Origin: Ignavibacteriales bacterium
GTDB taxonomy: Bacteria > Bacteroidota > Ignavibacteria > Ignavibacteriales > Ignavibacteriaceae
Assembly: GCA_020061465.1 (NCBI GenBank)
Contig: JAGUYG010000030.1
Location: 1 to 64,000, forward strand
Length of the DNA: 64,000 bases
Reading direction: 5' to 3'
Part shown: positions 1 through 64,000 of the stretch, piece after piece
How positions within the stretch are numbered: position 1 is the first letter of the stretch
Layout: each line of letters opens with the position of its first letter
Translations under genes and position numbers: made by a program
The notes under the pieces: generated by a model
What the model was told of the DNA's origin: nothing
What the model saw: only the letters and a program-made list of their open reading frames with translations
Databases searched by the model: none

Positions 1-1210
1 TGAAAATTGGGTCATTGATAATTATTTGTGATTGGTGATTTGTAATTTTTCCTTTAGCTTTTTTTCCAAGCGAAGTCTTGGAAAAAATGTAGATTCTTAG
101 TACATACTATTTGAGAAAAAATCTCTTAAATCTCTGTGCTACTACGTTAAAAAAGTTTGTTTTTAAAGCAAACATTTCCGAAGGATCAGTCTGATTTGTT
201 GCTCTATATACGGTACTTTTGAACTCTCTCTAATGAGGTTGACGAAAAAGTTCTTTGTGTAACTTTGAGCCTTGGTGACTTTTGCTGTATGCATCCATTT
301 TGAGTGGCTATTGTTGTGTCCAAAGGATCGTTCCGAAATTCTATTGAAAATCAACATTTTTATTAGCCACTTCCATAGGATCCTTCGGAAAGGCACGAAG
401 GCTCTAAGAACCCACTAAGAAAATTTACTTTTTAGACAACCTCGAACGATTCCGCAGTTGTAACTGTTAAGCATTTTGTGGTATGTGTTTTTCATTATTC
501 TATTAAAATTTCAAAAGACATATTTAATGGGCAGCAAAAATATTTTGATGGTGTAGCGTAGGAGAAGATAATCTTGCATTTTCGTCTTGTAACATTAACA
601 CACCCCTTCTTCCCCTCTTTCAAAGAACCCTTTGGGCAAGAGGGGACAACTTCCCTTTTTTGATCGTTTAGATAACATCAAAAATTTAAAAGACTACTTC
701 TTCATTTTTCATTAAGTGTTTAATGTTATTCATTAGCGAGGCGTTAGTATCGTTACCGTAAACAATAACGCTGTTTGAAGAAAGCATCCTAAAGAAAGCT
801 GCAAATTTTACCACAGAGTGTTTCATCAGTCTTTCTTTGGTTAGCCTCACTATTTATTGTGAGGTGAAATATTGCTGGCTTATGCGAGGTATGTCGTATT
901 GAGGTAACCCCCCTATGTCTCCCCTCCCCCCCATTGCATCGGGCAAGTCTTCAGGGAAGAAATTTACTTTTCTGTTGAATCTATTTGATATTAAGAAATA
1001 AAGTTTCCATATTTTTTCCCAACAATTTAAAGATTATGATTTTACATTTAATTGTGTGATATTTTTATATAAACTTTCGCTAGGCTATACCCTGCGTTTA
1101 CATATTCTACCCTTTCAGGGTTGAGTGTGTTAAATTTACGTAACCATTAGGCAAGCCTTTGATAATTAACCGTAAACTCAAATTAGTAGAACAACAAACC
1201 CGGAGATTAA
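1..1210. other. Gene-free region with palindromic repeats
   Basis: I see no credible gene in this stretch. It contains several short palindromes of the TCCGAAGGATCCTTCGGA family (near 175-190, 319-337 and 371-390), a G/C-rich patch near 601-650 with CCCTTTGGGCAAGAGGGG, and a CCCTGCG...CCCTTTCAGGG hairpin near 1088-1126. The reading frames across the palindromes are repeat shadows. Confidence 0.6.
319..390. repeat. GGATCC-core palindromic repeat pair
   Basis: Two units flank a short spacer: one at 319-337 with TCCAAAGGATCGTTCCGAA and one at 371-390 with TTCCATAGGATCCTTCGGAA. Both are near-palindromes around a GGATC core. The same family recurs at 3628-3670, 3944-3961, 5507-5686, about 35660-35685 and about 38170-38190, so it is a dispersed element of this genome. 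Confidence 0.6.
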
Positions 1211-2773
1211 ATGCCAAATAACACAGAGAGAGAACAATGGGCAACTAAAATAGGATTAATTCTTGCCGTAGCAGGTAATGCAGTTGGTTTGGGAAATTTT
1301 TTAAGGTTTCCAGTTCAAGCTGCACAAAACGGCGGAGGGGCGTTCATGATTCCGTATTTTATTTTCTTTCTTTTATTAGGTATTCCGCTGATGTGGATTG
1401 AATGGGGCATCGGAAGAAACGGCGGACGTTACAAGCACGGCAGCGCACCCGGCATGTTCGACGTAATATGGAAGAATAAAATTGCCAAATACTTCGGTGC
1501 CCTTGGTTTGTTCATTTCAATGACGATTCTTATCTATTATACTTATATAGAATCGTGGACTCTCGGATACAGCATATTTTCTGTTTCAAAACTTTATTTT
1601 GATGCAGACACTGCCGAAACAATGAAAAACTTTTTATACAGCTATCAAGGCAGAGAGGAAGGAGTTCATTTTACCAATATACTTCCTGCGTACATTCTTA
1701 TGTTAATTACCTTCAGCCTAAACTTTTGGATTCTATACAGAGGCATTTCAAAGGGCATAGAAAGACTTGCAAAAATTGCTATGCCTTTGCTTTTGTTATT
1801 CGCTACGATTCTTGCTGTTAGAATAATTTTGTTAGGTACTCCCGATCCTTCAGTACCCGAAAACTCGGTTTGGACAGGTTTTGGTTTTATATGGAATCCG
1901 GATTTCACGCTGTTAGGCGATCCAAAAATTTGGTTAGCCGCGGCGGGACAAATATTTTTTACCTTATCCGTCGGTATGGGTACAATTCACGCTTATGCCA
2001 GCTATCTTAAACCTAAAGACGATATCGTACTTTCGGGGCTTACAACCGCATCTACAAACGGCTTTGCAGAGGTGGTGTTAGGTGCAACTATCGCAATCCC
2101 CGTTGCCGTTGCTTTTTTTGGATTGGATGCCACTAAAGAATTTGCCAAAGGGGGCGCTTTTGATCTTGGGTTTGTTTCTATGCCTTTAATATTTCAACGC
2201 CTTCCTGTAGGCGAGTTGTTCGGCTTCCTCTGGTTCTTGCTTTTATTCTTCGCAGGTATCACTTCATCGGTAGCGATGGGGCAGCCGGTTATCGCCTTTC
2301 TTGAAGATGAATTCGGTATGGATAGAAAGAAAGCAGTGGGGTTGTTGGCAATTGTAATCCTTATTGCCGTACAATTTGTAGTTTTCTTTTTGAAATATGG
2401 ATTCTTAGATGAGATGGATTATTGGGCAGGCACATTCGGATTAGTAGTGTTTGCCTTCGTTGAAACGATTCTCTTTATGTGGGTCTTCGGCGCCGATAAA
2501 GCCTGGAAAGAAATGAATGAAGGCGGCGACTTTAAAATACCCGGAATGTTCTATTACATTATGAAATATATTACGCCGTTAATATTATTTGTAATTATGG
2601 TATGGTGGCTCATTAATGATGCAATCCCGATACTATTGCTTGAGCATGTTTCGCCGGAGAATGTACCATACATTTGGGGTGCCCGCGCATTAATGGTTTC
2701 ATTGTTCGTCGGTCTGCTGCTGATGGTTAAAAAAGCCTGGACAAAGTATTCGAATGTTGAGGTTAAAAATTAG
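1211..2773 (+). CDS. Sodium-dependent transporter, NSS (SNF) family
   Basis: This 520-residue inner-membrane protein is a neurotransmitter:sodium symporter family member that should import an amino acid or similar solute with Na+. The first membrane segment carries the family signature GNAVGLGNFLRFP near residues 22-34, followed by NGGGAF and a second segment with GIPLMWIEWGIGR. About twelve hydrophobic segments fill the chain, which fits the usual 450-550 residues. The start is ATG 11 bases after CCCGGAG, a fair ribosome site. A small protein resembling the MetS subunit of MetPS-type transporters lies 694 bases downstream at 3468, so a MetP-like (methionine/alanine) substrate is possible but not shown by the sequence. 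Confidence 0.93.
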   Translation: MPNNTEREQWATKIGLILAVAGNAVGLGNFLRFPVQAAQNGGGAFMIPYFIFFLLLGIPLMWIEWGIGRNGGRYKHGSAPGMFDVIWKNKIAKYFGALGLFISMTILIYYTYIESWTLGYSIFSVSKLYFDADTAETMKNFLYSYQGREEGVHFTNILPAYILMLITFSLNFWILYRGISKGIERLAKIAMPLLLLFATILAVRIILLGTPDPSVPENSVWTGFGFIWNPDFTLLGDPKIWLAAAGQIFFTLSVGMGTIHAYASYLKPKDDIVLSGLTTASTNGFAEVVLGATIAIPVAVAFFGLDATKEFAKGGAFDLGFVSMPLIFQRLPVGELFGFLWFLLLFFAGITSSVAMGQPVIAFLEDEFGMDRKKAVGLLAIVILIAVQFVVFFLKYGFLDEMDYWAGTFGLVVFAFVETILFMWVFGADKAWKEMNEGGDFKIPGMFYYIMKYITPLILFVIMVWWLINDAIPILLLEHVSPENVPYIWGARALMVSLFVGLLLMVKKAWTKYSNVEVKN

Positions 2774-3467
2774 ATGTGGAAGTTAATTTTTTTATTTTCA
2801 CATTTATTTTAAGATGGATTAAACTGTTTATAAAGATTTATAGAGATCATATCTAGTAATTGAATATGAAAATGATAGTGAATTTTCTAAGAAAATGATT
2901 CCAATTTTTAGAAGCAATAAATTGAAAAAACTATATTATTTTTTTTAACCTTAGTAATACAAGCAGATATCAATTCTTTTAACCTTATTAGCTTAGTATT
3001 AAACAAAAAAAATAAATTAATTGTCGAACATTTTGCATGGCAAGAAAATTTGCCAAAAAACACTACATCAAAATGAATAAGGTAATAAGGTTAAGCCACT
3101 TGAGATCGATCTTTGTTACTAAGGTCAGAAGAACAATAAATAAGGTTTAGACCCAATAGAATCAATTCGGACAACCGAACTGTTAACTTATCGGTAAGCA
3201 GACAAGTAAGAAATTCCTGGGTGTAAAACTTTTGAAAGATTTAAAGTTGTTATTCGTCAAAGTTTAATTTTTCCTTAACGGTTCAGTTTTTTTTATTTGA
3301 GGCATTTTTAGGATTTCTAAAGTTGTAAAATGATAATTTTTCTCTGCTTGCATCATTGCCGCTTAGCGGCTCATTTACCGCAAGGAGGGTGATGTTTATT
3401 AGATGATCTTGGAAGTAGTTTGAAAATATAATTCTGATATAATATTACAATTTAATAAAGGTACATT
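2774..3467. other. AT-rich intergenic region between NSS gene and its small subunit
   Basis: I find no open frame with coding character here. The only visible structure is a GCCGCTTAGCGGC hairpin at about 3358-3370, followed by CAAGGAGGGTGATG, which looks like a ribosome site and start without a usable frame. The segment separates two genes that normally lie side by side. Confidence 0.55.
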
Positions 3468-3584
3468 ATGGGATTAACAACTGAAGGCACCATATTTCTC
3501 GTACTTGCGTGGGGAGGGATAATCGCTCTAACATCTTACTGCTTCGTGAAGGTATTCAAGTCGGAAAGAAAGCATAACAAGTAA
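3468..3584 (+). CDS. MetS-like small subunit of NSS transporter (38 aa)
   Basis: This is a 38-residue single-span membrane protein that begins MGLTTEGTIFLVLAWGG and ends in a basic tail, FKSERKHNK. The layout (short N-terminus, one hydrophobic helix with an AWGG-type motif, charged C-terminus) is that of the MetS family, small subunits that accompany some NSS transporters such as the MetPS methionine transporter of Corynebacterium. AAAGG lies seven bases ahead of the ATG. It follows the NSS gene at 1211-2773 on the same strand but 694 bases away, whereas MetS genes usually follow at once. It may have its own promoter. The family call rests on a short sequence and on context. Confidence 0.72.
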   Translation: MGLTTEGTIFLVLAWGGIIALTSYCFVKVFKSERKHNK

Positions 3585-4046
3585 CGATTGTAAAATTGTT
3601 TAACCCGCCTTTGCTTCGGAAAAATCCCGTCCAAAGGATCCCGACAGCAGTCGGGATCGTTCCGACGGAAACACATTCGGGAAAAGTTTCGGCGGGCAGG
3701 TTGTTAAATTGCTTAATTGTTGAGTTGTTCGATTTATACCTCTTCATTTGTGGTGCGGCGGAAAATAAGAAAAGGAAAAAGATTAAAGGAAAAAGGAAAA
3801 GAAAATACGCCTGACTGCGTCAATCGACCAGGGAGTAAAAGGAAAATAAATTGAAGGATATTATTCTACCAACCTGTTTGTCAAAATTTTGCTGAAGCTT
3901 ACATCTTAAAAATGATTCACAACAAACAACCAACAACAAACAATCCGAAGGATCCTTTGGACAAACCGCTACCGACTACCCACCATCAACCACCAACTTC
4001 CCACCCCCTACTGACGACTGGAAATTGCAACAACAATACACGACAC
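3585..4046. other. Intergenic region with palindromic repeats
   Basis: No gene is visible. Two GGATCC-family palindromes occur, a long composite one at 3628-3670 containing CCCGACAGCAGTCGGGATCG and a compact one at 3944-3961 (TCCGAAGGATCCTTTGGA). Between them lies a purine-rich stretch near 3760-3845 and, after it, a low-complexity CAACCACCAAC-type stretch to 4020. Confidence 0.55.
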
Positions 4047-5432
4047 TTACGGTATCACCTCGTTGTCATCTTCTTCGTCTTCTTCTTCTAACGAGAGCTT
4101 ATCAATTGGCTTATAACCAACATTCGAATCGCTGGTAACAAGACTTATTTTTCCGTTATCAATACTTTTATACAGTAGATCATTTTCTATTATATAATAG
4201 AATTGCGTTCTAAATTCTTCCAGAGAGATTCCGCAGGTAGCCGCATATTTTGCAAGTTCATGGGGGTCTTCAAAATCCGCCTGATTAAGTCTTAACATAT
4301 AACGCCGTGCAACATAAAAAGTTTCGGAAGAAGGATCTACCATTCGTACCCTGGTTTTTTTTGTAATGGGATCTAATATATCATTAAAGTAAAGCGGTAC
4401 AAATCTTCCGTTCTGAATAGAAACCATTGCACCGCTGCCTCCTTTAAGAATAAATTGTGCGGCGGAAAAACCTAAGTCTCTGGTGTATTCCATATCGAAA
4501 GGAATCGGATCGGCACAGCGTAACTCGTAACCAATATTCTTTGCCACAATTGTAGTTTTAATTCCGAATTGTTTTAACCGCTCTTGAACCCGGTATTTTA
4601 AGATTTCACCAAAGTTTACCTCGGCAATACGGATATTATTATGCGCGTCGCGTTCAATATTTACAAGAACTTCCATGTCTTGTGGATTAAGATGCTCAAC
4701 CAATCCTTCAGCAAGTATCGCCACTCCGTCTGACCTGCCATAGCTTAGCCTTTTAATAATCGCTCCGACGAGTACATCAACTATATGAGAAAATTTTATT
4801 TTGGAACCCGGAAATTCCTCAGGTATAACTGTAAGAGTTGCACCGCTGGCTTTTCCTATACCCAATGCAAGATGACCTGCTTTTCTGCCCATCGTAACCA
4901 CAAAGTACCAGCGCGATGTGGTTTGAGCATCAACCATCAAGTTCTTCACCACTTCAACGCCGATGTGCCGTGCGGTCTGAAATCCGAATGTAGGAATTCC
5001 GTGCGGCAGGTCTAAATCATTATCAATGGTTTTGGGTACATGAACAACTTTAATGCGTCCGGCTGCCATTTCGTCTACCTTTAATGCACTATATGCGGTA
5101 TCATCGCCGCCAATGGTAATCAATTTATCAACGTTTAATCTAAGCAGCGATGTAACTGTATTCTCGAGGTATTTTTTATCCTTTGTTGGATTGTCTCTCG
5201 CAATGCCGATGTATGAACCGCCGCGAAAATGAATGCGGCTTACGTTGTGAATTGTTAGTTCTCTGTAATGAGAGATGTCCCCTTGCATAATCCATTTAAA
5301 ACCGTCTCTTATTCCTAATACTTCTACTCCTTCCACAACAGCGCGGATTGTAGCTGCACCTATTACGCTGTTAATACCGGGTGCCGGTCCGCCGCCGACA
5401 AGGATTGCTAACTTTTTTGGAGCAATTGACAT
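4047..5432 (-). CDS. 6-phosphofructokinase, probably pyrophosphate-dependent
   Basis: The 461-residue protein phosphorylates fructose 6-phosphate to the 1,6-bisphosphate in glycolysis. The nucleotide/phosphate loop is GGGPAPGIN (residues 13-21), followed by GGDDT (108-112) and PKTIDND (133-139) with the catalytic aspartate. ATP-dependent enzymes have Gly where this protein has Asp111 and Lys134; the Asp plus Lys pair is the established signature of the pyrophosphate-dependent type, which makes the step reversible. MGRKAGHLAL follows as expected. The C-terminal tail is very acidic (EEEDEEDDNE). The gene stands alone, with a repeat-rich gap upstream. The fold is certain, and the PPi specificity is inferred from the two residues. 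Confidence 0.92.
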   Translation of the reverse strand: MSIAPKKLAILVGGGPAPGINSVIGAATIRAVVEGVEVLGIRDGFKWIMQGDISHYRELTIHNVSRIHFRGGSYIGIARDNPTKDKKYLENTVTSLLRLNVDKLITIGGDDTAYSALKVDEMAAGRIKVVHVPKTIDNDLDLPHGIPTFGFQTARHIGVEVVKNLMVDAQTTSRWYFVVTMGRKAGHLALGIGKASGATLTVIPEEFPGSKIKFSHIVDVLVGAIIKRLSYGRSDGVAILAEGLVEHLNPQDMEVLVNIERDAHNNIRIAEVNFGEILKYRVQERLKQFGIKTTIVAKNIGYELRCADPIPFDMEYTRDLGFSAAQFILKGGSGAMVSIQNGRFVPLYFNDILDPITKKTRVRMVDPSSETFYVARRYMLRLNQADFEDPHELAKYAATCGISLEEFRTQFYYIIENDLLYKSIDNGKISLVTSDSNVGYKPIDKLSLEEEDEEDDNEVIP

Positions 5433-6050
5433 TAATTTATTTTCCTCTTAAAAGTAAATTGTAAACTGAGTTATTTATATAAAGTTTTGATGAATGAGTC
5501 TTCTCTTCCCGAAAGCATTCGGGATCGTTCCGAAAAAAGGTATTTTCATTTCCCGACAGCGGTCGGGATCGTTCCGAAAAGAAATGTTTCGATTATTTCC
5601 GAAGGATCCCGAAGGCATTCGGGACAGAACATTCGAATATAAAATTTCCAAATCGGAACGATCCTTTCCAAAGGATCCTTCGGATGGATAAGACCTTTTT
5701 AGATACGCCTCATGAATAAAAATTGAATTTACTGACCTATGTTCCACTAGTGAGTGTAAAACCTCCGAGGTTTTGTCAATCAGTATTTTCTTAAACTTGA
5801 TTTTAGTTCAAAATCAAAAATCTTTCCGTAAAATCATTCATTGAAACCTCGGCGGTTTCTCTTTCTGCATAACATGAGTTAGTAATTTGGCGATTCACAT
5901 TATACTTAAGACTCAACATCGCTCAGTAGTAAATATCAATCTCATCTACTATAATAAAAATATTTCAGCGATACAAAGTTAATCAAGTGGCTGAAGATGT
6001 AGTCTCTCTGTTAAAATTCTATTTCATAGCGAAATTATTAATGCGATTGG
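5433..6050. other. Intergenic region with repeats and hairpins
   Basis: No gene is visible. The left part is a cluster of palindromes (5507-5686). To its right are a perfect hairpin AAAACCTCCGAGGTTTT at 5758-5774 and a related one, GAAACC-TCGGC-GGTTTC, at 5843-5859. The remaining 190 bases are plain AT-rich sequence before the helicase stop codon. Confidence 0.55.
5507..5686. repeat. Cluster of GGATCC/CCCGA palindromic repeats
   Basis: Four imperfect palindromes sit head to tail: CCCGAAAGCATTCGGG followed by ATCGTTCCG at 5508, CCCGACAGCGGTCGGG followed by ATCGTTCCG at 5552, TTCCGAAGGATCCCGAAGGC-ATTCGGG at 5597, and TCGGAACGATCCTTTCC-AAAGGATCCTTCGGA near 5653-5684. They combine two modules, an 8-base CCCGANNG stem and the GGATCC palindrome. 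Open frames run through the cluster on both strands but have repeat, not protein, character. Confidence 0.7.
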
Positions 6051-8234
6051 TTAAAGAACTTTTAACTTGGCAAATTTAAGCATTAGCTGCTTTACATTAT
6101 TTCCTTCGAACACTACCGTAGCTTTTGTCATATCGCCTGAACCAGTAACCTGCGTTACTTTGCCAAGTCCAAATCTATCGTGCATTACGCGGCTGCCAGG
6201 GCGAAGCGACGTATTATCCTGATTGAAGTCCTGATAGTCTACGTTTTGAAAATACTCGTAATAAATTTCCTTTTTAGATTTTCTCATTGAGGATTTTCTG
6301 CCGATGCTCCCGTTTATCTCGTGAATTACAGAAGGATCGAGTTCATCTATAAAGCGCGATCTGCTTTGGTAGGCTACTTCACCAAATCTATATCGTGAGC
6401 GTGCGTGGGAGAAATATACTTTTTTCTGAGCACGGGTAACTGCTACATAAAATAATCTTCGTTCTTCCTCAAGTGAGGCATCAGAATTAAATCTATTAGA
6501 TAAAGGGAATATATCTTCTTCGCAGCCTGAAACAAACACTATGGGGAATTCTAATCCTTTAGCGCTATGAACTGTTAAAAAGGTAACCACGTTGTTGGAA
6601 TCGTCCTGCATATCGATATCGGATATCAGCGAAACTTCTTCCAGATACTGCTCGAGTTTTGCATCTTTATTTTCATTTGAAAACTCGCTTAAAGCAGCAA
6701 GCAGCTCATTAACGTTTTCCCATCGTGCAAAAGATTCCGGAGTATTTTCCTCTTTGAATAATCGTAAAACCCCTAACTCATCTACAAGTGCGCGGGATAA
6801 TTCGCCTACCGAAAGTTTATTCTTCAAGCCGGTATATTTATCTAGAAGCACTTTAAATGCTTTAACATTTTTCTGGATTCTTTCCTTGATATCGATTACT
6901 TCAAAGACGCGTGTCATAGTATCGAAGAGAGTTATATTATGCTTCCGCGCAAAACCAATCATTCTTCTGATAGTTGTGCTGCCTATGCCTCTTTGAGGAA
7001 AATTCATTATACGCAGCAGGCTTTCTTCATCATTTTGGTTTGATACAACTCTTAAATACGCAACGATATCTTTAACTTCTTTTCTCTTATAAAATTCAAT
7101 GCCGCCGATAATCCGGTACGGCATTTTTTCTTTTCTGAATATGTCTTCGAGCGCGCGTGATTGTGCATTAGTTCTGTAAAGGATTGCAAAGTCTTTCAGC
7201 GATAATTTTTTCTTGCTGATATCCTGCTTAATAAATTTGGCTATCTGGTATGCTTCGTCTTTCTCATCGGCACATTTGATAAGTGTTAACAGCTCCCCGT
7301 CATTATTTTGTGTCCAAAGAGTTTTTATTATTTGATCTTTATTATTCTTTATAACCGAGTCTGCGGCAATTAATATTTTTTTTGTTGATCGGTAATTTTG
7401 TTCCAGCTTAAATATTTTTCTTTTCGGAAAATCTTTTTCAAAATCGAGCATGTTACCAAGATTGGCACCCCTCCAGCTATAGATGCTTTGAGCATCATCG
7501 CCTACTACACAAACTTTATCATCCTTTGGTGTAAGCAGCTTAATAAGTTCATACTGCGCTTTGTTGGTATCTTGAAATTCATCTACAAGTATATAGCTGA
7601 ATTTCCTTTTATACTTTTGTAGTATCTTGCTGTTACTTTCGAACAATTGAATAGGTTTAAGGAGAAGGTCTTCGAAATCCATCGAGTTATTTTCAACCAG
7701 TCTTTTCTCGTACTCATCAAACACATCAGCAATTTTTTCTTCGAAAAAAGATTTAACATGATTCTTACGATATTCATCGGGCATAATCATGTGATTTTTC
7801 AAAAAGCTAATTCTGTGCCGAACCGAATTGGTTGTTAGTCCTTCAACATCGATTCCGAAGCCCGTCATAATATTTGAAACAAGAGAACCTGAATCTTCCG
7901 TATCATAAATTGAAAAATTACTCCTATAATTAATGCTATCGGCTTCAACGCGTAAAATTTTTGCGAAGATAGAGTGAAAGGTACCCATCCAAATCGAATC
8001 AGCTTTAGCTCCAACCAATTCCCTAATTCTTTCTTTCATCTCGTTAGCTGCTTTATTAGTGAAAGTTAGGGCAAGTATTGATTCGGGTTTGTAGCCAATA
8101 TCTATCAGGTAAGCAACTTTGTAGGTTAGTACTCTTGTTTTTCCGGAACCGGCACCTGCAACAACCATGCTAGGACCATCATCATACTCGACCGCTTTTC
8201 TCTGCTCAGTGTTAAGAGTTTTCAGATTAATCAT
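6051..8234 (-). CDS. ATP-dependent DNA helicase, UvrD/PcrA type
   Basis: This 727-residue superfamily 1 helicase unwinds DNA 3' to 5' in repair and replication restart. It opens with the Q-motif region LNTEQRKAVEY and the Walker A loop AGAGSGKT near residues 27-34. It then shows the TFTNKAANEMKERI motif, the Walker B LVDEFQDTN, GDDAQSIYSWRGA, the NYRSTKKIL region, LTVHSAKGLEF and the motif VI region EERRLFYVAVTRAQKK. The C-terminal end has a PcrA-like tail with a GSRVMHDRFGLGKV Tudor-type module. The length is normal for the family. It stands alone, and its start codon is followed upstream by a 310-base gap before the divergent TonB receptor gene. Confidence 0.96.
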   Translation of the reverse strand: MINLKTLNTEQRKAVEYDDGPSMVVAGAGSGKTRVLTYKVAYLIDIGYKPESILALTFTNKAANEMKERIRELVGAKADSIWMGTFHSIFAKILRVEADSINYRSNFSIYDTEDSGSLVSNIMTGFGIDVEGLTTNSVRHRISFLKNHMIMPDEYRKNHVKSFFEEKIADVFDEYEKRLVENNSMDFEDLLLKPIQLFESNSKILQKYKRKFSYILVDEFQDTNKAQYELIKLLTPKDDKVCVVGDDAQSIYSWRGANLGNMLDFEKDFPKRKIFKLEQNYRSTKKILIAADSVIKNNKDQIIKTLWTQNNDGELLTLIKCADEKDEAYQIAKFIKQDISKKKLSLKDFAILYRTNAQSRALEDIFRKEKMPYRIIGGIEFYKRKEVKDIVAYLRVVSNQNDEESLLRIMNFPQRGIGSTTIRRMIGFARKHNITLFDTMTRVFEVIDIKERIQKNVKAFKVLLDKYTGLKNKLSVGELSRALVDELGVLRLFKEENTPESFARWENVNELLAALSEFSNENKDAKLEQYLEEVSLISDIDMQDDSNNVVTFLTVHSAKGLEFPIVFVSGCEEDIFPLSNRFNSDASLEEERRLFYVAVTRAQKKVYFSHARSRYRFGEVAYQSRSRFIDELDPSVIHEINGSIGRKSSMRKSKKEIYYEYFQNVDYQDFNQDNTSLRPGSRVMHDRFGLGKVTQVTGSGDMTKATVVFEGNNVKQLMLKFAKLKVL

Positions 8235-8544
8235 ATTTCTTTTTGATTTTTGGTATGCAAATATATGGAATTGCGAATCGAATTTAAAGGAAGATATACC
8301 TTGAGAATTAAAGCTAATTACTTTAAGTTGAGTCCGTAAATTTTAATAACAAGTAGTAAGGCAATTCACCTTTCTGTTAAAATGGATTTGGAACTAATTA
8401 TTCTTATCAAATACAAATGGGGTAAAAGAAGCTCATTAATTCTTGATCTTCCCTTTATTTAACTAAAGACATCTTCAATTATCATCAAATAATTTCGAAT
8501 TGCAACAGTTTTACACTAATCGATTTCAAATTACCAATTAACAA
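8235..8544. other. Divergent promoter region
   Basis: This AT-rich gap separates the helicase gene (leftward) from the TonB receptor gene (rightward) and must hold promoters for both. I see no small gene, hairpin or known repeat in it. Confidence 0.5.
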
Positions 8545-10791
8545 ATGAAATGCAAAAAATTTTTCCTGCTGCCGTCATTAATCATTGTCTTTTTATTAAT
8601 CGCATCAGCACAAATTTTTCCGCAAGGAAGAGGCACACTGAGAGGAGTTGTTGTTGATGCTCAATCCGGCGAGGCGCTGCCTTACTCCAATGTTCTTATA
8701 GAGAAAACAAATTTGGGTACTTCGGCAGACTTAAAAGGAAATTTTACTATCACGGGAGTTCCTGCTAAGGACTATTCAATCAGAGTATCTTTCTTAGGCT
8801 ACGAAACAAAGCATCTCAACGTAACAATCAAAGCAAACCAGGTAACACAAATTACGGTTGAGCTTTCTTCAAGTAAGGTTGAATTGCAGACCATCGAAAA
8901 AATTGGCGAAAAGTACGAACGACCGAATGAAACCGATTTGGGGCTGCAGAAACTTACCATCCGTCAAATCGAAATGCTTCCGAAGGGAGTTGAAACCGAT
9001 ATATTCAGATCGCTGCAATTTTTACCCGGAGTTCAAACAACCGGCGATGTGTCGGCACGCTACTACGTCCGCGGCGGCGGAAGCAATCAAAATTTAGTGC
9101 TGCTCAACGGAGTGTCGGTTTATAATCCATTTCATGCATTAGGATTATTTAGCATAATTGATCCCGAAATGATTAATGCTGTTGAATTTTACAAAGGAGG
9201 TTTCACTGCCGAGAACGGAGGAAGGTTATCGTCAGTGCTTAATCTTGTGACAAAGGATGGAAATAAAAACCGATATGCTGCTAATGCAAATCTTAGTTTT
9301 TTAACAGGCAAAGCAGCAGTGGAAGGACCTCTCGGTTCCAGCGGTTCATTTTTGCTTACGGGAAGACGCACTTTATTTAATAATACTTTGAAGAAATTCT
9401 TAAACTTTAAGGATGCGCCATTCGAATTCCACGACATTTCCTTGAAAGCCAATTACAGCAGCACAGGAACTGCGAGCTTAACAAAACTCTCTCTCCATGG
9501 TTTTAATTCTCAAGATAGGTTATTAAATGAGAATCCTGAAAAAGCTGATTACCGATGGACAAACAATATCTTTGGCGCAACCTGGTTTCAAGCCTGGGAA
9601 GATGTTCCCATCTACTCGGAAACGTTTCTTTCGATCAGCAATTTTGAAGGTGAGGTAAGCCCTAATTTGAGCGACGTAAAACCAAAGAAAAATATTGTAA
9701 GCGATATAACTTTTAGAACAGACTTTACCAACATTTATGAAAGCAGAGATGAAATTAAAGTCGGTTATAAACTTACTTCATTCAAATCTGAAATAAATCT
9801 TGAAAACCTGCAAGGAAACAGAACTTCAGCGAGTGATAAAGGATTACACTTTAGCGTATACGGGAAGTACAGATTTTTAAGATTTGAAGATTTTGGTGCT
9901 GATATCGGCACAAGGATTAATTTTATTTCGCTGGCAAAGAAAAGCGCTTCATTCTTAGAGCCGCGGATTAATTTAACGTATAATATTTTCCCCGGCATTT
10001 CATTAAAGGGCGCATGGGGAATTTATACGCAGGAATTAATTACTCTTGTTAATGAAGATGAAATTATTTCTCTCTTTGAACCATGGCTTATAACACCGGA
10101 TTATTTAAACGCTTCCGAAGCTATCCATTATGTAGGCGGTTTAAGCATCAAATTATTTGAAGGCTTAACATTTGATACGGAGGTTTATTATAAGCTATTA
10201 AAAAACACTGCCGAGATAAATGATAAAAAAGCTGACGATATCGATCGTGATTTTGTGCAAGGGAGCGGAAAAGCTTATGGAGCAGAATTTTTTGTTCAGT
10301 ATCTGCAGCCGGCGGTTCAATTTACGGCTTCGTACTCGCTTAGCTGGTCATATAAAAATGTTGACGGCTGGTTATCATATCCCAAGTATGATTCCCGTCA
10401 TAATGTTACTACTAATTTAACCGTTTTATTCGGAAGCGGCTGGGAAGCAAGCGTTAGCTGGTTCTTCAACTCCGGTTTACCTTTTACTCAAATAGAGGGC
10501 TTTTATGATAAGCTCTACTTTGACGATTTATTTTACTCCTCCGGGCTTTATGGTTATTACAAACCTTTTACCGTACTCGGCGATAAAAATTTAGGAAGAT
10601 TACCAACCTATCACAGATTAGACTTAAATGTAACTAAGAAATTCACACTTTTCTTTGCGGACGTTGCGATAAGTGCCAGCGTTCTTAATACATACGATAG
10701 GAAAAACATTTTTTATTTCGAAAGAGATACCGGAGAGAGAGTAAATATGCTGCCCATTCTACCAACTGCTACAATCAGAATTGAGTTATGA
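8545..10791 (+). CDS. TonB-dependent outer membrane receptor with carboxypeptidase-like N-domain
   Basis: The 748-residue protein is an outer-membrane beta-barrel importer driven by TonB. A signal peptide (about residues 1-26) is followed by a CarboxypepD_reg-like domain (about 30-110) with GVVVDAQSGEALPYSNV and GTSADLKGNFTI. The plug domain follows, with YVRGGGSNQNLVLLNGVSVYNP and a typical FYKGGFTAENGGRLSSVLN stretch. The rest is a beta barrel ending in an aromatic-rich strand with terminal Leu. Ligand is unknown. The stop overlaps the next gene by four bases (ATGA), and the pair TonB receptor plus DUF4249 lipoprotein is common in Bacteroidota relatives, so the two probably act together. 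Confidence 0.93.
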   Translation: MKCKKFFLLPSLIIVFLLIASAQIFPQGRGTLRGVVVDAQSGEALPYSNVLIEKTNLGTSADLKGNFTITGVPAKDYSIRVSFLGYETKHLNVTIKANQVTQITVELSSSKVELQTIEKIGEKYERPNETDLGLQKLTIRQIEMLPKGVETDIFRSLQFLPGVQTTGDVSARYYVRGGGSNQNLVLLNGVSVYNPFHALGLFSIIDPEMINAVEFYKGGFTAENGGRLSSVLNLVTKDGNKNRYAANANLSFLTGKAAVEGPLGSSGSFLLTGRRTLFNNTLKKFLNFKDAPFEFHDISLKANYSSTGTASLTKLSLHGFNSQDRLLNENPEKADYRWTNNIFGATWFQAWEDVPIYSETFLSISNFEGEVSPNLSDVKPKKNIVSDITFRTDFTNIYESRDEIKVGYKLTSFKSEINLENLQGNRTSASDKGLHFSVYGKYRFLRFEDFGADIGTRINFISLAKKSASFLEPRINLTYNIFPGISLKGAWGIYTQELITLVNEDEIISLFEPWLITPDYLNASEAIHYVGGLSIKLFEGLTFDTEVYYKLLKNTAEINDKKADDIDRDFVQGSGKAYGAEFFVQYLQPAVQFTASYSLSWSYKNVDGWLSYPKYDSRHNVTTNLTVLFGSGWEASVSWFFNSGLPFTQIEGFYDKLYFDDLFYSSGLYGYYKPFTVLGDKNLGRLPTYHRLDLNVTKKFTLFFADVAISASVLNTYDRKNIFYFERDTGERVNMLPILPTATIRIEL

Positions 10792-11753
10792 GAAACATTT
10801 TTATTTTTATCGTTTTATCAATCGTAATATTAACAAACATAGGCTGCGAAGAAGATTTCAGCCCGAGAACGACATATAAAGAGCGTTACATTTTAAATTG
10901 CATTATCAGAGGCGATACCTCTCTTCAAACAGCTACATTAGCACATACATACAATGTAGAAGGATACGATCCCTACGTTAACACAGAAGATCCGTTCATC
11001 GGCGGTGCAGATATCCGCATCTGGCATAAAGATGATGTTTATTTTTTTCATGACAGTACCATCGATAGAACGGATACATCACGTTATAACGCTCCCATGA
11101 AATTTTATTACAACAATAATTTTAAACCTGGAACGGATGACCCGATAGAAATTCGTGCAGTGCTACTAAGCGGGAAAATATTACTCGGATTTTCAAAACT
11201 GCCCAAACCTGTTAAGTTCGATTTGATTAACAGCGATAAAAGAATCCCCTCGCAAGAGAATCCCGATTTCAGGTTTATTTGGCAAAGTAATACAAGTATT
11301 ACATGGTATTTAGCGCGGCTACAGCTTTATTATTATAAGATTGAAAACGGAGTTCAAGTTCGGAAATCTATTGAGGTGCCGGCAAAGTATGACTTAGAAA
11401 ATGGTGTTTGGACTACGGTTTATCCAAAACCTTCAAGAACGAATAGAGCTTTATTCTCCAACGCAGCATTGGATTACGTAATGAACAAAATATCCGAAGG
11501 AGATCTGAATAAATCGGATTATACCATACTCGGAGCCGTGTTAGAACTGCTCATCTTCGATGAAAATCTCTCAAAGTATTATTCCAGCTTAAATGGTTTT
11601 CTTGACGATTATACAATTCGTGTTGACCAGGCTGACTACACCAACATCGAAGGCGGTTTCGGGATTTTTGCTTCTTATATCAAACAGCAAAGCGGTGCAG
11701 GTGTGGAACCTGAATACGTACAATCATTTGGTTATAAATCAAATATTCCGTAA
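10788..11753 (+). CDS. DUF4249-type lipoprotein
   Basis: This 321-residue protein has a lipoprotein signal (hydrophobic stretch, then NIGC, with Cys20 as the lipidated residue). The mature part starts EEDFSPRTTYKERYILNCII and carries ADIRIWHKDD, in the manner of DUF4249 proteins, which are periplasmic or surface lipoproteins encoded beside TonB receptors. Its start overlaps the receptor stop. Its role is unknown; the pairing suggests a ligand-handling partner of the receptor. The next gene begins 24 bases later, so all three are likely one transcript. Confidence 0.78.
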   Translation: MRNIFIFIVLSIVILTNIGCEEDFSPRTTYKERYILNCIIRGDTSLQTATLAHTYNVEGYDPYVNTEDPFIGGADIRIWHKDDVYFFHDSTIDRTDTSRYNAPMKFYYNNNFKPGTDDPIEIRAVLLSGKILLGFSKLPKPVKFDLINSDKRIPSQENPDFRFIWQSNTSITWYLARLQLYYYKIENGVQVRKSIEVPAKYDLENGVWTTVYPKPSRTNRALFSNAALDYVMNKISEGDLNKSDYTILGAVLELLIFDENLSKYYSSLNGFLDDYTIRVDQADYTNIEGGFGIFASYIKQQSGAGVEPEYVQSFGYKSNIP

Positions 11754-11777
11754 ATATTTAATAGTGCATAAAAAATT

Positions 11778-13250
11778 ATGAAACGATCAATTATATATAT
11801 TACCTTGTGCGGGATAATCCTTTTATTTATTTCTTCGTGTGAACAGCAAATTTCCACAAGCCCCGATGAACCGGATCCGACCAACAGCGGTAAGTTGTTT
11901 GTGGATTCCAAACCGCTGGGTGCACGAATATTTATTAACGGAAAGAATACCGGTCAGCTTACTCCTGATACTATTGCATGGCTTGATCCAACCGACTATA
12001 GAGTTACTTTGAAACTTAACTTATTTAAGGACACCTCGGTAACCGTAAAAATTGATGAACATTCTGTAAAGTCAATCTATCTTGACTATACCACTAATCC
12101 TAATATGAAAGGTGCGTTATACCTTACGTCTCATCCCACCAGCGCATTAATATTTTTAAATGATTCATCCACGGGGAAATATACGCCCGCTACACTTGAA
12201 AAGCTTACACCCGGCTATTATAACTTAAGATTCAAATACCCGGGATATTGGGACGGGAAATTGACCACAACAGTAAAAAGCGGATTTACAAATTATGCTC
12301 AGCAGGTAATACTGAAAGATACCTTAACATGGATCCACTACAAGACTGAGAATTGTGATATTCCTTCGGATTATCTTAACTATATCGAAATTGAAAAAGG
12401 ATATATTAAGTGGATAGGCACATCGGAAGAAGGGCTTATCAGATTTGACGACAAGACATGGACGGTTTTTACTGTTGATAACTCCCCTCTTCCCGGCAAC
12501 AAGGTGAATTTTATTTATATCGATCATAATAATACTAAGTGGATTGGAACCGATGCGGGGCTGGCTTTATTCGATGATGTGAATTGGACTATTTACAATA
12601 CTTCAAACTCCGGCTTACCAAGCAATGAAGTTACCTGCGCCGCAATAAATACACAAAACAATGAAACCTGGATCGGTACCGATAAGGGTTTGGTCAGATA
12701 TAACAACGGCGAATGGCAAGTGTATACAACATCCAATACCCGTCTACCATATAATAGTATAACCTCACTTGCCATTGATGAGAGAGACAATACGAAATGG
12801 GTAGGTACCATTGGTGCCGGTGTTGCTCAATTTCAATCAGCGAATAGAATGACCATAAGACCGGTATTTAGATTCACAGTTCCTGAAGAAGGACCCAAAA
12901 ACAATTCTGTCCAATCAATTAAGATTGATCAAAACGGTTTGATTTGGTTTGCAGTTACCGGGCTTTACCTGCCTAATGGCGGTTCAGGTTATTTCAATGG
13001 AATAAAAATATTATTCTTTGAAAAAGAACCAAGCGGTTCGGTAAGTTCTTTAGCCATCGATGCACAAAATCGTAAGTGGTTTGGCACTTACGATGCAGGA
13101 ATAGCTTACTATACAAAGCCGTGGTTAAAATATACTACGGCAAATTCTAAGCTCGAAAATAATAGAATATTTTCAATAGCGATTGATGGTGTTGGTAACA
13201 GATGGATGGCAAGCTACGGAAACGGATTGATAAAATTTAAAAATTTATAA
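11778..13250 (+). CDS. Lipoprotein with two PEGA domains and a two-component-regulator-type propeller
   Basis: The 490-residue protein begins with a lipoprotein signal ending FISSC (Cys21). Two PEGA-type beta modules follow (LFVDSKPLGARIFINGKNTG near 36 and LTSHPTSALIFLNDSSTG near 115), then at least six propeller blades of the kind found in sensory kinases. Each blade has a K-W-I/F-G-T turn and an F-D/N-G/D-x-x-W strand, such as KWIGTDAGLALFDD and NETWIGTDKGLVRYNNGEW. It has no kinase or DNA-binding part, so it is a propeller-only surface protein. It is the last gene of the TonB receptor unit and may bind a glycan or other surface ligand; that is inference. Confidence 0.85.
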   Translation: MKRSIIYITLCGIILLFISSCEQQISTSPDEPDPTNSGKLFVDSKPLGARIFINGKNTGQLTPDTIAWLDPTDYRVTLKLNLFKDTSVTVKIDEHSVKSIYLDYTTNPNMKGALYLTSHPTSALIFLNDSSTGKYTPATLEKLTPGYYNLRFKYPGYWDGKLTTTVKSGFTNYAQQVILKDTLTWIHYKTENCDIPSDYLNYIEIEKGYIKWIGTSEEGLIRFDDKTWTVFTVDNSPLPGNKVNFIYIDHNNTKWIGTDAGLALFDDVNWTIYNTSNSGLPSNEVTCAAINTQNNETWIGTDKGLVRYNNGEWQVYTTSNTRLPYNSITSLAIDERDNTKWVGTIGAGVAQFQSANRMTIRPVFRFTVPEEGPKNNSVQSIKIDQNGLIWFAVTGLYLPNGGSGYFNGIKILFFEKEPSGSVSSLAIDAQNRKWFGTYDAGIAYYTKPWLKYTTANSKLENNRIFSIAIDGVGNRWMASYGNGLIKFKNL

Positions 13251-13338
13251 GCTGTTTCCAAAAGAAATAATTCATCTACGAATTGTAAGGAAATAGCTCC
13301 CGGGAATCTGTGATTTTCAACCGAAATCCAAATTAAAT

Positions 13339-13396
13339 AATCTAAACAGATTGCAAACTTTAATCGATTTATTTAGATTTATTTTAGAATCTAAAC
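13339..13396. promoter_or_regulatory. Candidate operator upstream of ferritin gene
   Basis: AATCTAAAC occurs at 13339-13347 and again at 13388-13396, and the second copy forms an inverted repeat with TTTAGATT at 13372-13379 (8-base arms, 8-base spacer). The group ends 34 bases before the ferritin ATG. The position suits an iron-responsive repressor site, but which regulator binds is unknown. Confidence 0.4.
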
Positions 13397-13430
13397 AAAC
13401 TACTACAGAACCATTAACGAGGCAAATTTT

Positions 13431-13916
13431 ATGTTGAAAGATAAAGTTCAAAAAGCTCTGAATGATCAAATAAATTTGGAGCTTTTTTCGTCATATACCT
13501 ACTTATCGATGTCAGCCTTTTTTGAATCGATAAATTTTGAGGGTTTTGCAAGCTGGATGAAAAAACAATCCGAAGAAGAATATTCTCACGCAATTAAAAT
13601 TTTCGATTATGTCCATCAACGCGGCGGAAAGGTTACTTTAACTAAATTGGAATCTCCTAAAACCGAGTGGAATTTTGTTTTGGATGTATTCAACGACACT
13701 CTAAAACACGAGCAGGCAGTAACGGCATCAATAAATTCTTTAGTCGAGCTTTCATCTGCTGAAAAGGATCACGCTGCATTTAACTTTCTGCAATGGTTCG
13801 TAAGCGAACAGGTAGAAGAAGAAGCATCCGTTTCAAAAATAGTTGAAAGACTAAAGATGATCGGAGATAATACCAACGGATTATTGTTCCTCGACCGGGA
13901 ATTAGGCAAGCGTTGA
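13431..13916 (+). CDS. ftnA: Ferritin (non-haem)
   Basis: This 161-residue cytoplasmic iron-storage protein oxidises Fe(II) at a dinuclear site and stores it as mineral in a 24-subunit shell. The four-helix bundle shows the usual ligand motifs: NLELFSSYTYLSM (Glu of helix A), EEEYSHAIKIFDYV (Glu and His of helix B), KHEQAVTASI (Glu of helix C) and QWFVSEQVEEEASV (Gln/Glu of helix D). Length and order match bacterial FtnA and no haem-binding Met of bacterioferritin is evident. ATGTTGAAAG follows GAGGCAAATTTT. It is a single-gene unit with a possible repressor site upstream and a hairpin 45 bases downstream. Confidence 0.95.
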   Translation: MLKDKVQKALNDQINLELFSSYTYLSMSAFFESINFEGFASWMKKQSEEEYSHAIKIFDYVHQRGGKVTLTKLESPKTEWNFVLDVFNDTLKHEQAVTASINSLVELSSAEKDHAAFNFLQWFVSEQVEEEASVSKIVERLKMIGDNTNGLLFLDRELGKR

Positions 13917-13961
13917 CTTGTTAAGCACAATAATTCCGGCTAAATATTTAGAGGTGGAGTA

Positions 13962-13983
13962 GGGACAGAGTCACTTCTGTCCC
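13962..13983. terminator. Hairpin downstream of ferritin
   Basis: GGGACAGA and TCTGTCCC form a perfect 8-base stem with a GTCACT loop, followed on the plus strand by CTTTATC. It could end the ferritin transcript, although the T-run is weak. It also lies in the tail of the transposase remnant, so it may belong to that element instead. Confidence 0.45.
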
Positions 13984-14025
13984 CTTTATCAAACCGTGCA
14001 TGCAGTTTTCCAGCACACGGCTTTC

Positions 14026-14364
14026 CTATATAATTCTCATTAAGCTTTTGCAAGTTGAGTTCCTCAAGAGCAGCACGGTTAGCTGAGATGTAAATTTTGG
14101 ACCGGAGAGCGGTTTGTTGAGATTTACCTTAACACTCAACAACTCCAACTTGAAAAAAGCATATATAGCCGAAAAGATATGATTGCTCTGTGTCCGAACT
14201 CTTTTAGTTGGAGACTTGCATAAAGAAACGTGTCGCTTCAGTGACTTATGATACTCTTCTACTTTCCATCGTTTTTGGTAGATTGCTGTTATATTATCGT
14301 ATGTTAATTTTAGATCGCTGCTAAACTGATGCTCACATGAACAAAATAACAAAACCAATCCCAA
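14026..14364 (-). pseudogene. Remnant of an IS4-like DDE transposase (C-terminal part)
   Basis: Only the C-terminal portion of a transposase is left. The recognisable part runs from LTYDNITAIYQKRWKVEEYH through KSLKRHVSLCKSPTKR to HIFSAIYAFFKLELL, the YREK-like region of IS4-type enzymes. Near the 3' end the homologous frame shifts: a neighbouring frame reads ISANRAALEELNLQKLNENY, the expected tail, and continues through a GCCGTGTGC/GCATGCACGGT stem near 13995-14020. The first dozen residues of the frame (MGLVLLFCSCEHQ) do not belong to a transposase. No terminal inverted repeats were found. This is a dead element at the left edge of the arsenic cluster. Confidence 0.75.
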
Positions 14365-14556
14365 AAGAATAACTGAATTTACAAGGGAAGAAATTGTTTT
14401 TTTTTGGAAATGTTATATGATAATGATGCCATAAATAAATTAAATTTCAAAACAAAAATATGAATCACAACTCAGATTCTCAATTTTGCTAAACATTATC
14501 GATGAATTGAATACGAGTTCCAATTTGAAGTTTCTTCAACCCTAATCTTGAGAATT

Positions 14557-14931
14557 TTATAAATGTGTAAACTTAACCTTTGCTTCTTTATTAAAATCAG
14601 CCTTAAAAAATTCTTTCAAAGATTTTTGAGCATCATGCCATTTCTTTACATTTAGGTGATATTCAATTGAAGGTTGTTTGATAATTCCTTCCACTAAACC
14701 TGTTTCTTTAAGTATTTTTAAATGTTGAGAAACAGTTGACTGAGCTAAAGGTAGGCTCTCAACCAAATCATTACAAATACAGTTGCATTTTTTTGCAAGC
14801 AATTCTAATATAGCTACTCTTGCAGGATGTGCAAAGGCTTTTGCATATTTAGCCACATCCTTTTGAAGCTTTGTATATTCTTCATTTTTAACGCAGCAGT
14901 TCATAATCTCATCTCTTTTTTTCTTTACCAT
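14557..14931 (-). CDS. ArsR-family metalloregulatory repressor (divergent copy)
   Basis: This 124-residue winged-helix repressor has an AHPARVAILELLA start of the DNA-binding domain, then CNCICNDLVESLPLAQSTVS with cysteines in the position of the metal-sensing loop, and QHLKILKETGLVEG as recognition helix. A second start, MNCCVKNEEY at 14904, fits homologues better than the upstream one. The N-terminal CC pair and the CxCxC cluster could bind As(III) or another thiophilic ion. It is transcribed away from the arsenic cluster and shares a promoter region with the second ArsR gene at 15015; an operator lies between them. Confidence 0.88.
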   Translation of the reverse strand: MVKKKRDEIMNCCVKNEEYTKLQKDVAKYAKAFAHPARVAILELLAKKCNCICNDLVESLPLAQSTVSQHLKILKETGLVEGIIKQPSIEYHLNVKKWHDAQKSLKEFFKADFNKEAKVKFTHL

Positions 14932-14954
14932 TAAAATAACTAATTACAACTCCC

Positions 14955-14983
14955 TTGACAATATGCCAATATCGGCATATCTT
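14955..14983 (+). promoter_or_regulatory. Promoter of the ars cluster with operator in its spacer
   Basis: TTGACA at 14955-14960 and TATCTT at 14978-14983 are spaced by 17 bases, a good sigma-70-like promoter. The spacer is filled by the inverted repeat ATATGCC-AATATC-GGCATAT at 14961-14980. Another half-site, GGCATAT, lies at 14998-15004 just before the ArsR start. A repressor bound here would block the polymerase directly. Confidence 0.7.
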
Positions 14984-15014
14984 TGTATGCAAAAAATGGC
15001 ATATAAGTTAGGAT

Positions 15015-15419
15015 ATGGAAAAAATAGTAGAAAAATTCAAAGCGCTGTCAGATGAAACACGTCTTCGGATAATCAACCTTTTCATCAAAAGTAGAAGAAA
15101 TCTTTGTGTCTGCGAGTTGATGGATGCTTTACAGCTCCCTCAATATGCAATTTCTAAAGCATTAAATATTTTAAAAAATTCTGAGTTGTTTACAACCGAA
15201 AAAGAAGGTACGTGGGTTTATTACCATCTAACAAAAGATAATCCCGTAAATAAAAGTCTCTTTAATTTTCTGAAGAACTACTTGGGTTCTGAAATATTTT
15301 TACAAGATGAAACAAGATTAGAAGCCAGACTTTTGTTAAGGGAAAATGACAAGTGTGTCGTAGGTATCATACCCGAAAGTGATTTGCTGAAAATGATTAA
15401 ACAAAAAACAGAGGCTTGA
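15015..15419 (+). CDS. arsR: ArsR-family As(III)-responsive repressor
   Basis: This 134-residue protein is the first gene of the rightward arsenic cluster. It starts with FKALSDETRLRIINLFI and has NLCVCELMDAL, the canonical ELCVC-type arsenite-binding loop in the alpha-3 helix, followed by LPQYAISKALNILKNSELF as recognition helix and a wing with EGTWVYYHL. The C-terminus is about 35 residues longer than minimal ArsR proteins. It probably binds the inverted repeat at 14961-14980 and releases it when As(III) binds the two cysteines. The next gene starts one base after its stop. Confidence 0.92.
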   Translation: MEKIVEKFKALSDETRLRIINLFIKSRRNLCVCELMDALQLPQYAISKALNILKNSELFTTEKEGTWVYYHLTKDNPVNKSLFNFLKNYLGSEIFLQDETRLEARLLLRENDKCVVGIIPESDLLKMIKQKTEA

Positions 15420-15420
15420 T

Positions 15421-15660
15421 ATGATTAGCAGAAATTCGAGCAGCAAAAATTCAAATAAGAAAATAGAAACTCTTCTCAATGAGTTTGATTTACTTTGCAA
15501 GGAAGAAAAAAGAGATTTTATGATGAAGCTATGGGAAAGATATTGCAGCGAAATTATGGATGATATTTTTATAAAAGAAATTATGATGAAAATGTGCAAT
15601 GATATGATGAAAGGCGGTCCAATGCCGGCTTTTATGGAAAGTTTTTTCAAAAATAAATAA
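15421..15660 (+). CDS. Small Met-rich protein of unknown function in ars cluster
   Basis: I do not recognise this 79-residue protein. It is helical and charged, with a Met- and Cys-containing C-terminal half (FIKEIMMKMCNDMMKGGPMP). It follows the arsR stop after one base and precedes an AhpD-like gene by 18 bases with a good AAGGAG site between them, so it is part of the same transcript. Met, Cys and acidic residues could bind a metal or metalloid, but nothing in the sequence proves it. Confidence 0.7.
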   Translation: MISRNSSSKNSNKKIETLLNEFDLLCKEEKRDFMMKLWERYCSEIMDDIFIKEIMMKMCNDMMKGGPMPAFMESFFKNK

Positions 15661-15678
15661 GGAGAAAAGTAGAACATT

Positions 15679-15933
15679 ATGGAGAATTCAGTCTCACCTC
15701 TAAGTCCTCAAACGGAGGAGTTAATTGCAGTCGGTTCATCTATTGCCGGGAACTGCCTGCCTTGCTTGCGCTATCATTTTGCTGAAGCAATTAAAAACGG
15801 ATGCACAATTCATGAAATTGAAGAAGCAATAAATATTGGTAAAATGGTTAAAGAGAGACCGAGAAATGATATTTATAAATTAGCGGAAGATTTAATCAGC
15901 AGAGAAAATGAAAAAATTCGCGAGGGAGTGTAA
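15679..15933 (+). CDS. AhpD-like carboxymuconolactone decarboxylase family protein
   Basis: The 84-residue protein has a CxxC active site in NCLPCLRYHFAEA (about residues 26-38), with the Cys-x-x-Cys-x3-His spacing of AhpD-like thiol peroxidase/reductase cores, followed by CTIHEIEEAINIG. Such small proteins reduce peroxides or relay electrons between thiols. Here it lies in the arsenic operon, 3 bases from the next gene, so a thiol-redox role in arsenate or arsenite handling is plausible. A second, decayed member of the family lies at 27498-27834. Confidence 0.82.
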   Translation: MENSVSPLSPQTEELIAVGSSIAGNCLPCLRYHFAEAIKNGCTIHEIEEAINIGKMVKERPRNDIYKLAEDLISRENEKIREGV

Positions 15934-15935
15934 AC

Positions 15936-16169
15936 ATGCCGACATACGAATATCACTGCAAAGAGTGCGGTTATTACTTTGAAGTAAAAGCAACAGTAAA
16001 AGAAAAAGAAGAAGGATTAAATATACACTGCGAACAATGCGGAAGTGAAAATCTTAATCAGGTGTTTGGCGGCTTTGCTATTCTTGGCGGACAAGCAGTA
16101 AATGTTAAATCACGCGAATCTCAAAACGGCGGTGGCTGTTGCAGCGGAGCCGGAAGTGGATGCTGCTAA
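15936..16169 (+). CDS. FmdB-type zinc-ribbon protein with Cys-rich tail
   Basis: The 77-residue protein opens MPTYEYHCKECGYYFEV and later has CEQCGSENL, the two CxxC pairs of an FmdB-family zinc ribbon. It differs from ordinary members in its end, GGGCCSGAGSGCC, which holds four cysteines in two CC pairs. CC pairs are also found in ArsD and at the end of the YlbF-like protein at 18811, both in this operon. The tail could carry As(III) or a related soft ion; that is inference. A 3-base gap to the upstream gene shows co-transcription. Confidence 0.82.
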   Translation: MPTYEYHCKECGYYFEVKATVKEKEEGLNIHCEQCGSENLNQVFGGFAILGGQAVNVKSRESQNGGGCCSGAGSGCC

Positions 16170-16186
16170 TTGTAAGGAGAAACTAA

Positions 16187-16450
16187 ATGAAATACAAAAT
16201 TGAGTCATCAAAAAATGGATTGAGCATATTAATTAAATCCGAAGCAGACGAAAGAGAAAATTTGCTTTCTAATTTTGAACTCTGCCAGAAAGGTCAATGC
16301 AGTTGCCCGACAGATGAATATAAAAAATTGCAATCTCTCAACATCAGTTCTTTGGATGATGAACTAATCTTAAATCTTAAATCAAAACCGAATCAAGTAT
16401 TCGACATAAACGAAATTAAAAAATGTCTCGATTTCACTTCGGGCAAATAA
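16187..16450 (+). CDS. Small Cys-containing protein of unknown function in ars cluster
   Basis: I do not recognise the family of this 87-residue protein. A central cluster, CQKGQCSCPTDEYKKL (about residues 33-48), has three cysteines spaced C-x4-C-x-C, and one more Cys is near the C-terminus (IKKCLDF). It has a good ribosome site (AAGGAG, 7 bases) and lies between fmdB-like and arsD genes. A metal or metalloid binding role is likely from context only. Confidence 0.72.
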   Translation: MKYKIESSKNGLSILIKSEADERENLLSNFELCQKGQCSCPTDEYKKLQSLNISSLDDELILNLKSKPNQVFDINEIKKCLDFTSGK

Positions 16451-16463
16451 AAAAGGATTAAAT

Positions 16464-16799
16464 ATGAATAACGCAACAGAGGTTAAAAAAATAGAAATAT
16501 TTGATCCGCCGATGTGCTGCGTAAGCGGATTATGCGGACCGGATATCGATCCGGCTTTGCTCGATATTAATGAAGCAATTCTAAAAATTAAAAAAGAATT
16601 TGACGGGCAAGTGCAAATAGAAAGGTATCTGCTCAGTCAGCAAGGACCAAAATTTATGCAGCAGCCGGAAGTAATGAAACGGCTTCAAACAAACGGAGTT
16701 GAGATTCTTCCAGTAACACTGGTTAACGGCAAAGTTGTTAAAGAGAGAGAATATCCGGGGTATGAGGAATTGATGAAATATATAAAAGAAAAAAGTTAA
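16464..16799 (+). CDS. arsD: Arsenite metallochaperone ArsD
   Basis: The 111-residue protein hands As(III) to the ArsA ATPase. It begins with a short tail and then IEIFDPPMCCVSGLCGPDID, giving Cys18, Cys19 and Cys24, which match the Cys12-Cys13-Cys18 metalloid site of the E. coli R773 protein. The thioredoxin-like fold is supported by IERYLLSQQGPKFMQQPEV and ILPVTLVNGKVV. The later vicinal cysteine pairs of R773 ArsD are absent, as in many chromosomal copies. The arsA gene follows after a repeat of about 100 bases. Confidence 0.95.
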   Translation: MNNATEVKKIEIFDPPMCCVSGLCGPDIDPALLDINEAILKIKKEFDGQVQIERYLLSQQGPKFMQQPEVMKRLQTNGVEILPVTLVNGKVVKEREYPGYEELMKYIKEKS

Positions 16800-16802
16800 A
16801 GA

Positions 16803-16900
16803 AATGTTCAATGTTCAATACTAAATTTTCAACATTCAAATCCCATCGAGAATAAATGAATATTGAGAGTTGAAAATTGAGCATTGAGAATTTATTCAAT
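16803..16900. repeat. ATTGAA-phased inverted repeat element, copy 1
   Basis: The left arm is a run of TTCAATGTTCAATACT-like sixmers and the right arm is ATTGAGAGTTGAAAATTGAG, so the whole folds into one long imperfect hairpin around a TCCCATCGAGA core. Three more copies lie in the same gene cluster (21408, 21895, 28507). It separates arsD from arsA without breaking either gene. Confidence 0.7.
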
Positions 16901-16920
16901 TACTATATGAAAATGATTTA

Positions 16921-18786
16921 ATGGAAATAACGATGAGCAATAACACAAAATATATTTTCTTCAGCGGCAAGGGCGGTGTTGGCAAAACTACGATGGCTTG
17001 CGCAACTGCTGTTCATTATGCAAACGAAGGCAAAAAAACTTTAATCGTTACAACAGATCCGGCTTCAAATCTTGCAGATGTATTTGAAACTGAAATCGGA
17101 CATAAAATTACTCCGCTGTTAAATAACTTATGGGGAATGGAAATAGACCCGGATAAAGCAACCGAAGAATATCGTGAAAGTATTCTTGCGCCGATGCGAG
17201 CTGTAATGCCCGAAAGTGTAATGGCAGTATTGGAAGAACAATTCAACTCACCTTGCACAACCGAAATTGCTTCCTTCGACCGGTTCGTTGATTTTATGGT
17301 TGCGGAGAAAGAAGGTAAGGGCGAACATTACGATATAGTAATTTTTGACACCGCACCAACAGGACACACAATACGACTTCTCGAATTGCCGGTTGATTGG
17401 AGCGCACATATAGAAGAAAGCGCTAAAGGAAGCGGCAATACTTGTATCGGTCCGGTTGCATCTATTCAGGAAAACAAAGTGAAGTATGATGAAGCAACCA
17501 GGCTTCTTGGCGATGCGGAGAGAACAACTTTTATTTTTGTTCTTCAACCGGAAGAAACTTCTTTGTATGAAACAAAGCGATCATCCGCTGAACTTAAAAC
17601 TATCGGCGTTAAAAATGTTGAGTTGATTATTAACGGAATTCTGCCGGAAGAAATATGCGAACATCCTTTCTTTAAAAGCAGATTTGAGATGCAGCAAAGG
17701 TACATTAAAAAAATCGAATCAGATTTCCCCGTTAAAATTAGAAAGATGTTTCAGCGCGACGGCGAAATAAAAGGCGTTGAGAGAATTTTAAATATTGAAA
17801 AAGATTTATTTGCAAATTCCTTAAAGCAAACTTATTCAATTGGTAACGGCGAATTATCAAAAGCTGAGTTTGATACTTTTGTCCCGGATTCGATTGACGA
17901 AATAATAACACCAAACGGCAAAACAAAATCAATTTTCTTTACAGGCAAAGGCGGGGTTGGTAAGACTGTAATTTCAGTAGCAACGGCTTATAAGTTTGCA
18001 ACAGAGGGATATAAAACATTATTGCTTACCACCGATCCGGCAGCTCACATAGGTGAAGTGCTCGAACAAAATATTACAGACAAAATTCAAAAAATTGAGG
18101 GTGTTGAAAATCTTTGGTCTGTAATTGTTGACCAGGAAAAAGCAGTTGAAGAATACAAACAAAGAATTATAGATGAAGCTAAATCAAAATATTCCGAAGA
18201 TATGATGATTGCGATAAAAGAAGAACTTGAATCGCCTTGTACAGAAGAGATGGCGGCATTCGATAAATTTATGGGCTACGTTGAAAGCGATGATTATGAT
18301 TTTGTTATTTTTGATACTGCTCCAACAGGACATACGCTCCGATTACTTGAACTTCCCTTCGATTACAGTGATCAGGTAAGCTTAATGGTTACAACTAACG
18401 AGAAAAGTCAGGAAGCCAAATCGGTTACACAAAAAAGATTCGACAAAGTTATTGCAAGGATGAAGAATCCGGAACAATCTATTTTTTCATTTGTTGTTTA
18501 TCCGGAATCAACGCCGGTAATTGAGGCATACAGAGCAATGCTCGATTTGAAAGAAGCCGGAATTAAAACTCAGTTTGTAGTTGCTAATCAAGTGCTTGAA
18601 CCTGAATACTGCACAAATGAATTCTTCATTAAGAGAAGAAAGATGCAGGAAAAATATCTTGGTGAAATTAAAGAGAGATTTCAACTGCCGGTAACTGTTA
18701 TGCCGCTGCTTGAATCTGAAATAAAAGGACTTAGTATGATTCAGAAAGCCTCAGGTCTTTTATTCAACAACAAGGTCAATGTATAA
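16921..18786 (+). CDS. arsA: Arsenite-transporting ATPase ArsA (two-domain)
   Basis: The 621-residue cytoplasmic ATPase energises arsenite efflux. It has two homologous halves. Half A1 has the P-loop FFSGKGGVGKTT (residues about 13-24) and half A2 has FFTGKGGVGKT (about 340-350), and both carry the signature DTAPTGHT. Cys112 (SPCTTE), Cys175 (NTCIGP) and Cys440 (SPCTEE) match the three metalloid-binding cysteines of E. coli ArsA (113, 172, 422). An internal ATG four codons on (MSNNTKYIFF) is an alternative start. The partner channel would be ACR3 at 22023 or the DUF318 permease at 19673, since ArsB is absent. Confidence 0.96.
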   Translation: MEITMSNNTKYIFFSGKGGVGKTTMACATAVHYANEGKKTLIVTTDPASNLADVFETEIGHKITPLLNNLWGMEIDPDKATEEYRESILAPMRAVMPESVMAVLEEQFNSPCTTEIASFDRFVDFMVAEKEGKGEHYDIVIFDTAPTGHTIRLLELPVDWSAHIEESAKGSGNTCIGPVASIQENKVKYDEATRLLGDAERTTFIFVLQPEETSLYETKRSSAELKTIGVKNVELIINGILPEEICEHPFFKSRFEMQQRYIKKIESDFPVKIRKMFQRDGEIKGVERILNIEKDLFANSLKQTYSIGNGELSKAEFDTFVPDSIDEIITPNGKTKSIFFTGKGGVGKTVISVATAYKFATEGYKTLLLTTDPAAHIGEVLEQNITDKIQKIEGVENLWSVIVDQEKAVEEYKQRIIDEAKSKYSEDMMIAIKEELESPCTEEMAAFDKFMGYVESDDYDFVIFDTAPTGHTLRLLELPFDYSDQVSLMVTTNEKSQEAKSVTQKRFDKVIARMKNPEQSIFSFVVYPESTPVIEAYRAMLDLKEAGIKTQFVVANQVLEPEYCTNEFFIKRRKMQEKYLGEIKERFQLPVTVMPLLESEIKGLSMIQKASGLLFNNKVNV

Positions 18787-18810
18787 TTAAAAAAAGAAGA
18801 TAGAAATAAA

Positions 18811-19245
18811 ATGTTGAACGAAGTGAAATCCCGCAATGCGGGAAGAAATGGACGGATAGAAGAAAACCGGCTTTCCGTTGATATGTTAAATCTCGCGGCG
18901 CAAGCTTTTGGTAAAGCAATTCTCAATTCGGAAGCATACAATAATTTCATTAAGGCACGTGATCAATTCAGAATTGATGAATCTGCTAAAGAGGCTGCAA
19001 GAGATTACAATAGTGTATTAGGCGATTACCGAATGTTAGCGCAGTGGGGCGGCATTACTCCAGAAGATGAAATTAAAATTGAAGAAGCCCGAAAGAAAGC
19101 GATGGAAAACTGTGTCCTAAATGATTATTACACAACGCAGGAAAATCTAATCGGCTTTTATCAGGAACTAAATAACTATTTAAGCGAAAAACTAAAATTT
19201 AATTTTGCGGAACTTGCCAGTCCGGCAGGCGGATGCTGCGGTTAA
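18811..19245 (+). CDS. YlbF/YmcA-like protein with C-terminal CCG
   Basis: The 144-residue helical protein carries a Com_YlbF-type domain (AAQAFGKAILNSEAYNNF and ARDYNSVLGDYRMLAQWGG). It ends SPAGGCCG, a vicinal cysteine pair as in ArsD. The first 24 residues look foreign: they span a TCCCGC-AAT-GCGGGA palindrome near 18828-18842, and a second ATG at 18883 (MLNLAAQ) fits the domain start better. In Bacillus YlbF works in an Fe-S/RNase Y complex, but the role in arsenic clusters is unknown. It is followed 12 bases on by a second, shorter relative. Confidence 0.75.
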   Translation: MLNEVKSRNAGRNGRIEENRLSVDMLNLAAQAFGKAILNSEAYNNFIKARDQFRIDESAKEAARDYNSVLGDYRMLAQWGGITPEDEIKIEEARKKAMENCVLNDYYTTQENLIGFYQELNNYLSEKLKFNFAELASPAGGCCG

Positions 19246-19257
19246 GGAGAATTGATT

Positions 19258-19623
19258 ATGATAGAGGCACAAATAAAATATATTGCAGATGGATTCATTC
19301 GTGCTCTTCAATCAACACAGGAAGTGATTGAATACTTAGACACTTTATCTAAATACGAGAATGACGAAGAAATAAATAGTTTAACTAAAAAATATTATTC
19401 ACTCTCATCTGAATTTCAGAAAAAGCAGTATAATGGAACTTTAACTCAGGATGAGATAAGCGAAATAAGGACACTTGCCAATATGATTCAAAATAATTCT
19501 CTTAATATAGAATTAGCTGAGAAACAAAATAGTATAAAGAATATTTTACAAGGATGTAACGCAACAATTAGCAACGAAATATCAATGGATTTTGCAAAGC
19601 TGTCTGCTCAATCAACTTGTTGA
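19258..19623 (+). CDS. Second YlbF-like small helical protein
   Basis: This protein of about 121 residues is a likely distant paralogue of the gene before it: ALQSTQEVIEYLDTLSKYEN, then YYSLSSEFQKKQYNGTLTQD and NMIQNNSLNIELAEKQN match the YlbF layout. ATG at 19258 is preceded by AAGGAGAATTGATT and preferred over TTG six bases upstream. The chain ends QSTC with a terminal Cys, and has one internal Cys (LQGCNAT). Family membership is a weak call; pairing with the first protein as a complex is inferred from adjacency. Confidence 0.6.
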   Translation: MIEAQIKYIADGFIRALQSTQEVIEYLDTLSKYENDEEINSLTKKYYSLSSEFQKKQYNGTLTQDEISEIRTLANMIQNNSLNIELAEKQNSIKNILQGCNATISNEISMDFAKLSAQSTC

Positions 19624-19672
19624 TATATTATTTTCAAAGAAATCATTATTACTTAATTGGGAAATTTCTTAT

Positions 19673-20977
19673 ATGGAATGGAAAGAGCAGTATAAAAGCT
19701 TTTTATGGATATTAGGCTTTTTTCTCGTTGCTTACTTCATGCCGATCGAAGAAGAAAACTTTTCTATAGCTATCATAGCCGCATTCGATCTTCTTAAGTG
19801 GTACGCACAGGAACATGTTCTGCTTTGTTTAATACCTGCTTTTTTTATTGCAGGTGTAATTGCAGTTTTTATCAGTCAATCTGCCGTAATCAAATATTTC
19901 GGTGCTAAAGCAAAAAAATGGCTTGCTTACTTAGTTGCTTCAGTTTCCGGAACAATACTCGCTGTTTGCTCTTGCACAATACTTCCCTTATTCTCAAGCA
20001 TTCATAAGCGTGGTGCGGGATTAGGACCGGCTATGGCTTTTCTATATTCAGGTCCTGCTATAAATATTTTGGCTATTATCCTCACTGCCAGAATACTTGG
20101 ATTTGAACTTGGTATTGCAAGAATTATTGGCGCTGTTGTTTTCAGTATTGTAATAGGATTGATAATGTCATTCATCTACCGCAAAGAAGAAAAAGCTAAA
20201 GCCGAAAATCAGCTTGCAATGCCCGATGTTGAAGAACCCCGTCCACTCTGGCAAACGGCAATACACTTTTTTATTCTGATTGCAATTTTAGTCTTTGTTA
20301 ATTGGGGAAAACCTGACGGGACAACTGAAGGGTTCTGGTATTTTATGTTTGCCAATAAATGGTTCATAACTTCTGTTTTCGGAATTGGCTTCGCACTTTC
20401 AATGATTTATATCATTAAGGTAACAAAACTCTTTGTGATACTTGGAACGGCTGCTGTAGTAATTGCCGGACTAATATTTTATCATAATCCTTCGATTCCC
20501 TTTGTAGTTGGCGTTGTTGCTACAACATTAGCTTTAACATTTACAGAGGGTGAACCAAATCAATGGCTTGGTGAAACCTGGGGATTTACAAAACAAATTA
20601 TGCCGCTGCTTGGTGCAGGTGTTTTAATTGCCGGATTTTTGTTAGGCTCAGAAAACAATGGTAATGGTATTATTCCAAAAGAATGGATTGTCTCTTTAGT
20701 GGGCGGTAATTCATTATTCTCAAATTTCTTTGCATCAATTACGGGTGCCTTTATGTATTTCGCAACTTTAACTGAAATTCCAATATTGCAAGGACTGATT
20801 AATAACGGAATGGGAAAAGGTCCGGCGCTTGCATTATTGCTTGCGGGTCCTGCTCTATCATTACCAAATATGCTGGTTATAAGAAATGTTATTGGCATTC
20901 AAAAAACGATTGTTTATGTATTGCTTGTTGTGGTAATGGCAACTATCAGCGGAATGATTTACGGAACATTTTTTTAA
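19673..20977 (+). CDS. DUF318/YraQ-type permease, candidate metalloid efflux protein
   Basis: This membrane protein of about 434 residues has about ten hydrophobic spans in two halves. The first half has SGTILAVCSCTILPLFSSI followed by GPAMAFLYSGPAINILA, and the second half has a related KGPALALLLAGPALSLPN loop. The CSCTILP cysteine pair is characteristic of this permease family, which includes ArsP, an organoarsenical exporter. I chose ATG 19673 because the longer frame would overlap the upstream gene by 32 bases and adds residues without hydrophobic character. The neighbours support a role in arsenic or soft-metal export. Confidence 0.82.
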   Translation: MEWKEQYKSFLWILGFFLVAYFMPIEEENFSIAIIAAFDLLKWYAQEHVLLCLIPAFFIAGVIAVFISQSAVIKYFGAKAKKWLAYLVASVSGTILAVCSCTILPLFSSIHKRGAGLGPAMAFLYSGPAINILAIILTARILGFELGIARIIGAVVFSIVIGLIMSFIYRKEEKAKAENQLAMPDVEEPRPLWQTAIHFFILIAILVFVNWGKPDGTTEGFWYFMFANKWFITSVFGIGFALSMIYIIKVTKLFVILGTAAVVIAGLIFYHNPSIPFVVGVVATTLALTFTEGEPNQWLGETWGFTKQIMPLLGAGVLIAGFLLGSENNGNGIIPKEWIVSLVGGNSLFSNFFASITGAFMYFATLTEIPILQGLINNGMGKGPALALLLAGPALSLPNMLVIRNVIGIQKTIVYVLLVVVMATISGMIYGTFF

Positions 20978-20996
20978 AAAATTAATAAAGTAAAAA

Positions 20997-21419
20997 ATGA
21001 AAAAAAGAATCTTAATACTCTGCACAGGTAACTCCTGCCGCAGCCAGATGGCGGAAGGATTTCTGAAATCATTTGATGGTAATCTTGAAGTTTATTCGGC
21101 GGGAACCAAACCTGCAGAAAGAGTAAATCCATTTGCTGTTAAAGCGATGCAGGAAGTTGGACTTGATATCAGTAATGGTGTTGCTGAAGATGTTGAGAAA
21201 TATCTTTCGCAGTCTTTTGATTACGTAATAACAGTTTGTGATAATGCAAAAGAGACCTGTCCGGTTTTTATGGGAAAAGTAGGAAAGCAGCTTCACATCG
21301 GCTTTGAAGATCCAGCAGAAGCAACCGGCTATGAAGAAGAAATTCTTGCTGTGTTCAGAAAAGTAAGAGATGAAATAAAAAAAGAGTTCAAGAAATTTGT
21401 TCAGCAAATTGAATATTGA
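20997..21419 (+). CDS. arsC: Arsenate reductase ArsC, thioredoxin-coupled type
   Basis: The 140-residue enzyme reduces arsenate to arsenite. It belongs to the low-molecular-weight phosphatase fold: ILCTGNSCRSQMAEGF gives the P-loop with Cys9 and Cys14, and VCDNAKETCPVF gives Cys81 and Cys88, matching the Cys10/15/82/89 relay of the Staphylococcus aureus enzyme, which is recycled by thioredoxin. Two thioredoxin-like genes lie downstream at 27838 and 28083. The last residues (QQIEY) and the stop lie inside a repeat element, so the natural C-terminus may have been remodelled by that insertion. Confidence 0.95.
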   Translation: MKKRILILCTGNSCRSQMAEGFLKSFDGNLEVYSAGTKPAERVNPFAVKAMQEVGLDISNGVAEDVEKYLSQSFDYVITVCDNAKETCPVFMGKVGKQLHIGFEDPAEATGYEEEILAVFRKVRDEIKKEFKKFVQQIEY

Positions 21420-21501
21420 GTGTTGAAAATTGATTATTGAAAATTTTTTAATTGTCTGAAAAACAATCAATGTTCAACGATCAATGTTCAATGCTCAATA
21501 A
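21408..21501. repeat. ATTGAA-phased inverted repeat element, copy 2
   Basis: The left arm starts inside the end of arsC (AATTGAATATTGAGTGTTGA) and the right arm is ATCAATGTTCAATGCTCAAT. The arms pair across an ATTGTCTGAAAAACAAT core. It forms the left border of the four-helix-bundle gene. Confidence 0.7.
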
Positions 21502-21528
21502 ACAATAACCAATTTTTGAGGAACAAAT

Positions 21529-21900
21529 ATGAATCAAAGGAAATTTGATCTTGAGGACCGGCTGGTCAATTATACTTGCAGAATGATTGATGTGGTTGAA
21601 TCTTTACCAAATACAAGAGCTGGAAATTATATAGCTGGTCAGTTAATAAAATCTTGTCATTCTCCAACTTTCAATTATGGCGAAGCCCAGGCAGCTGAAT
21701 CGAGAAATGACTTTATACATAAAATGGGAGTCGTTCTAAAAGAATTAAAAGAGTGCCGAACTGCTTTGAAAATTATTCGGAATAAAGAAATGATAAAACC
21801 TAAAGAGAAACTTGATCAAGTTTTTAAAGAGACGGAGGAATTAATTGCGATTGTTGCAAAAAGTATTACCACTGCTAAAAAAAATAAAAATTCAACTTGA
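21529..21900 (+). CDS. Four-helix-bundle protein (23S rRNA intervening-sequence family)
   Basis: The 123-residue protein matches the four-helix-bundle family first seen inside 23S rRNA intervening sequences and related to the Avd accessory protein of diversity-generating retroelements. Its features are DLEDRLVNYTCRMIDVVESL, then SLPNTRAGNYIAGQLIKSC, SPTFNYGEAQAAESRNDFIH and a LKELKECRTALKII helix. Such proteins are common in Bacteroidota relatives and have no settled function. Here it interrupts the arsenic operon between arsC and the ACR3 gene and is bracketed by ATTGAA-type hairpin repeats that touch it on both sides, as if gene and repeats arrived together. No reverse transcriptase or rRNA is nearby. 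Confidence 0.9.
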   Translation: MNQRKFDLEDRLVNYTCRMIDVVESLPNTRAGNYIAGQLIKSCHSPTFNYGEAQAAESRNDFIHKMGVVLKELKECRTALKIIRNKEMIKPKEKLDQVFKETEELIAIVAKSITTAKKNKNST

Positions 21901-22009
21901 AAATTGAGAGTTGAGAATTGATTATTGTCCGAAGGACTCCTTTGGAGAAAATTTTCTAATCAGATAAGAAATGCTCAATGTTCAATGCTCAATAAACAAT
22001 GTTCAATAA
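21895..22009. repeat. ATTGAA-phased inverted repeat element, copy 3, with nested palindrome
   Basis: The left arm is TTGAAAATTGAGAGTTGAGA and the right arm is TGCTCAATGTTCAATGCTCA. The core holds a second palindrome, TCCGAAGGACTCCTTTGGA at 21928-21946. The element reaches up to the ribosome site of the ACR3 gene and borders the four-helix-bundle gene on its right. Confidence 0.72.
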
Positions 22010-22022
22010 AAAAGGAAAAAAT

Positions 22023-23108
22023 ATGAGCACTGTATCTAAAAAATTATCATTCTTCGACAGATATTTAACGCTTTGGATTTTTATTGTAATGTTTCTCGGG
22101 ATAGCAGCCGGAACAATTTTTCCTGATATAGCACACTTCTGGGATTCACTAAGTGTTGGTGCAACAAACATTCCGATTGCCATCGGCTTAATTTTAATGA
22201 TGTATCCACCGCTTGCAAAAGTTAAGTATGAAGAGCTGCCAATAGTTTTTAAGAATGTAAAACTTCTAAGCATATCATTGGTGCAAAACTGGATTGTTGG
22301 ACCGCTTATAATGTTTCTGCTTGCAATAATATTTCTACCGGATAAACCTGAAATGATGATTGGAGTAATCTTAGTTGGACTTGCACGCTGCATTGCAATG
22401 GTTTTGGTTTGGAATGATTTGGCAAGAGGTGATTCAGAACTTGCTGCCGGACTTGTTGCATTCAACGCAATTTTCCAGGTTCTGCTCTATTCTGTTTATG
22501 CTTATATATTTATTACAATACTCCCGCCGTTGTTTGGTTTTAGCGGTGCATTAGTAGATATATCAATGGGTGAAATTGCAGTAACAGTTTTAATATATCT
22601 CGGAATTCCCTTTGCAGGAGGAATTATTACAAGATTCTCATTAGTAAAAGTTAAAGATAAAGAATGGTATCATAAAAAATTCATTCCCAAAATTTCGATT
22701 TTAACACCCATTGCTTTGCTCTTTACAATATTTGTAATGTTTTCATTCAAAGGAGAAAAAATAATTGAGCTGCCGTTAGATGTAATACGGGTTGCAATTC
22801 CTTATGCAATCTATTTCGCATTTATGTTCTTTGTAACATTCTTTTTCGTTAAACGAATGGGAACTTCTTATGAAAAAACAACTACTGTTGCATTTACTGC
22901 AGGAAGCAATGATTTTGAATTGGCTATTGCAGTTGCTGTAGCTGTATTCGGAATTAACTCAGCCGTTGCATTTGCCACAGTAATTGGTCCTTTAGTAGAA
23001 GTGCCGGTATTGATAGGTTTGGTAAATGTAGCATTATGGTTTAAGAAAAAGTATTTCCCGGATAAACAAACCAATGCAGAAACAGAAAAACTAAAAATGG
23101 CTGAATAA
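22023..23108 (+). CDS. acr3: Arsenite efflux transporter ACR3
   Basis: The protein of about 361 residues exports arsenite across the inner membrane. It shows [72 protein letters not shown] with the conserved cysteine of the fourth span, and [20 protein letters not shown]. Ten spans are expected. The start at 22023 follows AAAAAGGAAAAAAT; the earlier ATG at 21999 would take its codons from the repeat element. It may be driven by the membrane potential alone or by ArsA. Confidence 0.96.
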
Positions 23109-23136
23109 ATAATAAAGCATATAAAAGGAATTATTT

Positions 23137-23796
23137 ATGAAAATAGCACTATTCTCAGATATACATGCAAATCTTCCCGGACTTGAAGCAGTATTAAACG
23201 ATATTGATGAAAGAAAGCCGGATGCTATTTATTGTCTTGGCGATCTGGTCGGTTACAATATCTGGCCGAATGAAGTTATAAATGAAATAAGGCAACGAGG
23301 TATTCCAACAATTGCAGGTAATTATGATTTTGGGATAGGTAGAAGAAGCGATGACTGCGGATGTGCATATAAAACAGATAAAGAAAAAGAAATGGGAGCT
23401 GTTTCAATTTCATTTACAAATGAAATAGTTAAAGATGTTGAAAGAAATTATCTGAGGACGCTGCCGGCACATATCAGAGTAGAGTTTCAATTAAATAATG
23501 ATAAGCTAAACTTATTGTTAGTTCACGGGAGCCCAAGAAGAATAAATGAATATTTATTTGAAGACCGTGACGAAAAAAGTCTTCACCGGATCTTAAAAAA
23601 TGCTGAAGCAGATATAATGTGCTTCGGGCATACGCATAAACCGTATCACCGCATTCTTAATTTAGATGAGGATAAAGAACATTACCGTCACGCAATAAAT
23701 ATTGGCTCGGTCGGTAAACCGAAAGATGGAGACAATCGTGCTTGTTATGTTTTATTGACAATAAATGAAGAAAGCAGTATAAAGAAATTTCAATAG
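23137..23796 (+). CDS. Metallophosphoesterase, C-terminally truncated
   Basis: The 219-residue protein is a YfcE/MJ0936-type calcineurin-like phosphoesterase. Metal ligands are visible in FSDIHANLPGL, CLGDLVGYNIWPNE, IAGNYDFGIG, LVHGSPRRINEYL and CFGHTHKPYH. The family usually goes on about 30 residues past the last beta strand, with a conserved ending that follows CYVLLTI; here the chain stops six residues later (SIKKFQ). Right at the stop, the reading frame of an efflux adaptor starts in mid-domain. The gene has evidently lost its 3' end in a deletion that also removed the front of the next gene. Catalytic parts are complete. Confidence 0.85.
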   Translation: MKIALFSDIHANLPGLEAVLNDIDERKPDAIYCLGDLVGYNIWPNEVINEIRQRGIPTIAGNYDFGIGRRSDDCGCAYKTDKEKEMGAVSISFTNEIVKDVERNYLRTLPAHIRVEFQLNNDKLNLLLVHGSPRRINEYLFEDRDEKSLHRILKNAEADIMCFGHTHKPYHRILNLDEDKEHYRHAINIGSVGKPKDGDNRACYVLLTINEESSIKKFQ

Positions 23797-24419
23797 TTTC
23801 TCCGGCAAATGGCTTAATATCAAAACGATTAGTTGATCTTGGTGATATGATTTCAGCTAAATCCAAAATACTTGAAGTAACAAGTTCAAACAGGTTCAAA
23901 ATTAAGTTAACAGTTGCCGAAACAGATTTAAGAAAATTAAAAACCGGACAAAAAGCCGATCTGAATCTCGATGCATGCCCGGATAGAAAATTCAGTGGAA
24001 CTATAACAAGAGTTTATCCGGAAATTGATCCGCTTACACGCAACGGAATTGTTGAATTGCATCTTAATAATCCTTGTCCAAATGTAAAAAGCGGAATGTT
24101 TGTGCGGGCATCTTTTGTTACAAAAATTTACAAAGATGTTTTAACTATTCCTTCGCAGGCAATTATAACAAAGATGGATAAGAAAAATGTTTTTGTAGTG
24201 GATGAAAATAATAAAGCAAAATCTGTTGAAGTAAAAACGGGATTTGTCCAAAGGACTCCTTACGGAGAAACTAAAGAGGATGTTGAAGTCATAAGCGGAT
24301 TAAAACAAGGTGATAAAGTTATCATAGATGGACAGCAGACTTTGAAGATTGGAAACGAAGTGAAAATTCTCCAAAAGGAGTCCTTCGGACAACCGGATAA
24401 AAAGGAATCGAAAAAATGA
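23793..24419 (+). pseudogene. RND efflux periplasmic adaptor (HlyD/CusB type), N-terminus deleted
   Basis: The frame from 23793 reads IVSPANGLISKRLVDLGDMI, the second half of a biotinyl-lipoyl-like domain, and then continues through beta-barrel (LRKLKTGQKADLNL) and membrane-proximal domains (VEVISGLKQGDKVIIDGQQT). The signal peptide, the first lipoyl half and the helical hairpin are missing. An ATG at 23847 could start a 190-residue product, but it would lack an export signal. Two TCC...GGA palindromes are inserted in frame at 24247-24266 and 24370-24389. Its stop overlaps the pump gene start (ATGA), the normal arrangement, so only the front has been lost. Confidence 0.82.
24247..24389. repeat. 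Two GACTCC-core palindromes inside the adaptor coding frame
   Basis: TCCAAAGGACTCCTTACGGA at 24247-24266 encodes VQRTPYGE, and TCCAAAAGGAGTCCTTCGGA at 24370-24389 encodes LQKESFGQ. Both keep the reading frame. The same palindrome family forms the cores of the repeats at 21928-21946 and 28541-28560. Confidence 0.7.
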
Positions 24420-27400
24420 AGCTTACAAGAACTGCAATTAAAAGACCGGTTGCAACAGTTGTTCTCACGCTGTCAGCAATTGTATTGGGCTTCTTTGGAT
24501 ATTTCAATCTGCCAACAGACTTTCTGCCCGAAATAACTTACCCGATGGTAAAAGTTTATGTTTATTGGCGCGGTGCAACGCCCGAAGAAATCAACGATAA
24601 CATTGCTGATCCGGTTGAACGTGTGATGAGCACAGTTGACAATCTCGATTATCTTGAATCATCAACCATTGAAGGAATGTATCAGTTGCTCGTAAATTTT
24701 GAATACGGAACCGATGTTGATGTAGCTTACCAGGATGTTGTGGCAAAGATGGGTTTGGCAACACGACAGCTTCCACCCGATGTTGATCCGCCAGTAATGT
24801 TCAAAGCCGATCCTTCGCAGCTTCCAGTTGTGCAATTGATTGTTGAATCGGACAGCCGCGATCTTGTTGATTTAAGATTGTGGGTAGAAAATATTTTACA
24901 GGATCAATTCCTTTCAATTAAAGGTGTTGCGGGAACTGAAATAGTCGGCGGACTTAAAAGAGAAATTCAGATACTGATAGATAAAGAAAGGCTTTCGGCT
25001 TACAACTTAACTCTCGAACAAATCATCAAACGAATAAAAGATGAAAATATAGAACGCCTTGCCGGAAGAGTTACCGAAACCAATCGTGAATTTTCTTTAA
25101 GAACTATCGCCGAATATCAAACATTAGCTGACATTGAAAACACAATAATAAAAAATTCCAACAAGGGTGTAATAAAAGTAAAAGACCTTGCTAAAGTGAT
25201 TGATACTCACGAGGAACAGCGGGTAGTAACAAGATTTAACGGAAACGCGGCAATAAAATTAAACATATTAAAACAAGCTGATGCAAACACAGTTGAAGTA
25301 TCGGATGCCGTAAATGTGCTTATATCAAAACTTGAAAACACTGCGCCGCAGGATATAAAATTTAATACCGTTGAAAATCAATCCGATTATATTAAAGGAG
25401 CAATTGCAGGCGTAAGAGATTCTGCTATAGCTGCAATTATACTTGTAATTCTTGTTATCTATTTATTCCTCGGTCAATTCCGGCAAGTGCTGATAATGTT
25501 AATTGCTCTGCCCGTAACAATTCTCTTTAACTTTTTCTTGATGCGGCTTCTCGGCTTCTCCATAAATATTTTTTCTCTCGGCGGATTGGTTGTAGCGATG
25601 GGCGTTGTGCTCGATAATTCAATTGTGGTTATTGAAAACATCACGCGTATTCATAAAGTGAAAGGCAAAGCAGATGAAGAAACAGCATTCACAGGAACCG
25701 TGGATGTTGCATTTGCGATTCTTGCATCAACGTTAACCTTTCTTGCGCTCTTTATGCCCTTCTTAATGATTCCGGGATTAACTTCTCTGCTTTTCCAGGA
25801 ATTGATTTTAACCATTGCCGGAATTGTTGTTGTCTCTTTACTTGTAGCGCTTACAATTACTCCAATGCTTTCACACTATCTTGTTGTAATGAAAGGGAAT
25901 AAAAATGAAAAGAAATCTGCATTCGATATACTTGTCGATGTATTGAATTCTATTTATCAAAAAATCCTCAACATGCTTTTACCCGGCAGATGGATTGTGC
26001 TTGCAGTTTTTGTGGTTTTGCTGATTGGGAGTTATTTCATCTTTCAGAAAATTGGTTCTGAATTTTTACCTAAAGTTGATGACGGCAGGATTATGGTAAA
26101 AGTAATTTTACCGCCGGGAACTTCGGTTGAAAAAACGGATAGACTTTTGCAAGACATTGAGTCGGTAGTAAAAGAACAAAATAATGTTAATAAATATTTT
26201 ACGCTCTCCGGTGGAAAAGTTTGGGGGCTGGTTACCTATGAAATTGCAAGCGAAGGTCAAATAGATATTGAACTTGTTGAGAAAAGTAAACGAAATATTT
26301 CATCGGATGACTTTATTGAACAACTCCGTCCTCTAGTTATGAAAAAAATGATTCCGGGTGGGAAGATAGTTGTACAGCAGTCAAAGATGAAAGGAATAAG
26401 ACGAACAGGTGAATCCGATGTTGAAATAAAAGTTCGCGGAATTGAACTTGAAAGAATTCAGGAAATTGCACAGCAGGTGGTTCAGCAGATGAATAGCGTT
26501 GATGAATTGACAAATGTCAGAATCGGAACACAAATTAATAAACCGGAATACCAGATTGAAGTCGATAAAGTTCGTCTTGCTGCTCTTGAAATGTCGACTG
26601 ATCGATTTGCTGCTTCAGTAAGAACTTATGTTGACGGAACTATTGCAACTCAGTTGCGTGAAGCAGGAGAATATTATGATATTCGTGTACTTGCACCAAA
26701 AGAAAAAATAACTTCAAAACAGGATATTGAAAATTTACAGATTGATATTTCGGCTGATAACAAAGTACCGCTACGCACGGTTGCAAAAGTAAATGAACGT
26801 CTCGGTCCGGTTGAAATAGTAAGAGAAGATCAGATTAAACAAATTGTTGTTTCAAGCGATGTAGTTAAAGGTGCAGATGTCGGAAGTACAGCACAAATTC
26901 TTCAAAGTAAACTTGCGGGAATAAATTTACCCGAAGGTTATTCTTTTGATTTCGGCGGACAGGTTTATCTGCTTGAGGAAAGCCAGAACATAATGCTTCG
27001 TATTATACTTTTTGCACTCTTTTTTGCTTATGTAATTTTAGCGATTCAATTCAACTCTTTTAAACAGCCGTTTATGATTTTACTTGGAGTACCGTTTGCA
27101 TTAATCGGAGCGGCTTTAGCGCTTTACATTACTGATCTGCCGATAGGTGCAACTGTCCTTATCGGAATTATAATTATGTCCGGCGGAATTGCCACACAGG
27201 GAGTTGTGTTGATATCTGTGATAAACGACTTTGTTAAACAAGGTTTGTCTGGTAAAGAAGCAGTTCTTACAGCAGCGCCGCTGAGAATCAGACCGATTTT
27301 AATGACGCAGGCAACTACAATTTTAGGATTACTTCCGCTTGCAATTAACTGGGGAGAAGGCGGCGATATGCTACAGCCAATGGCAATTGCAGTAATAGGC

Positions 27401-27478
27401 GGATTGTTCTTCTCGTTGTTTGTTTCGCTTCTGCTGCTGCCGAATTTGTATTTGATATTAACCAGAAAACATAAATAG
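24416..27478 (+). CDS. RND-family efflux pump inner-membrane subunit
   Basis: This 1020-residue proton-driven pump is of the AcrB/CusA superfamily. It begins LTRTAIKRPVATVVLTLSAI, has two periplasmic loops and twelve spans, and shows the fourth-span motif GVVLDNSIVVIENI with the proton-carrying Asp. The second half repeats the pattern with GIIIMSGGIATQGVVLIS. The fourth-span motif lacks the DGAVV residues typical of heavy-metal (HME) pumps, so the substrate stays open; position in an arsenic cluster is only suggestive. Its adaptor gene (23793) is truncated, and no TolC-like gene is in the window, so it needs partners from elsewhere or is inactive. Confidence 0.94.
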   Translation: MKLTRTAIKRPVATVVLTLSAIVLGFFGYFNLPTDFLPEITYPMVKVYVYWRGATPEEINDNIADPVERVMSTVDNLDYLESSTIEGMYQLLVNFEYGTDVDVAYQDVVAKMGLATRQLPPDVDPPVMFKADPSQLPVVQLIVESDSRDLVDLRLWVENILQDQFLSIKGVAGTEIVGGLKREIQILIDKERLSAYNLTLEQIIKRIKDENIERLAGRVTETNREFSLRTIAEYQTLADIENTIIKNSNKGVIKVKDLAKVIDTHEEQRVVTRFNGNAAIKLNILKQADANTVEVSDAVNVLISKLENTAPQDIKFNTVENQSDYIKGAIAGVRDSAIAAIILVILVIYLFLGQFRQVLIMLIALPVTILFNFFLMRLLGFSINIFSLGGLVVAMGVVLDNSIVVIENITRIHKVKGKADEETAFTGTVDVAFAILASTLTFLALFMPFLMIPGLTSLLFQELILTIAGIVVVSLLVALTITPMLSHYLVVMKGNKNEKKSAFDILVDVLNSIYQKILNMLLPGRWIVLAVFVVLLIGSYFIFQKIGSEFLPKVDDGRIMVKVILPPGTSVEKTDRLLQDIESVVKEQNNVNKYFTLSGGKVWGLVTYEIASEGQIDIELVEKSKRNISSDDFIEQLRPLVMKKMIPGGKIVVQQSKMKGIRRTGESDVEIKVRGIELERIQEIAQQVVQQMNSVDELTNVRIGTQINKPEYQIEVDKVRLAALEMSTDRFAASVRTYVDGTIATQLREAGEYYDIRVLAPKEKITSKQDIENLQIDISADNKVPLRTVAKVNERLGPVEIVREDQIKQIVVSSDVVKGADVGSTAQILQSKLAGINLPEGYSFDFGGQVYLLEESQNIMLRIILFALFFAYVILAIQFNSFKQPFMILLGVPFALIGAALALYITDLPIGATVLIGIIIMSGGIATQGVVLISVINDFVKQGLSGKEAVLTAAPLRIRPILMTQATTILGLLPLAINWGEGGDMLQPMAIAVIGGLFFSLFVSLLLLPNLYLILTRKHK

Positions 27479-27497
27479 AATCTTAAAGAAAAGTAAA

Positions 27498-27834
27498 ATG
27501 AACAATAAAACCCCAATGGAATTACTTAAACAGTTCGCACCAGAATTTGCTGAAAACCAAATGGAGGAAAAGTCTCACATATTCGAGAATGAGAAATATC
27601 AGAAAGTGCCGAATAAATATAAAATGCTTGCCTGCCTACTGTAAGGCAGGTTGGAATAGATGTTGCTGCCGCTCTATGCAACGATATTTATACGCTAAGG
27701 TTGACTCAAATGGCAATGCAAAATGCAGTAACAAACGAAGAAATAGTCGAGGCAATGAATGTTGCCCGTTTATGAAGTAAGTAACGGTTAACGATACAAT
27801 TGCAAATTCATTAAAAATATTGGAAGGAGAATAA
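27498..27834 (+). pseudogene. Broken carboxymuconolactone decarboxylase-family gene
   Basis: The pieces of one gene are read in different frames: MNNKTPMELLKQFAPEF to NKYKMLA, then after an inserted CCTGCCTACTGTAAGGCAGG palindrome (about 27632-27651) GIDVAAALCNDIYTLRLTQM and NEEIVEAMNVAR in another frame, and finally VTVNDTIANSLKILEGE after a stop codon (MK-stop-V). Together they match a CMD/AhpD-family protein of about 105 residues. An insertion of a repeat plus at least one frameshift and one stop have killed it. The intact relatives in the window are at 15679 and 35321. Confidence 0.8.
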
Positions 27835-27837
27835 AAT

Positions 27838-28083
27838 ATGATTTCAGTTAAAGTTCTTGGACCCGGCTGTTCGAAGTGCCGGACTCTTGAAGCAAAGGTA
27901 AGAAACATAGTAACAACCAACAATATCCAGGCAGAAATAAAAAAGGTTGAAGATATAAATGAAATGATGAGCTACGGAATTATGATGACACCGGCTTTGG
28001 TTGTTAATGAAAAAGTAAAAAGTTATGGTATAATTCCAAAAGACGATCAAATACTTACCTGGTTAAAAGAAGGAATAAACTAA
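27838..28083 (+). CDS. Small thioredoxin-like protein (MTH895/TM0996 type)
   Basis: The 81-residue redox protein has the active site GPGCSKCRTLEAKV near residues 8-21 and YGIMMTPALVVNEKV with the conserved cis-proline. This compact thioredoxin fold is often encoded beside DUF318 permeases and arsenic genes. It could recycle ArsC or the AhpD-like protein. Its stop overlaps the start of the following thioredoxin gene by one base (TAATG), so the two are translated together. Confidence 0.9.
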   Translation: MISVKVLGPGCSKCRTLEAKVRNIVTTNNIQAEIKKVEDINEMMSYGIMMTPALVVNEKVKSYGIIPKDDQILTWLKEGIN

Positions 28084-28478
28084 TGAAAACAAAATTAACT
28101 CTAATAATTCTTATATCAATTATAATTGCAGCGAGCTATGTTTTTTCGGCTCAATTAAAAGAAAAGGAAAACAGCATAGCAAAAGTCAAAGTAACTTTTA
28201 TTGAACTTGGTTCTGTTAACTGTATTCCGTGTAAAATGATGCAGCCGATTATGAAAAACATTGAAAAGAAATATGGCGATCAGGTAAAGGTTATTTTTTA
28301 TGATGTGTGGACACAGCAGCAAAAATATTATGCACAGCTCTATAAAATTAGAGTAATCCCTACCCAGGTTTTTCTTGATGAGAACGGAAAAGAATTCCAT
28401 CGCCACGAAGGATTTTATCCCGAAGCAGAGATTGATAAGCTGCTGCAAGGGAAAGGATTGAAACCTAAGAAGAGTTGA
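28083..28478 (+). CDS. Exported thioredoxin-like protein
   Basis: The 131-residue protein has an N-terminal hydrophobic export or anchor segment (about residues 4-23, ending YVFSAQ) and then a thioredoxin fold with VNCIPCKMMQP as active site (CIPC) and IRVIPTQVFLDENGKEF. It should act in the periplasm. The membrane electron carrier CcdA is encoded next (28625), so CcdA probably keeps it reduced at the cost of cytoplasmic thioredoxin. The pair may supply reductant for cytochrome or thiol maintenance under metalloid stress. Confidence 0.9.
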   Translation: MKTKLTLIILISIIIAASYVFSAQLKEKENSIAKVKVTFIELGSVNCIPCKMMQPIMKNIEKKYGDQVKVIFYDVWTQQQKYYAQLYKIRVIPTQVFLDENGKEFHRHEGFYPEAEIDKLLQGKGLKPKKS

Positions 28479-28506
28479 GGTATAAGGTATATATTAACAT
28501 ATTAAT

Positions 28507-28592
28507 AATTGAGTATTGAACATTGAATATTGAAAATTTTCTCCAACGGAGTCCTTCGGCAATAATCAATTTTCAACTCTCAATTTTCAATT
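28507..28592. repeat. ATTGAA-phased inverted repeat element, copy 4, with nested palindrome
   Basis: The left arm is ATTGAGTATTGAACATTGAA and the right arm is TCAATTTTCAACTCTCAATT. The core holds CTCCAACGGAGTCCTTCGGC at 28541-28560. The architecture is the same as in copy 3. It separates the thioredoxin gene from ccdA. Confidence 0.72.
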
Positions 28593-28624
28593 GAATCCTG
28601 TCCCTTATACCATAAAGGAGTTTT

Positions 28625-29341
28625 ATGTTAGAAAGCTTATTTACTACTTTGTATGAAGCAATGATGGGCGCAGCCTGGATTGCAGTGCTCGCTTCACTCG
28701 GTTGGGGTGTGCTAAGTATTTTACTTTCGCCCTGTCATCTTTCAAGCATTCCATTGATTGTGGGATTTATAAGCTCACAAGGAAAAATGACTGTTGGAAG
28801 AACGTTCAACATTTCACTTGTCTTTTCTCTGGGAATTTTATTAACAATAGCTTTGATTGGTTTTATTACAGCATCGCTCGGCAGGTTAATGGGAGATATT
28901 GGCGGAGTTGGAAATTATCTTGTAGCCGGAATTTTCTTTTTAGTCGGGCTTTATCTTCTTGATATTATAACGCTTGACCTACCTTTCCTGCAGGCAAGTT
29001 GGAATAATGCCGGACTAAAACAAACAAAAACAAGAGGATTATTAGCAGCATTAATTCTTGGATTACTTTTTGGTTTAGCATTGGGTCCCTGTACTTTTGC
29101 ATACATGGCACCTGTTTTAGGCATTGTGTTTCAAACAGCACAAACCGATTATATCTTTTCAATTATACTGCTCGCTGCATTTGGTATAGGGCATTGCAGC
29201 GTTATTGTCGGAGCCGGAACTTTGACCGGCAAAGTTCAGAAATATTTGAATTGGTCTGAAGAATCTAAAGCGATTTTATGGATTAAAAGAATTTGCGGTG
29301 TGCTGGTCATTCTTGGAGGATTTTACCTTCTTCTATCTTGA
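28625..29341 (+). CDS. ccdA: CcdA-type thiol:disulfide transmembrane carrier
   Basis: The 238-residue inner-membrane protein moves electrons from cytoplasmic thioredoxin to periplasmic thiol proteins. It has six spans with the paired active-site cysteines in LLSPCHLSSIPL and LALGPCTFAYMAPV. A ribosome site (AAAGGAG) stands eight bases before the ATG. It is the last gene of the arsenic and redox cluster. A decayed copy of its 3' end lies at 31375, and part of the gene (CTTTCCTGCAGGCAAGTTGG, near 28984-29003) resembles the repeat that broke the gene at 27498. Confidence 0.93.
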   Translation: MLESLFTTLYEAMMGAAWIAVLASLGWGVLSILLSPCHLSSIPLIVGFISSQGKMTVGRTFNISLVFSLGILLTIALIGFITASLGRLMGDIGGVGNYLVAGIFFLVGLYLLDIITLDLPFLQASWNNAGLKQTKTRGLLAALILGLLFGLALGPCTFAYMAPVLGIVFQTAQTDYIFSIILLAAFGIGHCSVIVGAGTLTGKVQKYLNWSEESKAILWIKRICGVLVILGGFYLLLS

Positions 29342-29730
29342 TAATAATCTTTAGAAACTTTCGTTAACATCGAAGAGAATAATCATCTGCTTGAAAAAAT
29401 TAATTTACGTACACATCAATTGTTTTTGATTAGAAATGGTTTCTATTTACTAATATTCATCTTATGTAAATTCTTCATTAAATTATAATAATTACAATTA
29501 ATGAGAATTCATTTCTTAAAATTTGGAAATATAAATTTTTTCAAATTCCGACTTCCTCTAGTTTCAACCCAAAAATTACTTTTTCGTTAGTGAGTTAAAT
29601 TTTAACTGAACACGATTTGGAAATAATCAAAAAGTACCTGTGGCATTTCAATTGACTCTTTTCCATGAATGAAATTAAAAACCTAATTTTTTGATTCAAA
29701 ACAATTAATTTAAAAAAGGAGAAAAACACA
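29342..29730. other. AT-rich intergenic region
   Basis: I see no gene, clear hairpin or member of the repeat families here. It ends in a good ribosome site (AAAAAAGGAGAAAAA) for the cytochrome gene, whose promoter should lie within this stretch. Confidence 0.5.
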
Positions 29731-30855
29731 GTGGACAAAGAGATTACAAGAAAAGATTTTTTGTTAAAATCTTCCAAAGCTGCTGTTGGTATAACAGCAA
29801 TTGCAGGTGCCTCAAGTCTCTTAACAACAGCAACGGTAAAAGGAAAAGCAACTTTAACACCCTGGCCCTGGTCTTATGCACCGGTTGATCTTGAATCAAT
29901 CAGAATTCGTGCACATCATTTAAAGCTGAGTGGATACGAATGCTGTTCCGGATGTTTTGGAGCTTTTGTTGAAGCACAGACACAGCTAATTGGTGATCCC
30001 TGGACGACTATGCCTTATGAAGTAATGCTTTATGGAAGGGGCGGTGGTGCTTCCTGGGGTACTTTATGTGGCGCAGTAAATGCAGCAGCGGCTGTAATAA
30101 GTTTAGTTGTTGATAAAGCTAATTCCGGTCCACTTATCTGGGAAGTTTATGGCTGGGCTGCATCTAGTTTAATGCCTTCTGACGAAGCAAATCAGTTTGC
30201 TCTGGATAACAAATATACAGCCGGAACTTTCAATGGTATAAGTCTGCCACAATCTGTTTCTGGCAGTGTACTTTGTCACGCATCACTCACCAACTGGTGT
30301 ATTGAGGCTAATAAAAAATTTAATTCTGCTGATAGAAAAGAAAGATGTGCTAGAATTACCGGTGACCTAGCTGTTAAGACAGGTGAAGTTCTTAATGCTT
30401 ACTTTGCAGGTACCTTTGTTCCTGAATATGTTACTCCTGCTTATGCACAACAATGTTTAACCTGTCATGGTGCCGGAGTTTTGGAAAATGTCAGAGTTCA
30501 GGAAAGTTGTGAACCTTGCCATGGTAATCCCCATTCACCACAGAACGTAATTACTGAGGGCGGTGGAATTCCAGCAAAATTTGAACTCTCACAAAATTAT
30601 CCCAATCCATTTAACCCAAATACTAAGATTCAATTTGCAATACCAAACGAAGGCAAAGTTGCTCTTGGTATTCACGATATAACCGGTCAGGAAATTAAAA
30701 AGCTAATTGATCATGATTTGTTGCATACCGGTAAATATTCTGTTGAATGGGATGGAACAGATAATTTTGGAAACAAAGTTACCAGCGGAATTTACTTTGC
30801 CAGAATGACTGTTGGACAAATGCAAAAGACGATTAAGATGAATCTTCTTAAATAA
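29731..30855 (+). CDS. Split-Soret-type dihaem cytochrome with T9SS sorting domain
   Basis: The 374-residue exported protein starts at GTG after AAGGAG. Its signal, TRKDFLLKSSKAAVGI, resembles a Tat signal but has RK in place of the twin arginine. The main domain has GYECCSGCFGAFVEAQTQL and GGGASWGTLCGAVNAAAAV, the C-GCAxxG-C-C pattern of split-Soret cytochrome c. Two haem sites follow, CLTCH near residue 241 and CEPCH near 260. From about 285 there is a type IX secretion C-terminal domain (FELSQNYPNPFNPNTKIQF). The protein is therefore a surface or secreted redox protein. CcdA and the periplasmic thioredoxin upstream could serve its haem attachment. Confidence 0.85.
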   Translation: MDKEITRKDFLLKSSKAAVGITAIAGASSLLTTATVKGKATLTPWPWSYAPVDLESIRIRAHHLKLSGYECCSGCFGAFVEAQTQLIGDPWTTMPYEVMLYGRGGGASWGTLCGAVNAAAAVISLVVDKANSGPLIWEVYGWAASSLMPSDEANQFALDNKYTAGTFNGISLPQSVSGSVLCHASLTNWCIEANKKFNSADRKERCARITGDLAVKTGEVLNAYFAGTFVPEYVTPAYAQQCLTCHGAGVLENVRVQESCEPCHGNPHSPQNVITEGGGIPAKFELSQNYPNPFNPNTKIQFAIPNEGKVALGIHDITGQEIKKLIDHDLLHTGKYSVEWDGTDNFGNKVTSGIYFARMTVGQMQKTIKMNLLK

Positions 30856-30921
30856 TATTCCTTAATTAACTGGTTATACAAGTGCTGTTGAAGATATTAT
30901 TCATCAGCACTTTTTTTATAA

Positions 30922-31374
30922 TTATTCTAACGATGATCCAGCCTGATAAATTTCTTTTGTACTACTATTCTTAATGTACACAACCCCATTTATCTTTTCC
31001 ATATTCCAACCGGATAACAAAATATCTTCAAATTTAAATGATAAATCATTATTATCAATTAACTGTCTAAATGAAATTTCATTTATAGAAGGAAGCATCA
31101 GCCGAATTAAATCATAAAATTTTGTCTCATCATTGGAGCCCGGGGCTGTAGAAATTTTATATCTGTTTCAGTAATTGCTGTATTAATTGCCAAATCTTTC
31201 AAATTTATTTCGGATGAATCAATAACTCTAACAGCTATATCAATATTTTAATCACCCTCTGAAAATGAGTTAACAATTACTAAAAAATTTGGCGTAACAA
31301 CAAGCCTCGCGTCGATCGCTGCTTTTTTGCTAACCGAATCTGAAGCTAAGGGTTTTAAGAATCTATCAATAATA
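30922..31374 (-). pseudogene. Remnant of an Omp28-like exported protein gene
   Basis: Read leftward in pieces, the region encodes KAAIDARLVVTPNFLVIVN, then after a stop NIDIAVRVIDSSEINLKDLA and NTAITETDIKFLQ, then after a frameshift TKFYDLIRLMLPSINEIS and VVYIKNSSTKEIYQAGSSLE before a final stop. The order matches the C-terminal domain of Omp28-like lipoproteins of Bacteroidota relatives (TExD, FYDVMRKMLP, FVQNxxTKEVxQA). One stop and one frameshift are visible and the N-terminal thioredoxin-like part is missing. It abuts the ccdA remnant. Confidence 0.68.
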
Positions 31375-31525
31375 ATTGTCAGTGCAGAAACTTTGACGGG
31401 CAAAGTTCAGAAATATCTCAACTGGTCTGAAGGTTTAAAAACAATTTCGTGGATAAAAAAATTTGCAGTGTTTTTGTAATATTTGGTGGTATTTATCTTA
31501 TTTGGGCTTATTGATAATCTTTCTA
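31375..31525 (+). pseudogene. Remnant of the 3' end of a ccdA gene
   Basis: The frame reads TLTGKVQKYLNWSEGLKTIS and WIKKFAVFL before a stop, nearly the same as the last 45 residues of the intact ccdA at 28625. Beyond the frameshift the DNA still aligns with the intact copy to TTGATAATCTTT. It is a partial duplicate about 2.2 kb downstream of its parent, with the cytochrome gene in between. Confidence 0.85.
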
Positions 31526-31607
31526 ACCGAATCATATTTTTGATTAATCTGTATTTTTTTAATGATCGACACTTCTTCAACCAATTTGTTATACTTCGAT
31601 TAAAATG

Positions 31608-32429
31608 TCAGAAACTTACCGTTTGCAGCGGTAACACCACCATTAACGAATATCTCGTTCGCTCCTTCTCTTCGTTAAACCGTGTTGACGCCAATAATCT
31701 AAAACTTTTTTCAATTAGAAAGCTGAAGGTTAATAAACCTTCATAATTCTTTAGCGGCGATTTATAAACACCTAACCGCAATTCAAGAAAATTAATCGGA
31801 CTTAAAACAATGCCGGCAATTCCGGTTAAGTTGTTGCTAACTCTGGTTTTCTCCTTGAAATCAATTTCAGTATAGAGCTGTAAGAATTCATTAAACAAAG
31901 AAATACCTGCACCGAATGTATAGTTTCTTACAAAGTCTAAACTATCAGCAGCAGGCTCTCCAAGATTTCTGGCGACAAATGAAAGGTTGATTGACTCTGC
32001 TGGACGAAACAACAATCCAATATCAATATTAAAGAATTGCCTATCACTTTTTGAATAGCCAATCGACATTATCTTATTTGAAGTACCGATAGATAATACT
32101 TCGCCACCTATCGATAAGTTAAGGGAATAGCTTTGTATTCTGATATCGTCATAACGATAAATATCCTGGTAGGAAATACCTAAATCACCCATGCTGAAAG
32201 AGACAAAAGTATTACCCTGCTCGTTCAAGTCAATAAAATCATAAGTGATTAAAGCCCCGTCGTCATCGGGTCTAACAGCTAACCCGGCTGGATTCACTAT
32301 ATTTGAGGTAGGTCCTGAAATTTCAGATACAAAAAAAATTCTATTCGCTTGTGAAAGTCTCGATAACTCCGGTTGAGCAAAACTGATATTAACTAAAAAT
32401 ACAAATAATATGATGTTCCTAATGTGCAT
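31608..32429 (-). CDS. Exported protein, probable outer-membrane beta barrel
   Basis: The 273-residue protein has a signal peptide ending FAQ (about residue 19) and then alternating polar/hydrophobic strands. SEISGPTSNIVNPAGLAVRP recalls the start of PorV/PorQ-like and UPF0164-like barrels of T9SS organisms, which have a short helix followed by an NPAG segment. I cannot place it further. It is the third gene of a leftward unit with the two genes to its right (gap 4 bases), all with export signals. Confidence 0.6.
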   Translation of the reverse strand: MHIRNIILFVFLVNISFAQPELSRLSQANRIFFVSEISGPTSNIVNPAGLAVRPDDDGALITYDFIDLNEQGNTFVSFSMGDLGISYQDIYRYDDIRIQSYSLNLSIGGEVLSIGTSNKIMSIGYSKSDRQFFNIDIGLLFRPAESINLSFVARNLGEPAADSLDFVRNYTFGAGISLFNEFLQLYTEIDFKEKTRVSNNLTGIAGIVLSPINFLELRLGVYKSPLKNYEGLLTFSFLIEKSFRLLASTRFNEEKERTRYSLMVVLPLQTVSF

Positions 32430-32433
32430 CTAT

Positions 32434-33639
32434 TCAAAATAAATTTTTCACAATACTTAACGATAAATAATTAATCGACTCTTCCCCGAAAATGAAGTGT
32501 TTGTCATAAGATACACCAACTTTAAAATTCTCGAGGTTAATGTCTATACCGAATTTTGTCCCAACGCCAAACTTAACTTTAGTCTCTGTTACTTTAGAAT
32601 TGAGAGAGGGAAACGAGGGATAATTTTTCTCTAATGTTGAAAAAATAATATGCGTTGTAACCATCGGGGCAAAATTAAATTCGAAGAAAGAAGATTCCTG
32701 CGGGTAAACGCTGATCATTCCACCTGCGCTAATTGTTGAGATTACGGCACCTCCCCTTGCCGAAATAGGAATGGGCTGATTCTCAAACTGTGATTTATTC
32801 AAAGCGAAATATGTTATTCCTAAGCTGCCCAATGCACTAAGATAAAAACCTTTATGTTCGCTCAATAGAAATCTGCTGATGTAACCAAGTTTATAACCGG
32901 GTTTGAAGTCGTTCCCAAATCCCGGTGCATATCCTAATAATATTTCGTCGAGACGGGGTTCAACCAATGTTCTCCCGACAACCATCGCAGTATATTGATC
33001 TACAAGAGCCGTTTCAGCTAAACCAATTTTACCCGTGTATTCAATGCTTCTTAAATTTTTCTTATCGATCGTTAATCTTCCTATTTTAGAATCGATTGTC
33101 AGATTATCGGAATCTTCAAAATAAATATTTCCTTCAATCTTATTTCCATTTGTTAGATGAACGATAACTATCTCTCCCCTCTCGGCATATTCACTTGAGA
33201 TATATTCTATCAGTCTAATATCTTTTTTAGGAATTACAAGTTTTCCGATATCCGTTTGAATCATAATCATATCCAAACTTTTAGCTAACAGCAATCCGGC
33301 TGCTACATTACCGTTTCTAAGATGTACTACTACCCTGTCGTTGAGGACGAACTTACTTCCGTACTGAAGTGAATCCTTTTTTAACTTCGACTCAGTTATT
33401 GCATTTAACGATGATTCCATCTTAATAAAAGTATCGTAGTTAATTGAGCTAATGTTTTCTCTCTTTATAATTATTTGTCCTAAATCATTGTGCAAAATTA
33501 AGTGCTCGGGATTTTCTTCAATCAACTGCCCGACCACCACTTTACTATTCTTTAACACAACGCTTACTTGCTGTGCAGTTAAGGTTAGATTAAACATCAG
33601 GATAAAAAGAGATATTAGGATTATCATTCTGGAATACAT
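32434..33639 (-). CDS. Exported protein with three Sm-like repeats and a C-terminal barrel
   Basis: After a signal peptide (to about residue 22), the 401-residue protein has three copies of a 50-residue module: VSVVLKNSKVVVGQLIEEN, VVVHLRNGNVAAGLLLAKS and VIVHLTNGNKIEGNIYFEDS, each followed by a hydrophobic strand and a GxxxIxKxxIxxIEY ending. The pattern of short bent beta strands looks like an SH3/Sm-like fold. Residues about 230-401 have the aromatic, alternating strands of an outer-membrane barrel and end with F. The function is unknown. Start and stop spacing make it co-transcribed with both neighbours. Confidence 0.6.
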   Translation of the reverse strand: MYSRMIILISLFILMFNLTLTAQQVSVVLKNSKVVVGQLIEENPEHLILHNDLGQIIIKRENISSINYDTFIKMESSLNAITESKLKKDSLQYGSKFVLNDRVVVHLRNGNVAAGLLLAKSLDMIMIQTDIGKLVIPKKDIRLIEYISSEYAERGEIVIVHLTNGNKIEGNIYFEDSDNLTIDSKIGRLTIDKKNLRSIEYTGKIGLAETALVDQYTAMVVGRTLVEPRLDEILLGYAPGFGNDFKPGYKLGYISRFLLSEHKGFYLSALGSLGITYFALNKSQFENQPIPISARGGAVISTISAGGMISVYPQESSFFEFNFAPMVTTHIIFSTLEKNYPSFPSLNSKVTETKVKFGVGTKFGIDINLENFKVGVSYDKHFIFGEESINYLSLSIVKNLF

Positions 33640-33663
33640 CGTTAATCTCCTTGAAAAATAATT

Positions 33664-34677
33664 TTATTCACTAAAAAAACTGTTTATTAAACTATAAGAA
33701 TTAATTTCGGCTTCTATTTCGATTTGATTCTCAAGAATAATTTTATCTTTACTGAATGCGGTTATCCAGCAATAATAAATTTGAGATGATTGCAAATTAG
33801 GACCGGTGTAAATTATCTCAGTATCCTTGGTTTTTGAAGAAGACCAAATGACATCCGATAAGGGTCCTCTTCCAATGAATACTTTGTATGAAACTGCATT
33901 TTCTACTTCCGTCCATTTAAATACTCGCGGCTCGGTGAAACGGCTTAAATTTGCCGGGCTTATTATCTGCGGATTCACCAAAACCATATCACCGTTTGAT
34001 TTACTTGGAAGACTGGTTTTAAATCCTTTATCTATCGCTACAATTTTATAATGGTATTTTGAATTGACTTGAACATTTTTATCAACATAGATGCCGACAT
34101 TAGTTGAGTCTATGAAAGATGAATTATTCACTACAAAATCCGAATCGTTTCCCCTGTAGATATAATAATTTTTAAGATCCCCTATATCCGGCGGCGTCCA
34201 GCTTATTCTTATTTCAATTGAATTGATGGAGGGATTATTATATCCGGAGACAACTACATTTCTTGGCGGCTGCGGAGCGGAAACATTTAAAGGCTGAACA
34301 TCGATTATTGAGCTTGGAGGACTTTCGTTGCCGCTTCTGTCAATTGCAGTAATATAGTAATAGTATGTAGAGTCGTAATCTAAAAATCTGTCAACATATT
34401 CGGTTTGCCTTGTAGAGGCTATTAACTTGAATGCGGTTAAACTGTTTATCGATCTGTAAATTCTGTAGGAGTCTAAATCCAATTCGGTGTTTGCCGTCCA
34501 TCTTAAAAAGGCTTGTCCATCGCCGCCGCCTAAAAGTGTAAAATTTCTCGGAGTTTCAGGAGGAATGGTGTCTGCCGGAGCAACTACTTCAGAACAATTT
34601 ATTCCTAATAGACCGGCAGCTAATAAAGCAATTAGAATCAGATTTCTTCTCAACGATTTTATCTGTTTCATTATCAT
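33664..34677 (-). CDS. Fibronectin type III lipoprotein
   Basis: The 337-residue protein has a lipoprotein signal with LLGINC (Cys28, or Cys26 if the second ATG at 34671 is the start). It has two clear fibronectin type III domains (IPPETPRNFTLLGGGDG...YYYYITAIDRSGNESP, and PRNVVVSGYNN...YHYKIVAIDKG) and a third, shorter related module near 245-320. Such proteins coat the surface or bind partners in the envelope. It is the first gene of the leftward unit. Confidence 0.8.
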   Translation of the reverse strand: MIMKQIKSLRRNLILIALLAAGLLGINCSEVVAPADTIPPETPRNFTLLGGGDGQAFLRWTANTELDLDSYRIYRSINSLTAFKLIASTRQTEYVDRFLDYDSTYYYYITAIDRSGNESPPSSIIDVQPLNVSAPQPPRNVVVSGYNNPSINSIEIRISWTPPDIGDLKNYYIYRGNDSDFVVNNSSFIDSTNVGIYVDKNVQVNSKYHYKIVAIDKGFKTSLPSKSNGDMVLVNPQIISPANLSRFTEPRVFKWTEVENAVSYKVFIGRGPLSDVIWSSSKTKDTEIIYTGPNLQSSQIYYCWITAFSKDKIILENQIEIEAEINSYSLINSFFSE

Positions 34678-35320
34678 TTTCTTTTAGTGTAATAATTTTT
34701 ATTGAATTAGAAGCTTTTGCCGTTAACAACTATAATGAATTAACATCCATTATACATACATTATTTTAATTTATTTTCAAGTTAATAAAGAGTTTTAATA
34801 TTCTCAATAGAGTTTAATAAATACCATTCCAATTAAAGGTTTTTTTCAGTACTGTCCAATATAAATTTGAAATAGAGAAAAAGGTCTTCTTTTAATCTGT
34901 ATTCGATAATTTTTTTTCTTAACTGAATACAAACCCTCTGTTTAATATGGAATCGACTTACTTTTAACTTTGTAACTCAATGTACGCAAAATTTAGAAAA
35001 AATTAGTTTAAGTCTGTTCCCCAGCTATGAGAGATGTCATGTTATACGGTTGTAAAGACGGGGCAACTTGTCCCGAATCCCTTCAGGATGCCCCCTCTCT
35101 ACGCTCGTAATTTCAAATAAATTCATATAAATCGAATTAACGAATTCGGATAACTCTGTTACAATACAAAATCATCAATTGGTGGTGCAGTTCATTTTTT
35201 GCATAAGGTGAGTTAATAACTCAAGACTATAATTACCAAGCTTTATTTCATTAGAGGTAAATGTTTGATAATTTGCAATCGTAAATTTTAATTAAAACTG
35301 ACTAAGAGGAGGAATAAAAG
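34678..35320. other. Divergent intergenic region
   Basis: No gene is visible. It must carry the leftward promoter for the lipoprotein unit and the rightward one for the gene at 35321. A GC-richer patch near 35060-35105 (GGGGCAACTTGTCCCGAATC and AGGATGCCCCC) looks like a degenerate copy of one of the dispersed repeat families. Confidence 0.5.
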
Positions 35321-35632
35321 ATGGCACTCCCAAAACGATTCCAAAAATTTATAGATGAATATCCGGATGTCGCAGCAGCTTATGAAGAGCTTGGCAATAA
35401 AGTTCACTCGGCTGGACCGCTTGACAATAAGACACGGGCATTAATTAAGTTAGCAATCTCTGCAGGGGCGCGCTTAAAAGGGGCAGTCCGTTCGCACACC
35501 CGTAAGGCGCTTGAAGCCGGATTAACAAAGGAAGAAATCAGACATACTATTCTGCTGACTCTTCCTACTATTGGTCTTCCTTCAATGATAGCCGCTTTAA
35601 GCTGGGTTGACGAGGTTTTTGAAGAGAAATAA
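35321..35632 (+). CDS. Carboxymuconolactone decarboxylase-family protein
   Basis: The 103-residue protein has the CMD/AhpD helical core: LDNKTRALIKLAISAGARLK, AVRSHTRKALEAGLTKEEIR and LPSMIAALSWVDEV. Unlike AhpD it lacks the CxxC pair (the position reads GARLKGAVRSH), so thiol peroxidase activity is unlikely. The ribosome site is AAGAGGAGG. It heads a group with a membrane protein, an NTPase and MobA. The exact role is unknown. Confidence 0.85.
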   Translation: MALPKRFQKFIDEYPDVAAAYEELGNKVHSAGPLDNKTRALIKLAISAGARLKGAVRSHTRKALEAGLTKEEIRHTILLTLPTIGLPSMIAALSWVDEVFEEK

Positions 35633-35773
35633 GATTATGCCAACTTGAAGTGTTCTCTAAGGATCCATAGGACTTCGGAAGGGCAGCCATTTAAGAAAAA
35701 TTGCAAGAATAAAAGATTACAGTATTACAAGATTGCAAGATTATTTAGATTGAAGGATTATCATGAAATATCG

Positions 35774-36838
35774 TTGGATGAAGAAAAATCTCTTCAAGCA
35801 CCGGCAGTTACATCCTGGCGGCTTACTGCAATGTGGGGTTTTAGTGAAGCTGCCTTCGGTGGAATTTTGCACGCATTTAAAATTCCCTTTACAGGCATAT
35901 TCGTTGGCGGTGCAGCAGTTATTTTCATTTCATTAATTGCTTACTATTCTCCCAATAAAACGCAAATAATTAAATCGACTTTTGTTGTGCTGCTTATTAA
36001 AGGAATGGTAAGCCCTCATACGCCTATAACAGCTCATCTGGCAGTACTTATGCAGGGTCTGATCGGTCAAGCTTTATTTTATTCCCGAAGTTACTATAAA
36101 ACTTCAGCTTTTATATTAGGAGTAGTTACACTTTTATTATCGGGAATGCAGAAAATAATAATCGTCACATTAGTTTTTGGCAATACGATTTGGGAATCCA
36201 TTGACCTTTTCGGTGAATTCGCCGCTGCACAATTCGGCTTTCTGGTTGAAGCTGACAGTGGATTTAAATTCAGCAGCGTACTCATTAGTTTGTATGTTGG
36301 ACTGCATCTGATTGCAGGAATTTTTATAGGTTTTATTGCCGGCAGAATGCCAGCGAAAATCACAAACTTCATCGATTATAAATCTGATGAAATTGTAAAT
36401 CAAAATTTCATGCTGAACAATAATCGTTTATTTGGTGAACGCAGGAAAAAGAAAAAGCCATGGTGGAAAAAACCATCGGGCATCTTGCTTATAATATTAA
36501 TTTCTTTTTCACTTATTTATTCATATTTGAATCCTGAAATAAGCAAAAGTAAAACAATTGAAATTCTAATTATGATTGTCCGCTCTTTGTTTGTTATCTT
36601 CATTTGGTATGTATGGGTGTCTCCGTTTATTCTTAAATTGTTTAGAAAATTTCTGAACAGAAAAAAATCAGCTTATTCGGAAGAGCTTGAAGCGATTATA
36701 AATTTATTTCCTCGCTTCCGAACGATTGTAACTATAAATTGGAATCATTCATTAAAATATAAAGGAATAAAACGTTTATCGTATTTTCTTAAATCTTCTT
36801 TCATTGGATTATTGTTCACAACCACGGAATTTAAATGA
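35774..36838 (+). CDS. Multi-pass membrane protein of unknown function
   Basis: I do not recognise this protein, about 355 residues from TTG at 35774. Its first half has six or seven hydrophobic spans (SWRLTAMWGFSEAAFGGILH, then VGGAAVIFISLIAYYS and QGLIGQALFYSRSYY) that look like a small-molecule carrier such as an ECF S component. Two more spans and a basic C-terminal part follow. The start is unclear. The open frame extends upstream through a palindromic repeat (about 35660-35685) without a start other than TTG at 35645, and a good ATG at 35763 with an AAGGA site is out of frame. It overlaps the next gene by four bases. Confidence 0.6.
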   Translation: MDEEKSLQAPAVTSWRLTAMWGFSEAAFGGILHAFKIPFTGIFVGGAAVIFISLIAYYSPNKTQIIKSTFVVLLIKGMVSPHTPITAHLAVLMQGLIGQALFYSRSYYKTSAFILGVVTLLLSGMQKIIIVTLVFGNTIWESIDLFGEFAAAQFGFLVEADSGFKFSSVLISLYVGLHLIAGIFIGFIAGRMPAKITNFIDYKSDEIVNQNFMLNNNRLFGERRKKKKPWWKKPSGILLIILISFSLIYSYLNPEISKSKTIEILIMIVRSLFVIFIWYVWVSPFILKLFRKFLNRKKSAYSEELEAIINLFPRFRTIVTINWNHSLKYKGIKRLSYFLKSSFIGLLFTTTEFK

Positions 36839-37326
36839 AAAAATTATTTATACTAACGGGTGAGATAGGCTCAGGTAAAACAACGCGGCTTATTGAATGG
36901 TGCAGAAATAAGAACGCCGACGGGATAGTCTCGCCTGTAATAGACGGCAAAAGATATTTGATGCGAATAAAAACAAAAGAAAAAAAATTGCTTGAACTGC
37001 CTGAAAAAAAATCCGGCTCGCAAGAAGTTAAAATTGGTCAATACAAATTCGATAAGAAAGTTTTTCGCTGGGCACAAAAAAAACTCAGTGAGATCTTTAC
37101 TGAATCCCCTGAATGGTTTATCGTTGATGAGATTGGTCCGCTGGAATTAAAAGGACAGGGTTTTGAACCCGCAATCACCGACATTTTTCTACGGTTTTAT
37201 GAAAGTCAAAGTAAAATCGTGCTTGTGGTTCGCAGTAAATTAATGAGGCAATTCAAAAATGTTTATTTTTTAAGCGATAGCGATTTTGATTACTTCGACT
37301 TTAATATCGGTTCAACAAAAAAATGA
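36835..37326 (+). CDS. THEP1-like nucleoside-triphosphatase
   Basis: The 163-residue protein has the Walker A loop TGEIGSGKTTRL (residues 8-19) and the Walker B line FIVDEIGPLELKGQGF, which is the THEP1 family motif. THEP1 proteins hydrolyse NTPs with little specificity and their cell role is not settled. Overlaps of four bases with both neighbours show translational coupling to the membrane protein and to MobA. This suggests a job in cofactor delivery or membrane transport in the molybdenum pathway, perhaps like MobB; that is inference. Confidence 0.8.
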   Translation: MKKLFILTGEIGSGKTTRLIEWCRNKNADGIVSPVIDGKRYLMRIKTKEKKLLELPEKKSGSQEVKIGQYKFDKKVFRWAQKKLSEIFTESPEWFIVDEIGPLELKGQGFEPAITDIFLRFYESQSKIVLVVRSKLMRQFKNVYFLSDSDFDYFDFNIGSTKK

Positions 37327-37961
37327 AGCACGACTTTACGGCGATTATATTAGCTGGGGGCAAAAGCTCCCGTATAGGTTCAGATAAGGCACTCTTAAAA
37401 ATAAACGGAATAACGATTATTGAACATATAGTCGACACTCTTTCTCAGTTACTAAAAGACATTAAAATAATTACGAACAATCCTTCAAACTACTCCTTTC
37501 TAAATTTTGATCTCCACAAAGACATACTTCCGGGTTTTGGACCCCTTTCCGGAATTCATGCAGGTTTATTTTATTCCAAAACTGAAAAAAATATTTTTCT
37601 AACTTGTGACATGCCCTTTCTTTCTATCAAATTATTGGAAGGGTTAATTGATTCGAAGTATAATTCTCCTGTCACATTATTGAAATACAATGGAAGAGTA
37701 CAGCCGTTCCCGGGAATATATACCGGGAAGATTTTTAAAGAAACAGACCGTCTTTTACTTAAAGCGGCTTCTTTTAATCAAAGCCCTCGCTCAAAAAAGT
37801 TAAAGGGTGCTTCCATGAATAACTTAATCGAAGCTGTGGAAACTCATGTAATAGAAGCCGATGAGTTTACAGATCCCGGTGAATATGATTTTTTTAATAT
37901 CAACTCTCCCGAAGATTATATTTCAGCTAAGGAGATTTACAAGAAACTAACCGCCATCTGA
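37323..37961 (+). CDS. mobA: Molybdenum cofactor guanylyltransferase MobA
   Basis: The 212-residue cytoplasmic enzyme adds GMP to molybdopterin to form the guanine dinucleotide cofactor. The N-terminal nucleotide site AIILAGGKSSRIGSDKALL (residues 8-26), DILPGFGPLSGIHAGL and FLTCDMPFL are the diagnostic motifs, and the C-terminus has FFNINSPEDY. It lies 0.7 kb ahead of a bis-MGD-type oxidoreductase operon (39126), its likely client. Residues about 145-165 include an extra Ser/Lys-rich stretch (FNQSPRSKKLKGA). Confidence 0.93.
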   Translation: MKHDFTAIILAGGKSSRIGSDKALLKINGITIIEHIVDTLSQLLKDIKIITNNPSNYSFLNFDLHKDILPGFGPLSGIHAGLFYSKTEKNIFLTCDMPFLSIKLLEGLIDSKYNSPVTLLKYNGRVQPFPGIYTGKIFKETDRLLLKAASFNQSPRSKKLKGASMNNLIEAVETHVIEADEFTDPGEYDFFNINSPEDYISAKEIYKKLTAI

Positions 37962-38682
37962 TTACCTATGAGGATATTCTAAAAAGGTATTTTTATTGTA
38001 AAAATATTTCGAGATTAGTTCAAATTAAAAACAGAAAAATTGAATTTCATGCTTTTTAGAGCAGACTCATTTATTCCTCCTGAACCTGGTATAAAATTAT
38101 TCTTAAAGCCTGCAAAGGTTAACAAGCGTTTCAAAATTTATTTATAGCCTAAATTTCTAACCAAAAATATTTCCGAAGGATCGTTCCGATTAGTTTTTAT
38201 TCACCGAGCGAATCAATTAACCTCGAAGAGGTGTAATTATTATAGAAAATTGTAATGAGAGCAGGTAAAACCCCAACGGGGTGAAATTATTAGCCACAAT
38301 ATTATGTGAATATTCTTATCATCTTGAAAGTGTTGTTTCTTTTTTAGGTTTCGTTTTTAATGATTTAAAAATGAACAACTTATAGTTTTTGATCGCTTTT
38401 CATTTTAGAAATTTAGGTATAGCCTTTTTTTTGATTGCACAGATTTCTGCACCTTAACGATTCGCTTAATCTGTGCTACAGATATTTTTGTGGTGAATTT
38501 TTCATCAAATAATTGCTTGCTATTCATCAATTCTCAATAAATAGAATCTGCCTATTGTTTTTCTTCACTTTGATAAGAAAAAAATCTTCTCACTTAATTT
38601 CTGCAAAGAAATTTCAATCCGGGTGCTGGCAAAGTAATTGATATTTATAAATGTCAAAAAATAAATACGGTTAATTGTAAAA
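37962..38682. other. Intergenic region with repeats
   Basis: No gene is visible. It has a GGATC-family unit (TTCCGAAGGATCGTTCCG, about 38170-38187), an ACCCCAACGGGGT hairpin at about 38270-38282, and an inverted pair about 270 bases apart (TATAGCCTAAATTTCTAA near 38143 and TTAGAAATTTAGGTATAG near 38404) that flanks these. A promoter for the sulfur operon should lie in the last 100 bases. Confidence 0.5.
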
Positions 38683-39129
38683 TTGGGGATAATCATTAAC
38701 AAAGAAACACCGGTTTTTTCCATCTCAGCAGCCGCTAAACTGCTTAACATTTCTGTTCACACGTTACGGATGTACGAGAGAGAAGGCTTGATTGTACCAT
38801 TTCAAAAAGAATCGGGTCATCGTCTCTACTCACAATCGGATATCGAAAGATTACGTTGTATCAGATCGGCAATAAATGAAAGTAAAATAAGCATAGCAGG
38901 TATTAAAACAATTTATTCATTAATTCCCTGCTGGAAAATTACCGGCTGCTCTGATAACGACAAATCGAACTGCTCAGCTTATAAAGAGCATGGAAAACCT
39001 TGCTGGACTTACTCTCACCATAATAATATTTGTGCAGTATTGGAATGCCGCGATTGCAGTGTATATAAAAATCACACTGAATGCGGCACCATAAAAGAAA
39101 CTATAATTAATATTCTGGAAAAGCAATGA
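38683..39129 (+). CDS. MerR-family regulator with Cys-rich two-CW-like domain
   Basis: The 148-residue regulator has a MerR DNA-binding domain (FSISAAAKLLNISVHTLRMY, EREGLIVPF, HRLYSQSDIERLRCI). The usual coiled-coil dimer helix is short, and the rest (about 85-140) is a cysteine-rich segment with CWKITGC, GKPCWTYS, LECRDCSVYKNH and TEC. The CW...CW...CxxC-VY order is that of the two-CW domain, found in some signalling proteins. It likely binds a metal or Fe-S cluster and senses redox or sulfur state. The start is doubtful: TTG at 38683 is the only standard codon, with a GGGGAT after it. Its stop overlaps the oxidoreductase start (ATGA), so it is the first gene of the operon. Confidence 0.8.
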   Translation: MGIIINKETPVFSISAAAKLLNISVHTLRMYEREGLIVPFQKESGHRLYSQSDIERLRCIRSAINESKISIAGIKTIYSLIPCWKITGCSDNDKSNCSAYKEHGKPCWTYSHHNNICAVLECRDCSVYKNHTECGTIKETIINILEKQ

Positions 39130-41327
39130 ATTCTCTGTCAAGAAGAAAATTTTTAAAGATTACCGGCGCTGTTTTAGGAACTGCCGCTGCACTTACCGGC
39201 ACAGCAGGCATGGTTGTTAAAAGTGCAAAAAAAATAGATGAAGCTAAAGTAAAAGGAATACAAAAAATCCCGACCTACTGTGATATTTGCTTTTGGAAAT
39301 GCGGAGCCATAGCATATTTAAAAAATGGCAAATTATGGAAAGTTGAGGGCAATCCGATTGACCCATTAAGCAAAGGCAGACTATGCCCGCGCGGTACCGG
39401 CGGTGTAGGTGCACATTACGATCCCGATAGACTTAAGTCACCTCTTATCCGAAAAAGTTTACGAGGTAAAGAAGAGTGGGTTGAAGTTACCTGGGATGAG
39501 GCTTTCGATTACATTGCCGAAAAAATGAATAAAATAAAAGCACAGTACGGACCTGAATCTATTGCTCTCTTCAGCCACGGTATTGGTGGAACATTCTTTA
39601 AGCACACACTGAAAGCATTTGGAACACAAAACATTAGCGCGCCTTCATTTGCACAGTGCAGGGGTCCTAGAGATGTTGGTTTCAAGCTTACCTTCGGTGA
39701 AGATGTAAGCTCTCCGGAAAGAACTGATATTAAGAATGCCAAATGTATCGTTCTAATCGGTTCTCATCTCGGTGAAAATATGCACAACACTCAAGTTCAA
39801 GAATTCGCTGAAGCGATTGAAAATGGTGCATCAGTAATCGTAGTCGATCCGCGATATTCGGTGGCAGCAAGTAAAGCAAAATACTATCTGCCAATCAAAC
39901 CGGGAACCGATCTTGCATTGCTTCTTACCTGGATGAATATAATTGTCAAAGAAAACCTTTATGATAAAGAATTCGTTTCGCGATATGGTTTCGGATTTGA
40001 ACAATTCACTGCTGAAATTTCTCATTACACTCCGGAATGGGCTTATGTTGAAACCGGAATCGATCCGGAGTTAATTGTTAAAACGGCTCATGAAATTGCA
40101 CGTTACCGTCCGGCATCTTTGATTCATCCCGGGAGACATGCAACATGGTACGGCGATGACACGCAGCGCAGTCGTGCAATCGCTCTGCTGAATGCGTTGA
40201 TGGGAAACTGGGGTGTTAAGGGAGGTTTTTATACACCTGTCAGCATGGACGTTCCTTCATATCCATATCCCCCTTATCCTGAATCAAAGAAAGGAAAGGT
40301 GGATAACCCTGATAATAAATATCCATTCGCTCACGAGACAATTACAAATGGAATTAGAGAAGCTACTATCACCGGCAAACCATATCCTATTAAAGGTTGG
40401 TTTGTATATGCAACCAATTTAATTCATGCTTTACCGAATGAAGAAGAAACTATTAAAGCAATTCAAAATTTGGATTTGATGGTAGTGATAGATGTAATAC
40501 CAAGTGAAATAGCAGGCTGGGCAGATGTCGTTTTACCTGAATCGGTTTATCTTGAGCGCTATGACGATATAAATGTAGAGTGGTTCAGAGAGCCGTTCGT
40601 ATCTCTGCGGCAGCCTGTTGTTGATTCCCCGCATGATCAAAAGCCGAATTGGTGGATGGCAAAAAAATTAGCAGAACGATTAGACTTACAAAATTATTAC
40701 CCATGGAATCACATTGAAGAGTACATCGAATATAGGTTGAATGCTGTTGGTTACAGTTTCGAACAATTGAAAAAAGATGGAATCATACCTGGAGAAAAAC
40801 AACCCATCTTCACTGAAGAAGGTGCGCTGCTTGAATTTCCAACTCCTTCAGGTAAAGTAGAATTTTACTCGCTCCAGCTTGCTGGGGCAGGTTTCGATCC
40901 CGTTCCTAAATACACAAAGCCTCAAGAACCTCCGCCGGGTTATTTCAGGCTTCTTTACGGAAGAGCGCCTGTGCATTCCTTCGGAAGAACTCAATCCAAT
41001 AGAGTTTTAATGGACATGATGGATGAAAATGAAATTTGGATAAATTCAGATATTGCTCACCGTTATGGATTGAAAAGCGGTGACTACATCAAACTAAAAA
41101 ACATCGACGGGATTGTAAGCAATAAAATAAAAGTAAAGGCTACCGAGCGAATCAGAACAGATTGTGTTTACATGGTTCATGGATTCGGGCACAATTCCAA
41201 AATGCTTAAAGGCGCTTATATGAAAGGCGCAAGCGATGCGGAATTAATTACCCAATATGTAATTGATCCTTTAATGGGCGGCACAGGCATGAATGTCAAT
41301 TTTGTCACCTTCGAGGTTGAGGTCTAA
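39126..41327 (+). CDS. Molybdopterin oxidoreductase catalytic subunit, thiosulfate/polysulfide reductase type
   Basis: The 733-residue enzyme is exported by Tat (LSRRKFLKITG, residues 4-14). A [4Fe-4S] site is formed by Cys52, Cys55, Cys59 and Cys87 (YCDICFWKCG, RLCPRG). The bis-MGD domains follow, and Cys178 in FAQCRGPRDVG is the likely molybdenum ligand, as in PsrA/PhsA enzymes. The size and the partner genes (a four-cluster Fe-S protein and an NrfD subunit) match polysulfide and thiosulfate reductases. The transporters and rhodanese-like protein downstream support a sulfur substrate. Arsenate reductase (ArrA) is a possible alternative given the nearby arsenic genes, but ArrA is longer and is not usually joined to such genes. 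Confidence 0.88.
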   Translation: MNSLSRRKFLKITGAVLGTAAALTGTAGMVVKSAKKIDEAKVKGIQKIPTYCDICFWKCGAIAYLKNGKLWKVEGNPIDPLSKGRLCPRGTGGVGAHYDPDRLKSPLIRKSLRGKEEWVEVTWDEAFDYIAEKMNKIKAQYGPESIALFSHGIGGTFFKHTLKAFGTQNISAPSFAQCRGPRDVGFKLTFGEDVSSPERTDIKNAKCIVLIGSHLGENMHNTQVQEFAEAIENGASVIVVDPRYSVAASKAKYYLPIKPGTDLALLLTWMNIIVKENLYDKEFVSRYGFGFEQFTAEISHYTPEWAYVETGIDPELIVKTAHEIARYRPASLIHPGRHATWYGDDTQRSRAIALLNALMGNWGVKGGFYTPVSMDVPSYPYPPYPESKKGKVDNPDNKYPFAHETITNGIREATITGKPYPIKGWFVYATNLIHALPNEEETIKAIQNLDLMVVIDVIPSEIAGWADVVLPESVYLERYDDINVEWFREPFVSLRQPVVDSPHDQKPNWWMAKKLAERLDLQNYYPWNHIEEYIEYRLNAVGYSFEQLKKDGIIPGEKQPIFTEEGALLEFPTPSGKVEFYSLQLAGAGFDPVPKYTKPQEPPPGYFRLLYGRAPVHSFGRTQSNRVLMDMMDENEIWINSDIAHRYGLKSGDYIKLKNIDGIVSNKIKVKATERIRTDCVYMVHGFGHNSKMLKGAYMKGASDAELITQYVIDPLMGGTGMNVNFVTFEVEV

Positions 41328-41328
41328 G

Positions 41329-41868
41329 ATGGCAAGATTTGGAATGGTGATAGATACAAAAAAATGTGTCGGTTGCATGGATTGTGTAGTTGCCTGCAAA
41401 ACCGAAAATAATGTTCCCGAAGGTTTTAACCGCGATTGGATTGTTCAGGAAGTAATCGGAAAATATCCTGACTTACACATGGAAATTAGAAGTGAGAGAT
41501 GTAATCATTGCGATAATCCGCCTTGCGTTTCTTGCTGTCCTACCGGTGCAAGCCACGTTCATGATCTCGGTGGAGTTGTACTTGTAAATCATAAGGAATG
41601 CATCAGCTGCAAAGCTTGTTTAGCTTCCTGCCCGTACGATGCAAGATTTATTCATCCTGATGGTTATGCCGATAAATGTACCCTCTGCATACACCGCGTT
41701 GAAAAAGGAATGAATCCGGCATGTGTTGATGTCTGCCCGACTCACTGCATGTATTTTGGCGACTTAGACGATCCAAACAGTGAAGTTAGCAAGCTGCTTA
41801 AATCGCGTAAGCACCACACAAATATTCCTGCGGCTGGTACAAAACCTCAAATTTTCTATTTAATGTGA
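41329..41868 (+). CDS. Four-cluster ferredoxin subunit (PsrB/PhsB type)
   Basis: The 179-residue protein passes electrons between the NrfD subunit and the molybdenum subunit. It has four Cys-rich groups for [4Fe-4S] clusters: CVGCMDCVVAC, CNHCDNPPCVSCCP, CISCKACLASCP and CTLCIHRVEKGMNPAC. ATG at 41329, one base after the catalytic gene's stop, is preferred to a longer frame that overlaps that gene. It has no signal of its own and is probably carried out with the Tat subunit. Confidence 0.93.
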   Translation: MARFGMVIDTKKCVGCMDCVVACKTENNVPEGFNRDWIVQEVIGKYPDLHMEIRSERCNHCDNPPCVSCCPTGASHVHDLGGVVLVNHKECISCKACLASCPYDARFIHPDGYADKCTLCIHRVEKGMNPACVDVCPTHCMYFGDLDDPNSEVSKLLKSRKHHTNIPAAGTKPQIFYLM

Positions 41869-41876
41869 GTAAGTAA

Positions 41877-42824
41877 ATGAATGAATTAACAAACACTCGA
41901 AATAATTTAATGATAGACCCATCGATGAACGTTTGGGGATGGGAAATTCCGGTTTATCTTTTTCTTGGCGGATTTGTAGCCGGAATGATGATAATTTCAG
42001 GCTACTTTTTATTTAAAGGAAGAAATAAAGAAACCAATTGCTCGTGTTTTTACCTGCCTTTAATAAGTTTTGTGCTGTTAAGTGCTGGCATGTTTACACT
42101 GTTTCTTGACCTCGAACATAAATTATACTTCTGGAGATTGTATACAACATTTAAAATTGCATCGCCGATGTCATGGGGCGCATGGATTTTAATTTTAATT
42201 TATCCCATTCTTTTTGTTAACATTCTTCTTAGACCTCCAGGTTTCTTATTGAAAAAAATTCAAAGGTTAAATTCGATTTCCGAAAAAATGAATGCGCATC
42301 CGTATCTTGTAAAAAACATTGGTGTGATAAGCATGCTTGCAGGTGCAGTATTGGGAATTTATACCGGAGTGCTGCTTAGCTCCTTGGGTGCGCGTCCATT
42401 GTGGAATACTTCCATTCTTTGGGTTTTGTTTTTAGTATCTGGTCTCTCCTCTGCTGCTGCTTTCGTTCACATGATTGCCAAAGATGTTTACGAAAGAGAA
42501 TTATTAGCAAAAGCCGACAACGGATTTTTAACTCTCGAAATATTTGTGATAATATTAATGATTACAGGTTTATTAACATCCTCCGAAGCTCATATTCAAG
42601 CGGCGGAATTAATTTTGAGCGGACCCTTTGCCGCTTCATTCTGGGTATTCGTAGTAACTGTTGGGATTATCATTCCATTATTCATTCAATTACTCGCCGT
42701 AAATCATAAGATAAAGCATACACCAATTGCACCTATTATGGTGATTGCAGGAGGATTGATCTTACGTTTTGTGATTGTATCGGCAGGACAATACAGTCAT
42801 TGGTCGCATGAATTTTTTAAATAA
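41877..42824 (+). CDS. NrfD-type membrane anchor subunit
   Basis: The 315-residue inner-membrane protein has eight or nine spans, beginning WGWEIPVYLFLGGFVAGMMI, with LDLEHKLYFWRLYTTFK and SPMSWGAWILILIYPILF, which are NrfD/PsrC family hallmarks. It exchanges electrons with the menaquinone pool and anchors the molybdenum enzyme complex. Its start lies 8 bases after the Fe-S subunit stop. Confidence 0.93.
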   Translation: MNELTNTRNNLMIDPSMNVWGWEIPVYLFLGGFVAGMMIISGYFLFKGRNKETNCSCFYLPLISFVLLSAGMFTLFLDLEHKLYFWRLYTTFKIASPMSWGAWILILIYPILFVNILLRPPGFLLKKIQRLNSISEKMNAHPYLVKNIGVISMLAGAVLGIYTGVLLSSLGARPLWNTSILWVLFLVSGLSSAAAFVHMIAKDVYERELLAKADNGFLTLEIFVIILMITGLLTSSEAHIQAAELILSGPFAASFWVFVVTVGIIIPLFIQLLAVNHKIKHTPIAPIMVIAGGLILRFVIVSAGQYSHWSHEFFK

Positions 42825-42847
42825 TTTTTTAACACGGAGCAGTATAA

Positions 42848-43420
42848 ATGACAAGTATAAATGATGCAGCGTTTAAAGAAAATATTCAAGCTGCTGAAAA
42901 AATTAAAACACCAAAGCCGTACTCTAATCCTTACTTAGCAGGTATTGGATTAGGATTAGTTTTATTAGCGGCGTTTGTAATTATGGGAAGAGGTTTGGGT
43001 GCTTCCGGTGCGTTCACCACTTTAATTTCTGTCGGCGTAAACGAAGTTGCACCCGAACATGCTGCGAACAATTCTTTCTTTGCCGAATATATTGGAGACG
43101 GAACTCAAAGCCCATTAAAAGATTGGCTTCTATTTGAAGTTATAGGAGTAATATTAGGCGGATTTATTTCCGGTGCATTAGCCGGAAGAATTAAAATCTC
43201 AACAGAAAAGGGACCGCGTATTTCGGTAAAAGGCAGATGGATGTTGGCTTTACTTGGCGGAACACTTATGGGCTTCGGCGCAAAATTAGCCCGGGGCTGT
43301 ACGAGCGGACAAGCCTTAACCGGAGGCGCTCTGCTGAATGTTGGCAGTTGGGCTTTTATGATGATGGTTTTTGCAGGGGCTTATGCTCTTGCTTATTTTA
43401 TGAGGAGGCAATGGACATGA
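42848..43420 (+). CDS. YeeE/YedE half-transporter, N-terminal type
   Basis: The 190-residue membrane protein has about four spans and the motif AKLARGCTSGQALTGGALLN, the conserved cysteine site of the YeeE/YedE (TsuA) family, which imports thiosulfate or related sulfur compounds through Cys-to-Cys relays. It makes up one half of a full-length YeeE protein. The following gene supplies the second half and overlaps by four bases (ATGA), so the two probably form one transporter. Confidence 0.88.
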   Translation: MTSINDAAFKENIQAAEKIKTPKPYSNPYLAGIGLGLVLLAAFVIMGRGLGASGAFTTLISVGVNEVAPEHAANNSFFAEYIGDGTQSPLKDWLLFEVIGVILGGFISGALAGRIKISTEKGPRISVKGRWMLALLGGTLMGFGAKLARGCTSGQALTGGALLNVGSWAFMMMVFAGAYALAYFMRRQWT

Positions 43421-44016
43421 ACGCACCATTCTATAAATTCGATTATTTTAATTTTGAAGTCAGCTTAATTATAGCTGTTGTAATCGGTATCGGATTCGGG
43501 TTCTTTTTAGAGCGGGCAGGTTTTGGCGGCGCTCGAAAATTAGCTGCGCAATTTTATTTTACCGATATGACGGTCTTCAAAGTCATGTTCACCGCAATCA
43601 TTACAGCAATGATCGGTTTATTTTATTTAGCATGGATTGGCATTGTGGATATCTCTCTTGTTTACATTACGCCAACGAATCTCCTTCCTCAAATTGCCGG
43701 CGGTTTAATTCTCGGATTCGGTTTCGTTATCGGCGGTTATTGCCCCGGCACTTCCGCAGTTGCTTGTTCAACAGGAAGAATAGACGGATTCTTTTATCTC
43801 TTCGGAGTGATGTTAGGCATTTTCATCTTCGGTGAAATTTTTCCCTATATCGAAAACTTTTTTTATGCAACACCGATGGGACAAATAACCCTTCCGCAGC
43901 TTTTAAATGTAAATTATGGATTATTAGTATTTGTTGTAGTAGTTATTGCCGTTGGCGGCTTTATAGGTGCAGAAAAAGTTGAGAAAATCTTTGCTAAAAA
44001 ATTACAGGGGAATTAA
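43417..44016 (+). CDS. YeeE/YedE half-transporter, C-terminal type
   Basis: This membrane protein of about 199 residues shows FFLERAGFGGARKLAAQFYF and GFVIGGYCPGTSAVACSTGR, the second cysteine motif of the family. I chose ATG 43417, nine bases after GAGGAG and overlapping the previous stop, instead of ATG 43411, which would leave too little room. The complete pair would move a sulfur anion such as thiosulfate, the likely substrate or product of the reductase upstream. Confidence 0.88.
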   Translation: MNAPFYKFDYFNFEVSLIIAVVIGIGFGFFLERAGFGGARKLAAQFYFTDMTVFKVMFTAIITAMIGLFYLAWIGIVDISLVYITPTNLLPQIAGGLILGFGFVIGGYCPGTSAVACSTGRIDGFFYLFGVMLGIFIFGEIFPYIENFFYATPMGQITLPQLLNVNYGLLVFVVVVIAVGGFIGAEKVEKIFAKKLQGN

Positions 44017-44018
44017 TA

Positions 44019-44672
44019 ATGAAAAAGCTTTTTAAAAAATTCAGCATTCAAGGTAAGCTTGGTATTCTAGCTGTGATACTCGGTTTCTTCGCGATATTCG
44101 CCGGAAGTCCTTACAAAAATTCTTCGGTTTCAATCAATTCAAAAGAACTAGCTTTAATTGTTGAGAAGGAAATTGATCATATTACTGCCGAAGAGTTAGC
44201 TGATTGGATTATTAAAGCCAAAGCAGATTATAAATTGATCGATCTGAGAGATGAAAAATCATTCGAAGAATATCACATACCCGGAGCCTTTAATAAAAAA
44301 ATTACTGAGTTAAACGACGGTGAACTTTTCCGCAACGAAAAAATAATTCTTTATTCCGATGGAGGGATTCACGCTGCTCAAGCATGGTTCTTATTGAAAG
44401 CACGAGGTTTTAAATCCGTCTATACTTTGTTAGGCGGCATTGAAGAATGGAAAGATGAAATTTTATTTCCGGTTATTCCGGATAATTTAACAGGCGAAGA
44501 AACCTCAAAGTACGAGAAGAAAAAAGAGATAAGTAAATTCTTCGGAGGCACTCCACAAACAGGAAGTGAAACTGAGACAAGTATAAAACCGGACATTAAA
44601 CTGCCAAAACTAGAAATGCCTTCGTCAGTTCCATCGACGACTGTAAAGAAGAAGAAGAAGGAGGGGTGTTAG
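44019..44672 (+). CDS. Rhodanese-like domain protein lacking the catalytic cysteine
   Basis: The 217-residue protein has one N-terminal span (about 11-28) that puts the rest outside the cytoplasm. The rhodanese domain (about 50-150) shows LIDLRDEKSFEEYHIPGA and GFKSVYTLLGGIEEW. At the active-site loop the sequence is IILYSDGGIHAA, with Ser113 where sulfurtransferases have Cys, so it cannot make the usual persulfide. A low-complexity Pro/Lys linker follows, and the only cysteine of the protein is the very last residue (KKKKKEGC). It is the last gene of the sulfur operon. Confidence 0.85.
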   Translation: MKKLFKKFSIQGKLGILAVILGFFAIFAGSPYKNSSVSINSKELALIVEKEIDHITAEELADWIIKAKADYKLIDLRDEKSFEEYHIPGAFNKKITELNDGELFRNEKIILYSDGGIHAAQAWFLLKARGFKSVYTLLGGIEEWKDEILFPVIPDNLTGEETSKYEKKKEISKFFGGTPQTGSETETSIKPDIKLPKLEMPSSVPSTTVKKKKKEGC

Positions 44673-44905
44673 TAACTATAGGACGGGGATGGGAACTATA
44701 AATTAATTTACCTAAAAGTTTTTTAGATTGTGACAGTTAATTAAGTTATGGCGTACGAATAGAAGATTGGGTTTCCCTACATGTTCACATGTTTTTTGGG
44801 GAATAACATACCTTAATTTGCACTAAAGGAATTCATTCAGAAATATTTTAATAAATTTTTTGTTTCTTCACCTTTCATATACATTTTTCTCCATTTTAAT
44901 TTTAT

Positions 44906-45060
44906 TTAACATTGTTCCAATCTAACTCGATGGCCAATTAATAAATCCAAATAATTCTCATCATAGTCAATTATTAAATTTCCTGGCTGTCCACAAGTTG
45001 GACAAATTTTATATAATAAATTCGGGTGTAGGGAAACAAAATCTGATTGTTCTCTATTAA
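44906..45060 (-). pseudogene. Orphan C-terminal fragment with a zinc-ribbon-like motif
   Basis: Read leftward, the frame encodes REQSDFVSLHPNLLYKICPT then CGQPGNLIIDYDENYL and GHRVRLEQC before a stop. The CPTCG pair and clean amino acid makeup suggest the end of a real protein, but no start codon or upstream part is present. It lies directly behind the hairpin and the truncated AlbA_2 gene, so it may be the tail of that gene or of a neighbour lost by deletion. Confidence 0.5.
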
Positions 45061-45062
45061 AG

Positions 45063-45090
45063 AATCCACCTTCTAAGAAGGTGGATTTTT
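45063..45090. terminator. Strong hairpin behind the truncated AlbA_2 gene
   Basis: AATCCACCTTC and GAAGGTGGATT form a perfect 11-base stem with a TAA loop. On the plus strand TTTTT follows, which would make a good terminator for rightward transcription; on the minus strand the T-run is weak. It stands 4 bases past the stop of the leftward gene at 45094. Confidence 0.7.
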
Positions 45091-45093
45091 AAG

Positions 45094-45456
45094 TTACATT
45101 AAAAACCTGCTATTTGATAGTTTGAGTGGATGAAAAACCACTCCGCTGATTCTGGGTTCAATAGAAGTCCTCAACAGGTTTTCTAATCTTAAAATTTCTT
45201 TTTCAGGATTATCTATCTCAAGTCCCGGAATTTCTTCCGGTATTCCATTCTTTGCTTTGATTCCAAAAAAGATTACACCGCCATCTGCATTAGCAAAGGA
45301 AGATACATCTGATAAAAATTCTTTCTTGTCATCATACTTTTCGTTTGGTAAAGTTAATTTATATTCAAGATGCTTGTCCTCGGCAACTAGGTTTTCTTTT
45401 AAGGAATTAATTCTTTCTTCAGTAATATTTTTAATTTCGTTTAATGTGAAAAACAT
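45094..45456 (-). CDS. AlbA_2 (Schlafen-type) domain protein, short form
   Basis: The 120-residue protein contains an AlbA_2 DNA-binding domain (EDKHLEYKLTLPNEKYDDKK, FLSDVSSFANADGGVIFFGI, IPEEIPGLEI). Full proteins of this type go on with further strands and often an ATPase-like part, to 300-450 residues. This one ends in SNSRFLM, right before a hairpin. It lies 21 bases behind the AbiEii toxin gene in the same direction and could be a third gene of the toxin-antitoxin unit, or a fragment cut by a deletion. Confidence 0.65.
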   Translation of the reverse strand: MFFTLNEIKNITEERINSLKENLVAEDKHLEYKLTLPNEKYDDKKEFLSDVSSFANADGGVIFFGIKAKNGIPEEIPGLEIDNPEKEILRLENLLRTSIEPRISGVVFHPLKLSNSRFLM

Positions 45457-45477
45457 TAAAAACCCTAAACACTCTAT

Positions 45478-46293
45478 CTATTTAATAACATTTTCGAACT
45501 TTCTCCAGTGCTTTCTCATCTTTCTCCACACATCCTCAAATTCAGGGATATCTTTGATTTGATTTACCAGGTGGTCATTCCATTGACGTTTAAATATTTC
45601 TTTCTTGTTTTGAACTGTCTTCGTTAACTCATTCGGGTTTAGATTCTTAAACCTGGTCTTCTCCTGAAAGTCATAAACAAATTCTTCAATGTCCTTGTTC
45701 TCTATTTCAAACAGGTACCAAAGATCATATAAATCTCTTGGCATTGTCCTTTGCAATAATGATCTCATTTTCTCTGTAATAATTTCACCAAGAGTATAGC
45801 TCAGGATCTTGAAACCGTCTTTCAGATCAGAATATTCATTATGTACAATCTTTTCAAAAGGATCACTACAAAGCTTCTCGTCATTCGCAATATCTACTTT
45901 AATACTTTTATTTGTCCCTATTCCACTTAACGGACCTGAATAACCTAAGTAGAAATTATAATTTCCAGTTTGATGTTCTGTTTCGTCTTGTATTTTCAGA
46001 GTAATCCTGGCTTCTTTCATTACCAACTCAATAAGTTCTTCAAAGTGTTTGTTAATTTCTTTGGTAATATAGTCATTACCCTTAAATGTAAAGTCTAAAT
46101 CTTCAGATAAACGGTAATTATGGAAATATATTTTTCTTAATGCTGTTCCGCCCTTAAAAACTAATCTCTCTTTTAAATACCTGATTTCTGATATTCCCTT
46201 TAACGTCCATCCAATAACATAGTCTTTCTCAATCTGAGTATCCCGTACCCCAAGCCTATGAGCAATTCTTTGTATGTCTCCCGGTTTTATCAT
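45478..46293 (-). CDS. abiEii: AbiEii-family nucleotidyltransferase toxin
   Basis: The 271-residue protein is the toxin of a type IV toxin-antitoxin pair. It has the nucleotidyltransferase core FKGGTALRKIYFHNYRLSED and LDFTF, and downstream IKVDIANDEK and SYTLGEIITEKMRSLLQRT, then PRDLYDLWYL, all diagnostic of AbiEii/MenT-like enzymes, which modify tRNA ends with NTPs. The antitoxin gene ends two bases before its start. Its role would be abortive infection after phage attack. Confidence 0.92.
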   Translation of the reverse strand: MIKPGDIQRIAHRLGVRDTQIEKDYVIGWTLKGISEIRYLKERLVFKGGTALRKIYFHNYRLSEDLDFTFKGNDYITKEINKHFEELIELVMKEARITLKIQDETEHQTGNYNFYLGYSGPLSGIGTNKSIKVDIANDEKLCSDPFEKIVHNEYSDLKDGFKILSYTLGEIITEKMRSLLQRTMPRDLYDLWYLFEIENKDIEEFVYDFQEKTRFKNLNPNELTKTVQNKKEIFKRQWNDHLVNQIKDIPEFEDVWRKMRKHWRKFENVIK

Positions 46294-46295
46294 AG

Positions 46296-47114
46296 TTAGG
46301 TCAAAATAGAATTTACAGCAGTGTCAATTCCAACATTATCAATTATCCTCCACTCAGAATGATGTTTACCTTGTTTTGGCAACGAAGGATCAAGTAATGT
46401 GTACGAATTGCTAAGCTTAGATTTGATTTCATACGTAATCGGTTGCAAGATATCAAGTTGCTTTAAAATAAACCCTAATCGTTTATATACAACCTGTGCA
46501 TCAAACTTTTCAAGATACATTAGAATTTTATCGGTATTAATTTTTTCCCTGCTCTTATAAATTGCCTTAATAATCTCGGTTATTCCATTAGCATAGTTTG
46601 GCTTATAGAGGCAATCAACAAAGGTTTTTTCAAGATCACTGCAATAGACTTTATTGAAATCATCAATCCAGGTTTTTTCATAACCGAAGAATCTTTTTTT
46701 ATTTAAAGTTATAAATTCAAATTTTACTTTTTTTACAATCTGATACTTAGGAACAATCTGTTTTTCTGTAACTGCCTGCTCAGTTAGCGAAGGTTGTGTA
46801 ATCAATCCGTGAATATCAAGTGCGCTGTAAAAACCAATATAGTATGCCTGTGGTTCAGCAATAGCTTGCGCAGCTAAATGCCAATTTGGAAAGTATTCTT
46901 CACTATTTTTTTCATACGGAATTACATTGTAGAGTCCATCTTTAATCCGGAGTATCAATCCTCTTTTAGTCATATCGGCGAGTAATTTACGCACAGCGTC
47001 TGGTTCGCTTGAACTCAGGATTTTCATTGCTTCGTTAAGTGTAAAGAACTGTTTATCATTCTTTATGAGGGTATTTAATAGTTCTGATGAACGATATGAG
47101 ATATGCTTTTTCAT
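46296..47114 (-). CDS. abiEi: AbiEi-family antitoxin and autorepressor
   Basis: The 272-residue protein has an N-terminal winged-helix domain (FTLNEAMKILSSSEPDAVRK, LLADMTKRGLILRIKDGLYN) and the larger AbiEi C-terminal domain (FYSALDIHGLITQPS, KVYCSDLEKTFVDCLYKPNY). It blocks the toxin and represses the shared promoter. Two palindromes upstream (47123-47141 and 47185-47205) fit the known mode of AbiEi, which binds two inverted repeats cooperatively. Confidence 0.92.
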   Translation of the reverse strand: MKKHISYRSSELLNTLIKNDKQFFTLNEAMKILSSSEPDAVRKLLADMTKRGLILRIKDGLYNVIPYEKNSEEYFPNWHLAAQAIAEPQAYYIGFYSALDIHGLITQPSLTEQAVTEKQIVPKYQIVKKVKFEFITLNKKRFFGYEKTWIDDFNKVYCSDLEKTFVDCLYKPNYANGITEIIKAIYKSREKINTDKILMYLEKFDAQVVYKRLGFILKQLDILQPITYEIKSKLSNSYTLLDPSLPKQGKHHSEWRIIDNVGIDTAVNSILT

Positions 47115-47122
47115 ATTTAAAA

Positions 47123-47205
47123 TGTGAGGTATTAGCTCACAATACTCCTATAAAACCTCATAATCATTAGATTCTATATTTGATATGTGAGTTTATAACT
47201 CACAT
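47123..47205 (-). promoter_or_regulatory. Two operators for the AbiE unit
   Basis: TGTGAG-GTATTAG-CTCACA lies at 47123-47141, close to the antitoxin start, and ATGTGAGTT-TAT-AACTCACAT, a perfect 9-base palindrome, at 47185-47205. Both share the half-site TGTGAG with centres 63 bases apart, which is six turns of the helix. This suits cooperative binding by the autorepressor AbiEi. Confidence 0.75.
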
Positions 47206-47266
47206 TTCTAATATGAAACATAATTATAACACATATAACTTTCAAGAATAATTTCACTATTTAAAA

Positions 47267-47587
47267 TCAGAATTTTTCAGGATCGGGACTTATTAAATCA
47301 TTTTCCAAATAATCATAAATATTGTTTATGATACTCTCTTCTGCACCACTAAGACTGCCAGTCGGTTTATATTGACCCAACCTGCATTTAAATTCATTTC
47401 GATCGTGTTGTAATAATTCGATGGGATTTCTATGGACATCAGGGAAATGATTTCTGAGCTGCTCTTCAAGATTTTCAATTGCCCGTAATCTGATTTTAGG
47501 ATCTTTTATGTTACGTGATGAAATATCCTGACGCAGGGTTGATTTGATGGTTATCCATAGAATTTTATTTAGCTTATTTGAATTCAA
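47267..47587 (-). CDS. Small protein of unknown function behind the defence operon
   Basis: I do not recognise this 106-residue helical protein. It contains IKDPKIRLRAIENLEEQLRN and ESIINNIYDYLEND. It starts 9 bases behind the stop of the larger gene to its right and is therefore probably part of that transcript. There are no catalytic motifs that I can identify. Confidence 0.6.
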   Translation of the reverse strand: MNSNKLNKILWITIKSTLRQDISSRNIKDPKIRLRAIENLEEQLRNHFPDVHRNPIELLQHDRNEFKCRLGQYKPTGSLSGAEESIINNIYDYLENDLISPDPEKF

Positions 47588-47596
47588 TTCTTTGTC

Positions 47597-49318
47597 CTAT
47601 TGAATTACTTTATACACTTTTATCTTCTTTTTTAATTCATCTTTATTAAAAATAGTTTTTATACCAACCAACTCACCAATCTTGGCTTCAATTCTGTCTA
47701 CCTTTTCGACCTGCATCGATTTTATTTCTTCCTCTAAATAATCGTTTTCTAACACATATCCGATTCGATCACCAATTTTAATTGATTCAGATTCGATTTT
47801 TATACCAACTACGTTATGATGCTCCCAATAGTTTTCTATATTACCTACAAATACATAATGCTCTGGGATTCTATCTATCATACCGGATTTATAAAATTTT
47901 CTTCTAATATTATCTTTGTTCCAGTTATGCTTTAACATTCCTTTTACTAATAGAAACGAGGTCCAAGTAGTAATTAATGCAAAGTCATTATGTTTTGCAT
48001 CTTTAATTTGTTGTTCTGTAAATGGGTTAACTTCTCTGTCCAAAGCAGGTAAGTTTTTTTGATGATTGACAATTACCAACCCTCTTACTGTTGTTTTTTT
48101 CCATTCTTTCATTCGCCTTGTTATGTATTTTACTATTTGGAATGTGTCATCCTCCCGAGGTAACCTAATAATTCCTTTTACTTCAACGAGGAGTGATGGT
48201 TCTATATCAAGAATTTGCAAATCTTCTTGCCTTGGCAGACCGGTATTTTTCGATTCAATTTCCTTGTCAATGTTTTTGACATTTTTGAAATCCAATATAT
48301 TTAATACTTCTTCAATTGCCTCAACTAAATCTTCCCCAGTTTTAGTGAGTATCTTAAATAGGGAAGAATATTTCTCTTTAATTGATTCTATCTTTTGATT
48401 CAATAAAAATATTAGTTTCTCCTTCTCATCAATTATCTTTTCAATTTCGCTTTTAATTATTTTTACTTCATTTAATTCATAATCAATTCTATTAATCCAC
48501 TTGCTACCTTCATTGAATGGAAATAGTTCAGGTTTTATTTCTGGTAATAAACTTGAGACCAACTCAACTAATAAGTCACCCTTATTATTGAGGTGTGGCA
48601 AAATAACCATAAAGCTATTTGTATTTGTGGCCAATAAACATCCGATAGGTTCTTTATATTTATTTAATAAGATAGGGAGTAATTCACTATTAAATCTGAA
48701 TGATTTGTGAATGGTAGCTGTATAATGAGCATTTTTTAAATATTTGGTTAAAATAGGAGTCCAGTGATTTGGTTTTTCTGCATAAAATAATTCGTCTCCT
48801 GAAGAATCATTAATTATAATCATTTCTTTTTCAAAAAATGGAAGAAATGACCAAAGATTAACCTCCAATTCACTTTTTAATTGCCACTCTTTCCAGCTAT
48901 TTTTTTCAGCTGAATAAATTTCTTGCTTAATAAACGGTTCCGCAAAAACTATAAATATTCCACCATTTGACCATATAACCCCAAAATCCTGTTTGTGTAG
49001 TAACATAGTTAGTGGTCGTGGATCTACAAATCCATTTAGCAATCGAATTCTGACATCAACATCTGAATCTCTTGTCACTTTGTGTTTAGGTATTTTGTCG
49101 TGTGGTTGGTTTTGTTGTAAATCAATTACAACAATTTCTTGCTCTCTAAGATTTGGTAGTTCATAGTCTGCATATATGAAATCATATTTATCTTCTTTTG
49201 GTACTTTATAAGCTTTCCCAAAGCTTCCGGTCGATACATTCTAACCTGCATTTTTTAGCTTTTCATTACAATCATTCTCAAGATCAATCAAAATCACTTT
49301 TGGTTTTGGATATTTCAT
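47597..49318 (-). pseudogene. PD-(D/E)XK-type protein gene interrupted by one stop codon
   Basis: From ATG at 49316-49318 the frame reads MKYPKPKVILIDLENDCNEK LKNAG, then TAG at 49241-49243, then continues without a break as NVSTGSFGKAYKVPKEDKYD through to the stop at 47597. Full length would be 573 residues. A shorter product of 493 residues could start at GTG 49078. The C-terminal half contains LDIEPSLLVEVKGIIRLPRE, with the Asp and Glu-x-Lys spacing of a PD-(D/E)XK nuclease, and a coiled coil precedes it (about residues 285-340 of the full form). It follows the methyltransferase gene by 90 bases and probably belongs to the same defence system. I do not recognise the family. Confidence 0.75.
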
Positions 49319-49408
49319 AACTGTTTTTTTAATTAATGATGTTCTAATTAAGTACTTCTGTTAGATAAAAATTTTTTCAATTCAGTTAATCTTTCACGTA
49401 AAGTTCTT

Positions 49409-52400
49409 TCACTCTCCAAAAATCTCCTCCTGTCCATAGTTTATTTGCTTTTCCTTCACAACAGAAGCTTTGGTTTTCTTCTTCCCTTTCTTCTCCCACA
49501 ACCCCTTCGCAACTTCTTCTGCATGTATTTTGTGGTTGAGTTCTAATAGTCTTTTTAGAATTTCTTTGCGGGCTTCTGGGGAAATGGTGTAACGGATTCT
49601 GTCGTTTTCTGGAAGGTAATCTACTTCATAGAAATCGTGGGCTAAGTTTATGTCTATCCAGCCATAAGCTTTTAGGACTGCCTCATCCATTTGTTTGTGG
49701 AGTGCTCTTAGTTTTTCTATTCTTTGTATTGCTTCTTCCATTGGTATTTGCAGTTTAGCACTTTTAAATTCTCTTATATCCATTGCAGATTGAACATTGT
49801 CCATTGAACATTGAGGGTTGTGAAACAAGTTGTATGTTTTTGTTAAACCAAGCTGCATATCCAGCATTAACTGGCGGCGGAACTCGTGGTATTCTAATCC
49901 TATCTTTTCAAGCTCTGCTTCGGTTTCTTTTGTGAGGTTTTGGGGGAAAGGGTAAGTTTCGAAAACTTCGGTAGGAGCATATCTTAAATCACTTTTCATA
50001 GTTGAAGCATATTTCCAAACCCAGTGGTTATGCATTGTAGATTGCAAAACAGCAAATTTATCGTATGTTTGGAATGAGACAACTATAGTTCCAATACCAT
50101 AGACTAAACCATTGGGAACAAAACAAAATGCAACCGTTTTACTTGTTTGAGCTATTACCATAACTCTAGTTAAACCATTAATAGTCTCGTACAATTCAGG
50201 TCTAAATCTCTCATATTGCCACCATTTTTCTTTTGCGTTCTTTGAATAAGTGATCTTTTCCCTCATGGGTTTGACAGATTTATATATAATATCGAAGCAT
50301 TCAGGAAAGTTATCTTTACAATAATTTTCATCCCAATTAAAAAAATTAATTGCCCATCTATTTGGTTTCTGTTCTGGACCAGTATTTAAATCTTCACCAT
50401 TAAGAAACTTATACAGAACTTTTTCATTATCTTTATTAGAGAGCAATTTTTTCGCTTGTATCTCATCAACTAAGAAACCATCGCCAAGTATTGTAGTGCC
50501 CTGGAAACTTTTCCCTTCATTTTGTTTTAATTGAGACGGATTTCCTAATGTCCTCGTGTCGTCAAGATATGCACTTAAGTAGTAAACTTTATTATGGCCA
50601 AGAAATCTTTCTTTCTTCCAATCACCTTTATATATCGAAACAAGAGAAACCTCTACAGCAGCAACTCCAGGCCACCTCATTGAGCGAATAGCAAAATTTA
50701 TATTTCCACCATTATTTATAATTACATCTAATCCACCTTCACGTGCATTGCCTTGTGCGATTGTATTTGTTGCAAGTAATGCCTGGAAACCTTTTGGTCT
50801 TAGCAGTTCATAAATTCTTCTAAAAAAATAAGTAACTAAATCGCAGCTTCCTGCCGGTGCATATTCACTTTTAACCCAATTCAAAAATTCATCACCAAAT
50901 GTTCCGCTTAATCTTTGTCCGCCTAAAAATGGCGGATTACCAAGAATACAATCAAATCCCGTCTTCGTCCCGTTACTCGGGACTTCGCCGGGCAAGCCAC
51001 CTTCAGAAAACACCTCAGGAAATTCTAAAAACCAATGGAAGAATTTTTTCTTAGCCGCAACTGCTCTTGCAGTGCTTATTTGTCTTTCGTGTTTAGCTCG
51101 TTCGCCAGCAAAAATTCTGAAATATGTTTTGTCTGTAACTAGAAAATCTTTGTTTTCAAGAGTCTTTTGAATAAAGAATTGAGCAACCTGTAAATCAGCA
51201 ACTTGTTTCAAACTCCACCAATCTTCACCTCTTAAAACATCGAACTCTTCTGACTTCTTTTTAACAGCTTCAACAGTATTATCAGGTAAAGAATTGAAGC
51301 TTTTAAACTTCACCGAAATTTTATTAAGCTTTTCAATTACTACATCATTATCAGTCAGTGTATATTGAGAACGGTTACTAATATCTGTTTTGTTCTGTCT
51401 TCTGAAAGATGCGGCAATATCCTTATCATCACCGGGCAGAGTTTTAAATGCTTCTGTGGCAATTCCGTTCTGCAGCTCTTCAATGCGTGCAAGTCCAACA
51501 ATAGAATCACCACATTTAATTTTATGGTCTAAAAAGTTAAGCGGCATTCCGGGATTGTGAGCTTCCAGCCATAAAGCAACTTTACAGAGTTCAACAGCGA
51601 GAGGATTTTTATCAACTCCGTAAATGCAATGGTTAATAACATCTCGTATTGCCTGTCTGTATGGTTCGGGAGCGGGCTGGTCTTCGCCAGTTCTGACTTT
51701 TGTAAGTTCCTGTGCAATTCTTCTTGCTGCGGATAAGAGGATGTGTCCGCTTCCGCAGGCAACATCGCAGACTTTGATGGAGAGGAGTGCTTGTTCTTTA
51801 GCAGCTACATCTGAACCCCCCTTCGTCCCCCCTTTGGTAAAGGGGGGAGTCTGCGTGTTTTTTAATTTATCTTCGATTACATAATCGAGTGAGTGTTTAA
51901 TTAATGGCTGAACTAATTCTTCAGGTGTGTAATGTGAGCCGGAGGATGAGCGTTCACTTCCCTTTTCAAAACCAAATCTTATTTCATTTCCATCATCATA
52001 GATTGTTGGTTTTTGTTCAAGCAGTCCTTCATAAACAGAACCGAACTCTTCAACATTCAACGCAGCATAATTTACACGGATAATGGTTTTAGTTTCGGGG
52101 TTTTCAAACAGACTTAAGTTTCTTACACATTCCAACAAGGAATGATTATCGAGATTTGAATCGCTGAGAATACCGATAGAACCATAATCAAAAAGATCAC
52201 CATTAAGAGGATAAATTCCCAGCTTTGAAGCAAGTCTTTCATCACCAAATATTTTAAAAGTATTCCTGAGAGCAATCCACAGGTCTTCCAGCTTTTCATC
52301 AAAAAAGAAAATATTTTCAGAAAGCTTTCTTATTCTTGTAATGCTGTAGAAGTTATAGTAGATATCTCTCAGATAATCTAATTTATCTGCTTCGGCAGAC

Positions 52401-53323
52401 CTTTCATCCTTCTTATTCGGATAAATAATATCTCTTTCTTCAAGCACCATCAGGAACAGAACACGGTAAATAAATCTTAACAGGTATTGATAAAACTTCT
52501 CATCGTCTATTTCCTTAGACCTGATTTTACTCCGCAATTCATCATTAGCAGGATGCTTCAAGAATCCGTTTGCAATAGTCATAATAGATTTTTCAACTGC
52601 GATGCTCAGCTTCTCTCTTATCCTTGCGCCAGCTTCAAGCGATAGTTGATGATACTGCTCAATAATTGATGCATCGCCTTCACCAAATTTCTGCGGCATT
52701 CGTGAAGAGTGAATTAAGCGATACATAATTGAAAACTCAGCAAAGAGATCATCTTCCATCATCTGGAGAAGATCAAACTCAAGGTAGGTTAACCGGATAA
52801 GCTTGCCTGAATCTCTGAGCAGTCGCAACTGGTAACCGTTTGTAACAATTCCATAAAGATGTTCGGTTATGTTCAGATATTCCTGGATAAGTGCGTGTGG
52901 AGAAAGTCGAGGTCCGGTTTTATCTTTTCTTCTGTCAAGACTATCATTACATCCGACAATATGCGCAGGAAAGCCGTCAAGATTAGAAGCACGGTGACTG
53001 ATAGCAAAGCTGTTCCCGTTAACTTCCTCTGCTTTTGAAAGAGACAGGTTATAACCTAAAAATTCAAGTAAAGGAACAATCCAGAATTTTCTTGTTTCGG
53101 TTGTGCCGCTCTCTTCGGGAGATATTTTTTCAATCCTTCTTTTAAAAATATTCCATTGATCTTTTGCATCAGCCCAGGCAGCGGCAATTTCATCCTTCAG
53201 GCGTATCCCTTTAGCAAAACCAAAGTCTTGCGGCAATTGATATGAAATCTCATTCGATTCCAGCCGGTCGAAAATCTCCGGTGAGATTATTTGTCCTTCG
53301 ATATGTATGGAAGTGGTTTTCAT
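49409..53323 (-). CDS. Eco57I-type N6-adenine DNA methyltransferase (DISARM MI/PglX-like)
   Basis: The 1304-residue protein has an N-terminal helical region that resembles type IIG enzymes, the AdoMet motif I VCDVACGSGHILLSAARRI near residue 518, CIYGVDKNPLAVELCKVALW and the catalytic motif IV NPPF near residue 793 (CILGNPPFLGG). Target recognition and C-terminal parts follow. Methyltransferases of this build serve in DISARM (DrmMI), BREX (PglX) and type IIG systems, marking host DNA. No clear nuclease motif is seen in its N-terminus. The frame carries three in-frame repeat insertions: 51813-51856, 50957-50998 (just before NPPF) and 49781-49820. It is upstream of the broken PD-(D/E)XK gene and downstream of the decamer island. 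Confidence 0.9.
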   Translation of the reverse strand: MKTTSIHIEGQIISPEIFDRLESNEISYQLPQDFGFAKGIRLKDEIAAAWADAKDQWNIFKRRIEKISPEESGTTETRKFWIVPLLEFLGYNLSLSKAEEVNGNSFAISHRASNLDGFPAHIVGCNDSLDRRKDKTGPRLSPHALIQEYLNITEHLYGIVTNGYQLRLLRDSGKLIRLTYLEFDLLQMMEDDLFAEFSIMYRLIHSSRMPQKFGEGDASIIEQYHQLSLEAGARIREKLSIAVEKSIMTIANGFLKHPANDELRSKIRSKEIDDEKFYQYLLRFIYRVLFLMVLEERDIIYPNKKDERSAEADKLDYLRDIYYNFYSITRIRKLSENIFFFDEKLEDLWIALRNTFKIFGDERLASKLGIYPLNGDLFDYGSIGILSDSNLDNHSLLECVRNLSLFENPETKTIIRVNYAALNVEEFGSVYEGLLEQKPTIYDDGNEIRFGFEKGSERSSSGSHYTPEELVQPLIKHSLDYVIEDKLKNTQTPPFTKGGTKGGSDVAAKEQALLSIKVCDVACGSGHILLSAARRIAQELTKVRTGEDQPAPEPYRQAIRDVINHCIYGVDKNPLAVELCKVALWLEAHNPGMPLNFLDHKIKCGDSIVGLARIEELQNGIATEAFKTLPGDDKDIAASFRRQNKTDISNRSQYTLTDNDVVIEKLNKISVKFKSFNSLPDNTVEAVKKKSEEFDVLRGEDWWSLKQVADLQVAQFFIQKTLENKDFLVTDKTYFRIFAGERAKHERQISTARAVAAKKKFFHWFLEFPEVFSEGGLPGEVPSNGTKTGFDCILGNPPFLGGQRLSGTFGDEFLNWVKSEYAPAGSCDLVTYFFRRIYELLRPKGFQALLATNTIAQGNAREGGLDVIINNGGNINFAIRSMRWPGVAAVEVSLVSIYKGDWKKERFLGHNKVYYLSAYLDDTRTLGNPSQLKQNEGKSFQGTTILGDGFLVDEIQAKKLLSNKDNEKVLYKFLNGEDLNTGPEQKPNRWAINFFNWDENYCKDNFPECFDIIYKSVKPMREKITYSKNAKEKWWQYERFRPELYETINGLTRVMVIAQTSKTVAFCFVPNGLVYGIGTIVVSFQTYDKFAVLQSTMHNHWVWKYASTMKSDLRYAPTEVFETYPFPQNLTKETEAELEKIGLEYHEFRRQLMLDMQLGLTKTYNLFHNPQCSMDNVQSAMDIREFKSAKLQIPMEEAIQRIEKLRALHKQMDEAVLKAYGWIDINLAHDFYEVDYLPENDRIRYTISPEARKEILKRLLELNHKIHAEEVAKGLWEKKGKKKTKASVVKEKQINYGQEEIFGE
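49781..49820. repeat. ATTGAA-family repeat inside the methyltransferase frame
   Basis: The stretch contains ATTGAACATTG and CATTGAACATTGAGGG, the same sixmer pattern as the arsenic cluster elements. In the gene it encodes NPQCSMDNVQSAMDI, near the C-terminal region, with the frame kept. Confidence 0.65.
50957..50998. repeat. CCCGTTACTCGGG palindrome insertion in the methyltransferase frame
   Basis: CCCG-TTACT-CGGG followed by CTTCGCCGGGC encodes about 14 residues (GGLPGEVPSNGTKT) between a Phe-Pro-Glu-Val segment and the GFDCILGNPPF motif. The insert lies in front of the catalytic motif and does not break it. Confidence 0.6.
51813..51856. repeat. CCCCCTTTGGTAAAGGGGG palindrome insertion in the methyltransferase frame
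   Basis: The G/C-rich palindrome CCCCCTTTGGTAAAGGGGGG encodes TPPFTKGGTKGGS in the protein. This peptide is a known sign of a repeat that has entered a coding frame in many bacteria. It lies between a helical segment and motif I, where a loop can tolerate it. Confidence 0.75.
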
Positions 53324-54182
53324 AAAATGTTGTTGTTACTTCGCTACTTCTTCCCGTATATTTTTAACTGTAACGTTAAGGATGTTTTTTAGTAAACTTT
53401 TTTAATCTATTACAATGTTCTTGAACTCTCTCTAATCTCTCTCTTACAAAGAGAGAGACTTATTATCACTTATGTCTTTACATTTTAATTTCTGTCAAGA
53501 TAATTAATACAAAGTCAATTCTACCAATAAGCCCTTCTCTTTTTAAGAGAAGGGGTGGGATGAGTTCCTTATTACTCCTGCACAACTCCTGTACTACTCC
53601 TGCATTTTACTTGGGCATTCCTTAGGCATATTTACTGCGACGTTACTGCGACGAGCTACGACATTTACTGCGACATGCTGCCGCATACTGCTGCACACAC
53701 TGCCAATTTTTTTACTACGAAGTTACTGCGAAGCTACTGCGAAATGCTGCGAAACTCTACTCCGTCATTACTCCGTCATACTCCGACACAGCTGCGACAT
53801 TTACTGCGGCATGCTGCCGCATCTACTGCCGCAAGCTGCCGCATTTTTGCTTAGACTTTTACTCTTGCATTACTCTTGCAAAGGTTGTGCAGAATAAATG
53901 CAAAGGTCGTGCGGGAGAAAATGCAAGACTGAATTTCTTTTGGTCATTCATTCTTTCTGCTTCGACATGCTTCGACATGCTTCGACATTTCTACAAGTTC
54001 TACTGCCGCAAGCTGCCGCATACTGCCGCATTTTTCACTTGGGCATTACTTAAGCAACACTTAGGCATTACAACATATGCATCGCTTATGCATCATAATT
54101 GCCAAATTTTACTCCTGCACTACTCCCGCATTTACTCCCGCATACTCCCGCATACTCCCGCATTCGTAACTCATCTCTTAAC
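53324..54182. other. Long noncoding gap inside the defence operon
   Basis: The gap separates the AlbA_2/HATPase gene from the methyltransferase gene. Its left part (53324-53570) is plain AT-rich sequence in which TCTCTTTTTAAGAGAAGGG forms a small hairpin near 53530. The right part is the decamer repeat island described separately. Frames across it are open by virtue of the repeats and do not encode a convincing protein. Confidence 0.7.
53571..54168. repeat. Mosaic island of degenerate 10-base repeats
   Basis: The unit is about ten bases, of form TACTNCNNCA or GCTNCNNCAT. Neighbouring units share a core that then changes along the island: TACTCCTGCA, CTTGGGCATT, TACTGCGACG, TACTGCCGCA, TACTGCGAAG, TACTCCGTCA, TACTCTTGCA, GCTTCGACAT (three times), again TACTGCCGCA, and at the right end TACTCCCGCA four times. 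Some neighbours form palindromes, such as TGCGGCATGCTGCCGCA at 53806-53822. The island ends 14 bases from the stop of the AlbA_2 gene. Confidence 0.85.
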
Positions 54183-55544
54183 TTATTCATTTTTATCTCT
54201 TATTAGTCTATACTTACCCATTGGATCTCTTATAGAGATTCCTGTCCATTCAATAAACGCAACTAATCCCTTAACATTGCGATGCACTGTACTAGGTGCG
54301 ATTCTTAGTGTATTGGAGATTTCCTCAGTCGAAGCTTCACCAACCTCAGAAAGATAGTCCAAAATTCTTTTCTGTGTTTCAGATAGTTTTAATTCAGGTT
54401 TCAATTCTTTGTCAAATTCTCTATGAAAGCTTACAATAAAACTTCCTCCAGCTTCTTTGAATTCTGGTTCTTTTATTCCTGCTTCTTTACATAATCTTAT
54501 GATGCGGTTGGTTCCTGTTCCCCATTGTTCAATATATTTAATCATATAAAAGCATTTTGCAATTGATTGATTGCGGGGAATGGAAGGGTGCTCTTTTTTA
54601 AGCTCCCCTATAGAAATATTATTTGGCAATAATCCCGGATTCCATATTTCCAACCGGTCATCAAAAATTCTTACCTGAACATTTGCTGTGCTTTCATAAT
54701 CACGATGACAAATTGCATTTATGATGGCTTCACGTAAAGCATCTTTGGGAATTTCCCATATATCTTCTCTTTCAGGTTTTCCTTTTATTAAAGCTGCAAT
54801 ATTAAGATGTTTTCTAATGAAAGTTAATACTGAAGGGACTTGTTCGATAATTGTTCCTTCAATATCCTGCATATCGGCAAAATCAACCGGCTCATTTCCT
54901 TTAAATCTTGCACATCGAACAAGTGAGTTATAAAAATGTAATTGAGGTTGTTTTGAGAATAAGAGAACGGCAGCATTTGTCAGCTTTTTACCCTTTACCA
55001 GATTTAGCTTTTTCAGAATTGATTCTGTTGATTTTGGTCCCTCAAGAATTGCGTCTCTTTCTTCTTCATACTTTCTGACAAATGATTTTATTTTCTGAGT
55101 TGATAGTTCACTTAGCTTTACAGAAGAAACTTCACTATCCCAGTATCTGGTTCTCTGCTCGTTAATAAATGATCTGATTTTTTCTGCCGAGGCTTTCTGA
55201 TTTGACTTTCCTACCCTGATAAAAACTTTATCCTTTACAAATACCGGCTTAACCGGATATTCTGGAACAAAGATTTCAATTACATCTTTAGAATTTATTT
55301 TTTGAACGGTAATATTTGGAAATACTTTGGGATCAGTATTCTGTTTTATATCTCCGGCAAGATTTTCAATAGTGTTTTTACCAACAGTAATACCTGTAAT
55401 TCTGCCGGATGGATCAATTCCAACAAGTATTTTTCCACCTCTCTTATTTGAAAACGCTGAAATTGTTTCAAGAATTTCTTCCCTTTCTGAAAGAGATGAT
55501 TTTAACTCCATTGTTTCCGATTCAGTAAATTTTCTTTTCGCCAT
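54183..55544 (-). CDS. AlbA_2 and HATPase_c_4 domain protein
   Basis: The 453-residue protein has an AlbA_2 domain (about 5-130; SETMELKSSLSEREEILETI, SAFSNKRGGKILVGIDPSGR), an HATPase-like domain (ALREAIINAICHRDYESTAN, then DDRLEIWNPGLLPN and IKYIEQWGTGTNRI) and a C-terminal winged helix (about 385-445; ISNTLRIAPSTVHRNVKGL). Such proteins are annotated as putative transcriptional regulators or RecG-like ATP-binding proteins and are frequent in defence islands. Its start shares one base with the SNF2 gene stop (TAATG), so the two are coupled. It may regulate the system or act as an extra effector. Confidence 0.88.
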   Translation of the reverse strand: MAKRKFTESETMELKSSLSEREEILETISAFSNKRGGKILVGIDPSGRITGITVGKNTIENLAGDIKQNTDPKVFPNITVQKINSKDVIEIFVPEYPVKPVFVKDKVFIRVGKSNQKASAEKIRSFINEQRTRYWDSEVSSVKLSELSTQKIKSFVRKYEEERDAILEGPKSTESILKKLNLVKGKKLTNAAVLLFSKQPQLHFYNSLVRCARFKGNEPVDFADMQDIEGTIIEQVPSVLTFIRKHLNIAALIKGKPEREDIWEIPKDALREAIINAICHRDYESTANVQVRIFDDRLEIWNPGLLPNNISIGELKKEHPSIPRNQSIAKCFYMIKYIEQWGTGTNRIIRLCKEAGIKEPEFKEAGGSFIVSFHREFDKELKPELKLSETQKRILDYLSEVGEASTEEISNTLRIAPSTVHRNVKGLVAFIEWTGISIRDPMGKYRLIRDKNE

Positions 55545-58348
55545 TATTTAACAGTTGGTAATAAAATGTAAATACCTAAAATATCCGGCGGTAAAACAGG
55601 CTCAACCACTTTGTATCTTCTTCCACCAAGTAGTTTTCTGAATCTGTCGTGTGCTTCAATCAGTTTCTCTGATCTTTGTCTTACCACACCCTTAAACAGC
55701 TCGTTGATAGAATCAAGTGAATTTATTTCACTTTCTATTAAAGTAGTCTGTCTTTGAATGGATAAATCCTTAAGCGGAAAAGCCTCTTCCAATAAATTCT
55801 TTGCTTCATCCTGAGATAAAAATGCTTTGTCCTTAACATTGCCATTATAACCCCAAAGAATCATTTCTTCAGCAACTATTTGTTTGCTGCCAGCACTTTC
55901 GCTTATGATATTCCTTACCCTTAATTGATATATGGCGGTTTTAGATTGAACTTTATCTGTAGTGATGACTGATGTCCTTGCAAGGAATTTTTGCTGCCCG
56001 TTTGATAACAATGCATTATTTAATAAGAACTGGCTAAGCTGCTCAACAAAAGGATGATTTCTGCCAATGTATTCATAACCTTCAGGCGTTGGTGAAAAGA
56101 AAGAAATCCTTACTTCATCTTTCCTGTTGAAAATAGTTTTGAAGACGAACGGTAAGTTTGTTGTATATAAAAGATAACCTTCCTTATAAGGTTTCATCTG
56201 ACCTTTGAGCAGTAAAATAGAATCCAATACAAAATTCTTTACAGTTTCCGGATCACCAATTGCCTCATCTGTATCCTTAAGATCCTGCTCAATCTCATCT
56301 ACCTTTATTGAATGCTGAGCAAATACACTATGAGTAAGCTTATCTCTTTCAGCAGCTTTTTCATAAGCTTTCGTTACCAAAACTGATTTATCCTGAATTT
56401 CTTCAAAGTCGAGATCCAGTTCAAGCTGCCTGTCTATTTTTACAGCATTTGGACTAAGAATCACAGCATTCAAAAGACTATCCATTAATGATTGACTATC
56501 TTCGGGGAAAGGAACGGATATTCCTGTTTGTTTTCTGATTTGACGTGCTTTCATTAATAAAACATTCAGGACTGCAGAATCAATCGGATTATCTTTTCCC
56601 CACAACATAAAAGCTTTTACTTTCTTTGCAGTTTGTCCAAACCTATCAACCCTGCCTTCCCTCTGCTCTAAACGATTTGGATTCCAGGGCAGATCATAGT
56701 GTAATACAGCAGTAAAATGTTTCTGTAGATTTATGCCCTCGCTAAGACAATCAGTTGCTATCAAAAGTTTTCGGTTGGATGATTCACCAAATTCATCTAT
56801 TCTTGCTTTACGTTCTTCATCAACCATTTCTCCGGTTATTACTAAAAGGTCAGTATTCTTTGGAAGCTTATCTTTATAATATTCACCCAGGTATTTTGCT
56901 GTTGGTATAAACCTGCAGAAGATTATCGGGTTATAGCCTTCTCTTATCCATTCCTTTACCACTTTCAGCGTTTCTTCAGCTTTATTGTCCTTAACATTCT
57001 CTAATCGTCTGGATATATCTCCAAGTAATTTCGCTTCATTAGATTTGAGCTCAATTTTCTCAATCAGGTTAGCAGGAGTAGCATCAGAATCAGTTTCATC
57101 ACTGTCAGCTACCGGATTAATAATTTCTTCCTGCTGCTCTTCTTCATCGGTAAGCTTCTGAGCTTTTCTTGTAAGCATCTCTATTCCTGCTGCTGGACTT
57201 GACATAACACCACGCAGCAAAGAAAGTATCGCAAAGTATTTGAACTTCTTGCGTGCGTTTTGAGCTATTTCAGAAGTATCCATTGATCGTGCGAAAGTCA
57301 AAAGATCACTGAAGATAGATTTATATTCCGGAGAGAGCGAATATGCAATTTCACCCTGTTCTCTTTCAGGGAAGTAAGTAGTCTCATGCCATTGCTGAAC
57401 ATCTACTCTTCGTCGAATAACAATATGGTTGGCTATTTCTTTTCTCTTTTCATAATCAGCTTGAACAATATCTAATGTTTCATATTCAGGATTCAATAAT
57501 CCAATCAGAGATTGAAACTCAGGTTGCTTACCACTATGTGGAGTAGCTGTCATCAGGATTAAATGTTGATTCTTTTTCTTGGCTATATCCTGAACGAGAT
57601 AATATCTTTGCTGCTGTTTGGGACTTGCACCAACCGGACGAGTGCATGTATGTGCTTCATCCACTATAATAAGTTCCGAACAATCAAGTAAAAACAAACT
57701 TCTTTTTTTATCAGATTTAATAAAATCAATTGAAATAACCTGATAGGGGTAATGCTTGAATATTGTCTGATCCCCACGAATTTTTCTGTCTAACTTAGCG
57801 GCTGTGCTGGATCTGACTATAACCGCATCAATTGAAAATTTATCTCTTAGCTCCTGCTGCCATTGATCACATAAGTGAGGTAAGCAGACAACTGCAAACC
57901 GTTTTATCTCTCCCCGATCAAGCATCTCACGCACAACCATCAGCGCTTCAATAGTTTTACCCACTCCAACATCATCAGCAATCAGTAATCGAATAACATC
58001 TTGTCTTAAAGACATCACTAATGGAACAACCTGATATGATCGTGGTCTGAATGAATAACGACCGATTGACCTGAACGGACCGGCAACATTTCTGAAAGAA
58101 AGTCTGGCAGCATTATAAAGTAACTTAGCAGTTGAGTAATTACCTAAATCATTTAAAGATGGTTTTGGAAATTGGCTTGGTTTAGGTTTTTCATCTTCAA
58201 TTGCTAAAGGAAGAAAAATTCCTGTTGTTTCTTCATCAGTTCCACCTAAAGGTTTTACAAGTAAAAGCTTTTCATCATCAGAAGGCATTACCACCCAATC
58301 ACGATTACGAAGTTTTACAAGTGAACCTGGTTGAAAGTCTGTAGCCAT
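55544..58348 (-). CDS. SNF2-like helicase, DrmD-like
   Basis: The 934-residue superfamily 2 ATPase opens with MATDFQPGSLVKLRNRDWVV and has FRSIGRYSFRPRSYQVVPLV before the Walker A loop ADDVGVGKT (124-132), then LIIVDEAHTC (about 230), LMTATPHSG, and the C-terminal helicase part with LIATDCLSEGINLQ and NRLEQREGRVDRFGQ (about 560-575). The N-terminal and helicase parts are those of SNF2-type proteins in DISARM (DrmD) and related systems, which translocate on DNA. Its start is one base behind the stop of the large helicase gene. Confidence 0.88.
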   Translation of the reverse strand: MATDFQPGSLVKLRNRDWVVMPSDDEKLLLVKPLGGTDEETTGIFLPLAIEDEKPKPSQFPKPSLNDLGNYSTAKLLYNAARLSFRNVAGPFRSIGRYSFRPRSYQVVPLVMSLRQDVIRLLIADDVGVGKTIEALMVVREMLDRGEIKRFAVVCLPHLCDQWQQELRDKFSIDAVIVRSSTAAKLDRKIRGDQTIFKHYPYQVISIDFIKSDKKRSLFLLDCSELIIVDEAHTCTRPVGASPKQQQRYYLVQDIAKKKNQHLILMTATPHSGKQPEFQSLIGLLNPEYETLDIVQADYEKRKEIANHIVIRRRVDVQQWHETTYFPEREQGEIAYSLSPEYKSIFSDLLTFARSMDTSEIAQNARKKFKYFAILSLLRGVMSSPAAGIEMLTRKAQKLTDEEEQQEEIINPVADSDETDSDATPANLIEKIELKSNEAKLLGDISRRLENVKDNKAEETLKVVKEWIREGYNPIIFCRFIPTAKYLGEYYKDKLPKNTDLLVITGEMVDEERKARIDEFGESSNRKLLIATDCLSEGINLQKHFTAVLHYDLPWNPNRLEQREGRVDRFGQTAKKVKAFMLWGKDNPIDSAVLNVLLMKARQIRKQTGISVPFPEDSQSLMDSLLNAVILSPNAVKIDRQLELDLDFEEIQDKSVLVTKAYEKAAERDKLTHSVFAQHSIKVDEIEQDLKDTDEAIGDPETVKNFVLDSILLLKGQMKPYKEGYLLYTTNLPFVFKTIFNRKDEVRISFFSPTPEGYEYIGRNHPFVEQLSQFLLNNALLSNGQQKFLARTSVITTDKVQSKTAIYQLRVRNIISESAGSKQIVAEEMILWGYNGNVKDKAFLSQDEAKNLLEEAFPLKDLSIQRQTTLIESEINSLDSINELFKGVVRQRSEKLIEAHDRFRKLLGGRRYKVVEPVLPPDILGIYILLPTVK

Positions 58349-58349
58349 A

Positions 58350-61300
58350 TTACTTTACTTTATGGAAAATATCACTTCTTTTTCTTACTAAATCTTCGAG
58401 CGAATCTTTGTAGTAAAACTCAATAACATCATATCCCTTATTTCGCAGTGCTTCTCGTTTTTTTTTGTCATCTTCCCTGACAAATTTATCATCATGAGGT
58501 GTTCCATCACAAAAGACACATGCTTTTTCATTTTTGTAATAGAAATCCGGTCTTACATAAAGATCACTAGGACTGTATTGTGCTTCATCCGGAAGTTTTA
58601 AACCACTATCAAATAAAAATTTTAAGAATTTCTTTTCTGTGCTGGAATTAGGATCAATTCTTTCTAACAAAAATTCATACTGCTCGTCATAATTTTCAAA
58701 TGCGCTTGCTCCTCTTGCTTCCATTTCGCAAATCATTAGTCGTTCGAGCTGATCTTTAATCAGATAGCGATCAATCCGCTGATGATACCACTGGTTATAG
58801 TAGTTAAGTAAATCTTCATAAGTAGCAGGTCCGGCTTTTGGATTCGTATCTTCACCATTTTGAAAATAACAAACTTTGTAAGCTTCGTTAATGACTTTTT
58901 TAAATTCATCTTTGTCACAGACTAACTGCGATAAGACACCCAAACTACCTTCAGCAGCTTCATATATTAGAATGTTTGGCCAGTCTGTTGATCCCATCAC
59001 CTCAACTCCAATTTCATTCTGCTCAACCTGATAGATATTCTCGATCGCCCTCTTCAACGCAAACTGCAGCGTGATTATAGAATCGGCTTCTAATCCATCT
59101 TTGAATGATAAAGCTTTCAAGGGGTGGATGTAAATCGCATCGGCAGTATCTTTAGTAAAAAGGCGTATCCTTCTGATATTTGTTGGATCATTGCCCTGCT
59201 CTAAATCTTTTTCACTTTTCCAGAAACCGGTCTTAATGTTAACTAAGAATCCCGGTTCTTTCTTTGACCGCCATTTTTCATTTAATTTAATGAGTGTTGC
59301 TGCAGGAATGTATCTCACTTTTAACAGAGCATCCGTTCCATCTTTAATAACGACCGTCTCAACTCTATCCTTAACTCCCTCGATTGTAAAGAAGGTTTTA
59401 ATATCATATCCCATTGATTGTCTTTCTTCCTCTTCGCAGGAGATTCTGTCTATCTGATAGCTTCTATTTTCTGAAAGTGGAAGAATGTCGGTATAAATTT
59501 CTCTTTCCTTATCAGTCTTTAAATAAACTTTTGTAAATGGACAATATTCAAGTTGGTAGTCCTCACCCATAAGAGCATAATTAGATGACTTACTAACTTT
59601 CATTCGTTCAATTTTACTTTCCATTTCGTGTTGAATCATCTGGTTGATCTTGTATCTTGCGCCATCATGATAAATAATGTTACCGGGTCCAAACTCTCGT
59701 AATGCTAAAAATCTCGGACGTGAAACAAACTCACCATCTTCACCTTTTGGTATATAAGCTCTAACAGGAAGCCTAGTAAAATTATATCCTGGTAAAAATC
59801 CTTCTGAAGCCAGGTATCTATAGGGATAGAATTCAGAAAAGTTTTTATTTGATTCAGAGTCTCTGTTCATCAGAAGATCAATTTGCTTATTTGCCTGTTT
59901 TTCTTCGGCATAAGCTCTTTTTCTCTCTTCAGAATAGTTTGAATAAATGGGATTATTAATGATTTCCTGAGCACGGGCTCTTTGCCTGATTGCAGATTTG
60001 TATATCTCTCTCCATCTGTTTAATGCTTCATCAAACTTTCTGGGAATATCATCTATATTCTTTCTTATCCAATCTTCTTTATACCAGTAAGTTTTAACAA
60101 GTTCATTCTCAATCTGGTTGATAACATTTTTAAAATACATTCTAACAATATTCTTTCTCTCGGTATTGAAACTTATACTCCCTCTAACGCTATCTTTTAG
60201 TTTCAGGTTAACTAAGTCATCAATAACAACGAGATCACCAATTGAATAATCAAGTGCATTTATCCCTGCTTTGGATAAATAAATCGCATTAAGATGAGTT
60301 AACATTAACTCTTCATTCAACAAATCAATCCTTGAAGGACGAACTACACCGGAAACCATGTCTGCCGAATTCTTAAAGTAATGTTTATCATGAGGCGAAT
60401 AATTTGAGCAGAATGTTAAAACAAGCGCAGCTTGCCCGCTTCTCCCTGCTCGTCCGCTTCTTTGAGCATAATTTGCGGGACTTGGAGGCACATTTCTTAA
60501 ATGAACAATATTCAGAGTAGCAATATCAATTCCCAATTCCATTGTAGGTGAACAGGAAAGCAGACTAATGTCCCCATCTCTGAATTGCTTCTCTCTGATC
60601 TTCCTGTCCTCATTTTTAATTTGTGCAGTGTGTTCCCTGGCTTCAATTATCTTCAGCTTAGAAAAATCCTGTTGATAGAAATCTCTGAAATATTTATTGA
60701 TCTTGGGAGTATAGTCTTTATAAGTCTGAAGCCGTATTTTATCCGGAATGACTGTTTCACCATCACCGATCTTCCATAAAATTGTTTTAACCTCCAGACG
60801 ATATAATTTTAACTTTGTTTTTCCCTGATTTATTTCTTTTAGTGATAAGTACTTTGCCTGAACTAATTTATCAAGAAGCTTATAGACAAAATCTGTATAG
60901 TTATTTTTATCAATTACTTCATCCCGCTTTTTAGCTTCTGCTTTAAGAAATTTTCCGAAATAGCTTTGAGCACCAATGCTTGCTGTATAGATTTTCTGAT
61001 AATTAGCTGTTAAAGTTTCAACCCTCATATAGTATGGCAGATCAATCTTATCATTTTCATCCAATCCCCACTCCGGTTTTATCTCTTCTCTAATGACACT
61101 TGAAATCCGGGTCACTTCATTCGGTTCCAGCATTGTATGAGCCAAAGCATAATTTTTCCTGAAATAATCAATTACCTGAATTAAGAAATCATATCTTTCC
61201 TCAACATTCATTCTACTTAATAATGTAAGGTCTTTCCAGAAATCCTTTACTTCACAGGTCTCTTTCAAATGCTTGTATGCTATTTGTAAAAGTCCGCATT

Positions 61301-63473
61301 GTTCTAAATTAGGAAGGGTAACTCTCCAGCCTCTTTTTAAATCAGAGAGAATCCTGTACGTAAGATAATTCTTAAATGCATTTTCATTTTCTTCAGTCTG
61401 AAATGGTAATGGTGAAGGATTTTTTGCATATTGTTCCTGTTTAAGATTTAATGCCTGAAATACTTGTTGTGTAATTGTGGAATGATCGAGTGTTTTACTC
61501 TGGCTCTGATTTAGAGCCTGATAGATGGCAGCTCGTAATTTACCCACACGATAAAAATCATTAAAATGTCCGGCTTGAAGCGCTGCATCCTGCCTGTTAT
61601 CGGTAAAACTTAATAACTTCTGTTCATCATATTTCTGATTCTCATCTTCAAGAGCTTTGATAGCCGAGTAAGCAAGAATTGTAGTAGCCGTGCTTCTACC
61701 TTCAGTTCCCAACTTTGTTAATTTTGTACCTTCTGCGGTTTTTCGATCATAGAAAGTTCCTGATGTCGGATCGAAAAGTAAAGGAGCGGTCATAAACCAA
61801 CCTTTATAAGCAAATTCATTTTCATTATCTGAAAATTTTCCAAATTCATCAAAAGAAATTCTCTGTGGTAACTTGTCTTTGTACTCTTTTTTAACATCAG
61901 CTTCACCATTAGAGCGAATCTTCAACCAGGAATCGGGTAAGTTTAATAACTGCTCGCTGCTCCATATCGGTTCTTCCTGTTCTGTAATAATGTATCCAAG
62001 CTCAACATTCTCCTCTTCCTCCTCTGGAATCCTCTGATTAAATTCTCTTGGTTCGAGTATTTTTTTGCTTATATCTTTTTTAACACAGATAAATTCCATG
62101 CCGGAAGTTCTGCTGAAAATAACCGGATATAGTGGTTTTTTCTCGCCCTCATCATCAATAACAATTCCTGCCGGATCAAGTGTTATTATTCGTTCTTCAG
62201 ATGATTCTAAAGTAACGTATACTGTCCCTGTCTGTGCAATAAACTGATGTACTTTAAACGGCAGAATAGCTGAATCAGTTTTTCCTTCTTTTTTGTTGAT
62301 TTCATTTACGAGAATTAAAAACTGATTAATTCTCGATTCGCATAATTCTATTCCTAATCCGGTGTTGAGACTAAGCAGCTTAATAATCTCATCTCTCATC
62401 AATGGTTTCTTTCGAACCAGTTCTCCATCTGCTGTATCAAGCGCTATTTCATTCTCAAACCAGCAAGCTAAATTCAACTTAATAAGCTCTTTTTTTGTCA
62501 ATCCATTTTCAAAACCTGATTCTAATTCACGAATTAATTCAGATTTAACAACTTTCGATTTTCCATCACTAACCGATCTGATTAATTTTTCATTTATTAT
62601 CTGATCGATTTCAAACTTCTGACCAAATATTTTTTCAGCTACTTCAACAACTTTTTGTTTCTGTTCAATTATTGAAGTTCCGGAGACCATTGTGGCTGAT
62701 GTTCCGATTGATACGATCTTATTTTTACATTTAGAATTAATTCTCCTGATAAGCATTGAGACATCAGAGCCCTGTCTGCCTCTGTAAGTATGCAGTTCAT
62801 CAAAAACCAGGAATCGGAGATGATCAGCAATTGAATTCCGAAAATCTCTTTCCCCTAACCTCGTCATAATCAATTCGAGCATCATATAGTTGGTTAATAA
62901 AATATTAGGTAGCTCTTTAAGAACTTCTTCTTTCTCTGTTTTGGATTCCTGTCCGGTATATTGACGGAATGTAATAGGGAATTGCTTTCCTGTGTTCTCT
63001 TCATAGTTGTTTTTATATTTATCAATTTCAAGGAATTGAGAGTTAATAAGTGCATTCATTGGATAAACAATTAACGCAGTTATTCCTTTCTTACGACCTG
63101 GATTAGAGAAAAGATAGTTGAAGATTGAGCCAATGAAGGTGAGAGATTTTCCTGAACCCGTCCCGGAAGTAACAATGAAATTACGTTCGTTACTGCCAAG
63201 TTTAAGTGCCTCAACCTGATGTTTATATAACCTGTTTACATTAAATACATTTTTAAGCTCAGGATGCATGATATTCTTATCACATAATTCATCAATTGAT
63301 TCAGCCGAATCAAAAAATGGATTAAACTGTATTAACGGTTGTGGCCAAAGTTTTCTTGAAGTGAAGTAATCATCAACAGCATCACGGATTCGTTTATCTG
63401 AAATCTCAAGAAAGCTGGAAATATACTTTGAGTATTCATCTATTATTGAATTATGGACATTGAAGATATTCAT
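58350..63473 (-). CDS. Giant DEAD/DEAH helicase with DUF1998-like region and Vsr-like nuclease tail
   Basis: The 1707-residue protein has the Walker A loop SGTGSGKS (103-110), DELHTYRGRQGSDV (225-238), IGTSATM, and in the second helicase domain LLSCSPTMELGIDIATLNIV and YAQRSGRAGRSGQAALVLTF (about 1000-1025). DUF1998-like sequence follows (NILIYEAAEGSLGVLSQLVC, about 1545-1565), as in DrmB and DruE. The last 70 residues (YVRPDFYYKNEKACVFCDGT, then DDKKKREALRNKGYDVIEF) look like a Vsr/DUF559-type endonuclease. The layout resembles DISARM DrmA plus DrmB in one chain, or Druantia DruE, with a nuclease added. It is the first gene of the operon; a promoter should lie in 63474-63860. Confidence 0.9.
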   Translation of the reverse strand: MNIFNVHNSIIDEYSKYISSFLEISDKRIRDAVDDYFTSRKLWPQPLIQFNPFFDSAESIDELCDKNIMHPELKNVFNVNRLYKHQVEALKLGSNERNFIVTSGTGSGKSLTFIGSIFNYLFSNPGRKKGITALIVYPMNALINSQFLEIDKYKNNYEENTGKQFPITFRQYTGQESKTEKEEVLKELPNILLTNYMMLELIMTRLGERDFRNSIADHLRFLVFDELHTYRGRQGSDVSMLIRRINSKCKNKIVSIGTSATMVSGTSIIEQKQKVVEVAEKIFGQKFEIDQIINEKLIRSVSDGKSKVVKSELIRELESGFENGLTKKELIKLNLACWFENEIALDTADGELVRKKPLMRDEIIKLLSLNTGLGIELCESRINQFLILVNEINKKEGKTDSAILPFKVHQFIAQTGTVYVTLESSEERIITLDPAGIVIDDEGEKKPLYPVIFSRTSGMEFICVKKDISKKILEPREFNQRIPEEEEENVELGYIITEQEEPIWSSEQLLNLPDSWLKIRSNGEADVKKEYKDKLPQRISFDEFGKFSDNENEFAYKGWFMTAPLLFDPTSGTFYDRKTAEGTKLTKLGTEGRSTATTILAYSAIKALEDENQKYDEQKLLSFTDNRQDAALQAGHFNDFYRVGKLRAAIYQALNQSQSKTLDHSTITQQVFQALNLKQEQYAKNPSPLPFQTEENENAFKNYLTYRILSDLKRGWRVTLPNLEQCGLLQIAYKHLKETCEVKDFWKDLTLLSRMNVEERYDFLIQVIDYFRKNYALAHTMLEPNEVTRISSVIREEIKPEWGLDENDKIDLPYYMRVETLTANYQKIYTASIGAQSYFGKFLKAEAKKRDEVIDKNNYTDFVYKLLDKLVQAKYLSLKEINQGKTKLKLYRLEVKTILWKIGDGETVIPDKIRLQTYKDYTPKINKYFRDFYQQDFSKLKIIEAREHTAQIKNEDRKIREKQFRDGDISLLSCSPTMELGIDIATLNIVHLRNVPPSPANYAQRSGRAGRSGQAALVLTFCSNYSPHDKHYFKNSADMVSGVVRPSRIDLLNEELMLTHLNAIYLSKAGINALDYSIGDLVVIDDLVNLKLKDSVRGSISFNTERKNIVRMYFKNVINQIENELVKTYWYKEDWIRKNIDDIPRKFDEALNRWREIYKSAIRQRARAQEIINNPIYSNYSEERKRAYAEEKQANKQIDLLMNRDSESNKNFSEFYPYRYLASEGFLPGYNFTRLPVRAYIPKGEDGEFVSRPRFLALREFGPGNIIYHDGARYKINQMIQHEMESKIERMKVSKSSNYALMGEDYQLEYCPFTKVYLKTDKEREIYTDILPLSENRSYQIDRISCEEEERQSMGYDIKTFFTIEGVKDRVETVVIKDGTDALLKVRYIPAATLIKLNEKWRSKKEPGFLVNIKTGFWKSEKDLEQGNDPTNIRRIRLFTKDTADAIYIHPLKALSFKDGLEADSIITLQFALKRAIENIYQVEQNEIGVEVMGSTDWPNILIYEAAEGSLGVLSQLVCDKDEFKKVINEAYKVCYFQNGEDTNPKAGPATYEDLLNYYNQWYHQRIDRYLIKDQLERLMICEMEARGASAFENYDEQYEFLLERIDPNSSTEKKFLKFLFDSGLKLPDEAQYSPSDLYVRPDFYYKNEKACVFCDGTPHDDKFVREDDKKKREALRNKGYDVIEFYYKDSLEDLVRKRSDIFHKVK

Positions 63474-63854
63474 GTATTTGTATTATAGGTTAATCTAAAA
63501 GTATTTACAGATATTGATAATCAATTATCTTAAAGATATCTAATTACTCCAATATTTATCCCTGCTGGCAAGAATATACACTTAGACAGTGTCACTTTAA
63601 CAATGTTAGAACACTCTTTTAAAAATTTCCTCCTTAAAATAAAAAATTAAGACTCCTAAGTCTATAAAAAATTAATTATTGCCTACACCTCAACTTTCCT
63701 TCTTAGCTTCCAAATTATGCTTAGCGATTTCAATTGCTTTATGCCATTTTTTATGTAGATGCTTTTTTTTCATCCTTTTCTTTTTGTTTTCCAATAATTC
63801 TAGTTTTTGTTTTAGAAGATCCTCTACCAAAATTTTAATTATTTACCTACTGAC
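63474..63854. other. Promoter region of the defence operon
   Basis: I see no convincing gene. A leftward frame of about 45 lysine-rich codons (near 63697-63832; contains HLHKKWHKAIEIAKHNLEAK) has no ribosome site and starts with TTG at best, so I leave it out. The first 200 bases before the helicase ATG are very AT-rich and should carry its promoter. Confidence 0.5.
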
Positions 63855-63884
63855 AAAAAAAAGACGCACGTAAGTAGTGCGTCT
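63855..63884 (-). terminator. Rho-independent terminator for the rightmost gene
   Basis: On the minus strand AGACGCAC and GTGCGTCT form a perfect 8-base stem (63862-63869 with 63877-63884, loop GTAAGTA), followed by a run of eight T. It stands 30 bases behind the stop codon at 63915. Confidence 0.88.
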
Positions 63885-63914
63885 CGTTAAACCTGCTTTT
63901 CTATCAGCAATAAA

Positions 63915-64000
63915 TCATCGCAGCAAGTTCATCTTCTTCGTTATTGAATAATTATTTGAAACTAATCTGTAAAAATAAACACCTGAAGAAAGTCCGCTCG
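63915..64000 (-). CDS. 3' end of a T9SS-sorted exported protein (partial)
   Basis: Only the last 27 codons are in the window. They read SGLSSGVYFYRLVSNNYSIT then KKMNLLR and a stop, which is the end of a type IX secretion C-terminal sorting domain (family pattern G-x-Y-x-Y-x-L, then KKM-x-L-x). The protein should be exported to the periplasm and then moved to or through the outer membrane. Its main domain and function lie beyond the window. A terminator follows. Confidence 0.82.
   Translation of the reverse strand, partial: SGLSSGVYFYRLVSNNYSITKKMNLLR

Follow-up and report, generated by a model that had tools for sequence, protein, structure and literature searches.

The island of short repeats within the 64,000-nucleotide stretch analysed here (the window) is an enlarged version of a small element that lies behind bacterial Schlafen-type genes in many phyla. 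As shown below, members of this gene family often carry sense direct repeats, with a motif of 8-11 bp recurring about one helical turn apart, at or past the stop codon. The island is probably an expanded cis-element of the Schlafen gene upstream of it, consisting of binding sites for that protein's own winged helix (wHTH) that were duplicated locally and are held in part by selection. As defence effectors, bacterial Schlafens are widespread and have been recognised only recently; a literature search that excluded preprints returned no account of their control.

Architecture of the island and its surroundings

The island interrupts an operon on the minus strand with the order DruE-like helicase, SNF2 helicase, Schlafen, island, methyltransferase. 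The operon is otherwise tight, as a preliminary description of this DNA had stated, with overlaps or 1-base gaps between the genes upstream of the island; the gap between the Schlafen and methyltransferase genes is 859 bases. The features are as follows.

58350..63473, minus strand: DruE-like helicase, 1707 aa, upstream gene
55544..58348, minus strand: DpdE/DrmD-like SNF2 helicase, upstream gene
54183..55544, minus strand: Schlafen-type protein of 453 aa with SLFN_AlbA_2 (PF04326), HATPase_c_4 (PF13749) and a C-terminal winged helix (Pfam, structure models); owner of the array
53573..54163, minus strand: array of about 41 units whose N4 cores differ by block (EM units, block structure)
53882..53948, plus strand: break in the array that contains one or more inverted units (TGCGGGAG on the plus strand; inverted repeats)
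53338..53349, minus strand: possible stray unit TAGCGAAGTAA, right before the methyltransferase start (seen in the sequence)
49409..53323, minus strand: DrmMI / MmeI-like DNA methyltransferase, 1304 aa; downstream gene and candidate target of regulation

An island of about 600 bases at 53571-54168, made of ten-base repeats with drifting cores, had been described. The island is real and so are the drifting cores, but the minus (operon) strand gives the better reading of the unit; there an EM scan resolves 54163-53573 into 41 units of about 11 bases reading TG-N4-AGTA or TG-N4-AG-Y-A, with spacings of 10 (13 times), 11 (10 times) and 12 (6 times) bases. A second correction concerns 53882-53948, which mostly lacks sense units and leaves an 87-base gap between unit starts. 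The pattern RCTNNNNCR matches 35 times in the island and 34 times in the best 600-base bin, compared with at most 8 in any bin elsewhere. Mini-ORFs, with each unit read as ATG-NNN-NAG-stop, were ruled out because several blocks are without ATG. The 10-12 base units are in contact and spacers are absent, so that the island does not have the form of a CRISPR array.

The four core columns of the unit are variable (up to 1.75 bits), while columns 7-8 read AG in 41/41 units, an invariance that is partly selected because units were picked with the motif model. Across 33 adjacent pairs of units there are 0 changes in the A and G columns and 6-10 in the core columns. Neighbouring units had been noted to be alike and distant ones different; accordingly, 15/40 adjacent pairs have identical cores compared with 2.9 in shuffled order (p 2e-4), and core identity, 0.70 at lag 1, is down to the background level of about 0.41 by lag 3. 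As adjacent cores match and identity decays within three units, new units arise as copies placed next to the original and diverge afterwards. Growth of the array by local duplication and subsequent mutation, suggested in the preliminary description, is thereby confirmed.

Local duplication would also suit a slippage zone by which the downstream methyltransferase becomes phase-variable. This is highly improbable, as the array lies outside any reading frame, a promoter scan of the window stayed near chance level and most arrays in the Schlafen family have only a few units.

The window holds other repeats. Between the island and the methyltransferase gene, 53424-53570 is a separate, hairpin-rich repeat with two perfect 10-base hairpins, CTCTCTCTT..AAGAGAGAG and CCCTTCTCTT..AAGAGAAGGG. 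The first of these is also present at the extreme ends of three other contigs of the same genome (L072, L074, L078), as a dispersed repeat that interrupts assembly would be, and is missing from the orthologous junctions of L013 and L016. Short repeats of another kind, AT-rich heptamer arrays of the TTGAAAATTGAGT type, occur at 16857-16892, 21408-21506, 21970-22010 and 28492-28592.

The operon itself adjoins an AbiEi/AbiEii type IV toxin-antitoxin pair (45478-47114). The linker of its methyltransferase (residues about 490-515) is an insertion hotspot, with the insert TPPFTKGGTKGG in the window and inserts of about 0.5 kb at the same site in L014 (9175-9743, with period-7 repeats), L054 (14566-15068) and L026 (15987-16516). 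The cargo at the junction of helicase and methyltransferase varies by genome (L065, L019, L021, L058, L064), the Schlafen gene being one such cargo.

Repeats at the 3' ends of Schlafen-type genes

The 616-base island has no second match in its 4.2 Mb genome, where a two-unit pattern returned only the island and one chance match. The preliminary description had proposed a search for the decamer profile across the class; in 391 genomes (390 of them relatives), which are samples, a three-unit pattern likewise matched only the island apart from one match by chance, with chance matches judged by eye. A dispersed repeat is ruled out by these searches, which return this site alone besides the chance matches.

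A search with the neighbouring helicase across the genome collection yielded 56 loci. Two orthologous operons with a Schlafen-type gene (77-78% identity) have arrays at the same junction and in the same frame, with 5 and about 7 units compared with 41 in the window, and these arrays are found nowhere else in those genomes. In related operons without a Schlafen gene (e.g. L014, L015) the helicase abuts the methyltransferase and the array is absent; thus the array is not tied to the operon as such, and the possibility that it is a property of the DruE/DpdE/DrmMI operon was ruled out. In L013, a stretch of about 65 bases from the end of the Schlafen gene occurs twice (4740-4890), and a stop separates the copies; the tail is thus itself a site of duplication.

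In five other genomes, homologues that are without the other operon genes (52-55% identity, four families) are also followed by TG-N4-AGTA-like arrays, with other cores in the same AGTA frame (GTCCGAGTAAT, TTCCGAGTAGG, TGTCGCAGTAG and GTCATAGTAAA, for example), which begin at the stop codon or within a few bases of it. Homologues of 35% identity and PF13749 proteins of other phyla have distinct units of their own (TTCATAAAAG, GGCTCATAAAG, GGGGCAACAAA, TTGGCGATTA, TTGTTTGACCG). The link to a defence operon drawn earlier therefore holds only indirectly, as the array accompanies the Schlafen gene, also outside such operons. Viral contigs yielded no homologue, and phage records held only distant ones.

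For family statistics, proteins were clustered at 85%, giving 124 genes, and repeated 8-mers were scored from 45 bases before the stop to 200 after it, with at least 3 pairs counted as positive. By this measure 40% of the family genes have 3' repeats compared with 12% of 299 ends of other ORFs from these loci (MWU p 9e-11); as further controls, 9% of the family genes were positive in their 5' flanks and 3% in their interior. The commonest dominant spacing across family arrays is 11. One family member (L156) has repeats inside the reading frame, which encode the C-terminal tail VGERVGERVGERVGEKVGEKVGEK in 12-base units. The next gene is sometimes not a defence gene but a permease, an acyl-CoA dehydrogenase or a HAL-like gene, as judged by eye.

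It had been allowed that the island could be a decaying satellite, in which case homologous islands should lie at random intergenic sites with no conserved pattern or position. Instead, the position 3' of Schlafen genes and the motif frame are conserved across genomes. A functionless slippage hotspot at the end of Schlafen genes would account for the block structure and for the change in copy number (5, 7, 41), both of which show slippage. However, position and motif frame are the same across families, the AG columns are spared from mutation, which is not expected of a plain decaying satellite though their invariance is somewhat selected, and 11-bp pairs are kept in cyanobacterial homologues while the flanks diverge. 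A neutral origin is thus very unlikely.

The winged helix, its motif and a possible mechanism

The Schlafen protein in the window scores above the gathering threshold for both PF04326 (83.5 bits, cut-off 25.3) and PF13749 (90.8 bits, cut-off 26), and its C-terminal winged helix is recognised by HTH_24 above the Pfam cut-off. The protein is a putative RNase, in which the acidic residues E8 and E13 are invariant across three orthologues; in the VGID motif, D is replaced by E in L013. While the whole-protein structure model has a pLDDT of 39, the last 74 residues (380-453) are modelled as a winged helix of three helices and two strands with a pLDDT of 76. The nearest structures to this model are mostly DNA-binding winged helices, with the AspA-centromere DNA complex first and MarR-type regulators also among them; the Foldseek matches are weak (best E 3e-3) because winged helices are small.

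The repeat motif is shared within a winged-helix clade and differs between clades. In clade A it is TG-N4-AGTA, while clade C has TKTGA/TTGA pairs 11 bp apart. Repeats were present in 8/8 close members of clade A (9/13 of all assigned), 16/18 of clade B and 20/25 of clade C when the motif criterion is included (11/25 by 8-mers alone), compared with 15/68 outside these clades. Motif A pairs were observed 34 times in clade A 3' ends, with 1.0 expected, and 0 times in clade C; motif C pairs numbered 23 in clade C, with 0.3 expected, and 0 in A and B. Within 600 bp past the stop the ratio of sense to antisense was 41:0 (A) and 29:0 (C), and neither motif was enriched in 5' flanks. In leave-one-out scoring the motif of the own clade was chosen for 8/8 members of A, 17/21 of C and 11/18 of B, although similarity within a clade is partly due to descent, as genes of one clade share ancestry. 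The common motif of clade B is weak, since its units differ greatly (5/18 with z>2.5). Specificity of the motif for the clade of the adjacent regulator, as in operator arrays, is accordingly clear for A and C and weak for B.

Half-sites of clade C lie 11 bp apart 26 times, and a second pair often follows 78-112 bp further on. Inter-pair distances in four clade C loci (L253, L136, L188, L258) cluster at about 77, 88, 99 and 110, multiples of 11 and not of 10.5; this long-range phasing looks strong but is no proof because the distances are not independent. In plasmid loci of Desulfosarcina, Providencia, Aliarcobacter and Actibacterium the second pair sits shortly before the next defence gene.

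Among the origins offered in the preliminary description, a predicted protein-binding array is the best supported. Under this scenario, the winged helix of the Schlafen protein would bind the units, with several protein molecules lined up along one face of the DNA. Units would be copied by local slippage, selection would keep the contacted bases, and the uncontacted core would drift block by block. Less confidently, the bound array in the window might control expression of the downstream methyltransferase; in several plasmid loci the candidate second operator pair is placed immediately before the next defence gene. Units are absent 5' of the Schlafen gene, which does not point to ordinary autoregulation. 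Since the next gene is not always one for defence, regulation of the neighbour can explain the array only in part, and the element probably serves the Schlafen at least partly. The strictly sense orientation counts against this reading in that it would also suit a role at the RNA level.

That role could be filled by repeats in the transcript that are bound by the AlbA_2/Schlafen RNA-binding domain or act as a 3' UTR. Besides their strict orientation, repeats overlap the stop codon, and Schlafen domains act on RNA according to PMC12839542. An RNA structure had also been suggested for the island, but six arrays share no fold, giving unrelated shapes with z-scores from +0.5 to -4.8 (the island, -2.0), and an Rfam search gave one chance match only, below threshold. 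Helical-turn spacing and exact 11-bp pairs suit double-stranded DNA, and the motif tracks the winged-helix clade, though the whole protein co-varies with clade. An RNA element is therefore quite unlikely.

Alternatively, the array could be a tether or guard, holding the Schlafen RNase inactive at its own locus via the winged helix until loss or modification of the DNA during infection frees the RNase. The array follows the Schlafen gene whatever the neighbour and is 3' rather than 5' of it. Proteins with the arrangement Schlafen RNase - minimal histidine kinase - wHTH, to which family members belong, are described as effectors closely linked with BREX (PMC12839542), and Photorhabdus is released from its growth arrest at 36 C when TrlG, a protein of the AlbA_2 - HATPase_c_4 type, is lost (PMC7554251). 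However, the second operator pair before the next gene in several loci better suits an operator, and a tether is unlikely. A further proposal, rather speculative, is that Schlafen genes include, as an integral part, a fast-diversifying docking array with which the protein co-evolves, each protein answering only to its own array, which would act as a local sensor or leash for a growth-arresting RNase and not as an ordinary promoter operator.

If the island is an expanded binding-site array of the Schlafen gene, the conserved 3' cis-element would provide a direct handle on these proteins, as the motif can be read from sequence and predicts the binding site of each. It would make Schlafen regulation accessible to simple binding and deletion experiments, and would add a bacterial example in which a DNA-binding protein diverges in step with its repeated site.

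Comparison with known systems

The neighbouring genes in the window match DrmMI, DruE and DpdE/DrmD models, as in DISARM, Druantia and Dpd operons, but the array is missing from related operons without the Schlafen gene. With heptamer STRRs and REP/MITE elements the array has in common short intergenic units in local blocks, but it occurs at one place only in the genome rather than in many copies and is tied to one gene family. The SLFN_AlbA_2 - HATPase_c_4 - wHTH arrangement is that of prokaryotic Schlafens (COG2865-like, TrlG). The 3' repeat array is an addition made here, being unmentioned in the available parts of PMC12839542 and PMC7554251, and no earlier description of repeats near AlbA_2/Schlafen genes was found in the literature searched, which excluded preprints and most subscription journals.

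The array differs from operator arrays, iterons and parS-like centromere repeats in lying at the 3' end of its gene and in occurring on chromosomes as well as plasmids, and the operon is without the replication or partition genes that would accompany iterons or parS. Like these systems, it consists of direct repeats of about a helical turn adjoining the gene for a winged-helix protein, and the likeness to plasmid centromere repeats extends to the protein, as the best fold match of the Schlafen winged helix is the AspA-DNA centromere complex.
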